64,000 bases of DNA from contig JAJPHF010000113.1 in assembly GCA_021325365.1 (NCBI GenBank), positions 42,920 to 106,919 of the forward strand, written 5' to 3'. Each line of letters opens with the position of its first letter. The first letter of the stretch is position 1. Made by a program: the position numbers and the translations under genes. The notes under the pieces are model-generated. The model worked only from the letters and a program-made list of their open reading frames with translations. It ran no database searches and was not told the origin of the DNA. Of the stretch, positions 1 to 64,000 are shown one piece after another. The stretch is from Pseudomonadota bacterium (lineage in GTDB: Bacteria > Chloroflexota > UBA6077 > JAJPHF01).

Positions 1-154
1 GCAGCGTAGCGTCCGCTACCGCCGTGCGCGCCGCCGGGCTGAGGCCCGCCGGGCCGTCGTCCCCCATCCCGACGACGAGGACCGGGGCCAGCGCCGCCGG
101 CCGAGCGTCCTCGCGGCCGGCGGCGGAGCGGGAGCGCGAGCGCACGTCCGCCAT
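1..154 (-). CDS. cbiE: Precorrin-6Y methyltransferase N-terminus (CbiE/CobL), cut by window edge
   Basis: The 51 visible residues read from an ATG at 154 and run off the window. After a disordered, Arg/Ser/Ala-rich start of about 27 residues comes VLVVGMGDDGPAGLSPAART, the first beta strand and Gly loop of the tetrapyrrole methylase fold as seen in CbiE and the N-terminal half of CobL. This family methylates C5 (CbiE alone) or C5 and C15 with decarboxylation (CobL, or CbiE plus CbiT) of the corrin ring. It begins one base after the cbiD stop, so it is the next gene of the cobalamin operon. Whether it is stand-alone CbiE or a fused CbiET/CobL cannot be told because the rest lies outside the window. 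The gene is too short here to appear as a long reading frame, but family and position agree. Confidence 0.82.
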   Translation of the reverse strand, partial: MADVRSRSRSAAGREDARPAALAPVLVVGMGDDGPAGLSPAARTAVADATL

Positions 155-155
155 C

Positions 156-1268
156 TTACGCTACCGCCGCGCGACCGAGGATCGTGCTGTCGAAGTCGAA
201 GATCAGGCACTCCACGGCCAGCGCGTCGGCCACCACGGCGCGGCACTGGCGACACACCAGCTCGGCCAGGTGGTCGAACACGCCGGCCAGACCGGCGCCC
301 AGCACCAGCTCCTGGAAGTGGCGGGCGGTGTTCGCCGCGCGGATGGCCTCTTGCAGCTCCACGGACGCACCGCAGGCAGCGGCGACCGTCGCGAGGAACC
401 CGAGGTCCACCTGGTTGCCGGCGACGTGGGTCATCATGTGGCCCTGCGCGAGCTTCGACATCTTCCCCACCATACCCGAGAGCGTGACCCGTCGCACGCC
501 GCGCCGCAAGCAGCGCTTCAGCGCGTGCCCCGTGAACTCGCCCATCTCGACGAACGCCATCTCCGGCAGGTCGAACAGCGCCTGCGCGTACTGCTCGCTC
601 CGGCTGCCCGTGCTGAGCACGACGTGCGTCACGCCGTTGGCCGCCGCCACGTCCACCCCCTGCTCGACGCTCGCGCGCCAGGCGGCCGTCGAGTAGGGGA
701 TCACGAGCCCCGAGGTGCCGAGAATGGACAACCCGCCGACGATGCCCAGCCGGCCGTTCAGCGTGCGCTTGGCCAGCTCCTCGCCGCGGGGCATCGCGAT
801 CTCGACCCGTAGGCCGCGGCCGTTCAGGCGGCCAGTGGCCACCGCGCTCACGTGTTCCGTGATCATTCGGCGCGGAACCGGGTTGATCGCCGGGCCGCCG
901 ACCAGCAATCCCAGACCGGGGCGTGTGACCGTGCCCACCCCCACACCGCCCGCTAGCTCCAGGCCGGGCTCGTCGCGCATCGTCACGCGGGCGACCACTT
1001 CAGCCAGGTGCGTGACGTCGGGATCGTCGCCCGCATCCTTGATAACCGCGCACTCGGCCCCCGTCGCGCCGAAGCGACAGCGCTCCAGCCGGAACGTCGC
1101 GTCGCTGCCGGCCGGCAGGTGGATCGTGACCTCCTCGACCGGCTGCTGCGCCAGCAGCGCGCGCGTCGCCGCGGCCGCCGCGGCGGTCGCGCACGAGCCG
1201 GTGGTGTAGCCACGGCGCAGCTTGCGCCGTCGCACGGGCGTCAGGATCGCGTCGTCGTCCATCGACAC
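156..1268 (-). CDS. cbiD: Cobalt-precorrin-5B C1-methyltransferase CbiD
   Basis: CbiD methylates C1 of cobalt-precorrin-5B using S-adenosylmethionine, a step of the oxygen-independent (early cobalt) cobalamin route. The 370-residue length is normal for the family. The N-terminal signature LRRGYTTGSCATAAAAAA is diagnostic of CbiD, and ECAVIKDAGDDPDVTH and the Gly-rich GTVTRPGLGL segment follow as expected. Translation may start at GTG 1268 or at an in-frame ATG two codons later; neither has a strong ribosome site. The gene is separated from upstream cbiC by about 130 bases, the largest gap in the operon, and is followed after one base by cbiE/cobL. Its presence says the ring-contraction half of the pathway is of the cobalt-containing type. 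Confidence 0.95.
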   Translation of the reverse strand: MSMDDDAILTPVRRRKLRRGYTTGSCATAAAAAATRALLAQQPVEEVTIHLPAGSDATFRLERCRFGATGAECAVIKDAGDDPDVTHLAEVVARVTMRDEPGLELAGGVGVGTVTRPGLGLLVGGPAINPVPRRMITEHVSAVATGRLNGRGLRVEIAMPRGEELAKRTLNGRLGIVGGLSILGTSGLVIPYSTAAWRASVEQGVDVAAANGVTHVVLSTGSRSEQYAQALFDLPEMAFVEMGEFTGHALKRCLRRGVRRVTLSGMVGKMSKLAQGHMMTHVAGNQVDLGFLATVAAACGASVELQEAIRAANTARHFQELVLGAGLAGVFDHLAELVCRQCRAVVADALAVECLIFDFDSTILGRAAVA

Positions 1269-1396
1269 TTATCAGCCAACAGCGGTGAATCGCGGGCCAG
1301 CCGGGAGCCGATTGGCGCTCCGTTACGCGCGCTTGGATTGTAGGCATCCCGCGGCGTCTCCGGCTCGGCCGCCAGCGAACGGCGACCAGTCGCCGA

Positions 1397-2038
1397 TTAC
1401 GCCAGCGCCAGACGGCCGAGCGCGTTGAGGGCGGCCCCCGCCAGTGCCGCGCCGCCCCGCGTGCCAACAACCGTCGCGTACGGGATCGTCCGCCGGATCA
1501 GCTCGTCCTTCGACTCGGCCGCGGCCACGAAGCCCACGGGCATACCGACCACGGCCGCGGGCGCGGGATACCCGGCGTCCACCAGATCGAGCAGCGCCAG
1601 CAACGCCGTGGGCGCCGTGCCGATCGCGACGATACCGCCCGCCCACTCATCGGCAAGCAGCGCCAGGCCCGCGGCCGTCCGCGTGGTCCCCTCCACCTGG
1701 GCGCGCTCTGCCGCGCCGGGTGCCGCAAGCGCAACCTGTACCGAACAGCCCAGCCGTGCGAGCGGACCGCTCTCCACGGCGACCGCCAGCATCCGCACGT
1801 CCGCGACGACCGGCCGGGCGGCGCGCAGCGCGCTCATCGCGGCTGCCACGAAATCGGGACTCATGCGGATCGCGTCGACGAGCGTCAGGTCGCCGGCCGC
1901 GTACACCATGCGCGCGGCCACGGCGCGCGCCGCCGGGTCGGCCGGGAGCCGATCCGCGAGCCGCGCCTCGACGTGGGCGAGGCTGCGCGTCTCGATCGCC
2001 GCGGGTGGCAGTGCGTAGCGGGCCAGCAGTGTGCTCAT
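1397..2038 (-). CDS. cbiC: Precorrin-8X methylmutase (CbiC/CobH)
   Basis: This enzyme moves the C11 methyl group to C12, turning (cobalt-)precorrin-8 into (cobyrinic) hydrogenobyrinic acid. I start it at the ATG at 2038 (MSTLLARYALPPAAIETRSL), four bases after the cbiA stop; a longer open frame upstream is only overlap with cbiA. The 213-residue product is normal for the family and shows the expected IETRSL start, RMVYAAGDLTLVDAIRMSPD with the catalytic-region His replaced in context by Tyr/Ala neighbours typical of some lineages, and the C-terminal VGMPVGFVAAAESKDEL and GTRGGAALAGAALNAL segments. The latter two are near-invariant in CbiC/CobH. The position between cbiA and cbiD supports the call. 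Confidence 0.93.
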   Translation of the reverse strand: MSTLLARYALPPAAIETRSLAHVEARLADRLPADPAARAVAARMVYAAGDLTLVDAIRMSPDFVAAAMSALRAARPVVADVRMLAVAVESGPLARLGCSVQVALAAPGAAERAQVEGTTRTAAGLALLADEWAGGIVAIGTAPTALLALLDLVDAGYPAPAAVVGMPVGFVAAAESKDELIRRTIPYATVVGTRGGAALAGAALNALGRLALA

Positions 2039-2042
2039 CACG

Positions 2043-3419
2043 TCAAGCCGCACGACGCGCGCGCCACGCCGCGCAGGCCGTCGCGAAGCGCTTGGCCAGG
2101 TGAGGCGCCCCGGCCAGGTGCAGGTGGACGTACGACGCCAGCAGCGCCCCGCTAGCATGGCCCTCGGCGGGCGGCTGACGACCGGCGATCGTGTAGGCGG
2201 CCCGCTGTCCCGTTCGGGGCTCCAGCCGCGAGTAGTGGAACTCGTGGCCGCGCACCCGCTCGCCTCGTCGAAGCAGCAATGAGTCGGCTGCTGCCGTCGC
2301 CTCGCGGTAGCCGAGCGTCAGCCGCGCGCCCGCGAGCGACACCTCGGCCGGCACCAGCCCGGCCAGCGTATGCCGCGCGCCCGCCGCGTCCACGAGGCTG
2401 CGTGCCAGGTACATCAGCCCACCACACTCGGCGTAAATCGGCAGCCCTCGCCGCGCGAGCGCGCGGAGCTGCCGTAGCAGCGGCCGGTTCGCCGCAAGCT
2501 CGGCGGCGAATAGCTCCGGGAAGCCGCCGCCGAGGTAGACGCCGTCGGCATCCGGTGGCAGGGCGCTGTCCGCGAGGGGGCTGAACCCCGCCAGCTCTAG
2601 CCCCTCGGCGGCGAGCAGGTCCAGCGCATCCGCATAGTAGAAGCCGAAGGCGCGGTCGCGGGCCACGGCCAGACGCGCCCGCGTGGCCGTCGCCGGAGCG
2701 GGGAGCGGCGAGTCATCCCCGTTCACGCCAGTCGCCGTAGCCTCGCAGCGAGCGAGCAGCCGGTCGAGATCGACGCCGCGGGCGATAGCGGCCGCGGCCC
2801 GAGCGAAATAGTCGGCGCCGGACGGGTTCTCGAAGCAGGGTACTAGCCCCAGGTACCGTTCGGGCGCGGCCAGCCCGGCCTCACGGTCCACCGCCCCCAG
2901 CACGGGGAGCCCCGTAGCCGCCTCAACAGCTTCGGCGACCGTCTCCCGGTGGCGCTCGCTCCCCACCCGGTTGAGAATCACCCCGACAAGCCGCACGACC
3001 GGATCGAGTCGTTGGAAGCCGAGCACAGTGGCGGCGGCGCTGCGTCCCTGGCGGCTCACGTCCACCACCAGCACCACCGGCAGACCGAGCAGCTTGGCGA
3101 CCGCCGCCGTACTGCCCTCGTCCCCGCCGCCGTGACGGCCGTCGTAGAGCCCCATCACGCCCTCGACCACCGCCACGTCCGCGCGGCCCGCCGCGCGCGC
3201 GAACAGCGCCCGCAGCGTGGCAGGCGGGAGCAGCCAGCTATCGAGATTCCGCGCTGGGCGGCCCGTGACCTGCCCATGGTAGCTGGGGTCGATGTAGTCG
3301 GGCCCCACCTTGAAGCCCTGCACGGCCAGCCCACGCGCCACGAGCGCGCCCATGAGACCACAGGCGACGGTCGTCTTGCCGACGCCGCTCGCCACCCCCG
3401 CGATCACCACCGCTTTCAC
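2043..3419 (-). CDS. cbiA: Cobyrinate a,c-diamide synthase CbiA
   Basis: CbiA amidates the a and c side chains of cobyrinate (or hydrogenobyrinate) using ATP and glutamine. The true start is a GTG at 3419 that overlaps the cbiX stop in a GTGA; reading further upstream gives only repeat-derived [11 protein letters not shown] sequence. The N-terminus [19 protein letters not shown] holds the P-loop; VVEGVMGLYDGR is the CbiA/CobQ signature; the C-terminal half is a class-I-like glutamine amidotransferase domain with the nucleophile Cys in YAECGGLMYLARS and a late GHEFHYSRLE motif. Length is 458 residues, normal. It sits between cbiX and cbiC in the operon. Confidence 0.95.
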   Translation of the reverse strand: MKAVVIAGVASGVGKTTVACGLMGALVARGLAVQGFKVGPDYIDPSYHGQVTGRPARNLDSWLLPPATLRALFARAAGRADVAVVEGVMGLYDGRHGGGDEGSTAAVAKLLGLPVVLVVDVSRQGRSAAATVLGFQRLDPVVRLVGVILNRVGSERHRETVAEAVEAATGLPVLGAVDREAGLAAPERYLGLVPCFENPSGADYFARAAAAIARGVDLDRLLARCEATATGVNGDDSPLPAPATATRARLAVARDRAFGFYYADALDLLAAEGLELAGFSPLADSALPPDADGVYLGGGFPELFAAELAANRPLLRQLRALARRGLPIYAECGGLMYLARSLVDAAGARHTLAGLVPAEVSLAGARLTLGYREATAAADSLLLRRGERVRGHEFHYSRLEPRTGQRAAYTIAGRQPPAEGHASGALLASYVHLHLAGAPHLAKRFATACAAWRARRAA

Positions 3420-4357
3420 CGCGGGCCTCCGGCAGGGGCCAGGGGGCGGGGGCCGGGGGCCGGCACGGGGGTCAGGGGGCGGGAGCCAGGGGCCGGAAAT
3501 CGAGGGCCGGCATCGTCCCCTGGCCCCTGGCCCCTGGCCCCTGGCTCCCACATCAGCTCCGGCCAGGCGTCACGGCCCCGGTCGAGCAGCGCGGTGATCA
3601 GCCGCGGGTCCGGGCCGAAGTGCGCCGCCACGGCGACCTCGGTGTCGGCATAGACGCGGCGCGCGGCCTCGACCTCGGCCGCGATGCGGTGGACGAGCAG
3701 GCCCGTGTTCACGAAGTAAGGCGCCACGATGATCCGGCGCGCGCCGAGCGCGACACAGCGCCGCAGGCCGGCGGGCACGTCAGGTGGCGCCAGGCTCACG
3801 AAGCACACCTCGGCAGCCGCGTAGTCCCCTCGCTCCTCGAATAGCCGCGCGCTGGCGAAGAGGTCGGCGTTGGCGCGCGGGCTCGTGCTGCCGCGTCCCA
3901 CCAGCAGGACCGTCGCGTCGCGCGCGGGGCCGAGCGCGGTGGCGGCGCACCGGTCCGCCACGACGTCCAGCAGCGCCGGGTGGCCGGCCAGCGGCTGCGC
4001 CAGGCGGATCTCGGCGTGCGGGTGGCGCTCGCGGGCCGCGGCAGCCTGCTCGGGCATGTCCGCGGTCGCGTGGCCGCCGAAGTGCAGCAGCACCGGCAGG
4101 GCGAGAATCCGCCGTGCGCCGCGCGCCACGCAGCGCGCGAACGCCTCCGGGATCGAGGGCGCCACCGGCCCGGCGAACTCCAGCACCCCCGCCTCGACGG
4201 GCCGATCGGGCAGCGCCCGGCGCACCGCGTCCGCGATCGCCAGGAACTCCGCCGCGCCGACCGGGTCCCGGCTGCCGTGACCGAGCAGTACCACCCCCCC
4301 GTCTGGGAGTGGCCCGGCCGGACTCGCCAGGCAACTCGCCTGCCAGCGGTGACTCAT
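3416..4357 (-). CDS. cbiX: Sirohydrochlorin cobaltochelatase CbiX, two-domain long form
   Basis: CbiX inserts Co2+ into sirohydrochlorin, the early cobalt insertion step. The ATG at 4357 overlaps the upstream stop in an ATGA. Two tandem CbiX domains are visible: residues about 20-130 with [11 protein letters not shown] and [15 protein letters not shown] (the two metal-site His regions), and about 140-265 with a degenerate copy beginning [16 protein letters not shown]. The ancestral His-Gly-Ser of the first strand is Gly-Arg-Gly in the second copy, so only the N-terminal domain looks catalytic. Residues from about 268 onward ([10 protein letters not shown] to PAGGPR) are not part of the family; they are translated GGCCCCT-type repeats. 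This tail runs straight into the cbiA start. A separate short CbiX lies at 47360-47755. Confidence 0.93.
3430..3549. repeat. GC-rich heptanucleotide repeat tract inside the cbiX 3' end
   Basis: Positions 3517-3544 are four exact tandem copies of CCCCTGG. The stretch 3430-3500 is a looser array of the complementary units (GGCCAGGGG, GGGGGCCGG), so the whole is an inverted arrangement able to fold back. It encodes the last roughly 45 residues of CbiX and reaches to within a few bases of the cbiA GTG. Period-7 repeats of this kind recur at 10212-10246. Confidence 0.85.
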
Positions 4358-6393
4358 GCCCGCGCCTCCCGCACCGCACCCGCCAGACGCTCGGCGTCCA
4401 GATCGTCGAGCCGCAGGTAGCGGGCGCCCAGCGCGGCCGCCATCTCGGCCGCCATGCCCAGCTGGAGCGGGCCGGCCTCGCTGTCAATGACGACCGCGGC
4501 GATCTGTCGCCGCTGCAAGTCCGCGCCGAGTGTCTGCACTTCCGTCAGACAGTCGCGCTGCTCGGCCGCCAACGGCACGTTCGCCCGGCCGTCGGAGACG
4601 ACCACGAGCAGCGGCAGCGTGCCAGGCCGGCCGCGCAGGTAGCGCTCGACCGTCTGACGGGCGAGGTCGAGGCCGTGCGCGAGCGGCGTCCGGCCGCCGG
4701 TAGGCAGCTCGCGCAAGCGGACCTCGGCCAGGTCTACGCTGCTCGTCGGCGGCAGCAACAGCTCCGCCGAGCGACCGCGGAAGGCGATGAGCCCCACCTG
4801 GTCGCGCTTGCGGTAGGCGTCGAGCAATAGGGACACGACGGCGCCCTTCGCGGCAGCCATCCGGTCGCGCGCCGCCATCGAGCCCGAGGCGTCCACCACG
4901 AACAGGATCAGGTTGGTGAGCCGCGTCTCGCGCACCTTCTCGCGCAGGTCCTGCCGTTCGAGCAGGACGGCGGTCTGCGTGCCCGCGGCGCGGCTGGCGC
5001 GGCGGCCACGCTGGTGCGGCGCGGCCGCGCGGAGCGTCGCGTCGAACGCCCAGTCACGCGGGCGCGGCTCGCGGGGGACCAGGCTCCGGACGTACGGGCC
5101 GACCGGCGTGACCGGCGCCTGCCACGGCAGCACGATCGCCTTCGAGCGCCGCCCGCGTGGCGCACTGCTGCGCCGCGGGGCGGGCGCGGCCAGGTGCGGC
5201 GGCACCGAAGTCCGACTTGGCGCGAAGACCTGATCGGGCGGCTGGGGGTTTTCGTCGGAGCCCTCGCCCTCATCCTGACTGGTAGAGGAAGTCGGCGCGT
5301 CGCCAGCCTCGTCCTCGGCTTCGTCGGCCGTGCGCTGCATGTAGTCCTGGATGCGCTCGTCCAGGCGGTCGCGGTCGAGCCCGGGCTGCTCGAAGGGCTG
5401 GCGGCGCCGGCGGTGCAGCAGCGCCAGCTCGGCCGCGTCGCGCACGTCCCCCTCGGTCACCAGCCGCCGGCCCGCGTAGGCCGCGAGCGTGAGGGCCGTC
5501 TTGTACATCACGATGTCGGCGCGCAGGCCATCCACCTCGAAGTCGCAGCAGAGCTGGGTGATGAGGCCCAGCATGCGGTCGTCGAGCCGCACGTCGGACA
5601 GCAGCGCGCGCGCCGCCAGGATGCGCTCGCGCTCGGCCGCCTCGGCATCGGCCCAGCGCGCGGCGAACGCCAGCGGGTCGGCCTCGAAGGCGATCCGCCG
5701 CCGCACCACCTCCGCGCGATCCTCCGGCGCCCCTAGGCCCTCGACCTCCACGGCGAGCGCGAAGCGATCGAGGAGCTGCGGGCGCAGGTCGCCCTCCTCC
5801 GGGTTCATCGTGCCGACGAGCAGGAACTGCGCGGGATGCTGCACCGAGACGCCCTCGCGCTCGACGTAGTTCACGCCCATCGCCGCCGCGTCGAGCAGCA
5901 CGTCGACCAGGTGGTCGTTCAGCAGGTTCACCTCGTCCACGTAGAGAATGCCGCGGTTCGCCGCCGCGAGCAGCCCCGGCTCGAAGTGCCGCTCCCCCTG
6001 CTTGATCGCGCGCTCCAGGTCGAGCGTCCCCACCACGCGGTCCTCCGTGGCGCCCACCGGCAGCTCGACCAGGGGAACGCGACGCGTGGATACCGTACTG
6101 GCCCCCGCTGCCCGGCAGCCGTCGCACCAGGTGTCCGGCGCGGCGGGGTCGCAGGCAAAGGCGCAGCCGGGCATCACCTCGATCTCGGGCAGCAGGTTGG
6201 CGAGCGCGCGCACCGCGGTGGACTTCGCCGTGCCCTTCTCGCCGCGAATCAGGACGCCGCCGATGCGCGGGTTGATCGTGTTCAGGAGCAGCGCGCGCTT
6301 CATGCGCTCCTGCCCGACCAGCGCGCTGAACGGAAAGACCGGACGGCGGTCCAACACCGCGCGCCGGGCTGACGTGGGCGCCTCTCGGCTCAT
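4354..6393 (-). CDS. ChlI-ChlD fusion: AAA+ and VWA chelatase subunits, CobN partner
   Basis: This is a single-chain motor for an ATP-dependent tetrapyrrole chelatase, presumably driving CobN. The ATG at 6393 overlaps the cobN stop in an ATGA; the product is 679 residues. Residues about 20-330 are the ChlI-type AAA+ ATPase with Walker [10 protein letters not shown] (51-59), Walker [11 protein letters not shown] and the sensor [20 protein letters not shown]. Four cysteines in [19 protein letters not shown] could bind metal. An acidic linker (DEAEDEAGD) and a Pro-rich stretch lead to a C-terminal von Willebrand A domain with the MIDAS motif VVDASGSM. Such fusions replace CobS and CobT in bacteria that lack them. 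It could in principle serve a magnesium chelatase, but no bchH or bchlorophyll gene is nearby. Confidence 0.9.
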
Positions 6394-9300
6394 GGCGTGC
6401 CCCGCTCCTCGAGCTGGCCTTCCAGCTCCAGATAGATCGCTCGCAGTCGCGCCTCCGTGCCCGCCTCGGGCGCCTCCCACAGGCCGCGATCGACGGCCTC
6501 CAGCAGCCGCTCCACGATCGCTCGCAGCGCCCAGGGGTTCTTCTCTGCCAGGAAGCGCTGGAGCCGCTCGTCGAACACGTACGCCTCGGTGACGCGCTGG
6601 TACATCCAGTCCTCGATGACCTGCGCCGTGGCGTCATAGCCGAACAGGTAGTCCACGGTGGCGGCCAGCTCGAAAGCGCCCTTGTAGCCGTGCCGCTGGA
6701 TGCTGGCGAGCCAGCGCGGGTTGACGACGCGCGAGCGGAACACGCGCCGCGCCTCGTCGGCCAGGTCGCGCACCCGCGGCCGCTGCGGGTCGGCGCTGTC
6801 GCCGAAGAACTGGCGCGGATTGCGGCCCGTCAGCGCGCGCACGGTGGCGATCATGCCGCCGTGGTACTGCATGTAGTCGTCGCTGTCGAAGATGTCGTGC
6901 TCGCGGTTGTCCTGGTTCTTCGCCGCGACGGCGATCTGGGCGAAGCGCTGGCCGAACTCGCCGGGCGCCGCCTCGCCGTAGACCTCGCGCGTGTAAGCAT
7001 AGCCGCCCCACGCCGTGTAGACCGCCGCCAGGTCGTCGTCAGTCTGCCAGTTGCGCGCCTCCAGGAGCGGCAGGATACCCGCCCCGTAGGTGCCCGGCTT
7101 GGAGCCAAAGACGCGGTAGAGGGCGCGCTGCTCGGCCAGCCCCGGCGCGAGCCCGCTGGCCAGTCCTGCCGCACGATCCGCGCGAAAGTGCGCCGCCACG
7201 TAGTTGGCCTCCGCCGGCTCGTCGAGCCGCGCCACCCGCTCGAACGCCTGGTCGAGCAGGTGGACGAGGTTGGGAAAGGCGTCGCGGAAGAAGCCGCTGA
7301 TACGCACCGTGACGTCCACCCGCGGCCGGCCCAGCTCGGCGAGCGGGATCACCTCCAGGCCGCGGACGCGCCGGCTCTCCTGCTGCCATACCGGCCGCAG
7401 CCCCAGCAGGTACAGGATCTCGGCCACGTCCTCGCCGTGCGTGCGCATCGCCGACGTGCCCCAGACGACGATGCCGACCGACTCGGGGTAGCGGCCTTCC
7501 TCGGCGAGGTACTTCTCGAGCAGCGCGCGCCCAAGCCCCTGCCCCACTTCCCAGGCGGCGGGCGAGGGGATGGTGTTCGGATCGACGGAGTAGAAATTGC
7601 GCCCGGTAGGCAGCACGTTCGCCATGCCGCGCGTCGGGGCGCCGCTCGGTCCGGCCGGCACGTACTCGCCGCGCAGGCCGCGCAGCAGGTTGCCCAGCTC
7701 GTCGGACGTGCGCCGGAGATCGGGCACCAGTCGCTCTGCCGCGTAGCGCAGCACGGCCGCGACCTCACGGCCATCACGGGGGAAGGCGTCCGCGACGATG
7801 CCGTCGACCGCGTGCGGCGCGAAGTCGGCCGCGCCGAGGCGGGTCAGCAGTGCCCGCCCGAGCGCTTCCAGCGCCTCCAGCGCGTCGCCGCGGCTGCGGA
7901 TCGGCGTCTCGACGGCATCCGCGAGCAGGCGCGGCGCGGGCGCCCCCAGCGGCGCCCCCAGGTCCGTCAACAGCGCGGCGTAGTCCAGTCCCAGCGCGCG
8001 GGCGAGCGCGGCGCGCAGGCTGGGCGCGTCGTAGTTGTCCAGACGTGTCAGGGCCAGCAGCAGGCTCAGCAGCTGCTCGCCCTCCGGCGCCTGCCCGAGC
8101 ACGTGCAGTCCGTCGCGGATCTGCGCGTCCTTCAGCTCGCAGATGTAGCCGTCCATGTGCAGGAGGAAAGCGTCGAAGTCGGCCGGGCGCTCCGCCTCGC
8201 CGAGGTCTTCGTGCAGGCGCGCGGCGAGCACCGTCTGCCAGATCTGCTCCTGGATGATGGGCAGCTTCTTCGGGTCGAGCGTCTGCACCTGGTAGTACTC
8301 GTCCATGAGCTGTTCGAGCTTGGTGATCTCGTCGTAGCTTTCGGCACGCATCATCGCCGGCACGAGGTGATCGACGATTGTGGCATGGGCGCGGCGCTTG
8401 GCCTGCGCGCCCTCGCCGGGGTTGTTCACGATGAACGGGTAGAAGTGCGGCAGGTCGGCCAGCGCCACCTCCGGATAGCACTGCGCGGACAGCCCGACCG
8501 CCTTGCCCGGCAGCCACTCTAGTGTGCCGTGCTTGCCGACGTGGATGACCGCGTGCGCGCCCCACACGTCGCGCAGCCAGCGATAGTACGCCAGGTAGTG
8601 GTGCGTCGGCGGCAGGTCGGGGTTGTGGTAGATGGCGATCGGGTTCTCGCCGAAGCCGCGCGGCGGCTGAATGCCCACGAAGACGTTGCCCAGCTCCAGC
8701 CCCGGCATCATCAGCGTGCCGTCGTAGACGTACACCGCTCCGGGCGGCTCGCCCCACGTCTCGGCCAGCCCCGCCTGCACGGCCGCCGGGTAGGCCGCGT
8801 GCCAGCCCGCGTACTGCGCGGCGGGGACGTGCCCGGGCGCCGCGGCCACCTGCGCGTCCGTCAGGAACTCGCGGTCGTAGGTGCAGCGGTCGATCAAGGT
8901 GTGGATCAGTGCGTCGCCAGATTCCGGGATGTTCTCCACCCGGTACCCGTCCGCGGCGAGCGCGTGCAGGATGTGGATCACCGAGGCGGGCGTGTCGAGG
9001 CCCACCGCGTTGCCCAGGCGGGCGTTGCGCGACGGGTAGTTTGCCAGGATCACCGCCACGCGCTTCTCGGCGTTCGGCACGTGCCGTAGCCGCGCCCAGC
9101 GGATCGCCAGGCGAACCAGATAGTCCACCCGATCGGGGGCGGGCACGTAGCGCTGGACCGCCGCCCCGAGCACGCCGAAGGCACCCCCCGGGGTGGCCTC
9201 CGCGGCCTCGACCGTCTCCTTGAAGCTGATCGGCACGGTCACGATGCGGCCGTCGAACTCCGGCATCGCCACGTTCATCGCGGTGTCGATGGGGCTCAGG

Positions 9301-10202
9301 CCGCCGGCCGTCGCTTGCCAAGCGGCCCGGGCGCTCGTCGCGACGACCGCCTGCAATACCGGCACGTTTAGCCGCTCCAGGAAGTCCACCGACCAGCCCG
9401 TCGCCAGGCTCGGCCCCTGCACGGCGACCTTGCCCATCGAGAAGCTGAGCGTGTTGATCACCACGTCCACGCGCGCCCGTCCAGTCTCGTCGAGCAGGAA
9501 GCGGCGGAACACGCGCGGCGCCCCCGCGGCCTCGGCCGTCTCGTCCTTCAGGCTGTAGCAGTAGACTGGCAGCACGTTGGCGCCCTGCGCCTCCGCGGCG
9601 CGCACGAGCGCGTCCACGAACGCCAGGTTGCCGCTCATCCAGTGGGCCCGATAGAAGAGCAGGCCCAGCGTCGGCCGGCCAGGCCGCACCCGCGCGGCTA
9701 GATAGTCGGCGAGCGCGACGCCGTCCGGCTCGTCCGGGTGATACAGGCCCTCCCAGGGCAGCTCGCGCGGTGGGTCATAGGCGCTGGCGATGCCCAGCAG
9801 GCGGTCAGCCAGGTAGGCGACCAGGCTTCGCAGGTTCGCGACGCCGCCGTGGAGCAGGTACGCGAACACCGTCTGGACCACGTCGGCCGGTGCCGTGCAG
9901 GCCGCGGCCAGGTCCACGTCCGGCTGCTGATCGCCGGGGCAGGCGATCAGCGGCACGCCCGCCGCCCGGCAGCGCGCTTCCAGCGCGGCGAAGCCCGGCT
10001 CGAAGGCCCGCTTCCCGCCCAGCAGGCGCACGACGACCACTCGCGCGGCGGCCGCCGCGTCGAGGAAGGCCGCCAGCGCCGCCGGATCGCCGAGGGCGGC
10101 CGGATTTGCGGCGCGCACCGGCGGAAAGCCCGGCGGCAAGTCACGCGCGGCGCGGCTCAGCGCCAGGATCTCCGTGTCGGCAGTGGTCAGAAAAACGATC
10201 AC
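6390..10202 (-). CDS. cobN: Cobaltochelatase large subunit CobN
   Basis: CobN is the tetrapyrrole-binding subunit that inserts cobalt into hydrogenobyrinic acid a,c-diamide in the late-insertion route, powered by an AAA+/VWA partner, which is the next gene. At 1270 residues it has normal size. Recognisable family segments include [43 protein letters not shown] [38 protein letters not shown], and near the C-terminus [20 protein letters not shown] and [12 protein letters not shown]. The family is homologous to the Mg-chelatase subunit BchH; the surrounding cobalamin genes make CobN the better call. It begins 67 bases after cobO, a gap filled by a heptad repeat. Confidence 0.95.
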
Positions 10203-10211
10203 CCTAAGCTC

Positions 10212-10246
10212 TCAGCCCTCAGCCATCAGCCGTCAGCCATCAGCAG
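10212..10246. repeat. Five TCAGCCN heptads between cobO and cobN
   Basis: Five tandem seven-base units (TCAGCCC, TCAGCCA, TCAGCCG, TCAGCCA, TCAGCAG) fill the spacer between the cobO stop and the cobN start. The last position of each unit varies. Nothing here looks like a terminator, so the repeat should be transcribed within the operon. Confidence 0.9.
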
Positions 10247-10269
10247 ACGGCAGGATGACCGCTGATCGC

Positions 10270-10854
10270 TCAAAACTCCACGCCCTTCTGGGCCTTGATG
10301 CCCTGGTCCTTGTACGGGTGCTTGACCGGCTGGATCTCCGAGACGAGGTCGGCCACGGCGACTAGCTCAGGCGGCGCGTTCCGGCCGGTGAGCACCAGGT
10401 GCATCATCGGCGGCTTCTCGGCGATGAGCGCCAGCATCTCGTCCACGCTGACGAATCCCGCGTGGATGGTCGCCATGATCTCGTCGAGGATCACGACGTC
10501 GTGCTCGCCCGCGCGCACCGTCTCCACGGCGCGTGCCCAGCCGGCCCGCGCGCGGGCCTCGTGCTCGTCCATCGGCACGCGCTCGTCGCGCAGCCCGTCC
10601 AAGGTGAAGCCGTGCCCGACCCGCTCTAGCTCGAAGTAGGGCGCCAGCAGCGGCAGCGTCCGCTGCTCCCCGGTCTTCCACACCCCCTTGATGAACTGGA
10701 TCATCCGCACGCGCATGCGGTTCCCGGCAGCGCGGACGCCCAGGCCGATGGCGGCGGTCGTCTTGCCCTTCCCGTTGCCCGTGTTGATGATCACGAGCCC
10801 TTTCCGCTTGCGCGGCGCCGGGCGCGTGCGCGGCGCGGTCTCCGCGGCCATCAT
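10270..10854 (-). CDS. cobO: Cob(I)yrinic acid a,c-diamide adenosyltransferase CobO (CobA/BtuR family)
   Basis: This enzyme adds the upper 5'-deoxyadenosyl ligand to cob(I)alamin or cob(I)yrinic acid a,c-diamide from ATP. The P-loop is IINTGNGKGKTTAAIG, with the reversed (gamma-phosphate-donating) type of ATP use known for this family. VRMIQFIKG, HDVVILDEIMATIHAGF and the C-terminal HPYKDQGIKAQKGVEF are family signatures. I start it at the ATG at 10854, which overlaps the cobQ stop in an ATGA; product 194 residues. Ten more in-frame codons upstream would lie inside cobQ. Confidence 0.95.
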   Translation of the reverse strand: MMAAETAPRTRPAPRKRKGLVIINTGNGKGKTTAAIGLGVRAAGNRMRVRMIQFIKGVWKTGEQRTLPLLAPYFELERVGHGFTLDGLRDERVPMDEHEARARAGWARAVETVRAGEHDVVILDEIMATIHAGFVSVDEMLALIAEKPPMMHLVLTGRNAPPELVAVADLVSEIQPVKHPYKDQGIKAQKGVEF

Positions 10855-12542
10855 GCCCTCCCTCGTGCCGGCACGCGGCACAGCGCGAACACGCGCGCCA
10901 GGTCGACGTGGGCGGCGACCGCATCGGCCAGACGATCGTAGGGGTCCTCGGCCCGCGCCGCCCCTCTCAGCACGATACCACGCCGTCGCGCCAGCGCCCC
11001 CACCAGTGTCGTCCGAATGGCATCGTTATGGAACAGCCCGTGGACGTAGGTTCCCGCCACCAACCCATCGAGCGACACGGCGCCATCGGGGAGCAAACCT
11101 GCATCCCCCGGCCTCCCTTCCCCGGGAAGGACGCGCGGGGCCACCCCGGCCTTCTCATCCCCGTCCGCTCCCCCTTCCCACAATGGGAGGGGGGCCGGGG
11201 GGGTAGGTCTTATCCGCGCGAACGCACGCAGCGCACTCGTCGTGCGGCCCAGATGAATCTCGTAGCCGTCGAGCGGGAGGCCCGCGAGGCAGCCGAAGAA
11301 GCCATCTGCCGCGCTGATCTCGCCTCGGACCTGCCGCGTGGCCTTGTCGGCGGCGAACACCGTGCGCACGGCGAGCAGCCCGAGCCCGGCCCGCGCGCCT
11401 GCCTCGGCCTCGACGCCGTCGGGGTCGTCCAGCTCGGTGCCCAACATCTGGAAACCGCCGCAGATACCCAGGATGGGCACGCCCGCCGCGCTCAGTCGCA
11501 GGAGCGCGGCGCCCAGACCGCTCACACGCAGCCAGGCCAGGTCCGCGAGCGTGCTCTTGCTGCCGGGCAGGATCAGCAGGTCCGGCACGCCCAGCTCGTC
11601 AGGCGCCGCGACGTAGCGCAGCCGCACGCCCGGCTCGGCCTGGAGCGGTGCGAAGTCGTCGAAGTTGGCGATGCGCGGCAGGCGAACCACCACTATCTCG
11701 ACCTGGCCTCCCTCGCCGCCCGGCGGCGAGCTCGACTGAGCGCGTCCTACCCCCTCTCCACCTGGGAAAGGGCTGGGGGGAGGGCCACTCCCGGCGCTAC
11801 GGCGATCCAGCCCCAGCGAATCCTCCTCAGGCAGCCGGAGGTCGCGGAGGTACGGCACGACGCCGAGCACCGGGCAGCCGGTGCGCTCCGCCAGAAAGGT
11901 CAGGCCGGGCTCTAGGAGCGCCCGATCGCCGCGAAAGCGGTTGATCAGCAGGCCAGCGACGCGCCCCCGGTCGGCAGGCTCCAGCAGCGCTAGCGTGCCC
12001 ACGAGCGCGGCAAATACCCCCCCCCGGTCGATGTCTGCGACCAGCAGCACGGGCGCATCGGCCAGCCGAGCGACCGCCATGTTCACCAGATCGCCGTCCC
12101 GTAGGTTGACCTCGGCCGGGCTGCCCGCGCCCTCGATGAGGACGACGTCGTGGCTGGCCCGCAGCCGCGCCAGGCTCTCGGCGACGACACCCAGTAGCTC
12201 AGGCTTCGCGGCGTGGTACTCGCGCGCGGTCAGGCGCCGCCAGACACGGCCCCGCACGACGACCTGCGAGCGCGCGTCGCCCTCGGGCTTTAGCAGGATC
12301 GGGTTCATGTCCACCGACGGTGCCACGCCGGCGGCCTCCGCCTGCGCCGCCTGCGCGCGGCCGATCTCGCCGCCGTCCGCGCACACCGCGGCGTTGTTCG
12401 ACATGTTCTGCGCCTTGAACGGCGCGACGCGCAGGCCCTCCCGCCGCAGCAGCCGGCACAGCGCCGCGACCATCGCACTCTTCCCGACGCCCGACGCGGT
12501 GCCCTGGATCATGAGCGTCGGCGCGCCGGAGTGCTGCGTCAT
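10851..12542 (-). CDS. cobQ: Cobyric acid synthase CobQ (CbiP) with two repeat-derived inserts
   Basis: CobQ amidates side chains b, d, e and g of adenosylcobyrinate a,c-diamide. The ATG at 12542 overlaps the cobD stop in an ATGA. The N-terminal domain shows MIQGTASGVGKS (P-loop), PFKAQNMSNNA and VLIEGAGSPAEVNL. The glutaminase domain has the nucleophile Cys361 in GICGGFQMLG and the catalytic His501 in GTYVHGLFH. At 563 residues it is some 60-80 longer than usual. The excess is two Pro/Gly-rich blocks, residues about 247-281 (GPPPSPFPGGEGVGRA) and about 443-483 (PTPPAPLPLWEGG), that translate palindromic DNA repeats without breaking the frame. Conserved motifs flank both, so the enzyme is likely still active. 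Confidence 0.94.
   Translation of the reverse strand: MTQHSGAPTLMIQGTASGVGKSAMVAALCRLLRREGLRVAPFKAQNMSNNAAVCADGGEIGRAQAAQAEAAGVAPSVDMNPILLKPEGDARSQVVVRGRVWRRLTAREYHAAKPELLGVVAESLARLRASHDVVLIEGAGSPAEVNLRDGDLVNMAVARLADAPVLLVADIDRGGVFAALVGTLALLEPADRGRVAGLLINRFRGDRALLEPGLTFLAERTGCPVLGVVPYLRDLRLPEEDSLGLDRRSAGSGPPPSPFPGGEGVGRAQSSSPPGGEGGQVEIVVVRLPRIANFDDFAPLQAEPGVRLRYVAAPDELGVPDLLILPGSKSTLADLAWLRVSGLGAALLRLSAAGVPILGICGGFQMLGTELDDPDGVEAEAGARAGLGLLAVRTVFAADKATRQVRGEISAADGFFGCLAGLPLDGYEIHLGRTTSALRAFARIRPTPPAPLPLWEGGADGDEKAGVAPRVLPGEGRPGDAGLLPDGAVSLDGLVAGTYVHGLFHNDAIRTTLVGALARRRGIVLRGAARAEDPYDRLADAVAAHVDLARVFALCRVPARGRA
11094..11216. repeat. Palindromic repeat inserted in frame in cobQ (copy 2)
   Basis: The core at 11171-11193 is a near-perfect hairpin, CCCCTTCCCA with a CAA loop and TGGGAGGGGG, with one mismatch. 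It is followed by a G-run and accompanied at 11106-11125 by a second small palindrome around CTTCCCCGGGAAG. On the coding strand it adds roughly 41 residues to CobQ (443-483). The insert length is a multiple of three. Confidence 0.8.
11700..11804. repeat. Palindromic repeat inserted in frame in cobQ (copy 1)
   Basis: The segment contains CCCCCTCTCCACCTGGGAAA followed by GGGCTGGGGGGAGGGCC and, nearby, CTCCCTCGCCGCCCGGCGGC. The pattern of C-run, TCCCA-like centre and G-run matches the other cobQ insert. It adds roughly 35 residues (247-281) between the conserved LPEEDSLGL and VEIVVVRLPRIANFDDF blocks of CobQ. Confidence 0.75.
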
Positions 12543-13621
12543 CGGCGCGCTCCGCCCGTCAAGACGTTGGTGGTGAGCACGCGCTCGAGCGCGGCGAGCA
12601 GCGCGTCGCACTCCGCCAGCGGACGCGCCGCGAGCCGCAGATAGCCGGGCAGGCCGAAGGACGCGCAGTCGCGCACGTAGATGCCCGCAGCGCGCAGCGC
12701 GCTCGCAACCTCCGACCCGTCGGGCACGGCGACCAGGAAGAAGTTGGCGGCCGACGGCAGCGCTTCCAGGCCGAGCGCCCGCAGGCCCTTCGCCAGGTAC
12801 GCCGTCGCCTCGCGCGCGAGCGCCCGGCCCCGCGTAACGTGGTCGCCCGCCGCGAGCGCCGCGAGCCCCGCGGCCTGCGCGACCGCGTTCACCGACCACG
12901 GCGGCTGGGCCCACTGCAGCGCGCGCGCCACCGCGGGGGCCGCGAGGGCGTAGCCGAGCCGCAGGCCGGCGAGCGCGTGGTCTTTCGTCAGCGACCGTAG
13001 CACGACCAGCCGGCCGTCGGTCAGGAGCGGCCGCACGTCCCACGGCTCGGGCACGAAGCCCGCGTACGCCTCATCCAGTACGAGGAGGCCCGGGACGACC
13101 GCCAGCAGGCGCTCGACGTCCGCCCGGCCGAGATACACGCCCGTCGGGTTGTTCGGGTTGCAGAGGAACGTCAGGCGCGGCCGCGTCGCCGTGATCACGC
13201 GACAAAGCGCCGCCACGTCGAGCCGGAAGCCGTCGGCCGCGGACGCCCGATACTCGGCGACGCGCGCGCCCATGAGCCGCGCGGCGCGCGCGTACTCCGC
13301 GAACGTCGGCCCGACGACGAGCGCCCGCTGCCCCCGCTCGATATACGCCAGCGCCAGCAGCCAGATCAGCTCCGCCGAGCCGTTCCCGACTACCAGGCGC
13401 TCGGGCGCGACGTTCAGGCCCGCGGCCAGCGCGGTGCGCAGCGTGGCCGCGTCCGGCTCGGGGTAACGGCCGATCGGGGCCGCGCGCGCGGCGGCGAGCA
13501 CGCTGGAGGCCGGGCCTAGCGGGTTGCTGCTCACGCTGAAGTCCAGCACGGCGCCTGCGCTGAGGGGCGCGCTGCCGTGGACGGCGGGCGGCAGGTCGAG
13601 CAGCTCAGGACGGGGCTGCAT
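12539..13621 (-). CDS. cobD: L-threonine-O-3-phosphate decarboxylase, CobD (CobC in Pseudomonas naming)
   Basis: This PLP enzyme makes (R)-1-amino-2-propanol phosphate, the linker joining the corrin ring to the nucleotide loop. The sequence is a fold-type I aminotransferase of the HisC group: FSVSSNPLGP at the start, GNGSAELIWLLA, LCNPNNPTG, VLDEAYAGF, and the PLP-binding Lys in RSLTKDHALAGLRLGY. The length of 360 residues is normal. The ATG at 13621 lies inside the end of cbiB (17-base overlap). A histidinol-phosphate aminotransferase would look similar, but the operon context and the SSNPLGP start favour CobD. Gene names for this enzyme and for CbiB are swapped between species. Confidence 0.9.
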   Translation of the reverse strand: MQPRPELLDLPPAVHGSAPLSAGAVLDFSVSSNPLGPASSVLAAARAAPIGRYPEPDAATLRTALAAGLNVAPERLVVGNGSAELIWLLALAYIERGQRALVVGPTFAEYARAARLMGARVAEYRASAADGFRLDVAALCRVITATRPRLTFLCNPNNPTGVYLGRADVERLLAVVPGLLVLDEAYAGFVPEPWDVRPLLTDGRLVVLRSLTKDHALAGLRLGYALAAPAVARALQWAQPPWSVNAVAQAAGLAALAAGDHVTRGRALAREATAYLAKGLRALGLEALPSAANFFLVAVPDGSEVASALRAAGIYVRDCASFGLPGYLRLAARPLAECDALLAALERVLTTNVLTGGARR

Positions 13622-14561
13622 CGTGCCCCCGCGCCAGCGCCCAGACGACGTAGCCGACCGTGCCGAACGCCGCCGCCGTGCGCCCCAGGGCGATCGCGGC
13701 CGGGATGGCGGCGGCCGGTGGTCGCGGCCCCTCCCCAAGCACGTAGTGGCCGAGCTTCTCCAGCCGCACCCCCAGCGCGCCCGCCGCCGCGCTCATCGGC
13801 CAGCCCGCGTTCGGGCTCGCCGTGCGGCGATGGTGCCGCCGCGCCACGCGCCACGCGGCGCGGGCGTCGGCGCCTCGCCCCCAAGCCGCCAGGACCAGCA
13901 GTAGCGCGGTCAGCCGTGCGGGCGCCCAGTTCGCCGCGTCGTCCAGTCGCGCCGCCGCCTTGCCGAGATACTCGTAGCGCCCGTGGTAGCCAAGCATCGC
14001 GTCGCAGGTGTTCAGGAAGCGGTAGGCGACGGCGCCGGGCAAGCCGAGCACGGCAAACCAGAACAACGGCGCGACGAAGCTGTCGCTCAGATTCTCCGCG
14101 ACTGACTCGACCGCGGCCGCGGCGACGAGCGGGGGGTCGAGCGCCGCGGTATCGCGGCTGACCAACGAGCGCAGCGCCGCGCGCGCGCCGTCGAGGCTGC
14201 CGGCGGCGAGCCCCGCGGCCACGGCGCTCGCCGCATCGTCCAGCGCCCGGATGGCGAAGGTGCTCTTCAGCAGGAACACGCTCGCCGCCAGCGCGAGCGG
14301 CGCGGCCCGCCGGCGCAGCGAGCGGAGCGCCAGCCGCGTCCCCAGCCAGCAGCCCGCGGCGCCGCCGAGCGCAATTACCCCCCCGTAGACGACGGAGACC
14401 ACGGGCGAGGGGGGCACCCACCGCTCGGCCGCGCCGATGATACGCCCCATCGCCACGACCGGATGGCACCAGCCCGGCGGCTCGCCCAGTAGAGCATCGG
14501 CCGCAATGGCCAGCGCCAGCACGACCACGTCGCTGTCGTCCCGCCGCGTGCCGATCCTCAC
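13605..14561 (-). CDS. cbiB: Adenosylcobinamide-phosphate synthase CbiB
   Basis: CbiB is an integral membrane enzyme that attaches aminopropanol (phosphate) to adenosylcobyric acid. Family markers are LLGEPPGWCHPVVAMGRII near the N-terminus, ESVAENLSDSFVAPLFW, YRFLNTCDAMLGYH and SPNAGWPMSAAAGALGVRLEK. Several hydrophobic segments are visible (about 50-75, 85-105, 150-175, 205-225 and the C-terminus). The length of 318 residues is normal. The start is a GTG at 14561, with no clear Shine-Dalgarno because the bases upstream belong to a strong hairpin. It is the first gene of the cobalamin operon and so directly under the riboswitch. Confidence 0.93.
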   Translation of the reverse strand: MRIGTRRDDSDVVVLALAIAADALLGEPPGWCHPVVAMGRIIGAAERWVPPSPVVSVVYGGVIALGGAAGCWLGTRLALRSLRRRAAPLALAASVFLLKSTFAIRALDDAASAVAAGLAAGSLDGARAALRSLVSRDTAALDPPLVAAAAVESVAENLSDSFVAPLFWFAVLGLPGAVAYRFLNTCDAMLGYHGRYEYLGKAAARLDDAANWAPARLTALLLVLAAWGRGADARAAWRVARRHHRRTASPNAGWPMSAAAGALGVRLEKLGHYVLGEGPRPPAAAIPAAIALGRTAAAFGTVGYVVWALARGHDAAPS

Positions 14562-14564
14562 ACC

Positions 14565-14597
14565 AAAACACCTCTGGTTGCTGCTCGCAACCAGAGG
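14565..14597 (-). terminator. Riboswitch expression platform: strong hairpin before cbiB
   Basis: Positions 14571-14581 and 14587-14597 form a perfect 11-bp stem with a 5-base loop, followed on the minus strand by TGTTTTGG. The U-run is only four long, so it may be a weak intrinsic terminator. Because the cbiB GTG begins about ten bases after the stem, the hairpin could instead block translation. Confidence 0.7.
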
Positions 14598-14599
14598 CG

Positions 14600-14797
14600 C
14601 CCCTGCGCGGCGACGGCCAGCGGCCGGGCCGTGGGCCTACTCTCTGCAGCGAAGAGCAACGGTCCCTTGCCCGGGTCGGCGTTCTGGCTCGCAAGCCGAG
14701 GCTTGCTTACAGCGGCGCGACCGCGGCGGCTTCTCACCGCCTTTCCCGACACCGGACACCTATGCATTTGGCGCGGTGGGTTCGCCCACCGCGGACT
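14600..14797 (-). promoter_or_regulatory. Cobalamin (B12) riboswitch
   Basis: Read on the minus strand, 14757-14728 gives GGTGTCGGGAAAGGCGGTGA followed by GAAGCC, matching the conserved GGGAA and GGTG..A..CC core of cobalamin aptamers. GCGGTCGCGCCGCTGTAAGC follows near 14724-14705, and the B12-box-like AGCCAGAACGCC lies at 14689-14678. A short perfect hairpin (14773-14792) precedes the core at the very 5' end of the transcript. The aptamer leads into the hairpin before cbiB, so excess cobalamin should repress the operon. Outer boundaries are estimates. Confidence 0.88.
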
Positions 14798-14803
14798 ACG
14801 GGC

Positions 14804-14832
14804 AGTATACGATTGAACCGTCCGCACGACAA
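14804..14832 (-). promoter_or_regulatory. Sigma70-type promoter of the cobalamin operon
   Basis: Minus strand -35 TTGTCG (14827-14832), 17-base spacer, -10 TATACT (14804-14809). Transcription would begin near 14797, just before the riboswitch. Confidence 0.75.
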
Positions 14833-14879
14833 CCCCCGCGCAGCCCGCGGCCGAACGGCGGGTGCCAGCGCCGTCCGGC

Positions 14880-15332
14880 TCACGGCTGGCTAGCCAGCCA
14901 ACCACCTCGGCTGCGCTTCCATACCAGGTTGCAGCAGGTCGCGCTTCGCCAGGCTTCGCAGCGCACTCCCCCCTTGGCCCCCTCCGCAAGCGTGCAGTAG
15001 CGCTGCTCGAAGCGAATCACCGTGTCCGCGCTGATCTCCACGCCGGCCAGACGATCGCGCGCGGTGAGCGGCAGCCGGATGGCGTCAGCCCGCGGGTATC
15101 GCACCTGCCAGACCCACTCGCCTCCCGGTCCCGCCGTCGGCTCCGTGCTATAGATGCTGCCCGCGCGGAACTCGAGGCGGCCAGGCGGCAACCCGCTCTC
15201 CGACCGTTCCGTGATGAAGGCCGCCACGGCCATTTCGTTCAGGTCATCGAGCCAGGGATCGCCGTCCTGCCACGGCCCGCGCACGCTGCACGCTGTGAGC
15301 AACAGCGCCAGGAGCAGCCAGACGACACGCAT
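14880..15332 (-). CDS. Small secreted lipoprotein, unknown function
   Basis: I do not recognise a domain. The ATG at 15332 is preceded by GAGGGGAG and opens with MRVVWLLLALLLTACS, a short lipoprotein signal with the lipobox LTAC and the modified Cys at residue 15. The mature part (about 135 residues) has two clear stretches, DDLNEMAVAAFITERSESG and FEQRYCTLAEG, and two further cysteines near the C-terminus (RCEAWRSATCC). It is likely anchored to the outer face of the membrane. It lies upstream of the cobalamin operon promoter, in the same orientation, but is transcribed separately as the promoter and riboswitch lie downstream of its stop. Confidence 0.75.
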   Translation of the reverse strand: MRVVWLLLALLLTACSVRGPWQDGDPWLDDLNEMAVAAFITERSESGLPPGRLEFRAGSIYSTEPTAGPGGEWVWQVRYPRADAIRLPLTARDRLAGVEISADTVIRFEQRYCTLAEGAKGGVRCEAWRSATCCNLVWKRSRGGWLASQP

Positions 15333-15412
15333 GCTCGCTCCCCTCTGCGCGGTAGTATAAGGCGACACACGCGAGGACCACCGGCCACTCGCCGCGCCGG
15401 ATCAGGAGCACC

Positions 15413-16843
15413 GTGGAACAAGCACGCTCCCTAGCTCCCGGCAGACAGCCGCCCGCCTGGGGCCTCCCGCCACCCGACGAAACCGTTGACGACCCGGCGT
15501 ACGCTGCTGCGCTCGACTACCTGTACGGCCTGTCGGCTACGCCGCGCCCGGCCGCCGCCATTCGCGCCGATCAGCCCCGCAAAGTCCCGCGCATGCGGCG
15601 CCTGCTCGCACTCTGCGAGCAGCCGCAGCAGCGCTTTCCGGCGGTGCTCGTCGCCGGCACGAAGGGCAAGGGCTCGACGGCGGCGATGCTGGCGGCCATC
15701 CTGCAAGCCGCTGGCCTGCGGATCGGCCGCTACACGCAGCCGCATCTCGTGAGTTACCGCGAGCGTACGTGGCTGGACGGCGAGTACATACCGGCCAGTG
15801 CCGTGGCCCAGCTCACGCGCGAGCTACGGCCGCTGGTGGCGGCGGCCGAACGCGAATCGCCCGACCTCGGCCACTTCACCACCTTCGAGGTCGGCACCGC
15901 GCTCACCTTCCTCTACTTCGCTCGACGGGGCGTGGACCTGGCGGTGGTCGAGGTCGGCGTCGGCGGCGCTCACGACGCGACCAACGTGCTCGACCCCCTG
16001 GTGAGCGTCATCACGCCGATCAGCGCGGACCACCTGGACACGCTCGGTCCCACCCTCGCGGATGTCGCCCGCGCGAAAGCCGGCATCCTCCGGGCGGGCC
16101 GACCAGCCGTCCTGGGCTTGCAGCCGCCAGAAGCCATGGCCGTGTTGCGCGCGGCGGCCCGGCGCCTCGCCGTGCCATTCGCCCGGGTGGGCCGCGACTG
16201 GCGGTGGGAGCCCGAGGCGGCCCCCGCCGCCGCGAGTGCCTTCACCCTGCGCGGCCCGGCGACCGCGTACGCCGGTCTCACGCTGCCCCTCCTCGGCCGG
16301 CACCAGCGGGATAACGCGGCGCTCGCCGTCGCCGCGGCCGACGCGCTGCGCGGCCGCGGCATCCGGCTGAGCCCCGGGGCCGTGGCGCGAGGCCTCGCCG
16401 GGGTCGTCTGGCCCGGTCGCGTGCAGGTGCTCCCGACCCGGCCCCCGCTCGTCGTCGACGGCGCCCACAACGCCGCCTCGGCTGCCAGCCTGCGCGCCAC
16501 CCTGGAGGACTGTTTCCCCGGTCGGCGTATGGTCCTGGTGCTCGGCTGCACCGCCGACAAGGATCTGGCCGGTATCGTCGATGCGCTCGTCCCACTCGCA
16601 CGACGCGTGATCGCGACGCAGGCGCGGCACCCCCGCGCCGCGCCCGCCGCGGCGGTAGCCGCCGCGGCGGCAGGCGCCGGAGCCACGGTCACGGTCGCGC
16701 CCGACGTCGCCGCCGCGATCGCGGCGGCCGGCGCCACCTCCGATGCGCTGGTGATCGTAGCGGGCTCGCTGTTCCTCGCCGGCGAGGCGCTCGCGCACGG
16801 CGCCACGCTCCCGCTGCGCGACACTGACGCCGCCCGCGCCTAA
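15413..16843 (+). CDS. folC: Folylpolyglutamate synthase / dihydrofolate synthase FolC
   Basis: FolC adds glutamate to dihydropteroate and to reduced folates with ATP. It belongs to the Mur ligase superfamily. The P-loop AVLVAGTKGKGSTAAMLAAI is at about residues 77-96, followed by YTQPHLVSYRER, the EVGVGGAHDATNVLDP block that contacts metal and nucleotide, ITPISADHLDTLGPT, the RPAVLGLQPPE segment, and the C-terminal DGAHNAAS and LGCTADKDLAGI motifs. The length of 476 residues is slightly long because of an N-terminal extension of about 30 residues. The start is GTG at 15413, eight bases after AGGAG. It is divergent from the lipoprotein gene. Confidence 0.95.
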   Translation: MEQARSLAPGRQPPAWGLPPPDETVDDPAYAAALDYLYGLSATPRPAAAIRADQPRKVPRMRRLLALCEQPQQRFPAVLVAGTKGKGSTAAMLAAILQAAGLRIGRYTQPHLVSYRERTWLDGEYIPASAVAQLTRELRPLVAAAERESPDLGHFTTFEVGTALTFLYFARRGVDLAVVEVGVGGAHDATNVLDPLVSVITPISADHLDTLGPTLADVARAKAGILRAGRPAVLGLQPPEAMAVLRAAARRLAVPFARVGRDWRWEPEAAPAAASAFTLRGPATAYAGLTLPLLGRHQRDNAALAVAAADALRGRGIRLSPGAVARGLAGVVWPGRVQVLPTRPPLVVDGAHNAASAASLRATLEDCFPGRRMVLVLGCTADKDLAGIVDALVPLARRVIATQARHPRAAPAAAVAAAAAGAGATVTVAPDVAAAIAAAGATSDALVIVAGSLFLAGEALAHGATLPLRDTDAARA

Positions 16844-17121
16844 GCTCTCGCGCTCGCCGCGCACGCTAGCGCCCGCGGTGGTCTATACTGGAGACGACTC
16901 ATTGGACCACATCCCGCGGGCGCCGGTGCGCCGTGCGGCGTAGGGCGGCGGTGTGCTGGCCCGGTGAAAACGCTGGCACGATTGTTGTAGTGCAGAGCGC
17001 AGCCGCCCGCCTATTGTCGCAGGAGCCGGCGGGGCGCTCGCCAATCGCCCGGCGTGCCAGCCGCCGCGAACGGGTCGAGCTACCGCGGCCCGCGGACCAG
17101 TGGCGTGCCAGATGAGGAGTT

Positions 17122-17535
17122 GTGACGGTGTCGATCACCGACTACGACCAGCTCAGCATTGGCGAGCTGGGCCGGCGGCTCGCCGACACCACCTCGGAGC
17201 TGGTCCACAAGCAGATCGAGCTAGCCAAGCAGGAGGCCCGCGAGGATCTCCAGCAGAATCTGCGCGGGGCCGTTTTGCTCGCTATCGGCGCGGTGCTTTT
17301 CTTGTTCGCCGTCATTTGCTTGCTTGACGCGCTGGTCGCCGCTAGCAGCGCGGTGCTGAGCTGGCCGCTCTGGGTCTGCGCGGTCGTCTGGTTCGTGATC
17401 TTCGCCGTGTTCGGCGCCGGCGCGGCATTTCTCGGCAAGCAGCGGCTCCAGCTACGCCCGCTCGGCCGCACTCGCGCCGAGGCGAAGGAGAACTTGGAGT
17501 GGGTGAGACAGCGGCTGACACCGCCCGCGAGCTAG
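17122..17535 (+). CDS. Holin-X / DUF1469-type membrane protein
   Basis: A 137-residue protein with an amphipathic, charged N-terminus (LADTTSELVHKQIELAKQEA), then two long hydrophobic helices at about residues 49-70 and 78-103, and a basic C-terminal tail. This arrangement matches the putative actinobacterial Holin-X / YqjE (DUF1469) superfamily, small inner-membrane proteins of unknown role often next to DUF3618-like proteins, as here. GTG at 17122 follows GATGAGGAG. It overlaps the next gene by 37 bases, suggesting coupling. The 278 bases upstream to folC hold a TATACT -10-like element at 16884-16889 but no convincing gene. Confidence 0.8.
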   Translation: MTVSITDYDQLSIGELGRRLADTTSELVHKQIELAKQEAREDLQQNLRGAVLLAIGAVLFLFAVICLLDALVAASSAVLSWPLWVCAVVWFVIFAVFGAGAAFLGKQRLQLRPLGRTRAEAKENLEWVRQRLTPPAS

Positions 17536-18059
17536 ACGCCCTGCGCGGCGAAACCGAGCGCTTGCTGGACGCTCTGGAGGGACGCGCCCGCCAGGCCCTC
17601 GACGTCCAGCGCCAGGTCGAAGCGCACCGGCCACTCGTGATGGTGCTGGGCGGTGGCGCGGCACTCCTCGCCGCGGTCACGGTCCTGCTGCTGTGGTATC
17701 GCTCGTACCGACGCGCTCAGGAGGCGCGTCGCCCCATCAACCGGCTGCGTCAGGGAGCCGCCGCCGTCGCGGAGGAGGCCGGCGCACGCGCGCGGCGTGT
17801 CGGCCGTGCCCTGCGCGGCGAGCCGGAGGAAGTCCACGAGGAGACAACGCGCGAGCGCGTGAAGGAACAGCAGACAACCCTCCCGCAGCGCCTGGTGGGG
17901 GCGGCGGCCGCGGCCGCCACGATGGCGCTCGTCGATCAGTTCACGCGCTGGCTGGCGAAGCGACAATCGACCGGCGTCGCACAGAGCCACGCGGCGCCGC
18001 GCCCAGCACCCGCATCGAACGGACCCGCTGACGCTACGGGGAGCCCACCGCTCGGCTGA
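17499..18059 (+). CDS. Membrane-associated protein with coiled coil, DUF3618-like neighbour of Holin-X gene
   Basis: The start is GTG at 17499, inside the end of the preceding gene and after AAGGAG. Residues 1-45 are charged and heptad-like (ELDALRGETERLLDALEGRARQALD). One hydrophobic helix at about 47-67 (LVMVLGGGAALLAAVTVLLL) is followed by a basic, Ala-rich helix and a second weaker hydrophobic stretch at about 130-147. It resembles the DUF3618 group that accompanies Holin-X proteins in layout rather than by a sure motif. The function is unknown; a role in envelope stress or membrane organisation is a guess from family context. Confidence 0.7.
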   Translation: MGETAADTARELDALRGETERLLDALEGRARQALDVQRQVEAHRPLVMVLGGGAALLAAVTVLLLWYRSYRRAQEARRPINRLRQGAAAVAEEAGARARRVGRALRGEPEEVHEETTRERVKEQQTTLPQRLVGAAAAAATMALVDQFTRWLAKRQSTGVAQSHAAPRPAPASNGPADATGSPPLG

Positions 18060-18084
18060 GTATCACCTGGGCCGGGGCGGAGCT

Positions 18085-18483
18085 TCAGGGCGGCGTGGCT
18101 CCGCCGTCGGCCGACTCCTCCTCCGGCTCGCGCATCTCCCCGTCCTGCACCCGGCCGCGCAGCACCAGCAATCGGGCGTACTGCCAGGGCGTGAAGGGAA
18201 ACGGGCGTTCCGCCGTCGGGCTCGGCAGCGTCTTGTCGTCCGAAGCCGCGGCTACCTCGACGCGAGACACCCCGCGGCGCGGCTTCGCGCGACCCCGCCC
18301 GCGGCGACGCCGGCGGGGTGGGCTCCAGCGCTCGGGAGGCAGTTGCAGTCGCAGACGGGTTCCGCACCGACAAGCCAGGTCATACGTCTCCTGGCGCGTG
18401 CCCTCGCGAGTCGACATGACGACCATCGACTGGTCTTCGGCCAACAACTCGCCACAGAGCGGGCAGTGCAGGTGCACGGACAT
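18085..18483 (-). CDS. Zinc-ribbon protein, unknown function
   Basis: A 132-residue protein beginning MSVHLHCPLCGELL with a second pair CRCG about 30 residues later, so a four-Cys zinc ribbon (CPLC and CRC) is likely. The middle is very basic (PPRRRRRGRGRAKPRRG), suggesting nucleic-acid contact, and the C-terminus is acidic (REPEEESADGG). The ATG at 18483 is preceded by GGGGAGG at a rather long distance. It converges with the preceding plus-strand gene pair, 25 bases apart. I cannot name a family. Confidence 0.65.
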   Translation of the reverse strand: MSVHLHCPLCGELLAEDQSMVVMSTREGTRQETYDLACRCGTRLRLQLPPERWSPPRRRRRGRGRAKPRRGVSRVEVAAASDDKTLPSPTAERPFPFTPWQYARLLVLRGRVQDGEMREPEEESADGGATPP

Positions 18484-18657
18484 CTCAGCATCGCCTCCCC
18501 ATGGGTCGGGCCCGCCGCTCGGGCTGATGCGCGGCAGCCTGCCGCCGGCGCTACGTCAGCCGCGCTCGGTGCGCTCACCCTTCTCACACAGATTATAGGG
18601 GGTGGGCGCAAGCGACTGGCTAGAGCCCCGCGACGAGACGTGGCGATGGACCGGGCA

Positions 18658-19917
18658 TCAAGGGATGGCCGTCGGCCGCCCCAGCAGGGTGGGACTCGGC
18701 ATCAGAGTCGGCAGGGCAAGGGTCGCGGTGCCGGTCGTCACGTTCACCGTGTTGGAGCGAGCCACCTCGTTGCCCTGTGCGTCGAGCGCGCGGACGTAGA
18801 AGCGGTACGAGCGCCCGGGGGCTAGCGCGGAGATGGTGGCGCGGGTGTCGGTGAGGCCGGTTGCCGCCGGGAAGAACGCGGCTACCCCCTCGGATTCATA
18901 CACGTCGTAGGTGGCCGCCCCATTCGCCGGCGCCCAGGTCAACCCGACCGAGTTCGGCGTCGTGCCGCTCACGCCGACGCCAAAGCTGTCACTGGAGCGG
19001 GTGGCCGCGGGGCTGGCCTGCGGGGTCAGCCCCAAGGTGCCCGAGGCGCCAGGACGGATCTCTATCGTGAGGGAGCGCGCCACCGCGCCGCTGGGGCCGC
19101 GCGCGTAGAACGTCAGACTGTGCGTGCCCGCGGCGATGCCCACCGGGCTCCAGAAGCCGGAGAAGCCGCTCCGCGTGAAGCGGGCGCGCTCGTCCTCGTT
19201 CGGACCGCCAAGGGCGGCCCCAACGTCGGGGCGGCTATCGCCGTAGGGAATCTCGCCCAACGGCTCGCCCCGCGTGGTTACCTCGCCGTCGAGGTAGAAG
19301 TCGACGCGGTCGACGCCAGTGCCCGAGGTCGCCTGCGGATCGGCGGCCCAGCCCTGCAGCCGTACCGGGCCCTCGATCGGTGATCCCTGGGGCGGCGCGT
19401 CGATGTCCAGGCGGATCGTCGGGCCGTCCACCTCGACACTCTCGGTGACACTCGCCCAACCGCAGCGGGTGCGGTAGAGCACGACTAGCGTGTGCGGCCC
19501 GGCGCCCGCCGTCGAGGCATCCCACGACAGGCTGAAGGCGGAGCGGGCGAAGCGGACGTCGTTGAACTGCTGCGCCACGTCCACGCGCGAGTTGCCGTAT
19601 TCGGCCTTCCCGATGAAGGTGTATCCTGGCTCGATGCCATACCCGTCCAGGTACACGTGCACGTCGGTCACGCCGGTTCCGGCGGGGCTGCTCAGGTCCA
19701 CCGCCCAGCCGCCGACCGGCACCACCCCCACGAGCGTGTGATCCGAGGGGGGCGATTCGATCAGCGCTCGCGGCTCACAGCCCGTCTCGGCCACCGGCGT
19801 CGGGGTCGCGCTGCTCAGGTCTTGCTGGATAGGCGCTGCGCCCGCGCTCAGCGCCCGCACCACGAGGACGCCAAGCGCCGCCAGCGCGAGCAGGGGGATC
19901 CAGCGCGTCATTCGCAT
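18658..19917 (-). CDS. Secreted protein with two Ig-like domains and a fibronectin type III domain
   Basis: The 419-residue product begins with an uncleaved-looking signal anchor (WIPLLALAALGVLVVRALSAGA). Two related domains follow, about residues 45-150 and 165-275. Each contains a GWAVDL or GWAADP strand, a VYLDG or FYLDG turn, a YGNSRVDV or YGDSRPDV loop and an ARSAFSLSWD or TRSGFSGFWS strand, so they are a tandem duplication. They resemble the Bacterial Ig (Big_17-like) modules of exported Chloroflexota proteins. Residues about 308-395 are an FN3 domain (VGLTWAPANGAATYDVY, LAPGRSYRFYVRALD). A Pro/Thr-rich tail (LPTLMPSPTLLG) ends it. It is probably cell-surface; there is no catalytic motif. 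Confidence 0.8.
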   Translation of the reverse strand: MRMTRWIPLLALAALGVLVVRALSAGAAPIQQDLSSATPTPVAETGCEPRALIESPPSDHTLVGVVPVGGWAVDLSSPAGTGVTDVHVYLDGYGIEPGYTFIGKAEYGNSRVDVAQQFNDVRFARSAFSLSWDASTAGAGPHTLVVLYRTRCGWASVTESVEVDGPTIRLDIDAPPQGSPIEGPVRLQGWAADPQATSGTGVDRVDFYLDGEVTTRGEPLGEIPYGDSRPDVGAALGGPNEDERARFTRSGFSGFWSPVGIAAGTHSLTFYARGPSGAVARSLTIEIRPGASGTLGLTPQASPAATRSSDSFGVGVSGTTPNSVGLTWAPANGAATYDVYESEGVAAFFPAATGLTDTRATISALAPGRSYRFYVRALDAQGNEVARSNTVNVTTGTATLALPTLMPSPTLLGRPTAIP

Positions 19918-20080
19918 AGGGTCATTCTAGTCCACCAACGCGTGCTACGGCCCGGGGCGCGGGCCACCGGCGAGCGCCGGTCGCAGCGAACCAGCCTGCC
20001 CGATTCCGACAGCAGGCCGCTGCCCCTAAACCGGACGCGCTCGCGCTGGGATGGGTCTACGGACCTGGACGGACGCCTCT

Positions 20081-20114
20081 GCCCTGGGCGTTGTGTGCGC
20101 ACAACGCCCAGGGC
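20081..20114. terminator. Perfect 15-bp inverted repeat downstream of 20130-20687 gene
   Basis: Arms 20081-20095 and 20100-20114 pair exactly around a 4-base loop. The hairpin lies 16 bases past the stop of the minus-strand gene ending at 20130. There is no U-run on either side, so it is a weak or factor-assisted terminator, or an mRNA 3' stabiliser. Confidence 0.5.
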
Positions 20115-20129
20115 ATCGGTGACCGGCCG

Positions 20130-20687
20130 CTAGGGTGCCGTGGCGGGCGCGCCCGCCGGCGCGCCCGCGAGACGCTGGCGCAGCGCCGCGTACCAATCAG
20201 ACTCACTCTGGCGAGCCGCGCCGTAGGCGTCGGAGCCTGCCATCACCCAGTTCGGATCGTTTGCCTGGAGCGCCGCCAGCCACTGCTGCGCCGCCTGCCG
20301 TATGGCTGTGCGGCGAGCGACCTGAATGCGGTCGAGGTCCACCAGCGTGGGGGGCGGCTGCACCGTGTTGCCGTTCGGATCGAGGTTCGCCACCTGCTGC
20401 AGCTCGGCCAGGACGACCTGCCGCGAGAAATCGTCGTTAATGTACGGAGCGTGGAGTTCAACCGTCAGCATCGGCGCGACGAACTGATCGGTGAACTGAG
20501 CATCGGCATCCAGGTAAGCCGCCTCCTGGTCGGTGACGTTGTAGCCGGCGGCGCGGATCTGCGCGCTCAGTGGCTGCGGCGGAGTGGCGGGCGGCACCGC
20601 CTCGTCGCCCTCTTCCTGCGCGGCCAGCGGCGGCGCGACAGCCAGCAGGGCAACAGCGAGTAGCAGCATCGTCACGGCTCGGCGCAT
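20130..20687 (-). CDS. Secreted protein, unknown function
   Basis: The ATG at 20687 follows GGAGAA and opens a clear signal peptide, MRRAVTMLLLAVALLAVAPP, with cleavage probably after LAA-Q at about residue 24. The mature 160 residues are acidic and helical, with YNVTDQEAAYLDADAQFTDQ, FSRQVVLAELQQVANLD and a run of aromatic-spaced segments (NWVMAGSDAYGAARQSESDW). No Cys is present. I do not recognise a domain. A TACAAT -10-like hexamer lies at 20744-20749, but its -35 (AGACGG) is weak. Confidence 0.7.
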   Translation of the reverse strand: MRRAVTMLLLAVALLAVAPPLAAQEEGDEAVPPATPPQPLSAQIRAAGYNVTDQEAAYLDADAQFTDQFVAPMLTVELHAPYINDDFSRQVVLAELQQVANLDPNGNTVQPPPTLVDLDRIQVARRTAIRQAAQQWLAALQANDPNWVMAGSDAYGAARQSESDWYAALRQRLAGAPAGAPATAP

Positions 20688-21012
20688 GCGTCGTTCTCCC
20701 CGGTGTGTAGTGTCCCCACCCGCGCCGATCGCGGGCACGGCGCATTGTACCGCGTCGCCCCGCGCTCCGTCTCCCAAAAATCGAGGGCTGCCGCCACACT
20801 CATTCAAGCATCTCGAAGCCGCTACGGCCCAGGCGCAGTTCGTTCCAATCGCGGCACAGCGCGGACGCGCCCGGCGCCCCGTCGCGCTCGATTGCTTGAC
20901 AGGCAAGGCCCCATGGCCGCAAGCTACCCTGGTCGGCCTGTTCACGCGGCTGGCCTGGACCGCTCAGACATACCGAGGCGCAGCGGTGAACGCACAGCAA
21001 CGCAGATTTACG
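20688..21012. other. Gene-free spacer between divergent exported-protein genes
   Basis: No protein-like frame stands out in these 325 bases. On the minus strand a TACAAT at 20744-20749 could be the -10 for the secreted-protein gene. On the plus strand TTGACA occurs at 20896-20901 but lacks a matching -10 at 16-18 bases. The longer open frame reaching from 20584 into the FecR gene is a by-product of high GC. Confidence 0.5.
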
Positions 21013-22713
21013 ATGACCCCACGCCACTGGCTCGCGATCGGGCTGGCGCTCGTCCTGGTCGGCGCCGCTGTCGCCGCGCAGTTCTTAGCGCGGCCGGTCG
21101 CGCCCCCGGTGGCGACCGGCGCCCTCTACCTCGTCGACAACACCAGCCTGCTGCCCCTCGGTGGCGACGTGCGCGTGCAGCCCGTGGGCGGCACTACGCT
21201 TGAGCCAGTGACCGGCCAGCGAACGCTTCAAGTCGGCGACCGGGTACGGACCGGCCCGGGCGGCTACGCCTCCGTCGTGTATTTCGACGGCTCCTCCACG
21301 GCGCTCGGGCCGGATAGCGAGCTAGTCCTGCAGCGCTTCGAGCGCGACCCGGTCACCGGGGCCACGGCGATCATCGTCCAGCAACCACTCGGTACTACCT
21401 GGACGCAGGCGGCCGCGACAGGCCACGAGTTCTCCGGGTTCCTGCTCGCCAGCACGGCTGCCCGGTTCTTCGCCCGCGGGAGCCAGTTCCTGACCGAGGT
21501 GGCGCCCGAGGGCACGATGACGGTGACCGCGGTCGACGGCGGCGTGTTCGGGCGGGCCGATGCGGGCGACGTCGACGTGCCCAGCGGCTTCACGACCCGC
21601 GTGCAGCCCGGGCAGGCGCCCGAGCCGCCGGTGCCCGCGCCCCAGCCGGCCGCCACACTGCAGATCAGCGTGCAGGGTCCGGTCCGAGCGTTGCTCACCG
21701 ACGCGCGCGGCCGCAGTGTCGGCTACCATCCCGACTCCGAGGCCTACGTCACACAGATTCCCGGCGCTCGCCTGGTCCGCAACGACGACGGAACCCAGGT
21801 ATTCAGCGTGCCGGGCCCGGTGGAGAGCTACGATCTCACGTTGCGCGGCCTAGGCGCCGGGCAGGCGGCCGTCGCGATCGGCGTCTTGCGCGCGGGCGAG
21901 CAGGAAGCCCCGGCCGCGGTCCGCCTGGAGGCGCCGGTCGCCAGCGGGGACACGCAGGCCGCCGGCTTCGCCTGGAAAGACGACCAGATCCGCGACGTGC
22001 GAGCCCTCGCGGCCGCGCCCGGCACGCCCGCGAACAGCGCCGTCCTGCTGCTACGGCACGCGCCGCCCGTGCTCGCGCTGGCCGCGACCAGCACACCCTC
22101 GCCGGAAAGCACGCCTGACGAGGCGGCGGACGCGGATGCCGTCGCCGCCAAGCCGCCCGCGGAGCCCGAACCCAGCGACGTGTTCAGCAGCTTCGATGCG
22201 CCCGTCGCGCCACCGCGGCCCGCCGTGGTTGCGCCCAGCGTCCCAGCCCGGCCTACGGTCGTCACTCAGCCCGCGCCGGTCCGCCCATCCATCGTCCGCG
22301 AGCCGGTCGTGCGGGCACCGGAGCGTGCGCCCGAGCCCCAGCCCACGCGGCCTCCCGTGGTGCAGGGCCTGGCCGTTCCCGAGGACACGCCGACCGCGCG
22401 CACCATCACTCTGCCGCCAACGCCGGCCGTCGTCGTGGTCACGGCGACGCCGCCCCCGCCAACCCCGGTGCCGCCCACGCGCGTCCCGCCCACGCCGCTG
22501 CCGCCGACCCCCGTGCCGCCCACGCCGCTGCCCACCGTGCCGCCGCCACTGCCGACGCCGGTGCCGACGCAGCCGCCCGCGCGGCAACCTGCCCCGGTCG
22601 TGCGTCCGACCGTGGCCAGTAACCGGCCATCCATCGCGCCCACAGCCACCCCGTACGTCGCGCCCGCCGCTCCGGCGGCCGGCCCCACCCGCTGCCTCTA
22701 CCCCTCGTGCTGA
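21013..22713 (+). CDS. FecR-domain membrane-anchored protein with Pro/Thr-rich tail
   Basis: A 566-residue protein. An N-terminal signal anchor (WLAIGLALVLVGAAVAAQFL) is followed by a FecR-like domain at about residues 70-200 (VGDRVRTGPGGYASVVYFDG, FLLASTAARFFARGSQF, TVTAVDGGVFGRA). Residues about 215-350 form a beta-rich region, and from about 355 on the chain is disordered, with stretches such as VVVTATPPPPTPVPPT and PTPLPPTPVPPTPLPT. The ATG at 21013 lacks a clear ribosome site; an in-frame GTG at 20986 is an alternative. FecR proteins usually pair with a sigma factor, but none is here, so this is more likely a surface protein using the fold. The last codons overlap the convergent peptidase gene by 16 bases. 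The final residues CLYPSC could form a disulphide. Confidence 0.8.
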   Translation: MTPRHWLAIGLALVLVGAAVAAQFLARPVAPPVATGALYLVDNTSLLPLGGDVRVQPVGGTTLEPVTGQRTLQVGDRVRTGPGGYASVVYFDGSSTALGPDSELVLQRFERDPVTGATAIIVQQPLGTTWTQAAATGHEFSGFLLASTAARFFARGSQFLTEVAPEGTMTVTAVDGGVFGRADAGDVDVPSGFTTRVQPGQAPEPPVPAPQPAATLQISVQGPVRALLTDARGRSVGYHPDSEAYVTQIPGARLVRNDDGTQVFSVPGPVESYDLTLRGLGAGQAAVAIGVLRAGEQEAPAAVRLEAPVASGDTQAAGFAWKDDQIRDVRALAAAPGTPANSAVLLLRHAPPVLALAATSTPSPESTPDEAADADAVAAKPPAEPEPSDVFSSFDAPVAPPRPAVVAPSVPARPTVVTQPAPVRPSIVREPVVRAPERAPEPQPTRPPVVQGLAVPEDTPTARTITLPPTPAVVVVTATPPPPTPVPPTRVPPTPLPPTPVPPTPLPTVPPPLPTPVPTQPPARQPAPVVRPTVASNRPSIAPTATPYVAPAAPAAGPTRCLYPSC

Positions 22714-24080
22714 CCCAGCGCGCCTAGCTCGTCCCAGAGGAACGCGACCGTGCGCATCCCGCTGTAGAAGTTCGCTAGGTGGAAGAACTCGTTGGGCGCG
22801 TGGGTGTGCTCGTCGGGCAGCCCGACGCCGAGCAGCACGCAGGGCAGCCCCAGCTCCTGTACCAGCGTGGCGACGAACGGAATGCTGCCGCCCTCGCGGA
22901 TGAACGAAGGCGGTTGGCCGAACCCGCGCTCGACCGCGCGGCCCGCCGCCTGGAGCGCCGGATGGTCCAGGGGCGTGACCACCGGCCGCCCCCCGTGAAG
23001 CACCTGGACGCTGACGCGGACGCCGGGCGGCGCCAGCCGCTCCAGGTGCGCTGCCACGAGCGCGGCGATCGCGTCGGGGTCTTGGTCGGGAACGAGTCGG
23101 CAGCTCAGCTTCGCGCCAGCCCGCGCCGGGATCACCGTCTTGGCGCCTTCCCCGCTGAACCCGCCCCAGACGCCGTGAACGTCCAAGGTCGGCCGCACCC
23201 AGAGGCGCTCCAGCGGCGTGAAGCCCTCCTCCCCGACGAGCGCCGGCACCCCCAGGTCGGCCGCCAGGCGCGCGGCGTCGACGGGCAGCGCCGCCAGCGC
23301 CTGCCGCTCCGCCGCGCTGATCGGCCGCACCGCGTCGTAGAAGCCCGGCACCGTTACCCGCCCCTGCGCGTCCTTGAGCTGCGCCAGCATCGTGGCCAGC
23401 GCCAGCGCTGGGTTCGCGACGATGCCGCCCCAGGTCCCGGAGTGCAAGTCGCCCGACGGCCCCTCCACCTCGACCTGGAGGTAGGCCAGGCCGCGCAGCC
23501 CATAGCAGAGCGACGGGTGGTCGGCGTCGTACATGGGTGTGTCGGAGATCACGCCCACGTCTGCGGCCAGCAGGTCCCGGTGCGCCGCGACGAAGGCGTC
23601 GAGGTGCGGGCTGCCGATCTCCTCCTCGCCCTCGATCAGGAACTTGAGGTTCAGCGGCAGCCGCCCCCGGGTCGCCAGGTAGGCCTCGGCCGCCGCGAAG
23701 TGCATGTACACCTGCCCCTTGTCGTCCACGGCGCCGCGGCCGAACAGCAGGCCATCGCGCACCTGCGGCTCGAAGGGTGGCGTCTGCCATAGCGCCAGCG
23801 GGTCCACCGGCTGCACGTCGTAGTGACCGTAGACGAGGGCGGTCGGAGCGCCGGGCGCGCCGAGCCACTCGCCGTAGACGACGGGGTGGCCGCCCGTGGG
23901 CAGCACCTCGGCGCGCGGCAAGCCGATACGCCGCAGGTGGGCGGCCGCGAATTCCGCGCAGCGCTGCACGTCGCCACGGTGCGCCTCGGCGCTGCTGATG
24001 CTGGGGATGCGCAGGAATGCGATTAATTCCTCTAGGAAGCGAGCGCGCTGCGCCGCGAGAAATGTCAGCACGTCATCCAT
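22698..24080 (-). CDS. M20 family dipeptidase (peptidase M20/M25/M40)
   Basis: A 460-residue dizinc hydrolase. Metal ligands and catalytic acids appear in order: His in VYGHYDVQPVDP (with the catalytic Asp two residues on), Asp in LFGRGAVDDKGQ, the Glu pair in FLIEGEEEIGS, Asp in VISDTPMYD, and the C-terminal His in HAPNEFFHL. GDLHSGTWGG is in the lid domain. This matches the carnosine/cytosolic dipeptidase-like subgroup annotated simply as dipeptidase. The ATG at 24080 follows GGCGGGAG; a GTG two codons upstream is an alternative. It is divergent from the carboxytransferase operon and its cellular role is probably peptide salvage. Confidence 0.9.
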   Translation of the reverse strand: MDDVLTFLAAQRARFLEELIAFLRIPSISSAEAHRGDVQRCAEFAAAHLRRIGLPRAEVLPTGGHPVVYGEWLGAPGAPTALVYGHYDVQPVDPLALWQTPPFEPQVRDGLLFGRGAVDDKGQVYMHFAAAEAYLATRGRLPLNLKFLIEGEEEIGSPHLDAFVAAHRDLLAADVGVISDTPMYDADHPSLCYGLRGLAYLQVEVEGPSGDLHSGTWGGIVANPALALATMLAQLKDAQGRVTVPGFYDAVRPISAAERQALAALPVDAARLAADLGVPALVGEEGFTPLERLWVRPTLDVHGVWGGFSGEGAKTVIPARAGAKLSCRLVPDQDPDAIAALVAAHLERLAPPGVRVSVQVLHGGRPVVTPLDHPALQAAGRAVERGFGQPPSFIREGGSIPFVATLVQELGLPCVLLGVGLPDEHTHAPNEFFHLANFYSGMRTVAFLWDELGALGQHEG

Positions 24081-24157
24081 CGCCACTCCCGCCTGCCCTA
24101 CCGGCGCCGGATTATACCCACGCCCGGGGCAGTCCCTTTCGACAGCCCCTCGCATCG

Positions 24158-24187
24158 TTGACGTTATGGCCGCGCGTTCGATATGAT
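24158..24187 (+). promoter_or_regulatory. Sigma70-type promoter for the carboxytransferase genes
   Basis: -35 TTGACG (24158-24163), 18-base spacer, -10 TATGAT (24182-24187). Transcription would begin near 24194, leaving a leader of about 110 bases before the first gene. Confidence 0.7.
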
Positions 24188-24305
24188 CGCCTCTGCACCC
24201 CATCACATGCTTCGGCACGCGCGTGACCGATGAGCATCCGAAACAGGTGCCCCGCGTCGGCCACCAGTGCCGACCGGCCGTGTACACCGACGAGGGAGAG
24301 AGGTT

Positions 24306-24521
24306 GTGGCCACGCCAGTCGAGGCGCCCATGGTCGGCAAGGTCCTCCAGGTGCTAGTCCAGGTCGGCGACACCGTCGCGGAGGACGACACGGTCGTCGT
24401 GATGGAGGCCATGAAGATGGAGATCAACGTCGTCGCGCCGGTTGGCGGCCGCGTGACGTCAATCAGCGTCGCCCCGGGCGACGCGGTGGAAACCGACCAG
24501 GTCCTGGCGGAGATCGAGTGA
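24306..24521 (+). CDS. Biotin carboxyl carrier protein (1.3S subunit type)
   Basis: A 71-residue protein that is essentially one biotinyl domain. The biotinylated Lys37 sits in VVMEAMKMEI; APMVGKVLQVLVQVGDTV precedes and APVGGRVTSISVAPGDAVE follows, giving the expected two-fold hairpin repeat. The GTG at 24306 follows GAGGGAGAGAGG. The Ala/Pro-rich N-terminal linker of many carriers is missing, as in short 1.3S-like forms. Its neighbours are a 5S-type and a 12S-type subunit in the same orientation, so it should shuttle carboxyl groups between them. Confidence 0.92.
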   Translation: MATPVEAPMVGKVLQVLVQVGDTVAEDDTVVVMEAMKMEINVVAPVGGRVTSISVAPGDAVETDQVLAEIE

Positions 24522-24800
24522 TCGTCTGCCGGGCGGCGTGCCTGGCGCTCGCGCGGGGTAGCAGTGGCCGCCCGCACGAACCTTGCACGGGCGGACCGCC
24601 GAACGCTTAGCACGCCCCGATCGCTCGCGGGTCGCGTGGACGCCTCGGCCACCTGGCCACGCGGCAACGCGCCACGCGCAAACGCCGTTGGCGGCCGAGC
24701 ACGTGCGCCGACGCGCGCTGGGCTCGGCCCTAGCCGCGGATCAATACATCGTTCGGTCGGCGATACGGTGCGGACGGATCAGACGGAGGAGCCACCGACT

Positions 24801-26174
24801 ATGGCAGGCAAGATCGCAATCATGGAGACCGTTCTGCGCGACGCCCACCAGTGTTTGGTGGCCACCCGAATGCGCACGGAGGACATGCTCCCGATCGCCG
24901 CGGAGCTGGACGACGTCGGCTACTGGTCGCTCGAGACGTGGGGCGGGGCCACGTTCGACGCCACGTTGCGCTACCTGAACGAAGATCCCTGGGAGCGGCT
25001 CCGCAAGCTCCGCGCCGCGATGCCCAAGACGCGTTTCCAGATGCTGCTGCGCGGCCAGAACGTCGTTGGCTACCGCAACTATCCCGACGACGTGGTGCAG
25101 GCCTTCGTGGCCCGGGCCGCGGCGAATGGCATCGACGTCTTCCGCATCTTCGACGCGATGAACGACATCCGCAACATGAAGACGGCGATCGAAGCCGCGC
25201 TGGCGACGGGCAAGCTGGTCGAGGGCGCGGTCTGCTACACGATCAGCCCGGTGCACTCGCCCGATTACTTTCTCGGCGTCGCCGAAAAGCTCGCGGAGAT
25301 GGGCGTACACCTGATCTGCATCAAAGACATGGCGGGCATGCTCGCACCGTACGCCGCCTATGAGATCGTGAGCAAGATCAAGTCCCGCATCGACCTGCCG
25401 CTGCACCTCCACTCGCACTGCACCGCGGGCCTGGCGCAGATGAGCTACATCATGGCCATCGAGGCAGGGGCGGACATTATCGACACCGCGCTCGCGCCGT
25501 TCTCGCAGGGGACCTCTCAGCCGGCCACCGAGCAGATGGTCGCGGCGCTGATGGGCACGCCACACGACACGGGGCTCGACCTCGCCAAGCTGGAGAAGCT
25601 GTCCGAGTACTTCTACGCGGTGCGCGCCAACTATGCGGAGTTCGAGAGCCCGGTAAACAACCGGATCAAGACGGACATCCTGACCTCGCAGGTCCCCGGG
25701 GGCATGCTGTCCAACCTGATCGCGCAGCTTCGCCAGCAGAAGGCCGAGCACCAGCTCGACCAGGTGCTGGCCGAAATGCCGCACGTCCGAAAGGACCTCG
25801 GCTATCCGCCGCTGGTCACGCCCACCAGCCAGATCGTGGGCTCGCAGGCGGCGCTCAACGTGGTGACCGGCAAGCGCTACGCCGTCGTGAGCAACGAGAC
25901 GCGCAACTACGTGCTGGGCCACTACGGCGAGCCGCCCGGACCGCTGAGCGAGGAGATGAAGGCGAAAGTCCTCGGCAAGCGCCAGCCGATCACCTGCCGC
26001 CCGGCCGATCTGCTCCCGCCGGGCCTCGAACAAGCCCGCAAGGACTCCGCAGGGCTCGCGCGCAGCGAAGAGGACGTACTGACCTGGGCCTTGTTCCCCG
26101 AGATCGCCAAGGACTACTTCCAAGCGCGGGAGGCGGGCGAGGAGCGGCGCGAAACGGCGGCAGCCGCCTCCTGA
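24801..26174 (+). CDS. Carboxytransferase 5S-type subunit (pyruvate/oxaloacetate half-reaction)
   Basis: This subunit moves CO2 between biotin and pyruvate/oxaloacetate. The family covers transcarboxylase 5S, oxaloacetate decarboxylase alpha and pyruvate carboxylase B. The TIM-barrel start ETVLRDAHQCLVATRMRTED gives metal ligand Asp14; SLETWGGATFD, LLRGQNVVGYR and FRIFDAMND are signatures; CIKDMAG holds Lys175, expected to be carbamylated; and LHLHSHCTAG holds the metal-binding His204 and His206. No biotinyl domain is attached (457 residues), so the carrier gene upstream must supply it. The ATG at 24801 follows ACGGAGGAG. With the 12S-type gene downstream and no decarboxylase beta or biotin carboxylase here, methylmalonyl-CoA carboxytransferase is the best fit. 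Confidence 0.88.
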   Translation: MAGKIAIMETVLRDAHQCLVATRMRTEDMLPIAAELDDVGYWSLETWGGATFDATLRYLNEDPWERLRKLRAAMPKTRFQMLLRGQNVVGYRNYPDDVVQAFVARAAANGIDVFRIFDAMNDIRNMKTAIEAALATGKLVEGAVCYTISPVHSPDYFLGVAEKLAEMGVHLICIKDMAGMLAPYAAYEIVSKIKSRIDLPLHLHSHCTAGLAQMSYIMAIEAGADIIDTALAPFSQGTSQPATEQMVAALMGTPHDTGLDLAKLEKLSEYFYAVRANYAEFESPVNNRIKTDILTSQVPGGMLSNLIAQLRQQKAEHQLDQVLAEMPHVRKDLGYPPLVTPTSQIVGSQAALNVVTGKRYAVVSNETRNYVLGHYGEPPGPLSEEMKAKVLGKRQPITCRPADLLPPGLEQARKDSAGLARSEEDVLTWALFPEIAKDYFQAREAGEERRETAAAAS

Positions 26175-26292
26175 CCACCAGGCGCACCACGAACCAGCTC
26201 CCGGCCAGGACGCCGCCGTCGGCAGCGCGATCGGCTCGGCCACCTGCAAGCGCGGCGGTGCGGCCGGCGGGCACTACGGATAAGGGGACGAC

Positions 26293-27846
26293 ATGCCGAA
26301 GACGCGGACGGAGCTAGCCGCGAAGCTCGACGCGGTCGAGGCCGGCGTGCGCGCGGGCGACGAGCGGGCGGTCAAGCGACAGCACGACGAGGGGAAGCTC
26401 ACGGCGCGCGAGCGCATCGCCGCCCTGCTCGATCCCAGCTCGTTCGTCGAGGAGTTCATGCTCTCCGAGACGCACGTCACCGACTTCGGCATGGCCGAGC
26501 GCCGCCAGCCCACCGACGGCGTGGTCACCGGCTACGGCACGGTCGACGGGCGCCTCGTGTTCGTCTACGCCCAGGACCGTACCGTGCTCGCCGGGGCAGT
26601 GGGCAGCGCGCACGGCGAGAAGATCGCCTACGTCACCGAGCTAGCGCAGCGCGTCGGGGCGCCGGTGGTGGGGCTCCTCGACTCGGTCGGCGCCCGCATT
26701 CAGGAGGGCCTCGACGTCACGCGGGCCATCGGGCGGATCTTCAACGCCAACGTCCAGGCGTCGGGCGCCGTCCCGCAGGTGTCGGCCATCATGGGGCCGT
26801 GCATCGGCGTGGGCTCCTATTCGCCCGCCCTCACCGACTTCGTCCTCATGGTCCGCGGCACCAGCCAGATGTTCATCACCGGCCCGCCCGTGGTGAAGGA
26901 GGTGCTGGGCGAGGACGTAACGATGGAGGACCTGGGCGGCGCGAAGGTCCATAGCGAGCAGTCGGGCGTCGCGGACCTGATCGCGGACGACGACGCGGCC
27001 TGTCTGGCCCAGATTCGCAAGCTGCTCGGCTACCTGCCGGCCAGCCACCGCGAGCGACCGCCCCACCGCGCCAGCGACGACTCGCCTGACCGCGACGTCG
27101 AGGGCCTGGAAGCGCTGGTGCCCGAGGATCTGCGCAAGCCGTACAACATGGTGCAGGTCATCCGCCGCATCGTCGACGATGGCGACTTCCTGGAGCTAAA
27201 GCCGCGCTGGGCGCGCAACATGGTCATCGGCTTCGGGCGGCTGGGCGGTGACAGCGTGGGCTTCGTGGCCAACCAGCCCAACTGGCTCGGCGGCGCCATC
27301 GACATCGACGCCGCCGACAAGGCCACCCGCTTTATCCGCTTCTGCGACGCCTTTAACATCCCCCTCGTCACGCTCGTGGACGTGCCCGGCTTCTTCCCCG
27401 GGACCAAGCAGGAGCGCGGCGGCATCATCCGCCACGGTGCAAAGATGCTCTACGCCTACGCCGAGGCCACGGTCCCGAAGATCACCGTCTATCTCCGCAA
27501 GGGCTACGGCGGCGCGAAGCAGGCGATGTGTACGCGCGAGATGGGGGCCGATCAGGTGTTCGTCTGGCCGGGGGTGGAGCTAGCCGTCATGGGCGCGCCG
27601 GCCGCGGTGAACGTGCTCTACCGCCGCGAGATCGACCAGGCCGCCGACCCCGAAGCCGTGCGCCAGCAGCGCATCGAGGAGTTCAGCGAGCGATTCAGTG
27701 GGCCCTTCGACGCGCTGCAGAAGAGCTTCGCGCAGGCTGCCCTGCGCCCGCCCGAGACGCGCCGCCGCCTGATCCAGGCGCTGCGCATGCTGGCGACCAA
27801 GGAGCAGTCCGCCCCGCCGAAGAAACACGGATTGATGCCCGTCTAA
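26293..27846 (+). CDS. Carboxytransferase 12S-type subunit (propionyl/methylmalonyl-CoA)
   Basis: A 517-residue acyl-CoA carboxyltransferase with both crotonase-like halves. KLTARERIAALLDPSSFVEE opens it; VVTGYGTVDGRLVFVYAQD and DSVGARIQEGLDVTRAIG lie in the N-domain; MGPCIGVGSYSPAL and GEDVTMEDLGGAKVHSEQSG are strongly conserved; and DVPGFFPGTKQERGGIIRHG, with YLRKGYGGAKQAMCTREMGA, marks the C-domain. This is the propionyl-CoA carboxylase beta / transcarboxylase 12S family. It would exchange carboxyl between methylmalonyl-CoA and biotin. It is the last gene of the three-gene set, 118 bases after the 5S-type gene. Acetyl-CoA as substrate cannot be excluded by eye. Confidence 0.9.
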   Translation: MPKTRTELAAKLDAVEAGVRAGDERAVKRQHDEGKLTARERIAALLDPSSFVEEFMLSETHVTDFGMAERRQPTDGVVTGYGTVDGRLVFVYAQDRTVLAGAVGSAHGEKIAYVTELAQRVGAPVVGLLDSVGARIQEGLDVTRAIGRIFNANVQASGAVPQVSAIMGPCIGVGSYSPALTDFVLMVRGTSQMFITGPPVVKEVLGEDVTMEDLGGAKVHSEQSGVADLIADDDAACLAQIRKLLGYLPASHRERPPHRASDDSPDRDVEGLEALVPEDLRKPYNMVQVIRRIVDDGDFLELKPRWARNMVIGFGRLGGDSVGFVANQPNWLGGAIDIDAADKATRFIRFCDAFNIPLVTLVDVPGFFPGTKQERGGIIRHGAKMLYAYAEATVPKITVYLRKGYGGAKQAMCTREMGADQVFVWPGVELAVMGAPAAVNVLYRREIDQAADPEAVRQQRIEEFSERFSGPFDALQKSFAQAALRPPETRRRLIQALRMLATKEQSAPPKKHGLMPV

Positions 27847-27957
27847 GCTGTAACGTTCGCGGGCGGTATCCGTTTGATTGGGTGTAGCCCTACGGGGCCT
27901 CGGCTCAGGCTGCCATGCGCGACCGGGGCGGCCGGCTGGAGAAAGGTGAGGTCGAAC

Positions 27958-28425
27958 ATGCGCCGATTCGTTCTTGGCGTGGTGCTCGCGGCGGGCCTCA
28001 GCGTCGCGGCAAGCGGCGCGGCGTCCGCGCAGGTGCCCTTTGGCTACCCGAACTTCAACGGCTACCCCGGGGTCGGGTTCAGCCCGGTGTTCGGCCCGGG
28101 CTACGGCGGCGGGCCATACGGCACGATCCCCGACCCATATGGCTACGGCTTCCCCGGCAGCTACCAGTATCCCTACGGCTACCCGTTCGGCACCCCGCCG
28201 ATCTACGGGAACCAGGGCGGCATCGGCTTCACGTTCAACTCGCTGAACTACGCGCCGTTCGGCACGGCGATTAGCACGACGAATACGAGCCTGCTGCCGA
28301 ACGGCCTGCCGGGCTTCCCGAACGTGTCTACGAGCCTGACCGTGCTGCCGCTCTCCGCCGCGGGCCGCATCAGCCTCACGCCGACGAACGCCGGCAACTC
28401 CTTCAACGAGGTCGTCATCCGCTAG
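27958..28425 (+). CDS. Secreted Gly/Tyr/Pro-rich small protein
   Basis: A 155-residue protein with a signal peptide MRRFVLGVVLAAGLSVAASG and likely cleavage after ASA-Q near residue 24. The mature part to about residue 95 is made of Gly-Tyr-Pro-Phe-Asn turns (NFNGYPGVGF, GPGYGGGPYG, YPYGYPFGTPP), then Ser/Thr/Asn-rich sequence to the end. No Cys or charged catalytic cluster is visible. It may be a surface or biofilm matrix component; that is a guess from composition. The ATG at 27958 follows GAAAGGTGAGG. A similar small secreted protein starting MRRFILSLAV lies at 36058-36474. Confidence 0.75.
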   Translation: MRRFVLGVVLAAGLSVAASGAASAQVPFGYPNFNGYPGVGFSPVFGPGYGGGPYGTIPDPYGYGFPGSYQYPYGYPFGTPPIYGNQGGIGFTFNSLNYAPFGTAISTTNTSLLPNGLPGFPNVSTSLTVLPLSAAGRISLTPTNAGNSFNEVVIR

Positions 28426-28448
28426 CGGGTGCCATCCACGGAATTGCC

Positions 28449-28481
28449 GAGCGCCCGGCCCGCAGCCGGGCGCTCGCGTTT
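28449..28481 (+). terminator. Intrinsic terminator
   Basis: An 11-bp perfect stem (28449-28459 with 28465-28475) around a five-base loop, followed by GCGTTT. It lies 24 bases after the secreted-protein stop. Confidence 0.7.
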
Positions 28482-28540
28482 CCGCCGCTGACTCCGGCCG
28501 GCGAGCGCACCCGCCCGAGGGCTCCTGAGGACGGCTCGGC

Positions 28541-29185
28541 ATGACCTTCTCCATCGTCGCCTGGCTGCCAGAAACCGGCGAGCTGGGCGTGGGCGTGGCC
28601 ACCTGCAAGCCGGCCGTCGGTGGACGGGTCCCCTTCGTGCGCGCGGGCGCGGGCGCCGTCGCGTCGCAAGCGGTGAGCAATCCCTGGCTGGGTGTAGCGG
28701 CGCTCGACGCCCTCGGCCACGCACTGCCGGCCGAGTCCGCGTTGCGGGCCGCGCTGGCGATCGATCCCGCGCCGCACCTCCGGCAACTCCATCTCGTGGA
28801 CGGCGCGGGACGCACAGCCTCGTGGACCGGCGACGCCGTGCCAGACTGGCACGGGCACCTGCCCGGCGGCACGTTCTCCGTGGCCGGCAACACGCTTGTC
28901 GGCCCGGCCGTGCTGACCGAGATGGCCGCGGCCTACCGTGCGGCCGACGGCGACCTGGCCGCGCGCCTGCTGGCGGCCCTGGAGGCGGGCGACGCCGCGG
29001 GCGGGGACCGGCGCGGACGCCAATCGGCCGCGCTGGCCGTGGTCCGCGGCGATCCCTTCCCCTACGTCGACGTGCGCGTGGACGACGCGCCACGCCCGCT
29101 GCCGGAGCTGCGCCGCATCCTGGCGCTGTACCGCGAAGACCGCCTGGTGACCCCGCGCCCGCGCGCGGCTTACGTCAAGGAGTAG
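28541..29185 (+). CDS. DUF1028 family protein (Ntn-hydrolase-like fold)
   Basis: The 214 residues match the DUF1028 family almost end to end: MTFSIVAWLPETGELGVGVATC at the start, FVRAGAGAVASQAVSNPWLG, LVDGAGRTASWTGD, and HGHLPGGTFSVAGNTLVG, then ADGDLAARLLAALEAGDAAGGDRRGRQSAAL and a final RVDDAPRPLPELRRIL. The family is predicted to have an N-terminal-nucleophile hydrolase fold, with no generally established reaction. The product looks cytosolic. It stands alone between a terminator and a convergent aspartate dehydrogenase gene. Many members occur near peptidases and transporters, and a gamma-glutamyltransferase lies 1 kb away. Confidence 0.88.
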   Translation: MTFSIVAWLPETGELGVGVATCKPAVGGRVPFVRAGAGAVASQAVSNPWLGVAALDALGHALPAESALRAALAIDPAPHLRQLHLVDGAGRTASWTGDAVPDWHGHLPGGTFSVAGNTLVGPAVLTEMAAAYRAADGDLAARLLAALEAGDAAGGDRRGRQSAALAVVRGDPFPYVDVRVDDAPRPLPELRRILALYREDRLVTPRPRAAYVKE

Positions 29186-29203
29186 TCGCGGCGGCTGGCG
29201 CCC

Positions 29204-30058
29204 CTAAAGGCCGACGACTAGCGGAGCCAGCCGGTTGCGAACCGCCTTCAGCACGCTCATCGCCACGATCCGACCCGTCTTCGGGTTCTCTACAGAGGGC
29301 ACGTTCTGCAACACGAGCCGTAGCTCGCCGAAGGCGCCGCGGGCGCGCACCTCGTGGGTGTTGAGGGTGACTGTCGGGTCGGCGTAGACCCGCATGGCGG
29401 TCGCGTCCAGCCCGATGCCGGCCAGCGCCAGGGCAGCCGCCACGTTGACGTTCTGCGGGAAGAGCGCGACGCCCTCCCGCGCCGGCCCTTCGTAGAGCAA
29501 CACCGGCTCCGTCGCGGTCAGCGCCCGCGCCTCCCCGGCGGTGCCGCGCCAGGCTGCCGGCGGCTTGCGCGTGGTGATGCTCACCTCGTCGAGCCCGCCC
29601 ACGGCGGCGGCGCTGATGATGTCGAGCCCGGCGATCGCGCCCGACGGCACCAGGATCTGTCGTCCCGCTGCCCGCGCGGCCGCTCGCAGCCGCGCGAGCA
29701 GCGCCTCGTCGGCAAAGGCGCCGACGCTGACGACCATCAGATCGCGCCCGGCGGCCAGCATCGCCTCGCCGTACTGCCGCACCGCGTCATGGCCGCCGGC
29801 CTCCACGACCAGGTCCATCGGCTGCGCGGTGAAGGTGGCCAGGTCGGTCGTCAGCACGCCGCCGCCCGGCACGGCCCCGTGCCGCGACGGCTCACGCACC
29901 AGCGCGGCGGTCACGGCGACCGGCCCCGCGGCGCCAGCCGCGATGGCCTCCGCCAGCGGGCGCCCAATCGCCCCGAGCCCGATAAGCCCCACCCGTAGCG
30001 CGGGCGCCAGGTCCTCCACCTCGGTCCCTCGCCGATCGGCGCGCTCCTCGGCTCTCAC
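29204..30058 (-). CDS. nadX: L-aspartate dehydrogenase NadX
   Basis: NadX oxidises L-aspartate to iminoaspartate with NAD(P), the first step of de novo NAD synthesis in organisms lacking or supplementing NadB. The Rossmann start LRVGLIGLGAIGRPLAEAI is clear, followed by DLVVEAGGHDAVRQYGE, LMVVSVGAFADEALL, VPSGAIAGLDIISAA, ITTRKPPAAWRG, FPQNVNVAAALALAGIG and NTHEVRARGAFGEL. The last two include residues of the conserved catalytic domain, with the His of TLNTHEV. I give the longest start (GTG at 30058), but GTG at 30019 has a better ribosome site (GAGGG six bases upstream). No nadA or nadC gene is adjacent in this window. Confidence 0.88.
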   Translation of the reverse strand: MRAEERADRRGTEVEDLAPALRVGLIGLGAIGRPLAEAIAAGAAGPVAVTAALVREPSRHGAVPGGGVLTTDLATFTAQPMDLVVEAGGHDAVRQYGEAMLAAGRDLMVVSVGAFADEALLARLRAAARAAGRQILVPSGAIAGLDIISAAAVGGLDEVSITTRKPPAAWRGTAGEARALTATEPVLLYEGPAREGVALFPQNVNVAAALALAGIGLDATAMRVYADPTVTLNTHEVRARGAFGELRLVLQNVPSVENPKTGRIVAMSVLKAVRNRLAPLVVGL

Positions 30059-30210
30059 TCAACCCCCATCACGTGTCGCGTCATGCCCGCCCCGGCACGC
30101 CGCGAGCAGCCCCCCTCGATCCGGCGCGGTGCTCCCTCGTCAGAGCCGGGCGAGAGACGTCCTGGCCGCCCTTGCCCCGGATTCGGCACGCGGCACGCCG
30201 CGCTCGCGGC

Positions 30211-31869
30211 CTACCAGCCCAAGGCCAAGCCATCACGCGTCGGCGCCGCGCCGCCCATCAGCACGCCGGTCGCCGGGTCGCGCACGATCGCCTGGTGCGC
30301 CCCCACGCTGAGATCGGGGAGGCGGACGATGTCGTGGCCGCGCGCGGCCAGCGCCTCGACCACCGACGCGTCCAGGCGCGGCTCCACGGCCAGCGAGTAG
30401 CCGTCGTGCTGCTCGCGCTCAACCGTGCCCGGCCGGCTCGACCACTTGGTGGCGTCGATGGCCTCCTGGACGTTCAGGCCGTGGTCGATGATGCTCACCA
30501 GCAGCTGGAAGTTCGTCTGCACCTGGTCGTCGGCCCCCGGCGTGCCGCCGACCATGAACAGCTCGCGCCCCTGCTTCAGCAGGAAGGCGTTGAGCGTGTG
30601 CATCGTGCGCTTGCCCGGCGCGAGCTGGTTCGGGTGGCCGTCCTCCAGCCAGAAGCCAGACAGGCGATTGTTCAGCAGGATGCCCGTCCCCGGCACCACG
30701 ATGCCGGACGCCCACGGGCTGTAGACGCTTTGGATGAGCGAGGCGGCGTTGCCCGCCGCGTCCACGGCACAGAGATACGTCGTGTCGCCGCCCTTCGGGC
30801 GCAGGTCGAGCGCCGAGACCCGCTCGCGCGCCGCCCGGCGCGGGTCAATGCGCGCGCGCTGGCGCGCGGCGTGCTCGGGCGAGAGCAGCGTGTCGAGCGG
30901 CACGGCGACGCGCGATGGGTCGCCCAGGTAGGCGATGCGGTCCGCGAACGCCAGCTTCTTCGCCTCGACCATCAGGTGGATCGCGTCGACGCTGTTGTGG
31001 CCCATCCCAGCCAAGTCGAAGCCGCTGGCGATGTTCAGCTCTTCGAGCAGGATGAAGCCCTGCGAGACAGGCGGCGTCTCGTAGACGGTGTAGCCCCGGT
31101 AATCGGTCTGCAGCGGCGTGCGGAACGCGGCGAACGCGTCAACCGGCGCGGCGAAATCGCTCGGGGCCAGCAGGCCCCCGAGCCGCTGGCAGTGCTCGCC
31201 GATCGCCTGGCCGATCGGGCCGCCGTAGAACGCCCGCGGCCCCTCCGCGCCAATGGCCCGCAAGCACTCGGCTTTGTCGCGCTGCACCAGCAGCTGCCCC
31301 GTCCGCAGCGCTCGCCCACCCGGCAAGAACAGCGCGGCGGCGGCCGCGTCCCGCGCGAGCAAGTCGGCGAACTGCGCGCTCTGACGGGCGAGGTTCGGAT
31401 GCACCGGGAAGCCCTCGGCCGCGATCGCGACGGCCGGCGCCAGCAGGTCGGCAAGCGCGCGGGTGGCGAAGCGCTCGTGGAGCAGTGACCACCCGGCCAC
31501 CAGCCCCGGCAGCTCGACCGACAGGATGCCCCGCGCCGGGACCGTCTCATGGCCGTGCGCGCGGAACCAATCGACCGTGGCGGCCTGCGGCGCCGGGCCG
31601 CTCGCGTTGACGGCCACCACCTCGCCACTGGCCCCATCGTGGACCAGCGCGAACAGGTCTCCGCCAATCGTGTTCGCCTCGGGCAAGACGACGGTCAGCA
31701 CGGCGCCCGCGGCCAGCACGGCGTCCACGGCGTTGCCGCCCTCCTCGAGCACACGGAGGCCAACCTGCGAGGCGAGCGGGTGGCCGGTGGACACGACGCC
31801 GTGCGTGCCCAGCGCCATCGGGCGGCTGAGGGGCCGGCGCCTCTCTGGCGCGTAGGGCGTGGCGTGCAT
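30211..31869 (-). CDS. ggt: Gamma-glutamyltransferase / hydrolase
   Basis: Ggt cleaves the gamma-glutamyl bond of glutathione and related compounds and self-processes into two subunits. The precursor here is 552 residues. The large-subunit start GVVSTGHPLASQVGLRVLEEGGNAVDA and the NTIGGDLFALV motif are typical. The cleavage site and nucleophile is Thr363 in PKGGDTTYLCAVDAAGNA. The small subunit continues with SVYSPWASGIVVPGTGILLNNR, FMVGGTPGADDQVQTNFQLL. There is no signal peptide at the chosen ATG (31869, after AGGAGCTGCC), so the protein looks cytosolic, unlike many bacterial GGTs; it may act on gamma-glutamyl peptides or acylated amino acids instead. Confidence 0.9.
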   Translation of the reverse strand: MHATPYAPERRRPLSRPMALGTHGVVSTGHPLASQVGLRVLEEGGNAVDAVLAAGAVLTVVLPEANTIGGDLFALVHDGASGEVVAVNASGPAPQAATVDWFRAHGHETVPARGILSVELPGLVAGWSLLHERFATRALADLLAPAVAIAAEGFPVHPNLARQSAQFADLLARDAAAAALFLPGGRALRTGQLLVQRDKAECLRAIGAEGPRAFYGGPIGQAIGEHCQRLGGLLAPSDFAAPVDAFAAFRTPLQTDYRGYTVYETPPVSQGFILLEELNIASGFDLAGMGHNSVDAIHLMVEAKKLAFADRIAYLGDPSRVAVPLDTLLSPEHAARQRARIDPRRAARERVSALDLRPKGGDTTYLCAVDAAGNAASLIQSVYSPWASGIVVPGTGILLNNRLSGFWLEDGHPNQLAPGKRTMHTLNAFLLKQGRELFMVGGTPGADDQVQTNFQLLVSIIDHGLNVQEAIDATKWSSRPGTVEREQHDGYSLAVEPRLDASVVEALAARGHDIVRLPDLSVGAHQAIVRDPATGVLMGGAAPTRDGLALGW

Positions 31870-31993
31870 CGGCAGCTCCTAGCGGTTAGCTATGCGCCGT
31901 CAGCCGATCGCGCGCCGCCCGCTCACGGCGGCGCCCGGTTCGCTGACAGGGGTTCTCCGCGAGTCTAGCAAGGACCGGCGCGCGCGGCAACGA

Positions 31994-32002
31994 TGCTATA
32001 AT
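31994..32002 (+). promoter_or_regulatory. Extended -10 promoter for ABM-lut operon
   Basis: TGC followed by a perfect TATAAT (31997-32002) forms an extended -10; no good -35 is seen. The start would be near 32009, about 60 bases before the first gene. Confidence 0.65.
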
Positions 32003-32068
32003 TGCGGCACCCCTCCGCCGGGCGCGGCCCCTGGTGGGGTGGGCAGCCGCGCGAGGAGGCAGAGCGCC

Positions 32069-32704
32069 ATGTCGGTACTCGTCGCGTTCGTCCGCGAGGC
32101 ACAGCCGGGCCGGCCGGCCGAGGTTCGCGAGCTGCTCCGCACCTCCGCCCAAAGCGCCACGCAGGAGCACCGCGGCATCCGCACGTACCAGGTGCTCCAG
32201 GGGCGCGCGCAGTCGAACCTCTACGTCGAGCTGGTGGAGTGGGAGAGTCGCCGCGCCTTCCAGAAGGCGATGGAGCAGCTCCGCGATCGCGACGAGCAGT
32301 TCCGCGCGCAATTCCTGCGGACGGCTCACGTCCGCGTCTATCGGCCGCTGGAGATCGTGCGGGTGCACCGCCGCGAGCCAAAGGCTGTCGGCGTGGGCCT
32401 GGTGCGTGTGAAGGCCGGCAGCGAGGACGAGTTCGCGCGCGTCATGCGCGAACAACTGCACCGCCGCCTCCGCGACCGGCCCGGCCTGTTGGCCACAGGC
32501 GTCTATCAGGGCGAGGACGAGCCGCACCAGTTCCTCATCCGCAACGCCTGGGACAGCGAGCAGGACATGCTGGCTCATCGCGCCTGGATGACCCGCGAGG
32601 TGCTGCCCGTCACCGATCCCCACGTGGCTCGGCGGGAGCTGCTGGACCTCCTGATGCGCTGGCACTACCGGCAGACGCCGCTCGCCTCTCCCGAGGCGGT
32701 GTGA
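32069..32704 (+). CDS. Tandem ABM-domain protein (antibiotic biosynthesis monooxygenase-like fold)
   Basis: A 211-residue protein built of two ABM/dimeric alpha-beta barrel halves. Half one (about 1-100) has EVRELLRTSAQSATQEHRGIRTYQVL and NLYVELVEWESRRAFQKAME. Half two (about 110-205) has RVKAGSEDEFARVMREQL, GLLATGVYQGEDEPHQFLIRNAWDS and HRAWM. No cofactor-binding residue is certain, and the fold also includes heme-degrading and non-catalytic proteins. The ATG at 32069 follows GAGGAGG. The stop overlaps the GTG of the next gene, lutC, so it is probably translated together with the lactate-utilisation proteins. A link to lactate or redox metabolism is inferred from this. Confidence 0.75.
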   Translation: MSVLVAFVREAQPGRPAEVRELLRTSAQSATQEHRGIRTYQVLQGRAQSNLYVELVEWESRRAFQKAMEQLRDRDEQFRAQFLRTAHVRVYRPLEIVRVHRREPKAVGVGLVRVKAGSEDEFARVMREQLHRRLRDRPGLLATGVYQGEDEPHQFLIRNAWDSEQDMLAHRAWMTREVLPVTDPHVARRELLDLLMRWHYRQTPLASPEAV

Positions 32705-33267
32705 GCGCCGCCGCGCAGGCAACGCTGGTAGCCTTGTTTGCCGAGCGGGCCGCCAGCGTGGGCACGGCGGTCCACGCCACGCCGCGCGCGGGCGCGTGTG
32801 ATCGTGTCCTCAAGCTGCTAGACGCCCACCCGGCGCGCACGGTCGCGCTGGACGCCGCCGCCCGCGAAACCCTCTCGGAGCTAGTGCCGGTGCTAAGCGC
32901 GGCGGGCCTCGGCGTCGTGCCGGCTGACGCCGCGCCCCCCGTGCTGGCGGCAACCGACGCCGGCGTGTCCTGGGCGGCCTTCGGGGTGGCGGAGACAGGC
33001 TCGGTCGCGCTGGCCAGCCCGGCGCCCGGCGACCGGCTGGTGAGCATGCTGCCACCGCTCCACCTGGTCTTGCTGCGCCAAAGCGACCTGCTCGCCGACC
33101 TGGACGCTGCCGGCGCGCGCCTGCGCGCGTGGACCGCGGGCGCCGCCCGCCAGCCCTACGTGTCGCTGGTGACCGGCGCCAGCCGCACCTCGGATATCGA
33201 GCGCGTCCTGACCATCGGCGTCCACGGCCCGCGCGCGCAGCATGTCCTACTCCTCGACGACGAGTAG
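32701..33267 (+). CDS. lutC: LUD-domain protein LutC (LldG)
   Basis: LutC is the small subunit of the LutABC L-lactate-oxidising iron-sulphur complex. The 188-residue product has the LUD fold hallmarks GVSWAAFGVAETGSVALAS, RLVSMLPPLHLVLLRQSDLL, and the terminal TGASRTSDIERVLTIGVHGPRAQHVLLLDDE. The HGP and TSDIE motifs are shared by LutC proteins. It begins with a GTG overlapping the preceding stop (GTGA), and its own end overlaps the largest proposed start of the fused LutBA gene by 26 bases. It is probably translated within one operon with both. Confidence 0.9.
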   Translation: MSAAAQATLVALFAERAASVGTAVHATPRAGACDRVLKLLDAHPARTVALDAAARETLSELVPVLSAAGLGVVPADAAPPVLAATDAGVSWAAFGVAETGSVALASPAPGDRLVSMLPPLHLVLLRQSDLLADLDAAGARLRAWTAGAARQPYVSLVTGASRTSDIERVLTIGVHGPRAQHVLLLDDE

Positions 33268-35680
33268 TGCCGTGCGCCTCATTCCGTCGTCCCGCTCGGC
33301 TTGGCTGCTGCTGGCTGCGACGGGGTCCTCTGCCCTCGCCGCCAGCCTGGCGCGCTCGCCGGGCCGCTGCGCGCTCCAGGCGGCCGCCGCCGACTTCCGG
33401 CGCCGCTACCACCGAGCGCTGGCCGACCCGCAGCTGGCGCGCAATCTCCTGGCTTTCCAGCGGGCGTGGCGCTCCGCTCGTGCGGTCGCCTTCGCCCAGC
33501 TGGGCGACACCTGGGCGGCGCTTCCGGCCGACACCACCCCGCCCCCCGCATTCCGCCCCCCGCGCGGCGACGGCGAAGCCGTGTTCGCGGTCCTGCGCGA
33601 CGAGATGGCCGCCGCCAAGGATGCCGTAATTGCCGATTTGCCGGACTACTTCGCGCGCTTCCGCGCGGCCGCCGCGGCGGCGGGGGCCACGGTCGTCGAG
33701 GCGGTCGACGCGGCGGCCGCGTGCGCCTACGTCGCCGACGTCGCGCGCCGCCGCGGCGCCCGCCTGGTCGTCAAGAGCAAGTCGATGGTCGGCGAGGAGA
33801 TCGAGCTGAACCACCACCTGGAGGCGCACGGGATCGAGGTGGTGGAGACCGACCTGGGCGAGTGGATCGTCCAACTGGCCGGCGAGCGCCCGTCGCACAT
33901 GGTCATGCCCGCCATCCATAAAAGCCGCCAGCAGGTCGGCGCGCTGTTCAGCCGCGTTCTCGGCCGCGCGGTCTCGCGCGAGGCCATTCCCGAGCAGGTA
34001 GCAGTCGCCCGGGCCGAGCTACGCCGCAAGTTCCTCGAGGCCGACGTCGGCATCAGCGGCGCGAACGCGCTCATCGCCGAGACCGGCACGGTGATGCTCG
34101 TCACGAACGAGGGCAACGGTCGCCTGGTGACGACCCTGCCGCCTGTCCACGTCGTGCTGGTCGGCTACGAGAAGCTCGTGCCGTCCTACGCCGACGCCAT
34201 GCGCCAACTACGGCTACTGGCCCGGAGCGCCACGGCGCAGCCCATCACCAGCTACACCACGTTCATCACCGGGCCTGATCGGCCGGACAAAGAGCTGCAC
34301 ATCGTCTTCGTCGACAACGGCCGCCTGCGCATGCGCCTGGACCCGGAGTTCCACGAGGCGCTGCGCTGTATCCGCTGCGGCGCCTGCGCCAACGTGTGCC
34401 CCCCGTACCAGGTCGTTGGCGGCCATGTCTTCGGCTACATCTACACGGGCGCCATCGGGCTGGTCAACACGCCGTTCCACCACGGGCTCGACCACGCGGC
34501 CGGCCCGCAAAGCCTCTGCGTGAGCTGCAACGCCTGCGCGACGGTCTGTCCCGTCCGCATCCCCCTGCCGCGCCAGATCCTGAGCGTGCGCGCGCGAGCG
34601 GCAGAGCGCCTCGGCTTGCCCGTCTGGAAGCGCGCCGCCCTCGCGCTGTGGGCGCGGCCAAGCCTGGCCGATGCGGCGTGCCGCATCGCCGCGCATCTCG
34701 CCGCGCCGCTGGCCACCGGGCCGTTCCTGCGAGCCCCGCTGCCCGCCGCCTGGCGCTGGCGCACGCCGCCCGCGCTCGCGCGGGTGCCCGCTCGGGACCA
34801 GCTTCGCGGGCGGCAGACTGCGCCGCGGGCGAAGAGGGAGCCCGGCGCGGCTCCTAGCCGCGATCTCCCAGCCGCTGCCGCCCGCCCTCCATCGCCCACC
34901 GTCGCCTGCTTTCTGCAGTGCCTGACCGACCGTTGCTGTCCGGAGGTGGCGATGGCGACCGTGCGGGTGCTGGAGGCCAGCGGCGCGCGGGTGGCGGTGC
35001 CGCCGCGCCAGCACTGCTGCGGCCTGCCCGCCCTCGACGCCGGCGAGCTTGCCACGGCGCGTCGCATGGCCCGCCAGACCATCGCCGCCCTCGAGGCTGC
35101 GGCGGCGGACTACGTGGTCACCGCCGCGCCGAGCTGCGTGGTGGCGATTCGGGAGGAGTATCCGTCGCTGTTCGCCGACGAGCCGCGCTGGCAGCGGCGA
35201 GCGCGGGCGCTCGGCGCCCGCACGCTGGATCTTGCGACCTATCTGCGAGAGGTCGCCCGCGTGGGCGCTCCGCGGTCCCACACTGCCGCGGCCCCGAGCC
35301 CCGCGGGCGGGCGCCAGGTGGCGGTCTATCATCCATTCTGTCAATCGCTGAACGTCCTCGGCCTGCCGGCCGAGCCGCGGGACCTGCTCGCGGACCTGCC
35401 CGGGGTCGAGCTGCGGTCCCTGCCTGAGGCCAATACCTGCTGTGGCTTTGGCGGCTCGACCTCGTTCGAGCACCCCGCGGTCGCGCGTCAGATCGCGGCG
35501 CGCAAGCTCGCGAACGTGGCGGCTACCGGCGCAACGTTGCTTGTCACGGACAACCCCGGCTGCCTGCTGCACTTGCGCGGCGCCGCCGACGCCGCCGGCA
35601 TGCCCCTGCGGGTGGTGCACCTAGCCGAGCTGCTGGCGGAGGACCTGCGGAGCGGCGAGCCGGCGGGCGATAAGCCCTGA
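33242..35680 (+). CDS. LutB-LutA fusion: lactate utilisation iron-sulphur protein with CCG domains
   Basis: One 812-residue chain holds what are usually two subunits. Residues about 55-365 are a LUD domain (SKSMVGEEIELNHHLEAHGI, ADVGISGANALIAETGTVML, LPPVHVVLVGYEKLVPS). Two 4Fe-4S motifs follow: CIRCGACANVC at 376-386 and CVSCNACATVC at 426-436, each closed by a Pro. A basic, Pro/Ala-rich linker (about 500-552) leads to a LutA/LldE-like part with two Cys-rich motifs, HCCGLP (592-593) and NTCCGFGG (733-734), typical of the CCG domains of heterodisulphide reductase-like proteins. The start could be ATG 33242 or GTG 33272, five bases after lutC. The complex would feed electrons from L-lactate to the membrane; a substrate other than lactate is possible. 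Confidence 0.9.
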   Translation: MSYSSTTSSAVRLIPSSRSAWLLLAATGSSALAASLARSPGRCALQAAAADFRRRYHRALADPQLARNLLAFQRAWRSARAVAFAQLGDTWAALPADTTPPPAFRPPRGDGEAVFAVLRDEMAAAKDAVIADLPDYFARFRAAAAAAGATVVEAVDAAAACAYVADVARRRGARLVVKSKSMVGEEIELNHHLEAHGIEVVETDLGEWIVQLAGERPSHMVMPAIHKSRQQVGALFSRVLGRAVSREAIPEQVAVARAELRRKFLEADVGISGANALIAETGTVMLVTNEGNGRLVTTLPPVHVVLVGYEKLVPSYADAMRQLRLLARSATAQPITSYTTFITGPDRPDKELHIVFVDNGRLRMRLDPEFHEALRCIRCGACANVCPPYQVVGGHVFGYIYTGAIGLVNTPFHHGLDHAAGPQSLCVSCNACATVCPVRIPLPRQILSVRARAAERLGLPVWKRAALALWARPSLADAACRIAAHLAAPLATGPFLRAPLPAAWRWRTPPALARVPARDQLRGRQTAPRAKREPGAAPSRDLPAAAARPPSPTVACFLQCLTDRCCPEVAMATVRVLEASGARVAVPPRQHCCGLPALDAGELATARRMARQTIAALEAAAADYVVTAAPSCVVAIREEYPSLFADEPRWQRRARALGARTLDLATYLREVARVGAPRSHTAAAPSPAGGRQVAVYHPFCQSLNVLGLPAEPRDLLADLPGVELRSLPEANTCCGFGGSTSFEHPAVARQIAARKLANVAATGATLLVTDNPGCLLHLRGAADAAGMPLRVVHLAELLAEDLRSGEPAGDKP

Positions 35681-35758
35681 GCCAACCGGCCGTTGATGAA
35701 CTCCATGGTATGATGAGCCGGGCGCCGCCGTCGGGATCGCGCGCCAGCGGAGAGGATC

Positions 35759-36019
35759 ATGGATCGGCGCCCATGGTGGGAGCGGCTGCTCGACCGCGAC
35801 AGCCCGGCCGGACCGATCATCGTGATTATCCTGTTCATCCTGGTGGTCGCGCTGGTGCTGACCATCGGTCCAATGCTCGACCGGTGGATCGAGGGCGAGC
35901 AGCCCGCGTCCCATCAGCTGGCGCCGGCCCCGCCGTTCGCGGCCGGGCCTGACCAGCCGGCGCCGTCCGGCAGGGGGCAGGCCGTCACGATCGGCCGGCA
36001 CGCCGAGCGGCTCGTGTAG
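35759..36019 (+). CDS. Small single-pass membrane protein
   Basis: An 86-residue protein with a basic N-terminus (MDRRPWWERLLDRD), one strong membrane helix at about residues 18-40 (GPIIVIILFILVVALVLTIG), and a polar Pro-rich tail. The ATG at 35759 follows GAGAGG. It may be a small anchoring or regulatory protein; no family is recognisable. It lies 78 bases after the lutBA fusion in the same orientation and could be the final gene of that operon. Confidence 0.6.
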   Translation: MDRRPWWERLLDRDSPAGPIIVIILFILVVALVLTIGPMLDRWIEGEQPASHQLAPAPPFAAGPDQPAPSGRGQAVTIGRHAERLV

Positions 36020-36057
36020 CTCAACCGCACGGGCCGCTCGCGTCGCCCTGGCCGCCA

Positions 36058-36474
36058 CTAGCGCCAGGGCACGAAGGTGGGCGGACAGCAGGGATACGCG
36101 GCGTAGGGAATCCCGTAGTAGCTGCGCACCACGAGCGGGCTCGGCAACGCGGTGATGAGCGTCGGGAACCCGTAGTCGGAGTAGTAGTCGCCGGGCGGGT
36201 AGGAGTTATAGGTCGTGCCGATGTTGGGGTCCCAGCCGCTCTCGCCGCCGAGGCGCAGGTAAGGGCCGAACCCCGGCGCTACCGCGTAGGGGCCGTAGTT
36301 GTACGCCGTCTCGTTGTTCGTGGGCCAGTACGTCGTCGCCTGGTTCGTGCCGCCGACGTAGCACGCGCCGTCCGTGAACACGCCGGGGCAGCTCGCGTCC
36401 GTCTGGGCCGCGGCCGGCTGCGCTAGCGCCGCCAGGCCACACGCTACTGCCAGGCTTAGGATGAATCTGCGCAT
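36058..36474 (-). CDS. Secreted Tyr/Pro/Gly-rich small protein with cysteines
   Basis: A 138-residue protein with signal peptide MRRFILSLAVACGLAALAQP and likely cleavage after AAA-Q at about residue 23. The mature chain has Cys pairs at SCPGVFTDGACYVGG and at YPCCPPTF near the C-terminus, and aromatic-rich turns (YNYGPYAVAPGFGPYLRLGG, YNSYPPGDYYSDYGF). The start resembles that of the Gly/Tyr-rich secreted protein at 27958-28425. No enzyme motif is seen. The ATG at 36474 follows AAGGAG. Confidence 0.72.
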   Translation of the reverse strand: MRRFILSLAVACGLAALAQPAAAQTDASCPGVFTDGACYVGGTNQATTYWPTNNETAYNYGPYAVAPGFGPYLRLGGESGWDPNIGTTYNSYPPGDYYSDYGFPTLITALPSPLVVRSYYGIPYAAYPCCPPTFVPWR

Positions 36475-36620
36475 CGCTCGCTCCTTCGCTAATGCCGCCC
36501 ACCATTCCGACCGCTACAAGTATTATGCGCGGCGTCCCGTCGCTGTCGTAGTCCTTGCAGGCCGCGGGCCAGCAACTCGTCTGGAGCGGCATCGCTTTGC
36601 GCCCGCGCCAGCCGCCTGGC

Positions 36621-36626
36621 TATACT
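36621..36626 (+). promoter_or_regulatory. -10 element upstream of moaA
   Basis: TATACT at 36621-36626 would start RNA near 36633, giving a leader of about 105 bases before moaA. The -35 region is poor. The leader contains GGGCCAAAGGAACCGCC, loosely like part of a molybdenum-cofactor aptamer; this is unproven. Confidence 0.4.
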
Positions 36627-36739
36627 CTAGGTGTGGAGTATTCTCGACCTGCCTGTACCGATATGCGCGCGATCCGGTAGCATCGGGCCAAAGGAACCGC
36701 CTCGCGCTGCTCACTGCCCAGCATATTTAAGGACGCGCC

Positions 36740-37771
36740 ATGACCAACCTGCAGCCCGCCCGCCTCCCCGTCCTCGACTCGCGCCAGCGGCCACTGCACG
36801 ACCTGCGGATCTCGGTAACCGACCGCTGCAACTTCCGCTGCGTGTACTGTATGCCCCGGGAAGTGTTCGGGCGGGACTTCGCCTTCCTGCCCGCCAGCCA
36901 GCTCTTGACCTTCGAGGAGATCACGCGGCTGGCGCGCATCTTCGTCCGCATGGGCGTCGAGAAAGTCCGGCTGACGGGCGGTGAGCCGCTGTTGCGGCGC
37001 GACCTGGAGCGGCTGGTGGCGATGCTGGCCGATATCGAGGGCCTGCGCGACCTCACCCTCACCACGAACGGCTCGCTGCTGCCGCAGAAGGCCCAGACGC
37101 TGCGGGACGCGGGGCTCCGGCGCATCTCCGTCAGCCTTGACTCGCTCGACGATGCCGTGTTCAAGGCGATGAACGACGTGGACTTTCCGGTGGCGCGGGT
37201 GCTCGCCGGCATCGACGCCGCCCACGCCGCGGGCCTCGCGCCGATCAAGGTGAACATGGTCGTCAAGCGCGGCGTGAACGAGGGCTCCATCCTCGACATG
37301 GCGCGGCACTTCCGGCACACGGGCCACATCCTGCGCTTCATCGAGTACATGGACGTGGGCAACACGAACGGCTGGCGGATGGACGACGTGGTCACCGCCG
37401 CGGAGATCGTCCGAACCGTGGACGCCGAGTGGCCGCTGGAGCCGGTCGAGCCCGCGTATCGTGGCGAGGTGGCGAACCGGTACCGCTACCGCGACGGCGG
37501 CGGCGAGATCGGCGTCATCGCCTCCGTCACCCAGCCCTTCTGCGGCGACTGCAGCCGTGCGCGCCTCTCCGCCGAAGGGCGGCTCTACACCTGCCTGTTC
37601 GCCAGCCTGGGCCACGATCTGCGCCGCCTGCTACGGAGCGGCCAGTCCGACGCGGAGATCGACGCCTTCCTGCGCCGCATCTGGCACGCTCGCGCCGACC
37701 GCTACTCGGAGCTACGCTCGGCCGCGACGCCGCCCCGCCCCAAGGTCGAGATGTCCCACATCGGTGGCTAA
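36740..37771 (+). CDS. moaA: GTP 3',8-cyclase MoaA
   Basis: MoaA is the radical-SAM enzyme that, with MoaC, converts GTP to cyclic pyranopterin monophosphate, the first step of molybdenum cofactor synthesis. The radical-SAM cluster is CNFRCVYC (Cys30, 34, 37), followed by [27 protein letters not shown] and [10 protein letters not shown]. The C-terminal substrate cluster is [18 protein letters not shown], with the GTP-contacting Arg. The protein ends in the conserved Gly-Gly (MSHIGG). Length 343 is normal. The ATG at 36740 follows AAGGACG. No other moa gene lies in the window; a NUDIX gene follows with a one-base overlap (TAATG). Confidence 0.96.
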
Positions 37772-38244
37772 TGGAGCTGACTCGCGAATTCACGGTCGCC
37801 GTCTTCGTCGTCCACGACGACCGCGTGCTGCTGCACCATCATCGCAAGCTGGCCATGTGGCTGCCGCCCGGCGGGCACATCGAGCCGGCCGAGTTACCGG
37901 ACGACGCGGCGGTGCGCGAGGTCGCCGAGGAGACCGGCGTGCGCGCGGTGCTGATCGGCGAGCGCGCCCTCCCGCTGGCCTACCCGCGCCAGCTCGTGCG
38001 TCCCGCGGGCATCCAGCTCGAGGACATCAGCCCGGGCCACCAGCACATCGACCTCGTCTACTTCGCGGTGCCCGAGGGCGGCGATGCCACCCTCGCCGCC
38101 GAGGACGCCCGTGAGCCGGGCACGGGCTGGTACGCGCTGGACGAGCTGGCGGCCCTCGGCGCCAATGAGGAGATCCAGAGCTGGGCCGCCCGGGCGGTCG
38201 CCGCCGCGGGCGCCTGGCGCGCGGCGGCGGCTCGCGGCGGCTGA
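37771..38244 (+). CDS. NUDIX hydrolase
   Basis: The 157-residue product has a complete Nudix box, GHIEPAELPDDAAVREVAEETGVRA, with the G(5)E(7)REUXEEXGU pattern satisfied (Gly, Glu, REVAEETG). The preceding strand TVAVFVVHDDRVLLHHH and the HQHIDLVYFAV segment fit the family. Substrates of Nudix enzymes are nucleoside diphosphates linked to X, and this protein could be a housecleaning phosphatase; no substrate can be named. The start ATG overlaps the moaA stop, so it is translationally coupled. Confidence 0.88.
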   Translation: MELTREFTVAVFVVHDDRVLLHHHRKLAMWLPPGGHIEPAELPDDAAVREVAEETGVRAVLIGERALPLAYPRQLVRPAGIQLEDISPGHQHIDLVYFAVPEGGDATLAAEDAREPGTGWYALDELAALGANEEIQSWAARAVAAAGAWRAAAARGG

Positions 38245-38271
38245 GCCCGGCGCGTCCTTACGCCCGCGCCA

Positions 38272-38700
38272 TCAGATCGTCATGAGGATGTCCGCGCCCT
38301 GGGCCTCGTTCAGCAGGAACGACGCCGTCCCCAGCACGCTGTCGACTTCCGGGCGCAGGTTGTCCGGGCGCAGGTCGTAGATGCGCGCGCCCCGCGAGCA
38401 GACGTAGACGCGCACCCGGCCGGTCTCCTTCACCTGGCGCAGCAGCGCGCCCAGATCGGTGAAGCCAAGCTGCTCGGCGCGGTCGATGAAGTCCGCGCCC
38501 ACCGGGTCGTCGGGCGCGGCCTGCGCCAGGTCCGCGAACCCGTCGCGGTGCAGGCGGCGCGCGGCGCGGTTGGTGAAGAACAGGCTCACGTTCATGTCCG
38601 AGTCGGCGCCGATGCCCGCGAAGCTCAGCGCCAGCAGGAAGTCCTCGAACGTATCGCTCTTCACGACCAGCGCCATTCGCGTCGCGCGCGCTTCCGCCAT
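38272..38700 (-). CDS. DsrE/DsrF-like sulfur-relay family protein
   Basis: A 142-residue protein of the DsrE/F/H (TusD-like) group. The fold signatures are MALVVKSDTFEDFLLALSFAGIGADSDMNVSLFFTNRAARRL at the start (Rossmann-like first half) and VRVYVCSRGARIYDL near the middle. The Cys in VYVCSRG occupies the position used for persulphide transfer in TusD and DsrE. The DsrE2-like group is often found with iron-sulphur scaffold proteins. The ATG at 38700 follows GAGGAAC. It ends 28 bases from the NUDIX gene on the other strand and is the last gene of a four-gene cluster. Confidence 0.8.
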   Translation of the reverse strand: MAEARATRMALVVKSDTFEDFLLALSFAGIGADSDMNVSLFFTNRAARRLHRDGFADLAQAAPDDPVGADFIDRAEQLGFTDLGALLRQVKETGRVRVYVCSRGARIYDLRPDNLRPEVDSVLGTASFLLNEAQGADILMTI

Positions 38701-38754
38701 CGTTCCTCACTCCTGGCCGGGGCAGTCTCCGCGCCGCCGCCGGCGCGGGCGACG

Positions 38755-38997
38755 CTACGGCGCGGGCGGCGCCCCGCCGCCCGGCGCCTGTACCGACCGC
38801 AGATACTCGGGCAGCACCTCGCCCAGCGCGCGTGCCACGAAGCGCCGATTCGCCATCGCGGTCGCGTGGATCATGACCTCCGTTGCGTCCCCGCCTGGAT
38901 GGAGCGCGCGGAAGCGGCCCTCCTCCTCCTTGAGGAGCTGGAACATCTCCACCTCGTTCTCGTCCATCCATTGCACGAGCGCCGCTTCCAGGTCCAT
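38755..38997 (-). CDS. Small protein, unknown function, within sulfur-related cluster
   Basis: An 80-residue protein with no recognised domain. It is acidic at the start (MDLEAALVQWMDENEVEMFQ) and helical (HATAMANRRFVARALGEVLPEYLRS), ending in a Gly/Pro-rich tail. The ATG at 38997 follows GGAGAGACGG. It lies 38 bases after the IscU-like gene and 54 before the DsrE-like gene, all on the minus strand, so it is probably cotranscribed. No Cys is present, so a direct sulphur carrier is unlikely. Confidence 0.6.
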   Translation of the reverse strand: MDLEAALVQWMDENEVEMFQLLKEEEGRFRALHPGGDATEVMIHATAMANRRFVARALGEVLPEYLRSVQAPGGGAPPAP

Positions 38998-39035
38998 CCC
39001 GTCTCTCCTGCCGGCCACCGCCGGCCGCGTCCGAC

Positions 39036-39449
39036 CTAGCCCTCGCCGCTCAGCCCCTGGCAAGCGTCGAGGGCGCGGTGGAGCGCGCCGGCGGCCACGG
39101 TAGCGCAGTAGCGCTTCTCGGCGGGCAGGCCGCCGAGCGCGCGCTCGATCGCGGCCGCGTCGACGGCGCGTGCTGCGCTCAGGGTGGCACCCGTCGCCAG
39201 CGTGGTCGCCATGCTGGCCGCGGCGATCGTGGCGCTGCACCCGAACGCCTTGAAACGGGCCGCCTGCACTGCCCCCGCCGCCACGCGGATGGAGATACGC
39301 ACCTGATTGCCGTAGACCGGATCGCCGTCGGCGCCCACCCCATCCGCGCCCTCCAGCGTCCCCACGTTGCGCGGTCGGGTCGCGTGGTCGATCACGGTAT
39401 CGGAGTAGACGCCCTCTCCAGCCGGAATGTCGTTGGGCCGCTCGCGCAC
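39036..39449 (-). CDS. IscU/NifU N-terminal-like scaffold with one missing ligand Cys
   Basis: A 137-residue protein of the IscU fold. It shows VYSDTVIDHATRPRNVGTLE (canonical Y..V..H...PRNVG), then AARFKAFGCSATIAAASMAT with Cys71, and EKRYCATVAAGAL with Cys115. The first canonical ligand motif (Ala-Cys-Gly-Asp) reads VYGN here, so the Cys is Tyr46 and the Asp is Asn48. With only two of three Cys and no Asp it may bind clusters differently or act as a persulphide carrier. GTG at 39449 is the start. It lies in a minus-strand cluster with a DsrE-like gene and two small unknowns. Confidence 0.8.
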   Translation of the reverse strand: MRERPNDIPAGEGVYSDTVIDHATRPRNVGTLEGADGVGADGDPVYGNQVRISIRVAAGAVQAARFKAFGCSATIAAASMATTLATGATLSAARAVDAAAIERALGGLPAEKRYCATVAAGALHRALDACQGLSGEG

Positions 39450-39464
39450 GCTTCCGCTCGCCCG

Positions 39465-39692
39465 CTAGCTGCCGTTGCGAGGGCGGCCCTGGCCGATGTG
39501 GCCCACCACCTTCTGCATCGCGTCGGCCAGCTCTAGCGCCTCCTCGTAGTTCAGCGTCAGGGTTAGCCCGCGCTCGTGAAACTGCAAGGTGATCAGGTGG
39601 TGCGTGGTCTCCTCGTACGCGCTGATGTTCTCGGTGCCCTCGATCTCCTCATAGGCGTGCTCGTGGCCATGCTCGTCCCCCCGCTGGACCAT
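39465..39692 (-). CDS. Small acidic His-rich protein, first gene of sulfur-related cluster
   Basis: A 75-residue protein, MVQRGDEHGHEHAYEEIEGT at the N-terminus. The His/Glu-rich head could bind metal. A beta pattern follows (HHLITLQFHERGLTLTLNYE) and a final helix (EALELADAMQKVVGHI). No family is recognised. The ATG at 39692 follows GGAG four bases earlier. It ends 15 bases before the IscU-like gene. Confidence 0.6.
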   Translation of the reverse strand: MVQRGDEHGHEHAYEEIEGTENISAYEETTHHLITLQFHERGLTLTLNYEEALELADAMQKVVGHIGQGRPRNGS

Positions 39693-39788
39693 GCCACTCC
39701 TCCCCGCGCCGCGCGCTCGCCCGTCGGGATGATACCACCGTACCCGCCAACCCGCCGGGGCACCAGGCGGCGGGTCGTCCCACCGCCC

Positions 39789-41021
39789 TCAAGCCTGCGG
39801 CGCGCGCAAGTAGCGACACGCCGTCAGCGCATAGAGCTTCGCCGCCTCCACCACCTGCGCCAGCGGCACCGACTCATCGGGCACGTGCGTGCCCTCCGGC
39901 ACCCCGGGGCCGAGCACGAGCGTCGGCACCCCGCGCGCGCCGAAGAAGCGGCCGTCGCTCGCCTGCTGGTAGCCCACGGCGTCGGCCGTCAGGCCGAGCG
40001 CCCGGCGGGCTGCGAGCGCTGCCTGCACCACCGCCGCGTTCTCGGGCGTTTCGAAAGGGTCCGCCCAGATCAGCGTGTCCACCGCGACGCGCACGGCCGG
40101 GTCGTCCGCCTCCAGCGCCGCGGCTGCCGCCAACAGCTCCGCTCGCGCCGAGTCGAGCGTCTCGCCCGGCAGCGTGCGCCGGTCGACCACGGCCTCGGCG
40201 TAGTCCGGCACGACGTTTGGCGCGACGCCGCTCGATAGGGCGCTCACCGACAGCGAGGGCGGCGTCACGAGCGGGTGGCGCCGCTCCGGCAGCCGCGTCG
40301 TCACGTCACGCTCGATGCGACCGAGCCACCGCACGAGGTGCGCGGCAGCATTCGCGCCAGCGTGCGGCACGCTCGCATGGGCCGTGCGGCCACGCGTGCT
40401 GAGCCGCAGCCAGGCGACGCCCTTCTCCGCGATCGCCACCTGGTTGTCGGTCGTCTCGCCCACCACGACCGCATCGGCGGCGAGCGCGCCGGCCGCGAGC
40501 AAGTGCTGCGCGCCGGCGCCGCCGGTTTCCTCGTCGGCCACGAGCGCGACGGTCAGCGTGCCGTGCCCCTCAGCCCCTGTCGTCGCGAGCGCGCTGAGCG
40601 CCAGCAGCATCGGCGCGGCGCTGCCCTTCGCATCTGCCGCGCCCCGGCCCCATAGCCGCCCGTCGCGCACCTCGCCGCCGAACGGGTCCACCGTCCAGCC
40701 CGCCGCATCCCCGAGCGGCACGGTGTCCAGGTGGCTCAAGAACAGAAGTCGCGGCCCCGCGGTCGGCGCCGCGCCGCGAGCCATCCCAAACGTGTGACGC
40801 GCGACAACGCTCGGCCGCTCGGGCGCGCTCCCGCTGACCTCGGCACGCAGCCCCTGGTGGGCCAGCCACGCTGTCACGACAGCGGCCGCGGCCCGCGTGT
40901 CGCCGGGCGGGTTCACGCTCGGCGCCCGGACGAGATCACGCAGCAGCGCGGCCAGCTCGTCAGCGCGCGCCTCGATGGTCGCCGCGAGCCGCGCCTCGTC
41001 CACGCGCAGGCCCCCCGCCAT
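39789..41021 (-). CDS. M20 family peptidase (ArgE/DapE/CPG2-like)
   Basis: A 410-residue dizinc amidohydrolase. SVNPPGDTRAAAAV opens it; metal ligand and catalytic residues are in LLFLSHLDTVPLGD, LWGRGAADAKGS, VALVADEETGGAGA and VVGETTDNQ, and the C-terminal EGTHVPDESVPLAQ supplies the last His. The lid domain has RGRTAHASVPHAGANAA. This places it in the ArgE/DapE/acetylornithine deacetylase-like superfamily, but substrate is unclear. I start at ATG 41021, eight bases after GGAAGGAG; ATG 41039 is also in frame. Confidence 0.88.
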   Translation of the reverse strand: MAGGLRVDEARLAATIEARADELAALLRDLVRAPSVNPPGDTRAAAAVVTAWLAHQGLRAEVSGSAPERPSVVARHTFGMARGAAPTAGPRLLFLSHLDTVPLGDAAGWTVDPFGGEVRDGRLWGRGAADAKGSAAPMLLALSALATTGAEGHGTLTVALVADEETGGAGAQHLLAAGALAADAVVVGETTDNQVAIAEKGVAWLRLSTRGRTAHASVPHAGANAAAHLVRWLGRIERDVTTRLPERRHPLVTPPSLSVSALSSGVAPNVVPDYAEAVVDRRTLPGETLDSARAELLAAAAALEADDPAVRVAVDTLIWADPFETPENAAVVQAALAARRALGLTADAVGYQQASDGRFFGARGVPTLVLGPGVPEGTHVPDESVPLAQVVEAAKLYALTACRYLRAPQA

Positions 41022-41152
41022 GCTGCTCGCTCCTTCCATCCTCGCCTCCCCAGTCTACCGCCGGTCGCCGGCTCCGCGGCACGGACCCGGCGGCACGCTA
41101 CGCTATACTGGGGTCAGTGAGGCCAAGTGTCGCGGGGCGAGAGGAGGCAGGA

Positions 41153-41668
41153 ATGGCTGGGCAGTATTGGGTGCGCGTCGTAGGGTTCCTCCAGCCGCCG
41201 CCGGCCCGCGAGGTACTCTCGCCGTCGGGCTACTTCCGAGGCGACGAGCGGGCCGCCCACCGCATGCCGGTAGGTGAGATCAGCCTGCCGCCGATCCCGG
41301 CGTCGCGCACGCCCGAGGCTGGACGCGCCACGGCCCAGGCCGTGGCCGAGCGCCCCGCCGCCCTGGAGATCACCAACGGCGACCGTCTGATCTACCTCGC
41401 GCTTGGCCCCTTCTCGCTGTACGCCGTCGGCACCGTCACGAGCGACCCGGAGCCAGCGCCGAACGATCCCCGCAAGCGGGTCGTCTCGGTCCACACGGAC
41501 GTGTTCATCAACACAGTCATGAAGACCCCCCATTTCGGTGGCGTCGCCTTGCCCAGCGGCCGCGACCTGCGCCTGCTCGTGCAGCAGTACACCTACATCT
41601 GGGTCTCGCCCGAGGATGGCGAGTCGCTCGTTCAGCGCGTGAGCACCAAGGCCGGCGCGAAAGATTAA
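41153..41668 (+). CDS. Hypothetical protein (EVE/PUA-like small-molecule domain possible)
   Basis: A 171-residue protein without certain family. MAGQYWVRVVGFLQPPPARE, then GDRLIYLALGPFSLYAVGTV, PNDPRKRVVSVHTDVFINTV and LRLLVQQYTYIWVSPEDGESLV suggest a mostly beta barrel of the PUA/EVE type, where TVTS and the TYIWVSPEDGE ending would be strands; this is only a shape-based guess. No Cys or catalytic cluster is evident. The ATG at 41153 follows GAGGAGGCAG. A TATACT -10-like hexamer lies at 41104-41109. Confidence 0.65.
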   Translation: MAGQYWVRVVGFLQPPPAREVLSPSGYFRGDERAAHRMPVGEISLPPIPASRTPEAGRATAQAVAERPAALEITNGDRLIYLALGPFSLYAVGTVTSDPEPAPNDPRKRVVSVHTDVFINTVMKTPHFGGVALPSGRDLRLLVQQYTYIWVSPEDGESLVQRVSTKAGAKD

Positions 41669-41709
41669 CCTCCGCCAGCCGCTCTAATACCCCTCTAACG
41701 CGCTCCGGG

Positions 41710-41715
41710 TATAAT
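41710..41715 (+). promoter_or_regulatory. -10 element for fmdB-dtd
   Basis: A perfect TATAAT at 41710-41715, 91 bases before fmdB; no clear -35. Confidence 0.5.
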
Positions 41716-41806
41716 TACCGCGAGTCACTTCCCCTACACGGGCGCCACGCGGCGGGCTACGTCAGACTGCCGCCGGCCGTCCTGAGTCTGGAGGCAACGA
41801 CCAACT

Positions 41807-42157
41807 ATGCCAATCTACGTCTATCGCTGCGCCGATTGCGACGCGGAGACCGAGAAGCGCCAGGGCTTTTCCGAGGCCCCGCTCACCACCTGCGAGAGCT
41901 GCGGCGGACGCGTGCGCCGCGTGCTTCAGCCGGCGGGCGTCATTTTCAAGGGCAGCGGCTTCTATTCGACCGATTACCGCAACGGCGCCAAGAGCAAGAA
42001 GACCGCCGCCGACGGCGCGGACGGCAGCAGCGCCACCAGCGAGAACGGCACCGGCACGAAGAGCGAGAAGAGCGAGAAGAGCGAGTCCGCGGCGCCCAAG
42101 GCCGACGGCGGCGAGAAGAAAGCGCAGCCGGCCGCGAGCAGCGCCAAGTCCGACTAG
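41807..42157 (+). CDS. FmdB-type zinc-ribbon protein
   Basis: The first 55 residues are a FmdB/CxxC_CXXC_SSSS domain: MPIYVYRCADCDAETEKRQ with CADC, then TTCESCGGRVRRVLQPAGVIFKGSGFYSTDYRN. The four Cys (CADC, CESC) form the zinc ribbon, and the FKGSGFYSTDY end is diagnostic. The remaining 60 residues are Lys/Ser/Glu/Ala-rich and disordered (SEKSEKSESAAPKADGGEKK). The family is named after a putative regulator of formamidase, but its role is not settled. The ATG follows GGAGG. One base separates its stop from dtd. Confidence 0.92.
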   Translation: MPIYVYRCADCDAETEKRQGFSEAPLTTCESCGGRVRRVLQPAGVIFKGSGFYSTDYRNGAKSKKTAADGADGSSATSENGTGTKSEKSEKSESAAPKADGGEKKAQPAASSAKSD

Positions 42158-42158
42158 C

Positions 42159-42605
42159 GTGCGCGCCCTTCTGCAACGGGTGCGGAGCGCCGAGGTCCGC
42201 GTCGACGAGGAAGTCGTCGGCAGCATCGGCGCGGGCTGGGCGGTCCTACTCGGCGTGGGACGCGACGACACGCCGGACGTGGCGCGGGCGCTAGCCGAAA
42301 AGGTCGTGCATCTGCGGGCCTTCGCCGACGACGCGGGAAAGATGAACCGCTCGGCGCTAGAAGTTGCCGCCGAGGCGCTCGTTGTCTCTCAATTCACGCT
42401 CTACGCCGACCTGCGCCGCGGGCGGCGGCCGTTCTTCGGCGCTGCCGCGCCCCCGGACCTCGCCCGCGCGCTCGTCGGCGACTTCGCCGCCGCGATCGCC
42501 GGCTACGGCCTGCGGGTCGCCTCGGGACGATTTGGCGCGATGATGGAGGTGCGACTGGTCGCCGACGGCCCCGTCACCCTCTGGCTGAATACCGACGAGC
42601 TTTAG
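42159..42605 (+). CDS. dtd: D-aminoacyl-tRNA deacylase Dtd
   Basis: Dtd removes D-amino acids (and glycine mischarged on tRNA-Ala) from tRNA. The 148-residue protein shows MRALLQRVRSAEVRVDEEVV at the start, LVVSQFTLYADLRRGRRPFF with the SQFTLYAD motif and MEVRLVADGPVTLWLNT near the C-terminus. The active-site residue of the family is Thr (Thr80 in E. coli), and SQFTLYAD supplies it. The gene starts at GTG 42159, one base after fmdB, a common neighbourhood. Confidence 0.95.
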   Translation: MRALLQRVRSAEVRVDEEVVGSIGAGWAVLLGVGRDDTPDVARALAEKVVHLRAFADDAGKMNRSALEVAAEALVVSQFTLYADLRRGRRPFFGAAAPPDLARALVGDFAAAIAGYGLRVASGRFGAMMEVRLVADGPVTLWLNTDEL

Positions 42606-42619
42606 CGCGCGACCCGAGA

Positions 42620-43183
42620 TCACCGGGTCCGACGGCCGAGCAGGTGCATCAGCCCGCCCGCGCGGGGCGCGGCACAGCCGCCGTCGGGTTGGCGCATGGC
42701 GGCCGCTGCGGCGCGGGCCTCGTTGCGTGCGGCCAGCAACTGGTCGCGCAGGTGCTGCGCCAGGTCCGCTCGGTCGTCTTCGTCGGCGTCCACTAGCCGC
42801 GGGTCCGCGATCTGCATTAGTAGCTCCAGCGTGGCGGCGCCCCGGGCCTGGACTTCCTCCGCGCCGGGCGGGACCGGCCCGCTCTTGAGCAGTTGCGCCT
42901 CTTGCGCGAACCCTTGGCGGATCTCCGTCAGCCGCTCTGCCGTCGCTGCCGGGCCCTCGGCGTCCAGCCCCTCCAGCGCCGCCACCAGCTCGCGCGCCAG
43001 CTTGCCGGTCCGCTCAAACGACCCGCGGGCGCGCTCGCAGAACGTCTCGGGACTACCCCCGGCCGGGGAGGGGAGCGCACGCACGGCGCCCAGCGCGGCC
43101 ACGGCGAGCAGCAGCAGGGCGCCGAATAGCCAGCGCCATCGCCGCCTCGCCGGCGGCCTCCGCCAGAGCTGCTTCCCCGCCAC
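42620..43183 (-). CDS. Membrane-anchored protein, unknown function
   Basis: A 187-residue protein with a basic N-terminus (KQLWRRPPARRRWRW), one membrane helix (about 18-38, LFGALLLLAVAALGAVRAL) and an outside alpha-helical part. There is one Cys in ETFCERARGSFERTGKLARE and another near the end. Helical stretches are AERLTEIRQGFAQEAQLLK and DLAQHLRDQLLAARNEARAA. No domain is known. The start is GTG 43183, and a good promoter lies upstream at 43241-43269. It converges with dtd, 14 bases apart. Confidence 0.65.
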   Translation of the reverse strand: MAGKQLWRRPPARRRWRWLFGALLLLAVAALGAVRALPSPAGGSPETFCERARGSFERTGKLARELVAALEGLDAEGPAATAERLTEIRQGFAQEAQLLKSGPVPPGAEEVQARGAATLELLMQIADPRLVDADEDDRADLAQHLRDQLLAARNEARAAAAAMRQPDGGCAAPRAGGLMHLLGRRTR

Positions 43184-43600
43184 GTCGGTGGTCTCCCAGG
43201 CCCCCTCACTCCTGCCCGCGTCGCGCTCGCGCCCGCAGAGATATTAAGCCTGCTCTTACCAATCGGCAACCGCTGCACACGCTCGACGTACCTCTTCAGG
43301 CCAGCCAGCGGCGCCGAGCGCGCGAGGTAACCCTTTTGTAACTACACGCCCGTAATATGTTTTGCCTGGCCAATGCACGCTCCGTGCCGCGCTTCAAGCG
43401 GCCAACCACTCCCGCGGCGGCAAAACGATTCTCCTCCCCTGTGACGGTGACGCAGGATGCGGTGCGGCTGCTCGCCGGCGTAGCCCTCAAGTGCCGACCA
43501 CGGCGGACCCGTCGCGCCCAAGCCGGACGGTCCCGCGACGGCTAGCGCCGACCGCGCGAGCCAGACCCCGGGGCCGCGGCGCGGTCGCCGCCCCGGATGC
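43184..43600. other. Gene-free region between membrane-protein gene and clpX terminator
   Basis: These 417 bases hold the promoter at 43241-43269 and no convincing gene. The 62- and 99-residue open frames here have no ribosome site or family. A slightly AT-richer stretch (43325-43375) contains GTAATATG but no matched promoter pair. Confidence 0.55.
43241..43269 (-). promoter_or_regulatory. Sigma70-type promoter for 42620-43183 gene
   Basis: Minus strand -35 TTGCCG (43264-43269), 17-base spacer, -10 TAATAT (43241-43246). Start near 43235. Confidence 0.65.
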
Positions 43601-43640
43601 ACAAGAAGGCCGGCGGCCACGTGGCCGCCGGCCTTCTTGT
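43601..43640 (-). terminator. Intrinsic terminator of the tig-clpP-clpX operon
   Basis: A perfect 20-bp palindrome with no unpaired loop bases (43601-43640), whose outer pairs are ACAAGAAGG and CCTTCTTGT. It lies 17 bases after the clpX stop. The T-rich flank on the minus strand is short (CCTTCTTGT). Confidence 0.8.
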
Positions 43641-43657
43641 CGGTCGCGAAAGCAGAG

Positions 43658-44938
<1,281 letters not shown>

Positions 44939-44966
44939 ACCTGTGGTCCTCCGTGCCCTGGTGCGC

Positions 44967-45599
44967 TTAGCTGCCGTCCGAGGGAGCCGGCTCCCCCATG
45001 CCCGGCGTGCGCCCAATCACTTCGTCGATGATGCCATAATCCCGCGCCTGTTCGGGCGTCAGGAAGAAGTCGCGGTCCGAGTCGCGCGCGATGCGCTCCA
45101 GGGGCTGGCCCGTGTGCAGCGCCATGATGTCCCGCAGCCGCGACTGGACCCGCAGGATCTCACGCGCGCGGATCTCGATGTCCGCGGCCGTCCCCTCGAA
45201 GCCACCCGCCGCCTGGTGAATCATGATCGTCGAATTGGGCAGCGCGTAGCGCTTCCCCTTCGCGCCCGCCAGCAGGAGCACCGCCCCCATGCTCGCGGCC
45301 ATGCCGACGCAGATCGTGCTCACGTCGGGCTTGATGAGCTGCATGGTGTCGTAGATCGACAGGCCCGCCGTGACGCTGCCGCCCGGCGAGTGGATGTACA
45401 GGGAGATGTCCCGCTCCGGGTCCTCGCGGTCGAGATAGAGCAGCTGGGCAACGATCAGGTTGGCGCTGTAATCGTCGACCGCCGAGCCCAGGAAGATGAT
45501 GCGCTCCTTCAGCAGCGAGTAAATGTCGTACGAGCGCTCGCCCCGGTTGGTGGCCTCGACCACCATCGGGACGAGAACCTGGGCGCGGGGATCAAGCAT
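44967..45599 (-). CDS. clpP: ATP-dependent Clp protease proteolytic subunit ClpP
   Basis: ClpP is the serine protease chamber. Catalytic Ser103 is in [13 protein letters not shown], His128 in [11 protein letters not shown] and Asp177 in [42 protein letters not shown] and [19 protein letters not shown] are typical. The length of 210 is normal, with a short N-terminal propeptide before [10 protein letters not shown]. Its ATG overlaps the tig stop by eight bases. Confidence 0.97.
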
Positions 45600-46947
45600 G
45601 GGAGGGCTCCTCGGCGGCCGGCTCGGCCGCCTCAGACGGCGCGGCCGTCGGCTCGGCGGTCTCGCCGTCGGTCGCGCCGGTCGCCATCTCTACCAAGCGC
45701 GCAATCGTCTTGCGCTCGCGAATCGCGGCCTCCACGCGGGCGCGCGTCTCGCGCCGCGCCAGCGCCTCGCGCACGAGACGGCGGGCCTCCGGCCCCTCGC
45801 CGGCCGCCTTCCGGATCTCCGTCTCGACCTCGACCGGATCGACCTCGATCTGCTCCGCCTTCGCGATCTCGTCCAGCACGAACAGCCGGGTCAGCTCGCG
45901 GCGCGCGTCGGCCTCTAGCTCCGCCTCGAATTCGGCCGGCGACTTGCCGGTCAACTGTCGGTATTGTTCTACCGTGATCCCTTGCCTGTCAAGCGAGCTG
46001 GCCAGCTGCTGGCGCAGGCGCTCCGCCTGCTTCTCGATCGCCTGGGGCGGCAGCTCCAGCGTCGCGCCCTCCACGACCTCGTTGATCAGGCCTTCCTGCA
46101 GCTCCTGCCGCGCGTTGGCCTCCGCGCGCGCTTGCAGCTCGCCGCGCACCTCTTGCTTCACCTCGTCCAGCGTGCTGAACGTGCCGACGCTGGAGGCGAA
46201 CGCGTCGTCCAGCTCGGGAAGCTGCTTCTCCTTCACCCAGTGCACCTTCACGGTGAAGGTGGCCTGCTTGCCGGCGATCTCCGCGTCCTCGAAGTCCGCC
46301 GGCACCGCGAGCGTGAACGTCTTCTCGTCGCCCGCCGCCATGCCGACGAGCTGCTCGGCGAAGCCCGGCATCGGCCGGTCGCTCTCGCCGCGCACGACGT
46401 ACTCGACGTCCTGCCGGTCCAGGATGACCTTCTCGTCCACCGCCCCGTGGACGTCCATCGCCACCCGGTCTTCGAGCTGCACGGGGCGCTCGACCGGCAC
46501 CCAGGTGGCGTGCGACTCCCGGAGTTGGTTGATCACGTGGTCCACCTGCTCGTCGGTGACCTCGGGCGTGGTCAGCTCGCGGCGCAGCGCGCGGTAATCG
46601 CCGAGCTGCACCGCCGGCCGCACCGGCACGGTGGCCTTGAACTTCAGCGGCTCGGCCTCGACCACCTCGAAGGAGGCCTCTTCAATCGGATACAGGTTCT
46701 CCTGGTCGATCGCCTCGCGATACACCTCGGGCACCAGGTGCTCGATGGCGTCCTCGAGCAGCGACTCGCGGCCCACCATCCGCTCGACGAGCGGGCGCGG
46801 CGCCTTGCCGGGGCGGAACCCGGGCACTTTTAGCCGGCCGGCCATCCGGCGGTACGCCTGGTCCATCGCCCGCTCGAGCCGCGGGGGCTCGACCTCGACC
46901 TCGAGCACGACCTGGCTCTTCTCGATCTCTTGCGTGCTGACCTTCAC
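45592..46947 (-). CDS. tig: Trigger factor
   Basis: Trigger factor is the ribosome-bound chaperone and prolyl isomerase. The ribosome-docking part ends with [19 protein letters not shown] (canonical GFRxGKxP). The FKBP domain (about 160-240) has [14 protein letters not shown] and [19 protein letters not shown]. The C-terminal arms (about 250-430) are helical, with [15 protein letters not shown] helices replaced by [26 protein letters not shown]. The length of 451 is normal. The acidic tail ([14 protein letters not shown]) is an unusually long Ala/Glu extension. GTG 46947 is the start. It leads the tig-clpP-clpX operon. Confidence 0.96.
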
Positions 46948-47010
46948 CGCCGCTGGCTACCTTTCCGCCCGATCCACAACGCTTGGCACCGCGCCGCCCC
47001 CTCATCCGGC

Positions 47011-47037
47011 AAAAATGGGCTCTACGAGAGAGCCCAT
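47011..47037 (-). terminator. Intrinsic terminator after tRNA-Gly
   Basis: A 9-bp stem (47015-47023 with 47029-47037) followed on the minus strand by a run of five T (47015-47011). It lies 36 bases past the tRNA 3' end, so it terminates the tRNA transcript before tig. Confidence 0.85.
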
Positions 47038-47072
47038 CTGCGGACGCGCGCCAAACCGGGGCTAAGTTTGGG

Positions 47073-47144
47073 AGCGGAAGACGGGATTCGAACCCGCGAC
47101 CCTCTCCTTGGCAAGGAGATGCTCTACCACTGAGCCACTTCCGC
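47073..47144 (-). tRNA. tRNA-Gly (GCC anticodon)
   Basis: Seventy-two bases fold into a cloverleaf. The acceptor stem pairs GCGGAAG (5') with CTTCCGC (3'); the D-arm is GGCTCAGTGGTAGAGC; the anticodon arm TCTCCTTGCCAAGGAGA shows GCC in CTTGCCAAG; the T-arm is CGGGTTCGAATCCCG. The CCA end is not encoded. It has its own promoter upstream (47173-47201) and terminator downstream (47011-47037). Confidence 0.97.
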
Positions 47145-47172
47145 AAGCGAGTACTGGATTGCTTACTTCGTC

Positions 47173-47201
47173 ATTGTACCCCCTGACGGCGGCCTGAACA
47201 A
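47173..47201 (-). promoter_or_regulatory. tRNA-Gly promoter
   Basis: Minus strand -35 TTGTTC (47196-47201), 17-base spacer, -10 TACAAT (47173-47178). Transcription would begin near 47166, about 22 bases before the tRNA. Confidence 0.75.
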
Positions 47202-47359
47202 GCTTGGGGGGCAATTTTTCGGCTGCCGGCACCCGCCGCCAGCGGCGGCCGGCAGCGCCGTCGAACCGCGTATTGACGCCGTGCAGTGCTGGCGCCGGCG
47301 GCATGGGCGCGGTATACCGGGGATGAGCGCCGCGGGGCCGGCGCTGAGGGAGACGAGCC

Positions 47360-47755
47360 ATGAGAACCGCCGTGGTGTTGCTGGGACACGGCAGCCGCGC
47401 GCCCGAGGCGCGACAGTACTTTCTGGACCTGGCCGAGGCGGTCCGCGGGCCGTCGGGCAGCGCCTTCGTGGAGGCCGCGTTTCTCGAGCTGTGTGGCCCG
47501 TCATTCCACGAGACCGTCGCCGCCTGCGCGGCCCGCGGCGCCGAGCGCGTCGTCGTCGTGCCGGTCTTCCTGCACCCCGGCCGCCATCTGCAGCGCGACG
47601 TGCCGCGCCTGGTCGCCGAGGCGCGCGCGGCCCATCCCGGCCTCGACGTCGTGCTCGCCCCCCACCTCGGCGCCCACCCCGAGCTAACGCCCCTCGTCGC
47701 CGACCTGATCCGGCGCGCGGTCGACGGCGCCGAGGTGCCGACTGGGGCCAGCTAA
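47360..47755 (+). CDS. Sirohydrochlorin chelatase, short CbiX (CbiX-S / SirB type)
   Basis: A single-domain 131-residue Cbi[21 protein letters not shown] (first His site), FLELCGPSFHETVAACAARG, VVVVPVFLHPGRHLQRDVPRL (second His site) and LAPHLGAHPELTPLVADLI. Single-domain CbiX forms homodimers and can insert cobalt (archaea) or iron (SirB of Bacillus is Fe-chelatase). Given a separate long CbiX in the cobalamin operon and a sulfite reductase that needs siroheme, a ferrochelatase role in siroheme synthesis is plausible but not shown. No ribosome site is very strong; ATG at 47360 follows GGGAGACGAGCC. It is followed by a large hairpin. Confidence 0.88.
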   Translation: MRTAVVLLGHGSRAPEARQYFLDLAEAVRGPSGSAFVEAAFLELCGPSFHETVAACAARGAERVVVVPVFLHPGRHLQRDVPRLVAEARAAHPGLDVVLAPHLGAHPELTPLVADLIRRAVDGAEVPTGAS

Positions 47756-47783
47756 GCTTCCCGCCCCGCACCGAAGCACTCGG

Positions 47784-47834
47784 CCAGGGATAGTGTGTAG
47801 GTTTGGCTTCGCCAAACCTACACACTATCCCTGG
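47784..47834. terminator. Bidirectional terminator, perfect 23-bp hairpin
   Basis: Positions 47784-47806 and 47812-47834 pair perfectly around a five-base CTTCG loop. It separates two convergent genes (stops 28 and 9 bases away). There is no U-run; the unusual stem length suggests strong termination or 3' processing for both mRNAs. Confidence 0.7.
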
Positions 47835-47843
47835 GACGGCAGC

Positions 47844-48848
47844 TTAGTACTCGTCGAACATGCGCTGGATCTCGTCCGGGTCGCGCGTGCGGGTGAGCGC
47901 GAGCGCCAGTAGCAGCGCGGCCTTCTGCGGGTTGAGGTTGTCGGCCGCCACCATGCCGGGCTCCTGCCAGTTGTCGTCGCGGACCACGCGCCCCTCCCCA
48001 ACGCGCGCGCTCCGAACCACGGCTACGCCGTCGCGAACCAGCGCCGCCAGCGCCTCGCGGTACGGGCCGGTCGACCCCGCCCCGCTGCCCGCGATCACGA
48101 GGCCGCGGGCGCCCAGCTCGACTGCCGCCCGCGCCAGCTCGGGCCGCGCCGCCGCGTGGACATAGAGCACGTCGACCGCCGGCAGCTCCTCGACGCCGCG
48201 CAGGTCGAACTCGCTGGCCGCGGTGTGGCGGCGGGTGGGCGCGCGGTAGAACACGATGCGGTCGGCATCGGCGTAGCCCAACACCCCCAGGTCGCGGCTG
48301 CGGAAGGTCTGCAGGCGGTAGGTGTGCGTCTTCGTTACGTCGCGCGCCGCGTTGATCTCATCGTTGGTCACGACGAGGACGCCTTGGCCCCGCGCCACCG
48401 GCGCCCCCGCGACGCGGATGGCGTTCAGCAAGTTGAGCGCGCCGTCGCTGCTCAGCGCGGTGAACGGCCGTTGCGCGCCCGTCACGACGACCGGCTTGTC
48501 GGTGTGAACGGTGAGGTTCAGGAAATACGCGGTCTCCTCGATGCTGTTGGTGCCCTGCACGAACACCAGCCCGTCGACCTCCGGCTCCTGTAGCGCCGCC
48601 TCGACGTGCAGCGCCAGCGCCTTCAGGTTCGCGGGCGTCGCCATCTCGAAGGGGTTGCCGGGGTCGACCTCCACGCGCGCCACCCGCCCGATCTCGGGCA
48701 CCGCTTCCAGCAGCTGCTCGCCCGTCAGCCGCGGCCGGCCGCTGAGCAGCTCGTTGTATCGCAGCAGGTCCAGCCGGTCCTTCCCCTGGCTATGCAGCGT
48801 GCCCGGCCCGATCAGCAGACGCACGCGCGGTAGGCTGTCCCTCGCCAT
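47844..48848 (-). CDS. Asparaginase/glutaminase family protein with substituted active-site Asp
   Basis: A 334-residue protein of the bacterial L-asparaginase family. The first catalytic loop reads LLIGPGTLHSQG, with Thr17 equivalent to the nucleophile Thr of GGTIA. The second is VFVQGTNSIEETAYFL, with Thr100 in place but Asn101 where the family has Asp (canonical HGTDTMEETA), and Gln for His before it. VVTNDEINAARDVTKTHTYR supplies the catalytic Lys173. VTGAQRPFTALSSDGALNL and IAGSGAGSTG are typical. The Asp-to-Asn change may alter activity or substrate. ATG at 48848 follows GGAGAG. It is the last gene of an operon with an amidohydrolase and two transporters. Confidence 0.85.
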   Translation of the reverse strand: MARDSLPRVRLLIGPGTLHSQGKDRLDLLRYNELLSGRPRLTGEQLLEAVPEIGRVARVEVDPGNPFEMATPANLKALALHVEAALQEPEVDGLVFVQGTNSIEETAYFLNLTVHTDKPVVVTGAQRPFTALSSDGALNLLNAIRVAGAPVARGQGVLVVTNDEINAARDVTKTHTYRLQTFRSRDLGVLGYADADRIVFYRAPTRRHTAASEFDLRGVEELPAVDVLYVHAAARPELARAAVELGARGLVIAGSGAGSTGPYREALAALVRDGVAVVRSARVGEGRVVRDDNWQEPGMVAADNLNPQKAALLLALALTRTRDPDEIQRMFDEY

Positions 48849-48865
48849 GTCGTCTCTCCTCGCCG

Positions 48866-50080
48866 TCAGCGCGCGGTCGCGAGTCGGCTCGCGCCGAGGA
48901 CCACCAGGTAGCACGCGAGCATGCCCAGCGGCCACACGACGAAGAGCTGTATGGAGCCGGCGCGCTCCGCGACCAGGCCGCCAAGGGCCGGTCCCGCCAG
49001 CAGGCCCACGTCGGTCACGGTGTTCAGCAGCCCGACCTGCGGGCCGCGCCCCATTCGCAGCGCCTCGCCCTCCTCGATCACCGCGACAGTATTCGCCACG
49101 ATGCCCAGCGCGCGCAATGCGCCCATGATGACGAAGATCACCAGCAGCGGCGCCATCGACGGCACCGCGGGCAGCAGCATCAGCAGCAGCGACTGCACCA
49201 CGAGACTCAGGAACACCAGGCGACCGGCGCCCAGCCGCGCCACGAAATCGCCGGTGCCCAGGCGCGCGGCCGCGTTACAGATGCCGTAGACGGTCCGGAT
49301 CACGCCTGTCTGCGCTAGCCCGATCCCTACCGCCAGCGTGTAGAGCGGCAGCCACGCGTTCCAGAACGCCCACTGCGCGTTCAGCAGCAGCCCCTCGAAC
49401 AGGGCCACCAGCAGGGTGGGTGCCGCCAGGAGCTGCCAGGCCTGCACCGCCTGCTTGGACAGCGCGACGCGAGGGCGCGCCACGCCGGGCGAGGTGAAGC
49501 GCTCGGCGGCCGCCCCCGCGCTCGACGTCGCCACCATCGGCGTGCGGTCCAGCAGCCCGTCCAGGCCGAGCAGCTGGAGCGCTGCCCCCGCGCCGAAGGC
49601 CACCACGAACCCGGCCCACTCCACGAGGTAGCCGACCAGCAGCGAGGCGATCGAGTAGCCGATGGCGATGTTCGCCACGTAGTAGCCCATCGCTCGCGCG
49701 CGGCCAGGCCCCAGCGGCTGCTCGTCGATGAAGCGCGCCTGGTTGATCGTCGTCGCCATGCCGTACAGCAGGCCATCCACGATCCGGATCGCCAGCAACG
49801 ACAATGGATCGGGCGCCAGCGGGTGCAGGAAGAGCAGCACGGCCAGCAAAGGGATGGCGATCGCTTGCAGCCGGCGCGCCTGGTCGCCGCGATAGAACAG
49901 GCCCGCGGGCATCCGCGCCACCAGCGAGGCGACGGAGATCGCCGAGACGAGCGCGCCGATCAGGACGGGCGCGTAGCCGCGCTCGTCGAGCAGCGGCGCC
50001 AGCAGGCTGAGCTGGGTGCCCTGCTGCAGGCTCAGCGTCGTCAGGATGAGGTAGCAGCCCCAGCTTCGCGGCAGGCGCAT
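48866..50080 (-). CDS. MFS transporter
   Basis: A 404-residue major facilitator with about twelve predicted membrane helices. MFS-like signature parts are GALVSAISVASLVARMPAGLFYRGDQARRLQ (motif A region after helix 2) and GRARAMGYYVANIAIGYSIASLLVG in helix 4/5, with a central cytoplasmic loop (about 195-220) rich in Ser/Ala. Export of a small molecule is the usual role. Its start overlaps the stop of the EamA gene by one base; the asparaginase-like gene starts 17 bases after its stop. The substrate is unknown. Confidence 0.88.
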   Translation of the reverse strand: MRLPRSWGCYLILTTLSLQQGTQLSLLAPLLDERGYAPVLIGALVSAISVASLVARMPAGLFYRGDQARRLQAIAIPLLAVLLFLHPLAPDPLSLLAIRIVDGLLYGMATTINQARFIDEQPLGPGRARAMGYYVANIAIGYSIASLLVGYLVEWAGFVVAFGAGAALQLLGLDGLLDRTPMVATSSAGAAAERFTSPGVARPRVALSKQAVQAWQLLAAPTLLVALFEGLLLNAQWAFWNAWLPLYTLAVGIGLAQTGVIRTVYGICNAAARLGTGDFVARLGAGRLVFLSLVVQSLLLMLLPAVPSMAPLLVIFVIMGALRALGIVANTVAVIEEGEALRMGRGPQVGLLNTVTDVGLLAGPALGGLVAERAGSIQLFVVWPLGMLACYLVVLGASRLATAR

Positions 50081-50952
50081 CAGTACAGCGCGACCAGGAC
50101 CACGCCGACCACGACGGCCACCGCGCCGAGCACGATGCGCGGGGTGACACGCTCGACGCCGCGCAGGAACAGCGCCGACAACGGCAGCACGAACAGCGGC
50201 GACGAGGTGTACAGCGGCACCACGACCGCGACCATGCCCATGCTCAGTGCGGCGTACACGGCGAGTAGGGCGGCGGCTTGCAGCGCGCCGGCCGCCGCGA
50301 AGTACGGCGTGCCGGCGTCCAGCACGCGCCGCTTGCCCGGCGGCGATAGCACGAGGTGCGTGACCAGAGCCAGCAGGAACGACGTGGCGATGGCGATCGT
50401 CACGCCGACGAGGGGGCTGGGCACGCCGTGCAGCGCCGCCTTCCGCACGACGTTGTCGGCGGCGAAGAACAGCGCGCCGCCGACCGGGAACAGCACCGCC
50501 GGCTGCCAGCGCACGCCCCCGGCCGTGCGCTGCGCCGACAGCAACACCACACCCGCCACCGCGAGCACCGCGCCCACGTAAACGATCGGCGCGGCGACCT
50601 CACGCAGGAACAGCGCGGCGAACACGAGCGCGGCGATCGGCGAGGCGCTCTTGATCGGGTAGCTGATCGCCGGCCCCACGCGGTCCACGCCGACGAACAG
50701 CAGCGAGACGGCGAACAGTCCCAGCGCGCCGTCCAGCACGAACAGCCCCGCGCTCGTCGGCGCGAGCGCGAGCGGAGGACGAGTCAGCAGCAGGGTCACG
50801 CTCAGCACGAGGACGTTCGCGCCGAAGCATACGACCACCGACCGCTGGACGTCCGAGCGCTTGAGGCCCAGCTTGGTCACGATGCCGGTGCCCGCCAGCA
50901 GGAACGCCGCCAGCAGCGACAGCCCCACGACGGCAACGCGCGTCTCCATCAT
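50080..50952 (-). CDS. EamA/DMT superfamily transporter
   Basis: A 290-residue drug/metabolite transporter with ten predicted helices, in two related halves. EamA repeats are visible as AFLLAGTGIVTKLGLKRSDV at the start, VGPAISYPIKSASPIAALVFAALFLREV at the end of the first half, and MGMVAVVVPLYTSSPLFVLPLSALFLRGVERV in the second. Exports or imports amino acids or metabolites by family. It starts seven bases after the amidohydrolase stop. Confidence 0.88.
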   Translation of the reverse strand: MMETRVAVVGLSLLAAFLLAGTGIVTKLGLKRSDVQRSVVVCFGANVLVLSVTLLLTRPPLALAPTSAGLFVLDGALGLFAVSLLFVGVDRVGPAISYPIKSASPIAALVFAALFLREVAAPIVYVGAVLAVAGVVLLSAQRTAGGVRWQPAVLFPVGGALFFAADNVVRKAALHGVPSPLVGVTIAIATSFLLALVTHLVLSPPGKRRVLDAGTPYFAAAGALQAAALLAVYAALSMGMVAVVVPLYTSSPLFVLPLSALFLRGVERVTPRIVLGAVAVVVGVVLVALY

Positions 50953-50959
50953 CGGCCGC

Positions 50960-52165
50960 TCACCCCACGCGATTCGCCTGCTCGGGCGAATGAACGACGC
51001 GCCCGCCCTGCATCACCCAGACCACCCGCTGCAGACAGCCAAGGTCCGCCGACGGGTCCCCCTCCACCGCGATCACGTCGGCGAGCTTGCCGGGGGCAAG
51101 CGTTCCCACGTCGCTCAGGCCCACGCAAGCGGCGGAGCCACTCGTGGCCGCCCGGATCGCGGCGAGCGGCGAGCCCAGCGCGGCGGCCAGCCAGACTAGC
51201 CCGCCCGCCCAGCGGTCGTGCGGCACGAGCGGGATGCCGCAGTCCGTGCCGAAGGCGATCGGGACGCCCGCCGCGTGCATCGCGCCAATCGTCTCCAGGC
51301 GCCGCTGCTGCCAGTCCGGGCCGCGGCGGGCGGCAATCATCGGGAAGCGCCAATGGAGCGTCGGGCAGGCGTAGACGCCCTGCGCGGCCATCGCCGCCGC
51401 GACGGTAGAATCGTACGCGATGTCGTCGTCCGGGGAAACCCAGCTGCAGTGCTCGACGCTGTCCACCCCGGCGGCCACCGCATCGCCGATGCTGGCCGTA
51501 GCGTGCGCGTGGGCGGCGAGCCGCCGGCCGGCGGCGTGCGCCTCGTCGACCGCGGCGCGCACCTCGTCGCGGTCGAACTGAGGGCGCGTGGCGTCGCTCC
51601 CGGCGGTAATGCGCCCGCCGCTCACCATCACTTTCACCCAGTCGGCGCCCGCGTCGAGCTGGCGGCGGGCCTGGCCGCGCACCGCCGCCACGCCGCGGGC
51701 CGTGCAGCCGCCCAGGTAGTGACAGTGGCCGTCGGCGACGGTGATCGGGCTGCCGGCCACCGCGAGCCGGGGGCCGGGCAGCTCGCCCGCCGCGATCGCG
51801 TCGCGCAGCCGCACGTCCAGCCAGCCGCGCGCCCCGCAGTCGCGGGCGGCCGTGATCCCCGCGCGCAGCATCGCGGCGGCGCGCTCCGCCATCGCCGCGT
51901 ACAGCGCGTCGTCGTCGGTCGCCTGGATGGCGCTCACGGGATCCGGCCCGCCGTCGAACGCGAGGTGGACGTGCGCGTCGACGATGCCAGGCAGCAGTGT
52001 GCGGTCCCCGAGGTCGGTCCGAGGGGTGCCCGGCGCCAGCGCGCTCAGCGCCGCGCGCGGACCAGCGTACACCAGGCGCCCGGCGTCGTCGATCAGCAGG
52101 GCCGCGTCCACGACGACTGGCGCCCCGCTGCCGTCGAGCAGGCGACGGGCGGTGACGAGCTGCAT
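50960..52165 (-). CDS. Amidohydrolase (prolidase/imidazolonepropionase-like)
   Basis: A 401-residue metal-dependent amidohydrolase. LLPGIVDAHVHLAFDG carries the HxH metal motif; DWVKVMVSGG may supply the carboxylated Lys; LAAHAHATASIGDAVAAGVDSVEHCSW carries the two His ligands; and PIAFGTDCGIPLVPHDRW the final Asp. GTLAPGKLADVIAVEGDPSADLG is the usual C-terminal sandwich strand. This is the Xaa-Pro dipeptidase/imidazolonepropionase-like branch. The ATG is at 52165. It heads the operon amidohydrolase, EamA, MFS, asparaginase-like, suggesting breakdown of an amide or peptide-like compound. Confidence 0.9.
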   Translation of the reverse strand: MQLVTARRLLDGSGAPVVVDAALLIDDAGRLVYAGPRAALSALAPGTPRTDLGDRTLLPGIVDAHVHLAFDGGPDPVSAIQATDDDALYAAMAERAAAMLRAGITAARDCGARGWLDVRLRDAIAAGELPGPRLAVAGSPITVADGHCHYLGGCTARGVAAVRGQARRQLDAGADWVKVMVSGGRITAGSDATRPQFDRDEVRAAVDEAHAAGRRLAAHAHATASIGDAVAAGVDSVEHCSWVSPDDDIAYDSTVAAAMAAQGVYACPTLHWRFPMIAARRGPDWQQRRLETIGAMHAAGVPIAFGTDCGIPLVPHDRWAGGLVWLAAALGSPLAAIRAATSGSAACVGLSDVGTLAPGKLADVIAVEGDPSADLGCLQRVVWVMQGGRVVHSPEQANRVG

Positions 52166-52365
52166 GAGCGGCGTCCTTCCCCCGTGAGCGGCGGCCGCAC
52201 GGCCAGCCGGCAGGCGGGCGGGCGCCCGCCGCGCAGCCATGATACCGCTTTCGCGGGGCGCCGTCAGCCGCCGGCGTGCTCACGGCAGGGCCGGGGAATC
52301 ACCCATGAGAAGGAGGCGCTGCGCCGCCGCGAACGACAGTACCGGGGACGGGGCGCCGGTCGGGC

Positions 52366-52845
52366 TCAGCCGGGCGAGCGCGCCGGCCAGGAGCGAGGCT
52401 CGGCCGCCGCCACGGGCGACTCCGCGACGGGCACCCGGGTCCGCGCCGGCGCCGGGCCAACCGCTGGCGCTTCCACCAGCACGCCGCGCTCCACCCAGTC
52501 CCCGACGGCCTCCCAGGCGGCGCCGCGACCCAGCGGCCGGGCGACGACAGTGGCGTCCCGTCCGAGGGGGCCGAGATTGTCGTCGCTGCCGGCCGGCGCT
52601 CGCGCCAGTCGCTCGGCGAGCGCCCTGGCGGGCCACTCCCGCCGACAGCGAAACAGCGCGCACAGCCCGATCTCCAGCCGCGTCTGCGGCCGGACCGCGG
52701 GACCAAGCCGCAGGCGCGGCGCGGTCCACGGCAGCCAGCGCCACCGCAGCACGGGCACGCCCGCAGTCGGCGGCGCCTCTCCGTCCCAACGCCCCGGGGC
52801 GGGGCTGGACAGACGAGGCGCCGGTCGATGGCCGACGGCAACCAT
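52366..52845 (-). CDS. Hypothetical protein following sulfite reductase
   Basis: A 159-residue protein with no recognised domain but a strong ribosome site: AGGAGG seven bases before ATG 52845. Protein-like stretches are TRLEIGLCALFRCRREWPAR, ERLARAPAGSDDNLG, ATVVARPLGRGAAWEAVGDW and RGVLVEAP. Two Cys (LCALFRC) are present, spaced five apart. It lies 88 bases after the sulfite reductase stop on the same strand, so a sulfur-linked role is plausible but not shown. Confidence 0.6.
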   Translation of the reverse strand: MVAVGHRPAPRLSSPAPGRWDGEAPPTAGVPVLRWRWLPWTAPRLRLGPAVRPQTRLEIGLCALFRCRREWPARALAERLARAPAGSDDNLGPLGRDATVVARPLGRGAAWEAVGDWVERGVLVEAPAVGPAPARTRVPVAESPVAAAEPRSWPARSPG

Positions 52846-52933
52846 GATTGCCTCCTAGCTTCGCCGGCGGTCGCGTCTAGGTCGGGCGGACCGCGGCCCA
52901 GCACGTCGCTGCGGCCGCGAGTCCGCGCGGCGC

Positions 52934-54658
52934 CTACGGCGCGACGCCGACAGCCTCCTCTGCCGCCGCCTTGAGTCGTGCGACGCCCAGGCGGTGACAG
53001 AAATCTCCGAACCCCTCGCCGCTCCTGCGCTCCGCCCGAAACAGCGCGAACAGCGGACGCAGCCGCTCCGGCAGCTCCTCGACCGGCACCAGGTCCGCGT
53101 AGAGCTGGTTCAGCCGCGAGCCCTCGAAGTCGCCCCCCAGGTAGATCTGGTACTTGCCGGGGCTGCGGCCGACAAAGCCGATGTCCCCCAGATACGGCCG
53201 CGCACAGCCGTTGGGACAGCCCGTCATGCGGATGCTCAGGCGCTCGTCGGCGAGCCCCAGGTCGCGCAGCACCCCGTCGATCTGACGCACCACGCCCGGC
53301 AGCGCGCGCTCGGACTCCGCCACCGCCAGGCCGCAAGTCGGCAGCGCGGGACAGGCCATCGCGTGGCGCAGCGCCCGCGGTACCTCCTCCACTAGCAGCA
53401 CGCCGTGCGCGCGCAGCAGCCCCTCGATCGCCGCCCGCTCGTCGGCGGGCAGGTCGCCGAAGATGGCGTTCTGGTGGGCGGTCAGCCAGATCGCCGGCTG
53501 GTAGCGCTCCACCAGCGCGCGCAGCGCCGTCTTGGTCCGCCGGCCGTCCGCGTCCTGGATGCGCCCGTTCTCGATCCACACGCCCAGGTAGGCGCGGCCG
53601 TCGGGCTGCTCGTGCCAGCCCAGATGGTCCCCCGTGTGCTGCCAGCGCAGGGGCCGGGGTGGCGCGAGCCGGGCGCCCAGGCGCCGCTCCATCTCCTCGC
53701 GGAAGCGGTCCAGCCCCCAGGCGTCGAGCAGGTACTTCATGCGCGCGTGGCGGCGATCGGCGCGGTTCCCCGCGTCGCGCTGGATGCGGATGATCGTCAG
53801 GAACGTGTCCAGCAGCGCGTCCGGCTCCACGAAGCAGATCGGGCTGGCGGCGCGCGGATACGTCGAGGTCACGTTGTGGGTCATCCCCATGCTGCCGCCG
53901 ACCAGCACCGTGAAGCCCGCCAGCTGGCCGCCGTCGAGATGCGCCACCATGCCGATGTCCTGGGCGTACACGTCGATGCAGTTGTCGCCCTCGACCACCA
54001 GCCCCGACTTGAACTTGCGGGGCAGGTAGGTCGGGCCGTACAGCGGCTCCTCGTCGGGCTGCTGCGTCGAGACCACCTTCTCGTGGTCCAGCCAGATCTC
54101 GTGATAGGCGCGTGTCCGCGGCAGCGTCTGGTCGCTGAGATAGCGCGCCCAGCGCTGCACCGCCGCGGCCGTTGCGGAGTCCGGCGCCGGGCAGGCCACC
54201 AGGTTGCGCTCGACGTCGCCGCACGCGCCCAGCGTCGTGATCAGGCTCTCGTTGATGCCGCGAATCGTCCGCTGCAGGTCGCGCTTGCCAACGTAGTGCA
54301 GCTGGAAACACTGGCGCGTGGTGACCCGCAGCGTGTCGTTGCCGTACCGCGTCGCCAGCTCGTCGAAGCGCAGGTACTGGTCGGCGGTGAGCCGGCCGCC
54401 GGGAATCTTCGCGCGGACCATCATGATCCACGCCTTGTCGCCCCCGGCTTGGCGCGCGGCGGCGCGGGCATCGCGGTCGTCCTGCTGATAGACGCCGTGG
54501 AACTTCAACAGCTGGTACTCGTCGTGCGAGAAGTGCGACGCATCGCTTGCCAGCGTCGCCGGGATCGTGCCGCGCAGGTAGTCGCTCTGCTCCTTCAGGA
54601 CCTCGACGCCCGACCGCTTGGGGGGCACCGTACCGTTCCGCGCCGCGTCGAGAGTCAT
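52934..54658 (-). CDS. Sulfite reductase hemoprotein (siroheme, 4Fe-4S), CysI/Sir type
   Basis: The enzyme reduces sulfite to sulfide with six electrons. The 574-residue chain has two ferredoxin-like nitrite/sulfite-reductase halves (DKAWIMMVRAKIPGGRLTADQY and GRAYLGVWIENGRIQD) and two catalytic domains. The 4Fe-4S/siroheme cysteines are Cys436 and Cys442 (CPALPTCGLAVAESERALP) and Cys481 and Cys485 (TGCPNGCARPYLGDIG). LRVTTRQCFQLHYVGK and GDVERNLVACPAP are typical. Ferredoxin-nitrite reductases share much of this, but the CPNGC and PTCGLA spacing and a cysteine-leader upstream favour sulfite. The ATG at 54658 follows GGAGG. No flavoprotein CysJ is near. Confidence 0.9.
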   Translation of the reverse strand: MTLDAARNGTVPPKRSGVEVLKEQSDYLRGTIPATLASDASHFSHDEYQLLKFHGVYQQDDRDARAAARQAGGDKAWIMMVRAKIPGGRLTADQYLRFDELATRYGNDTLRVTTRQCFQLHYVGKRDLQRTIRGINESLITTLGACGDVERNLVACPAPDSATAAAVQRWARYLSDQTLPRTRAYHEIWLDHEKVVSTQQPDEEPLYGPTYLPRKFKSGLVVEGDNCIDVYAQDIGMVAHLDGGQLAGFTVLVGGSMGMTHNVTSTYPRAASPICFVEPDALLDTFLTIIRIQRDAGNRADRRHARMKYLLDAWGLDRFREEMERRLGARLAPPRPLRWQHTGDHLGWHEQPDGRAYLGVWIENGRIQDADGRRTKTALRALVERYQPAIWLTAHQNAIFGDLPADERAAIEGLLRAHGVLLVEEVPRALRHAMACPALPTCGLAVAESERALPGVVRQIDGVLRDLGLADERLSIRMTGCPNGCARPYLGDIGFVGRSPGKYQIYLGGDFEGSRLNQLYADLVPVEELPERLRPLFALFRAERRSGEGFGDFCHRLGVARLKAAAEEAVGVAP

Positions 54659-54924
54659 CGCGCCTCCTCTGGCTGACCTGCCGGCAGTTAGTGCGGCCGT
54701 GGGCTCAGCCGCCGTTCGCCGCGCCTGCCGCCGGCCCGCTCGTGCCGCTGCCGGTCTCTCGGATCATCGGTGTGGCTAGTCTGCATGCACGCGTCCGCGC
54801 CGCCGAGGGAAATCGATGCCGTGGAGCGATCGGCGGGCAGCCCGCGGACAGCACACCCGCGCCACGTAGCCCGAGGTCGCGCGGGCGCGAGCTAGCCGAG
54901 CAGCCCGCCGCACCAATCGGGGGG

Positions 54925-54950
54925 AGCCCCCGCCGGGCTGGGCGGGGGCT
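54925..54950 (-). promoter_or_regulatory. Hairpin just after the leader-peptide stop: candidate attenuator
   Basis: A 10-bp stem (54925-54934 with 54941-54950) with a six-base loop. It overlaps the leader stop codon by two bases and starts immediately where a ribosome would finish. There is no U-run, so it is not a classic terminator. Confidence 0.55.
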
Positions 54951-55020
54951 AGCGACAGAAGCGGCCGCGGCCGACCTGCGGCCAGTAGTTGATGATGTAG
55001 CTCGTCAATCTCGGATACAT
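54949..55020 (-). CDS. 23-residue leader peptide ending Phe-Cys-Arg, leaderless
   Basis: An ATG at 55020 lies seven bases after the -10 element TATACT, so transcription should begin at or next to it: the mRNA is effectively leaderless. The peptide begins MYPRLTSYIINYWPQVG and ends GRGRFCR before TAG. It is about 290 bases upstream of the sulfite reductase start. Short peptides ending in Cys-Arg are known upstream of sulfur-assimilation genes in Actinobacteria, where Cys codons sense cysteine charging. This one fits by position and ending; there is no close sequence match I can cite. Its coding nature needs proof. Confidence 0.6.
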   Translation of the reverse strand: MYPRLTSYIINYWPQVGRGRFCR

Positions 55021-55027
55021 CGCGGGC

Positions 55028-55057
55028 AGTATAGAACTATTCCGTTCTATCCGTCAA
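55028..55057 (-). promoter_or_regulatory. Promoter with embedded operator for sulfite reductase leader
   Basis: Minus strand -35 TTGACG (55052-55057), 18-base spacer, -10 TATACT (55028-55033). An inverted repeat ATAGAAC-N6-GTTCTAT (55031-55050) covers the spacer and part of the -10, a classic place for a repressor to block polymerase. Confidence 0.7.
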
Positions 55058-55185
55058 CAAGGTCAAGTTACACGGTTTGCGGGCCGACCGGCGGGCCGGA
55101 GCGACTCCCTCGGCCCCCCACCTGCTACATTAGGTAAGCGCCGACGCGAGAGTCCGAGGGCCTCGCTGGACCGGAGAGGGGGCTA

Positions 55186-55914
55186 ATGAGCGCAACGCCG
55201 CCGCGCATCGGCACGTCCGGCTGGAACTACCAGCACTGGCGCGGCATCTTCTACCCGCGCGACCTGCCCCCGGCGCGCTGGCTCGCCTACTACGTGGAGC
55301 GCTTCGATACGGTCGAGATCAATTACTCGTTCTACCGCCTGCCGTCGCGCGAGAGCTTCGCCGCCTGGGCCGCCCAGGCGCCCGCCGATTTCCTGTTCGC
55401 CGTGAAGGGGAACCGCTTCATCACCCATCTGAAGCGCCTGCGCGACCCGGCAGAGCCGGTCGGCCGCTTCTTCGAGCGCGCCAGCGCCCTCGGCCCGACG
55501 CTCGGCCCCGTCCTCTGGCAGCTGCCACCGCAGTTCCACCGCGACGTCGACCGCCTTGCCACCTTCTTGGCAGCGCTGCCACCTGGGTGCCAACACGCTT
55601 TCGAGTTTCGTCACGACTCGTGGTTCGTGCAGCCGGTCTACGACCTCCTGGCCGCCCACGATGCCGCGCTGTGCCTCGCCGATCGGGCCGGCGGCACGTC
55701 GCCCCTGGAGATCACGGCCACGTGGACGTACGTCCGCTTCCACGGTGGCTCGGGGGAGGGCTGGGCGTACACCGATCGCCAGCTCGGCGCCTGGGCCGAG
55801 CGGCTCGCGGCCTACCGCGCGCGGGACCTGGCCATCTACGCCTACTTCAACAACGATCCTCACGGACACGCCATCAACGACGCGCGGCGGCTGCGTGCCC
55901 TACTCGCTGGCTAG
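55186..55914 (+). CDS. DUF72 family protein (YecE)
   Basis: A 242-residue protein matching DUF72 throughout: RIGTSGWNYQHWRGIFYPRDLP at the start, FDTVEINYSFYRLPSRESFAAWA, FLFAVKGNRFITHLKRL, LGPVLWQLPPQFHRDVDRLATFLAALP, HAFEFRHDSWFV, YVRFHGGSGEGWAYTDRQL and IYAYFNNDPHGHAINDARRL. The family has a TIM-barrel fold related to sugar-phosphate isomerases/endonuclease IV; the reaction is unknown. It is divergent from the sulfite reductase leader. The ATG at 55186 follows GAGAGGGGG. Confidence 0.93.
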   Translation: MSATPPRIGTSGWNYQHWRGIFYPRDLPPARWLAYYVERFDTVEINYSFYRLPSRESFAAWAAQAPADFLFAVKGNRFITHLKRLRDPAEPVGRFFERASALGPTLGPVLWQLPPQFHRDVDRLATFLAALPPGCQHAFEFRHDSWFVQPVYDLLAAHDAALCLADRAGGTSPLEITATWTYVRFHGGSGEGWAYTDRQLGAWAERLAAYRARDLAIYAYFNNDPHGHAINDARRLRALLAG

Positions 55915-55987
55915 CGCCAGGCATGGAGGCGAGTGGCGAGCCGTCGCGACCGTCCGTTGATGCTCGGCTCAGCGTGGAAGCTGGCGC

Positions 55988-57376
55988 CTACAGCCGCTCG
56001 ACCGGCGGGACGCGGACGGCGGCGCGGGGTGCAGCGGTGGCGTGGTCGGCTACGCTATGCGCGTAGTGGCCCGGCGAGGGCTCGCGCAGGCGCAGCAGCA
56101 AGAGCAGTGGCCCCACCATCAGCAGGGCGCTCACGACGGCCAGCGACGGCAGGCCGGCCAGCTCCACCAGCGGTCCCGCCAGGACCGGTAGGCTGATGGA
56201 CGCCGAGCCCGCGATCATGTCGTTCACGCCCACCGCACGCCCGCGGGCCAGCGGCGGCGTCGTGTCGGCGATGAGCGCGACGATTGCAACGTTGCCGCAC
56301 GACCAGCCGAACCCGACCAGGAAGGTGCCCGCCGTCACGATCCAGTACTCCGCCGCGGTCGGCACCAGCGTCCCCCCGGTCGCCGCCGCGACGAGCCCCA
56401 GGAGCATCACGTTCCGCCGCCCCACCGCATCGGCCAGCCGCCCGAGCGGCAGCGAGAAGCCGTACATCCCGATGATGTGAATGGCCACCGACAGCGAAAT
56501 CGCGGGCAGCCCGTGCCCGTGGTGCGCGAGCGCCACGGCGTTCATCGCCATCATCATGCTCATGTTGCCGAACAGGGCGAAGCTCGTCACGAACGCGACG
56601 CGCCTTGGGTAGTGCGCGAAGTACTCCCGCACCTTCACCCGCGGCGCGGCGACCGCCCCGCCAGGTGCACGCTCGGGCGGGCGATAGCCCGGATAGTAGC
56701 GCTCCAGGTGCGCCGCGATCTCGCGCGGGTCGGGCCGCACCAGGAACACGAGCACCGCGGTGGGCACCAGCACGAGCGGCACGAGGAACCAGGCGAGCGC
56801 CTCGGGGGCGAGTTGCAGGGACGGCGCGCTCGCCTGCGCCGCGCTGATCAGCGCCGGGCCGCCGAAGGCGCCGATCAGCGAGCCGGTCAGCACGTAGCCC
56901 AGCCCCTCCGCGCGGCGGCTGGGCGGGTACATGTCGGCGGCGGCGATCCGCAGCTGCTGCACCGCGCCGACCCCGATGCCGAACACGACCAGTCCCGCGA
57001 AGAACAGCGCCGGCGATTCGCGCGTCATCCCGAGCCCGACGATCGTCGAGCCGATCATGCTGAAGACCAGCCCCACGAACAGGCCGGCCTTGCGCCCGTA
57101 CGCGTCGCTGATCTGGCCCGTGGGGTAGGAGGAGATGAGCCGGCAGCCGCCCATGATGCCCGAGGCCGCGCCGGCAAAGGTCGCGGAGCCCAGGAGGTGG
57201 ATGACCATGAGCGCGCCGAGGGTCGGCGTCATTTGGTTGCCGATGCCGACGCACGCTTGAGCCGCGGCCAGGAACAGCGTGTTGCGCTTGACGACGCGCG
57301 GAATCGGTAGCGGCGAGGCAGCCGCGTCGTCGGCGCCAGCGCCAGCCCTCTCGGCCCCCCTCGCCACGATCCGCAT
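55988..57376 (-). CDS. MFS transporter
   Basis: A 462-residue MFS protein with about twelve helices. The N-domain starts at about residue 30 (RNTLFLAAAQACVGIGNQMTP); GGCRLISSYPTGQISDAYGRKAGL is motif A between helices 2 and 3 (GxLxDRxGRK-like); SLPLGRLADAVGRRNVMLLGLV is the equivalent loop in the C-domain. A central loop (about 225-260) contains ERYYPGYRPPERAPGGAV. It resembles generic bacterial drug-export MFS proteins. I start at ATG 57376 after GGAAGGGGGGCGGC. It lies downstream of purH by 126 bases on the same strand. Confidence 0.86.
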   Translation of the reverse strand: MRIVARGAERAGAGADDAAASPLPIPRVVKRNTLFLAAAQACVGIGNQMTPTLGALMVIHLLGSATFAGAASGIMGGCRLISSYPTGQISDAYGRKAGLFVGLVFSMIGSTIVGLGMTRESPALFFAGLVVFGIGVGAVQQLRIAAADMYPPSRRAEGLGYVLTGSLIGAFGGPALISAAQASAPSLQLAPEALAWFLVPLVLVPTAVLVFLVRPDPREIAAHLERYYPGYRPPERAPGGAVAAPRVKVREYFAHYPRRVAFVTSFALFGNMSMMMAMNAVALAHHGHGLPAISLSVAIHIIGMYGFSLPLGRLADAVGRRNVMLLGLVAAATGGTLVPTAAEYWIVTAGTFLVGFGWSCGNVAIVALIADTTPPLARGRAVGVNDMIAGSASISLPVLAGPLVELAGLPSLAVVSALLMVGPLLLLLRLREPSPGHYAHSVADHATAAPRAAVRVPPVERL

Positions 57377-57502
57377 GCCGCCCCCCTTCCGCCACGAGCC
57401 TGCGCCAGCAGAATGCCGGCAAAGTGCCTCGTCCCCTGCCGCCCAGCCCATGATGCTGTCCGGCTCGGTCAGCCTGCAAGCCGCTGGGGGCTGGTAAACC
57501 CG

Positions 57503-59056
57503 TTAGTGCAGGAAGTGGCGCTGGTGCGTGAAGATCATCGCCATGTGCGCACGGTTCGCCGCCTTGATCACCTCCCCGTCGCGGATTGAGCCGCCGGGCT
57601 GGATCACCGCCGTCACGCCGGCGTCGGCCGCGTGCTCGATGCCATCGGGGAAAGGAAAGAAGGCGTCCGAGGCCATCACCGAGCCCGCCGCGCGCTCGCC
57701 GGCTTTCCGCACCGCCAGGTCCACGCTGTCCACGCGGCTCATCTGGCCCGCGCCCACGCCGACCAGCGCCAGCTTCTTGGCCAGCACGATCGCGTTCGAG
57801 CGGACGTGCTTCACGGCCCGCCACGCAAACAGCAGGCTGGTTAGCTCCTCCAGCGTCGGGTGGCGCTCCGTCACCACGTCGCGCACCAGGTCCGTCTCCG
57901 ACAGCGCATCCCGCGTCTGTACGAGGAAGCCGCCGACCACGCGCTTGTAGTCCAGATCGTAGACCCCCTGCTCCCACGGCGCGGTCGCGGGCAGTCGCCC
58001 GCCGGCCGCCATGATCCGCAGGTCCCGCTTGCGGCGCAGGATCGCCAGCGCCTCCTCGCTGTAGCTCGGGGCGATCAAGTCCTCGAAGAAGACCTGGGCG
58101 ATCTCCTCGGCCAGCGGCTGGTCGACCTGCCGATTGACCGCCACCGCCCCGCCGAACGCCGACTGCGGGTCGCACGCCAGGGCGCGCCGGTACGTCTCGG
58201 CCAGGTCGTCGCCCGTGGCCAGCCCACAGGGATTCCCGTGCTTGATGATCGCCACGGTCGGCGCGGCGAAGTCGCTGACCGTGCGCCAGGCCGCGTCGAG
58301 GTCGTAGGTGTTGTTAAAGGATAGCTGCTTCCCGTGCAGCTGCTCCCCGCCCATCACGCCGTAGGGCAGCGCCCGCACCGTCGAATCCGCGTAGAACACC
58401 GCGAGCTGGTGGGGGTTCTCGCCGTAGCGCAGCGGGATGGTCTTGCGCAGCGCCAGCGTGATCTCCGGGGGGAACAGCTCATCCGAGGGCCGCAGGTAGC
58501 TCGCCACGTGCGTGTCGTAGAAGGCCGTGTGCTGGAATGCTTTGGCCGCCAGTCGACGCCGCGTCTCCAGCGATACGCCGCCAGGCCGCCGCAGCCCTTC
58601 GAGCACGTCGGGGTAGTCGGCGGGATCGCAGACCACGATCACCGACGGGTAATTCTTCGCCGCCGCGCGCAGCAGCGTCGGCCCGCCGATGTCGATGTTC
58701 TCCAGCGCCTCCTCGGTCGTCACGCCCGGCTCGGACACCTTCTGCACGAACGGATAGAGATTGACCACTACCAGGTCGACGGGCGTGATGTTCAGCCGTT
58801 CCAGCTCGGCCATGTGCGCCGCGTCCTCGCGCCGCGCCAGGATGCCGGCATGGATACTCGGGTGGAGCGTCTTCACGCGGCCGCCGAGAATCTCCGCGAA
58901 GCCGGTGGCCTCCTCGACCGGACGGACCGACACCCCGGCCCCCCGCAGCAGCTCCTCGGTGCCGCCCGTCGAGTAGAACTCGATCCCCAGCTCATTCAGG
59001 CCGCGGGCAAAGTCGACGACTCCGGTCTTGTCGTAAACGCTAATGATTGCGCGCAC
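57503..59056 (-). CDS. purH: Bifunctional AICAR formyltransferase / IMP cyclohydrolase PurH
   Basis: PurH carries out the last two steps of IMP synthesis. The N-terminal MGS-like cyclohydrolase domain (about 1-190) starts VRAIISVYDKTGVVDFARGL and has ILGGRVKTLHPSIHAGILAR. The C-terminal AICARFT domain has KTIPLRYGENPHQ, LSFNNTYDLDAAW, AIIKHGNPCGLA (Lys and His of the formyl transfer), DPQSAFGGAVAVNR and ASDAFFPFPDGIEHAADAG. The length of 517 is normal. The start is GTG 59056 after GGAGAG. A TATAAT -10 lies 34 bases upstream. Confidence 0.97.
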   Translation of the reverse strand: MRAIISVYDKTGVVDFARGLNELGIEFYSTGGTEELLRGAGVSVRPVEEATGFAEILGGRVKTLHPSIHAGILARREDAAHMAELERLNITPVDLVVVNLYPFVQKVSEPGVTTEEALENIDIGGPTLLRAAAKNYPSVIVVCDPADYPDVLEGLRRPGGVSLETRRRLAAKAFQHTAFYDTHVASYLRPSDELFPPEITLALRKTIPLRYGENPHQLAVFYADSTVRALPYGVMGGEQLHGKQLSFNNTYDLDAAWRTVSDFAAPTVAIIKHGNPCGLATGDDLAETYRRALACDPQSAFGGAVAVNRQVDQPLAEEIAQVFFEDLIAPSYSEEALAILRRKRDLRIMAAGGRLPATAPWEQGVYDLDYKRVVGGFLVQTRDALSETDLVRDVVTERHPTLEELTSLLFAWRAVKHVRSNAIVLAKKLALVGVGAGQMSRVDSVDLAVRKAGERAAGSVMASDAFFPFPDGIEHAADAGVTAVIQPGGSIRDGEVIKAANRAHMAMIFTHQRHFLH

Positions 59057-59089
59057 GGTGCTCTCTCCATCAACGTCGCTGCATAGCTC

Positions 59090-59095
59090 ATTATA
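59090..59095 (-). promoter_or_regulatory. -10 element of purH
   Basis: A perfect TATAAT on the minus strand (59090-59095); start near 59083, about 27 bases before purH. The -35 is poor. Confidence 0.55.
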
Positions 59096-59209
59096 AGAGG
59101 GGCCGGCTCCCCGACCGTGCGGCCTGCACTTGCCGCGGTCCGAGGCGCCCGCTACGATGAGTGAAGAGTGGCCGCCCCGTCCCGCCAGCCGCCGCCCGCG
59201 AGGAACCCG

Positions 59210-61126
59210 ATGCCCGAGAGCTACGCCCGCGCGCTCGACCTCGCCGTCCGCCTCGCGCAAGACGCCGGTGCCCTCCTGCGGCAGGAGTTCCACCGCCCCG
59301 GCGGCCCGCGCGGCGCGAAGGCCCACGCGCCCGTGGACGACGAGGCGGAGCATCGCATCCGCGCCGGGCTCCGCGCGGCCTTCCCCGAGTGGGGCTACCG
59401 CGGCGAGGAGACGCGCCCGCACGAGCCCGCGCGGGACGCGGCCGGCCACGTGTGGCTCGTCGATCCCAACGACGGCACGTCCGCGTTCCTGCGCGGCCAG
59501 CGGGGCAGTGCCGTCTCGATCGGCCTCGTGCGCGGCGGCCAGCCCGTGCTGGGCGTCGTCTACGCGCCCTGCGCCCCCGACGACGGGGGCGATCTCTTCA
59601 CCTGGGCGGAGGGCTGCGGCCCGCCGCGCCGCAACGGCGCCCCGCTCCCCCGCCTCGATGCCGACGCCGCGCTCGGCCCCCACACTGTCGTGCTGCTCTC
59701 GCAGGGCGCCGACCGCCGCGCCGCCGACAACCTACAAGTGATCGCGCCGGCCCGCTTCCGCGCCCTGCCGAGCATCGCCTATCGTCTCGCGCTCGCCGCG
59801 GCGGGCGAGGGGACCGCGGCCTCGCTGCACACGCCCGGCGACTGGGACTACGGCGGCGGCCACGCGCTGCTCCGGGGCGCCGGGGGCGTGTTCGTGAACG
59901 AGACGGGCGCGGCGGTCGCCTACGGCTCTGACGGCGCGAGCCGCGTGGGCTACTGCTTCGGCGGCCCACCCCGTATCTGCGCCGCGCTCGCCGCGCGCGC
60001 CTGGGACCCGATCTTCCGCGGCTCGGCGCCAGCCTGGCCCGACCCGACCCTGCCGTTCGACTTCCTGCGCCTCGCCCCGGGCGAGAACGTCGCCGACGCC
60101 GGCCGGCTCGCCCGCGTGCAAGGCTGCCTGCTCGGCCAGGTGGCGGGCGACGCGCTGGGCGCGCTGGTCGAGTTCGCATCGGCGCGACAGATCGCCGCCA
60201 GGTATCCCGACAGCGGTCCGCGGCTGCTCGCCGATGGCGGCCCGCACAACATCATTGCCGGCCAGCCGACCGACGACTCGGAGCTGGCCCTGCTGCTGGC
60301 CCGCAGCATCGTCGCCCGGGGAGCCATCGATCCGGAGCAGATCGCCGCGGCGTATGCCTGGTGGTATCGTGGCGACACGGGCCACGGAGTCAGCCCCGCG
60401 TGGTCGCCGCCGTTCGACGTGGGCGGCACCACCGCCCGGGCGCTCTCCGCCATCACGCCAGCCTCGATCCGCGACGGCACGGCCGCCAGCGCGGCCATGG
60501 CTGCCGCCAGCCAGTCGTCGCAGGCCAACGGCGCCCTCATGCGGGTCAGCCCGATCGGCGTCTGGGGCGCCAGTCAGCCCGCCGCCGTGGCCGACGCCGC
60601 CCGCGCCGACGCCCGTCTGACGCATCCCCACCCGGTCTGCCAGGAGGCCTCGGCCGCCTTCACGGTGGCGATCGGACACGCCATTCGCCACGGCGCCGAC
60701 GCGGCCGGCGCGTACGCGGCCACGCTGGGTTGGGCGCGCGAGAGCTGCGCCGAGACGGCAGTGCTCGAAACGCTGGCGGCCGCCCGCGCCGCCCCGCCGG
60801 CCGACTACGAGCGCCAGCAGGGCTGGGTGCTCGTCGCGCTCCAGAACGCCTTCTACCAGCTACTCCACGCGCCTTCGCTGGAAGCGGGCGTCGTCGCTAC
60901 CGTGCGGGCCGGCGGCGACACGGACACCAACGGGGCCATCTGTGGCGCGCTGCTCGGCGCCGTCCACGGCCGCGACGCCGTGCCAGCCCAGTGGCGCCAG
61001 ATGGTGCTCTCCTGCCGCCCCACGGCCGACCCGCCGACGGCCCCCCATCCGCGCCCGCGCACCCTCTGGCCCACGGATCTCCTCGTGCTCGCCGAGCGGC
61101 TGCTGCTCGCGGGCGAGGTGCGGTGA
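59210..61126 (+). CDS. Fusion of inositol-monophosphatase-like and ADP-ribosylglycohydrolase (DraG-like) domains
   Basis: One 638-residue chain with two hydrolase domains. Residues about 1-265 are an IMPase/CysQ-type phosphatase: Glu66-Glu67 in YRGEETRPH, Asp85 and Asp88 in VDPNDGTSAFLRG, and Asp213 in GDWDYGGGHALLRGAGG. All metal ligands of the family are present. Residues about 300-630 are a DraG-like domain: GCLLGQVAGDALGALVEF, Thr354-Asp355-Asp356 in PTDDSELALLLA, NGALMRVSPIGVW, and Asp570/Asp572 in RAGGDTDTNGAICGALLGAVHG, the Mg-binding sets. Both domains therefore look active. The substrate could be an ADP-ribose-containing phosphate or a protein modification. ATG 59210 follows GAGGAA; GTG 59168 is an alternative. 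Confidence 0.85.
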   Translation: MPESYARALDLAVRLAQDAGALLRQEFHRPGGPRGAKAHAPVDDEAEHRIRAGLRAAFPEWGYRGEETRPHEPARDAAGHVWLVDPNDGTSAFLRGQRGSAVSIGLVRGGQPVLGVVYAPCAPDDGGDLFTWAEGCGPPRRNGAPLPRLDADAALGPHTVVLLSQGADRRAADNLQVIAPARFRALPSIAYRLALAAAGEGTAASLHTPGDWDYGGGHALLRGAGGVFVNETGAAVAYGSDGASRVGYCFGGPPRICAALAARAWDPIFRGSAPAWPDPTLPFDFLRLAPGENVADAGRLARVQGCLLGQVAGDALGALVEFASARQIAARYPDSGPRLLADGGPHNIIAGQPTDDSELALLLARSIVARGAIDPEQIAAAYAWWYRGDTGHGVSPAWSPPFDVGGTTARALSAITPASIRDGTAASAAMAAASQSSQANGALMRVSPIGVWGASQPAAVADAARADARLTHPHPVCQEASAAFTVAIGHAIRHGADAAGAYAATLGWARESCAETAVLETLAAARAAPPADYERQQGWVLVALQNAFYQLLHAPSLEAGVVATVRAGGDTDTNGAICGALLGAVHGRDAVPAQWRQMVLSCRPTADPPTAPHPRPRTLWPTDLLVLAERLLLAGEVR

Positions 61127-61127
61127 G

Positions 61128-61274
61128 CTAGGCGCCCAGCGTGAGCCGCAGCGCATCGACCATATTGCCGCGCGTCTCCTCTAGCGTGGCGCCCTGGCGC
61201 ATCACCGCGGGCATCTCCACGATCCAGGGACCGTCCTGCTGGTACACCACCGTTAGGCTCAAGGAGTCGGGCAT
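61128..61274 (-). CDS. Small HicB-like protein (48 residues)
   Basis: Below the usual size cut, this ORF is clear by content: LTVVYQQDGPWIVEMPAVMR followed by QGATLEETRGNMVDALRLTL. It matches the HicB antitoxin-like/DUF1902 fold (a beta strand pair, then the GxTxEEAxxNxxxAL helix). No HicA toxin lies beside it, so it is an orphan or unrelated carrier of the fold. It starts four bases after the E1-beta stop on the same strand and is probably cotranscribed. Its stop is one base from that of the convergent fusion gene. Confidence 0.7.
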   Translation of the reverse strand: MPDSLSLTVVYQQDGPWIVEMPAVMRQGATLEETRGNMVDALRLTLGA

Positions 61275-61278
61275 GCTG

Positions 61279-62262
61279 TCACCGGCTGCCGACGAGCTGG
61301 CGGACCGTGGCGACGATGCGCTCGGGGCTCGGCGTGACGAAGTCCTCCATCGTCGCGGCGTAGGGAATCGGCACCGGCGGGATGCTCACACGGCGGATCG
61401 GCGCCTTCAGCAGGTCGAAGCCCTCGTCGGCAATGATCGCCGCCAGCCCCGCCGCCACGCCGCAGTCGTCGTGGCTCTCGTCAGTGACGACCACCCGGCC
61501 CGTCTTCCGTACCGAGGCCAGGATCGTGGCCTTGTCCAGCGGCTCCAGCGTCCGCACGTTCACCACCTCGGCGTCGATGCCCGCGTCGCGCGCCAGCGTC
61601 TCGGCCGCCTGCAAGGACCGCGGCACCTGGATCGACGAGGCCACGATCGACACGTCGCCGCCCGGCCGCGCGACCTCCGCCTGGCCGAACGGGATGTCGA
61701 ACGGGCCATCAGGCACGTCGCCCTCGGTCTCCATTAGCTTCTGGTGGTTCATGAACACCGTGGGGTTGCGGCTCTTGAGCGCCGCCCAGCGCAGGAGCCC
61801 CTTCACGTCGGCGGGCGTGCCCGGCATCGCCACCTGCAGGCCCGGCGTGTTCCAGTACCACGCCTGCGGGCTGCCCGAGTGCTGCACCGCCCCCGCGCCC
61901 CGAATGCCGTACAGCATGTGGAAGACGATCGGCACGGAGGTCTGGCCGGCCGAGTTCGAGCTGGCGATGGCCGCCTCGTTCACGATTTGGGGGATCGCCT
62001 CGTAGGAGAACGTCGCCGTGCTCAGCTCGATGATCGGCCGCAGCCCCGCCATCGCCGCCCCGATGCCGATGCCGCAGTAGGCCAGCTCGGCGATGGGCGG
62101 GTACTTGATGCGCGCGGCGTACTTCTCCCGCACGGGGTTCAGCAAGGTCGCGCTCGGCGTCAGCCCCGCGAAGCCGGCGCCGATGAGCGTGACGCGGTCG
62201 TCCTCGGCCAGAATCTCGTCCAGCGCCTCGGCGATCGCCTGCGCGTACTTGATCTTTGGCAT
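61279..62262 (-). CDS. 2-oxo-acid dehydrogenase (pyruvate/acetoin type) E1 beta subunit
   Basis: The 327-residue subunit pairs with the E1 alpha gene 80 bases upstream. It has the Transket_pyr domain (AQAIAEALDEILAEDDRVTL, YPPIAELAYCGIGIGAAMAGL, IIELSTATFSYEAIPQIVNEAA) and a C-terminal transketolase-type domain (SIVASSIQVPRSLQAAETLA, DAEVVNVRTLEPLDKATI, VVTDESHDDCGVAAGLAAII). The Glu of AELAYCG would activate thiamine diphosphate. Both subunits together oxidatively decarboxylate a 2-oxoacid or cleave acetoin. No E2 or E3 gene is next to it, so partners lie elsewhere. The ATG at 62262 follows GGAGAG. Confidence 0.9.
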   Translation of the reverse strand: MPKIKYAQAIAEALDEILAEDDRVTLIGAGFAGLTPSATLLNPVREKYAARIKYPPIAELAYCGIGIGAAMAGLRPIIELSTATFSYEAIPQIVNEAAIASSNSAGQTSVPIVFHMLYGIRGAGAVQHSGSPQAWYWNTPGLQVAMPGTPADVKGLLRWAALKSRNPTVFMNHQKLMETEGDVPDGPFDIPFGQAEVARPGGDVSIVASSIQVPRSLQAAETLARDAGIDAEVVNVRTLEPLDKATILASVRKTGRVVVTDESHDDCGVAAGLAAIIADEGFDLLKAPIRRVSIPPVPIPYAATMEDFVTPSPERIVATVRQLVGSR

Positions 62263-62342
62263 CTCACTCTCCAACGTGGTCCCGGCCAGCAGCGCCCCGG
62301 CACGCGGTCCAGAGGGGGCGCTAGCTCCCGCCCCCCGGACGG

Positions 62343-63371
62343 TCAGGCGTAGGCGTGCTCGAACACCGTCTCGGGCGCCGGCAGCGGGCTGTTCAGCGCG
62401 AATTGGGCCGCGGCGGCGGCCTCCTCGCGCACTTGCCGGTCGAGGTCGATCAGCGCCTCCCGGCTGAGCGTGCCGCGCTCCAGCAGCCGCCGCGCCAGCA
62501 GCAGCACCGGGTCGCTCTCCTTCTCCCAGGCCCGCACGACCTCCGGCGCGTTCTCGGGCGCCCAGGTCCAGGCGATGTCGGTGTCGCCGCCGACCAGCCG
62601 CGGGAAGGAGCCGTAGTTGCCCGGCCAGCGGGTGGTCCGCGACTCGACGAAGTACGGGCCTTCGCCCGAGCGCCCGCGCGCCACGAAGTCGCTTACCGTC
62701 TGGTAGACCAGCTCCGCGTCCGTGCCGTCCACCACCTTCGTCTCCACGTTGAAGGCGCGCGGCACGTCGGAGAGCGCCGTCGCGGCGTGCTCGGAGGTCG
62801 GCGAGCCGCGCCCGGGCCGCTCGCTGGGAGAGACGGCGTTGTTCTCCATGTAGAAGATCACCGGCAGCCGCCACAGCTGCGCCATGTTGATCGTCTCGTA
62901 GAACACGCCCTCTTCCATCGCCCCGTCGCCGAAGAAGACGAGCGAGACCTGCCCGCTGCGCTTCACCTTGGCGGCGTAGGCCGCGCCCGCGGCGAGCGGC
63001 AGGCAGCCGCCGACGATGGCCGAGGTGTGCAGGATGCCCTTCTCGGGGATGGCGACGTGGAACGTGCCCGCGCGGCCCTTGCAGTAGCCGTCCGCGCGCC
63101 CGATGATCTCGGCCAGGGTGCGGCCCGGGTCGCCGCCGCGCGCGATCACGTGCCCGTGGTTGCGGTGCGTCGTCCACACGTAGTCGTCGGGGCCGAGCGC
63201 CGCCGTGGCGCCCGCGCCCGCCGCCTCCTGGCCCACGTAGACGTGGTAGTGGCCGCGCAGCAAGCCCTCGTGCTCCTCCCCAAAGTGCATCACCTGTTCT
63301 TCCAGGCGCCGCATGCGCAGCATCGTGCGCAGCAGGTCGACCAGCTGCTCGGGCGTGAGGGGCGAGGCCAT
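62343..63371 (-). CDS. 2-oxo-acid dehydrogenase (pyruvate/acetoin type) E1 alpha subunit
   Basis: The 342-residue alpha subunit binds thiamine diphosphate. LLRTMLRMRRLEEQVMHFGEE opens it; HVYVGQEAAGAGATAALGPDDYVWTTHRNHGHVIARG and CKGRAGTFHVAIPEKGIL follow; the ThDP motif is FFGDGAMEEGVFYETINMAQLWRLPVIFYMENN (GDG then NN). The ATG at 63371 follows a perfect AAGGAGGT. It is the first gene of the E1 operon, followed by E1 beta and a HicB-like gene. Pyruvate or acetoin as substrate is undecided. Confidence 0.92.
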   Translation of the reverse strand: MASPLTPEQLVDLLRTMLRMRRLEEQVMHFGEEHEGLLRGHYHVYVGQEAAGAGATAALGPDDYVWTTHRNHGHVIARGGDPGRTLAEIIGRADGYCKGRAGTFHVAIPEKGILHTSAIVGGCLPLAAGAAYAAKVKRSGQVSLVFFGDGAMEEGVFYETINMAQLWRLPVIFYMENNAVSPSERPGRGSPTSEHAATALSDVPRAFNVETKVVDGTDAELVYQTVSDFVARGRSGEGPYFVESRTTRWPGNYGSFPRLVGGDTDIAWTWAPENAPEVVRAWEKESDPVLLLARRLLERGTLSREALIDLDRQVREEAAAAAQFALNSPLPAPETVFEHAYA

Positions 63372-64000
63372 CGAGCTACCTCCTTGCGCGCTGGTGTCTC
63401 AGCCGGCTGCGCGCGCCGCGCACCGCCGCGCCGGCCGAGCTTGCGCGGGCCGCCCCGCATTCTACCCCCCAGCCCCCGCCGCCGCTAGCCGGGTGTCCCC
63501 CAACACTTGAGGCTGCTGGCGAACGCGCCGGTGAGCAGTCGGGTAACGTAAGGGGGCGCGTCTGGTGCCCGTCCGCGGCTAGAGACCTTCAGGTATGAGC
63601 GGACAGGCTGACGTAGGGGCGGGTTTCATGCCCGCCCGCGGCCCTCGAGGCCGCAGCCCCGGCGCCGCCCACACGGAAAGTCTCAGACCGGCGCGGACTT
63701 CGCCAGCAGTATTTTGGGGTCGGGCGCGCAGCCCCGGCGGGTGCGCCGGACGGTCGCCTCCCGCCAATGCATTCTTAGGTAGAGAGGCCGCGCGGCGCGC
63801 CGGAGAGCGCCTGCCAGCTCGCGCGACGTGGTCGCCGTCCCTGCCCGTACACGCCTCCCGCCCCGCCCGCCGCCCGCGCCCGGCCCGGGGCCTCCCCGCC
63901 GGCCCGGCCCGCCGCGAGCCATCGAGGGAGTATCGTACGGGGCAAACGATGCGACCTTCCGCGCCCGAGGAGCACGCGCCAACCCGCGCCCGGCCTAGCA
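63372..64000. other. Gene-free window end with intergenic repeats
   Basis: About 630 bases hold no ORF with a ribosome site or family. The 62-, 66- and 99-residue open frames here are Arg/Gly/Pro-rich and lack support. Two copies of a hairpin repeat lie at 63546-63642. A gene may begin beyond the window. Confidence 0.55.
63546..63642. repeat. Two copies of a GTAGGGGCGGG/CCCGCCC hairpin repeat
   Basis: Copy two (63611-63642) has a perfect stem GGGCGGG (63617-63623) and CCCGCCC (63631-63637) with TTTCATG loop. Copy one (63546-63579), ACGTAAGGGGGCGCG..GTGCCCGTCCGCGGC, is a diverged relative. Such pieces are typical dispersed REP-like repeats. Confidence 0.7.

Follow-up and report, generated by a model that had tools for sequence, protein, structure and literature searches.

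The closest described counterparts of the element reported here are the polycysteine short ORFs of mycobacteria. Leaderless is their published state (Canestrari et al. 2020, Mol Microbiol, as cited in PMC9094748, PMC9031893 and PMC13236596), and two of these sources describe a cysteine-dependent attenuation that regulates translation of the downstream genes (PMC9031893, PMC13236596). In Streptomyces lividans (PMC8079986), TAnnnT serves as the -10 motif, and a leaderless start is found in several of the amino-acid leaders; among these, TrpL2 combines a leaderless start with a single regulatory codon and with hairpins lacking a uridine run. Cys-sensing leaders are known from Actinobacteria, the leaderless start being part of the published picture. 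For Chloroflexota, no report of Cys leaders was found in a search of the open literature. Here we describe a candidate leader of this type in a 64-kb stretch of DNA from a Chloroflexota bacterium, which is referred to as a whole as the window. The initial annotation of this DNA had deemed a leaderless start unusual in such a setting; that opinion does not agree with what is published for the mycobacterial Cys leaders and for several Streptomyces leaders, and a leaderless start is normal for Cys leaders of this kind.

The locus is read from the minus strand of the window. Its sigma-70-type promoter (55028..55057) consists of the -35 sequence TTGACG (55057-55052), an 18-nt spacer and the -10 sequence TATACT (55033-55028), with 10 of 12 matches to the consensus, and an ATG follows 7 nt further on, at 55020. 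Because this is the usual spacing from a -10 sequence, the transcript is predicted to start at the ATG or one base before it. The ATG opens a short ORF of 23 codons (54949..55020), MYPRLTSYIINYWPQVGRGRFCR, whose 3' end on inspection of the sequence reads TTC TGT CGC TAG; its single Cys codon, TGT, occupies 54957-54955 and its stop codon 54951-54949. We treat this ORF as a candidate leaderless Cys-sensing leader peptide on the basis of its GC3 (86%), the rank of its 3' end (see below) and its distance from the -10. The A of the stop codon is also the first base of a hairpin with a perfect 10-bp GC stem, AGCCCCCGCC-CAGCCC-GGCGGGGGCT (54950-54925), which is followed by CCCCCC in place of a U-run and represents the candidate attenuator. 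Inspection by eye suggested a possible alternative pairing (54901..54940) between CAGCCCG (54940-54934) and CGGGCTG (54907-54901), which would be mutually exclusive with the 10-bp hairpin. The presumed regulated gene, for an assimilatory sulfite reductase hemoprotein (52934..54658), scores 738.8 bits against NCBIfam NF010029 (cut-off 457); it has a Shine-Dalgarno sequence, AGGAGG, at 54663..54668, and 290 nt separate the leader stop from its ATG at 54658. On the other side, the regulatory region is bordered by a divergent DUF72 gene on the plus strand (55186..55914; PF01904, E 1.9e-73). A promoter with its start point on or beside an ATG, a 23-codon peptide ending Phe-Cys-Arg before TAG, a 10-bp hairpin at the stop and a sulfite reductase 290 bases away had all been noted in the initial annotation, and each of them was recovered here, the hairpin reaching 24 nt beyond the extent then given to the element.

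No T-box, SAM or other Rfam element was detected in the leader at gathering scores; relaxing the limit to E up to 5 yielded four unrelated chance-level matches, the best with E 0.2. Elsewhere in the window, a cobalamin riboswitch (RF00174, 44.2 bits) lies at 14657-14809 on the minus strand, surrounded by what we take to be cobalamin genes. Between leader and sulfite reductase, a GTG-started frame (54854-54777, minus strand) with Val-Cys-Cys as first residues was seen by eye; it is probably there by chance.

Taken together, we consider it somewhat more probable than its negation that the element is a leaderless, cysteine-responsive leader peptide with a single Cys codon, which would attenuate expression of sulfite reductase. 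We weighed this reading against the prospect that a real promoter merely happens to be followed by a fortuitous ATG and stop and by one of several GC-rich hairpins. Promoter-like sites with at least 9 of 12 matches number seven on both strands of the 64-kb window, and just one of them, the leader promoter, has an ATG or GTG located 6-8 nt after the -10. Looser limits gave three promoter-ORF combinations in the window (ORFs of 6-50 codons), among which a Cys in the last three residues is found only in the leader ORF. The GC content of the short ORF by codon position is 41/55/86% (Fisher p = 0.002); by this measure it occupies only rank 58 among the 197 window ORFs that open with ATG and have 15-40 codons, and codon-position composition alone is not decisive. 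Perfect stems of at least 10 bp with loops of 3-8 nt were counted 21 times in the window versus 0, 2, 0, 2 and 3 times in five block shuffles; these raw counts correspond to ten distinct places, so that the leader hairpin is unusual, not unique. Taken as a whole, the 383-nt leader folds no more stably than its shuffles (z = 0.09). The ten stems, the ordinary leader structure, the codon-position rank and the absence of the ORF from the nearest relatives compared (L081 and L082, below) are all in keeping with accident. The leaderless spacing, unique in the window, and a 3' end that ranks first of 127,970 positions (below) speak against it, and we judge the accidental explanation improbable, the least probable of those considered here.

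The hairpin scan brought up two further structures. A perfect 24-bp inverted repeat, closed by a 3-base loop and lacking a U-run, is found at 47784-47834, just downstream of a minus-strand gene ending at 47844. An 18-bp hairpin whose outer stem is A-rich on one side and T-rich on the other (43601-43640) directly follows a clpX-like minus-strand gene (ending at 43658) and is possibly its terminator.

Sulfite reductase loci from other genomes carry leaders to which the window ORF can be compared. In a set of 100 non-redundant loci from all phyla, 17 have an upstream leader of the form LTRRR...C (L009-L016, L021, L023, L054, L097, L099, L101, L104, L105 and L108). Their labels include seven Chloroflexi, three Dormibacteraeota and one Bacillota (L021), the other six having come from the same phylum search, and the 17 are not independent of one another. 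The peptides end in ...LTRRRAIDYVRCASCFCS or in variants of it, ...LTRRRALDFGRLTRCACR being one example. Two or more Cys within the last eight residues of a short ORF were seen in 28 of the 100 loci, namely the 17 just mentioned, four from Anaerolineae and seven others (shuffle fractions 0 to 0.39). With start codons picked by us within 72-96 nt of the stop, a TANNNT sequence ends 7-12 nt before the start in 17/17 LTRRR leaders, the gap in the window being 7; the motif was scored 0 times at 12 spaced control offsets and in 4/17 at the adjoining offset of 0-6 nt. A Shine-Dalgarno core precedes none of the 17 starts. This combination of regular TANNNT spacing with missing Shine-Dalgarno cores leads us to predict leaderless, or nearly leaderless, initiation as the rule for LTRRR leaders. 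The last Cys codon is TGT in all 17 and in the window leader; TGT accounts for 16 of the 71 Cys codons in 16 window genes.

Relationship of the LTRRR leaders to catalogued families was assessed for three of them: two match both NF042933 and NF042934 at E values of 2e-5 to 5e-3, and the third matches NF042933 only, at E 0.47. All three fall below the NF042933 cut-off of 45 bits (24, 21 and 10.2 bits), and the best NF042934 score among the three, 22.6 bits, lies under the cut-off of 27. Of 400 Chloroflexota genomes searched with a profile made from 8 of the 17 leaders, 26 gave matches at E up to 0.01. In 16 of these the E value was 1e-4 or less; the weaker matches may be noise. Among 30 loci, a script read a leader-like peptide in 19, directly preceding sulfite reductase in 12. 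The peptide of L176 precedes what is presumably a permease-like gene, itself upstream of sulfite reductase, those of L182, L184, L195 and L196, which are LTRRR...C-like, stand before a gene that we take to be carbonic-anhydrase-like, and those of L183 and L194 precede a gene without an assigned name. One LTRRR leader type may thus serve several genes in Chloroflexota. As for mode of action, a ribosome modelled at the last Cys codon eases opening of the Shine-Dalgarno in 11/16 LTRRR loci, a count made without shuffle control and with other ribosome positions easing some as well. A terminator-like hairpin occurs between leader and gene in 7/17 loci, where mononucleotide shuffles (1-27% per locus) would predict about 2, an excess that is suggestive only. 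The relatives point to two possible routes: in one, the region of the Cys codons would mask the Shine-Dalgarno; the other is termination.

The 3' end of the window ORF, CTTCTGTCGCTAGCC, differs by one base from CTTCTGTAGCTAGCC, with which 8/17 LTRRR leaders end. A weight matrix covering the last three codons, the stop and the next three bases, trained on the 17 relatives (6 distinct segments) with the window left out, scored the window site higher than any other of the 127,970 positions of the two strands; the matrix was built after the likeness had been noticed, the site itself having been fixed beforehand by the initial annotation. When longer stretches were used the rank of the site changed from 1 (four codons) to 4 (six codons), 20 (ten codons) and 1846 (18-codon core). 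The window peptide lacks an LTRRR core with a D at a set distance after it; it has LTSYIINY, the alignment places no core in it, and its N-terminal part bears no likeness to the LTRRR leaders. Neither NF042933 (cut-off 45 bits) nor NF042934 (cut-off 27 bits) gave any match to it at E up to 10. With leaderless Cys attenuators in general the window leader shares a -10 (TATACT, gap 7) at a predicted leaderless spacing without a Shine-Dalgarno, and a short ORF that closes with a Cys codon near its stop and precedes a cysteine-pathway gene. Since 3' end and layout match and the N-terminus and family models do not, the window leader is best described, from its sequence, as a divergent or convergent member of the group in layout, not by profile. 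The earlier proposal of a leaderless, Cys-ended leader before sulfite reductase is strengthened by the like -10-to-start layout of all 17 relatives and by the first rank of the window 3' end.

Searches within the class itself returned little. The motif TTCTGTMGCTAGCC was absent from 29/29 class genomes, its reversed control giving one match; the motif is therefore rare, and by the same token the class shows no other trace of such a leader. Possible homologues of the window peptide amounted to seven weak matches in 5/29 genomes, none of which ends at a stop as the window peptide does, and were rejected. NF042934 matches all 29 genomes at E up to 10 and none above cut-off, and 10/14 control genomes behave likewise, so that these matches are noise. 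A Thermogemmatispora peptide, VRLLTNSALYRMLINSCYS, was also dismissed as a leader: sister loci have Phe or Tyr where it has Cys, and its occurrence is thus ascribed to chance.

Neighbouring genes were used to place the window among its relatives. The product of 43658-44938, presumably ClpX, was closest to Thermogemmatispora in the seven genomes tried (75% over nearly the whole length). That of 45592-46947, which we take to be trigger factor, is 67% identical to its counterpart in G080, the best of 400 Chloroflexota genomes (234 of which match at E up to 1e-60). G080, G191 and G045 belong to one order, and the last two carry the nearest sulfite reductases among the genomes compared (66 and 65%, respectively); they are also the only ones of the 29 class genomes with a sulfite reductase match at E up to 1e-100. 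Four near full-length sulfite reductases in metagenome data (P0001-P0004) are 79-87% identical to that of the window; no closer relative was found among viral contigs. At the two nearest loci, L081 and L082, no comparable Cys-ended leader was found (0/2), and a promoter-like sequence lies close to sulfite reductase. In L081, a frame of 40 codons that ends ...ACPPL and lies 314 nt upstream was rejected as a leader; it looks like part of a neighbouring gene. The initial annotation had proposed to look for short peptides ending in CR at the sulfite reductase loci of relatives; 17/100 loci have LTRRR...C leaders, and the two nearest (65-66%) have no comparable peptide. In the roughly 120 nt that precede the matched part of sulfite reductase, both L081 and L082 display, by eye, an inverted repeat, ATTCT..ACTA...TAGTCAAGAAT, which is a candidate operator.

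The window promoter, too, contains a palindrome. ATAGAAC-GGAATA-GTTCTAT (55031..55050) has 7-bp perfect arms separated by a 6-bp loop, and its 20 bp run from within the promoter spacer to the third base of the -10; it is a putative operator. We thus envisaged that a repressor bound there controls sulfite reductase, the message having simply a long 5' UTR in which the short ORF is a by-product. The arms extend over the spacer and just into the -10, a position that agrees with such control, as do the inverted repeats near the promoters of L081 and L082, loci without a Cys leader. Upstream of the leader in L009, L010, L012 and L014, a further candidate operator, TGCGA-N5-TCGCA, was noticed by eye; its presence in leader-bearing loci implies that repressor and attenuator may coexist. 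The inverted repeats are unlike between loci, however, and the palindrome has no identified regulator. A repressor alone does not account for the sole leaderless-spaced start codon opening a Cys-ended ORF with an end like those of the relatives. Repression as the full explanation is rather unlikely in our estimation, though the strongest of the competing accounts.

Returning to the leader-peptide reading, the transcript start, translation, the cysteine response and the action of the hairpin on transcription are all steps that we infer, and they may be arranged as follows. Transcription would begin from or beside the ATG at 55020, and ribosomes would therefore load on a bare 5' end. With ample Cys-tRNA, the ribosome would pass the sole UGU (54957), terminate at the UAG and leave; the 10-bp hairpin could then fold, with less read-through into sulfite reductase. 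With scarce Cys-tRNA, the ribosome would wait at the UGU and cover the first five bases of the 5' arm of the hairpin (54950-54946), given a footprint of about 12 nt beyond the start of the A-site. Stalling would weaken the hairpin, favour the pairing of 54940-54934 with 54907-54901 and result in more sulfite reductase message. A ribosome at the stop codon would cover the whole 5' arm, a departed one none of it. The hairpin would exert its effect on transcription, whether by pausing, through Rho or by termination without a U-run, and not on the distant Shine-Dalgarno. Masking of the latter was modelled and discarded: opening it costs 3.3 kcal/mol in the free RNA, against 3.6 when a ribosome sits at the Cys codon and 4.3 when one sits at the stop. 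This route thus fails in the window, which leaves the hairpin that begins within the stop codon. The 10-bp hairpin of the initial annotation is present and abuts the stop, but its role as a terminator finds no support in the bases that follow, which form no U-run.

Two further features count against attenuation: a ribosome at the UGU leaves five base pairs of the hairpin possible, and a single Cys codon is a weak sensor. The latter, like the absence of a U-run, would be expected if the short ORF were translated without sensing cysteine, serving to protect or expose the message (through polarity, Rho or stability) and carrying its final Cys by chance. Set against this are the TGT and its surroundings, which are the best match in the window to the leader ends of the 17 relatives, and the fact that the downstream gene belongs to the cysteine pathway; a translated ORF with no sensing function appears improbable to us, marginally less so than a wholly accidental arrangement. 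In favour of the attenuator, the sole leaderless-spaced promoter site opens a Cys-ended peptide before a cysteine-pathway gene.

A different arrangement was observed in Anaerolineae. L053 (approximately 2175-2471), L057, L061 and L072 have two consecutive polyCys ORFs upstream of sulfite reductase. In L053, each ORF is followed by a terminator-like hairpin (two found by scan, 0.3 expected); the hairpins of L057, L061 and L072 were identified by eye from the alignment. L026 (approximately 2217-2480) contains an unlike pair of ORFs on the same plan, with one hairpin found by scan (0.8 expected) and the other by eye. The tandem ORFs of L053 are a candidate tandem Cys attenuator. As the tandem plan is that of a textbook attenuator, Chloroflexota very likely use Cys leaders before sulfite reductase, judging from these sequences. 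More tentatively, and with doubts that outweigh our confidence, one may picture cysteine synthesis as being under leader-peptide attenuation across several classes of Chloroflexota, with unlike peptides: leaderless LTRRR leaders (Dormibacterota-like groups), tandem polyCys ORFs with terminators (Anaerolineae) and the leaderless single-Cys leader of the window, whose stop-codon hairpin would allow one ribosome position both to read the Cys codon and to decide the fate of the hairpin.

A like layout before sulfite reductase in Chloroflexota would imply either wide inheritance or repeated invention. The loci provide a natural set of variants, with one, two, three or tandem Cys tracts, and with U-run hairpins, possible masking of the Shine-Dalgarno or a hairpin abutting the stop. 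With such a set one could ask what minimum of Cys codons is enough and in what way a stalled leaderless ribosome affects the RNA. Compared with the putative leader peptide family NF042934 (cis_reg_atten), the actinobacterial members of which presumably end in CR, the window peptide has the same Cys-Arg end, a similar length, a single Cys and a sulfur gene downstream, yet it gives no match to the model at E up to 10. With the Chloroflexota/Dormibacterota LTRRR leaders it shares the gene, the leaderless spacing and TGT as last Cys codon. Those leaders, in contrast, have two or three Cys near the end and an LTRRR core; between their stop and the matched part of the gene there are 90-152 nt (245 in L021), versus 290 nt in the window, and the easing of the Shine-Dalgarno by a ribosome at the last Cys, modelled in 11/16 of them, does not occur here. 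Like TrpL2 of S. lividans (PMC8079986), the window leader is, by prediction, leaderless, with a single regulatory codon and a hairpin without a uridine run, whereas TrpL2 concerns tryptophan, trpS and Actinobacteria. The mycobacterial Cys ORFs (NF042933, Ms5788A family) resemble it in being leaderless short ORFs with Cys codons, in their association with cysteine-pathway genes and in a presumed stalling at low Cys. They differ from it in that the window peptide has one Cys, no LTRRR core and no match to the model, and in that the mycobacterial ORFs are said to act on translation (PMC9031893, PMC13236596), whereas the Shine-Dalgarno of the window gene, 290 nt off, is unaffected in our model. 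In conclusion, the window leader looks like an outlying variant of the Cys-sensing switch known from Actinobacteria.
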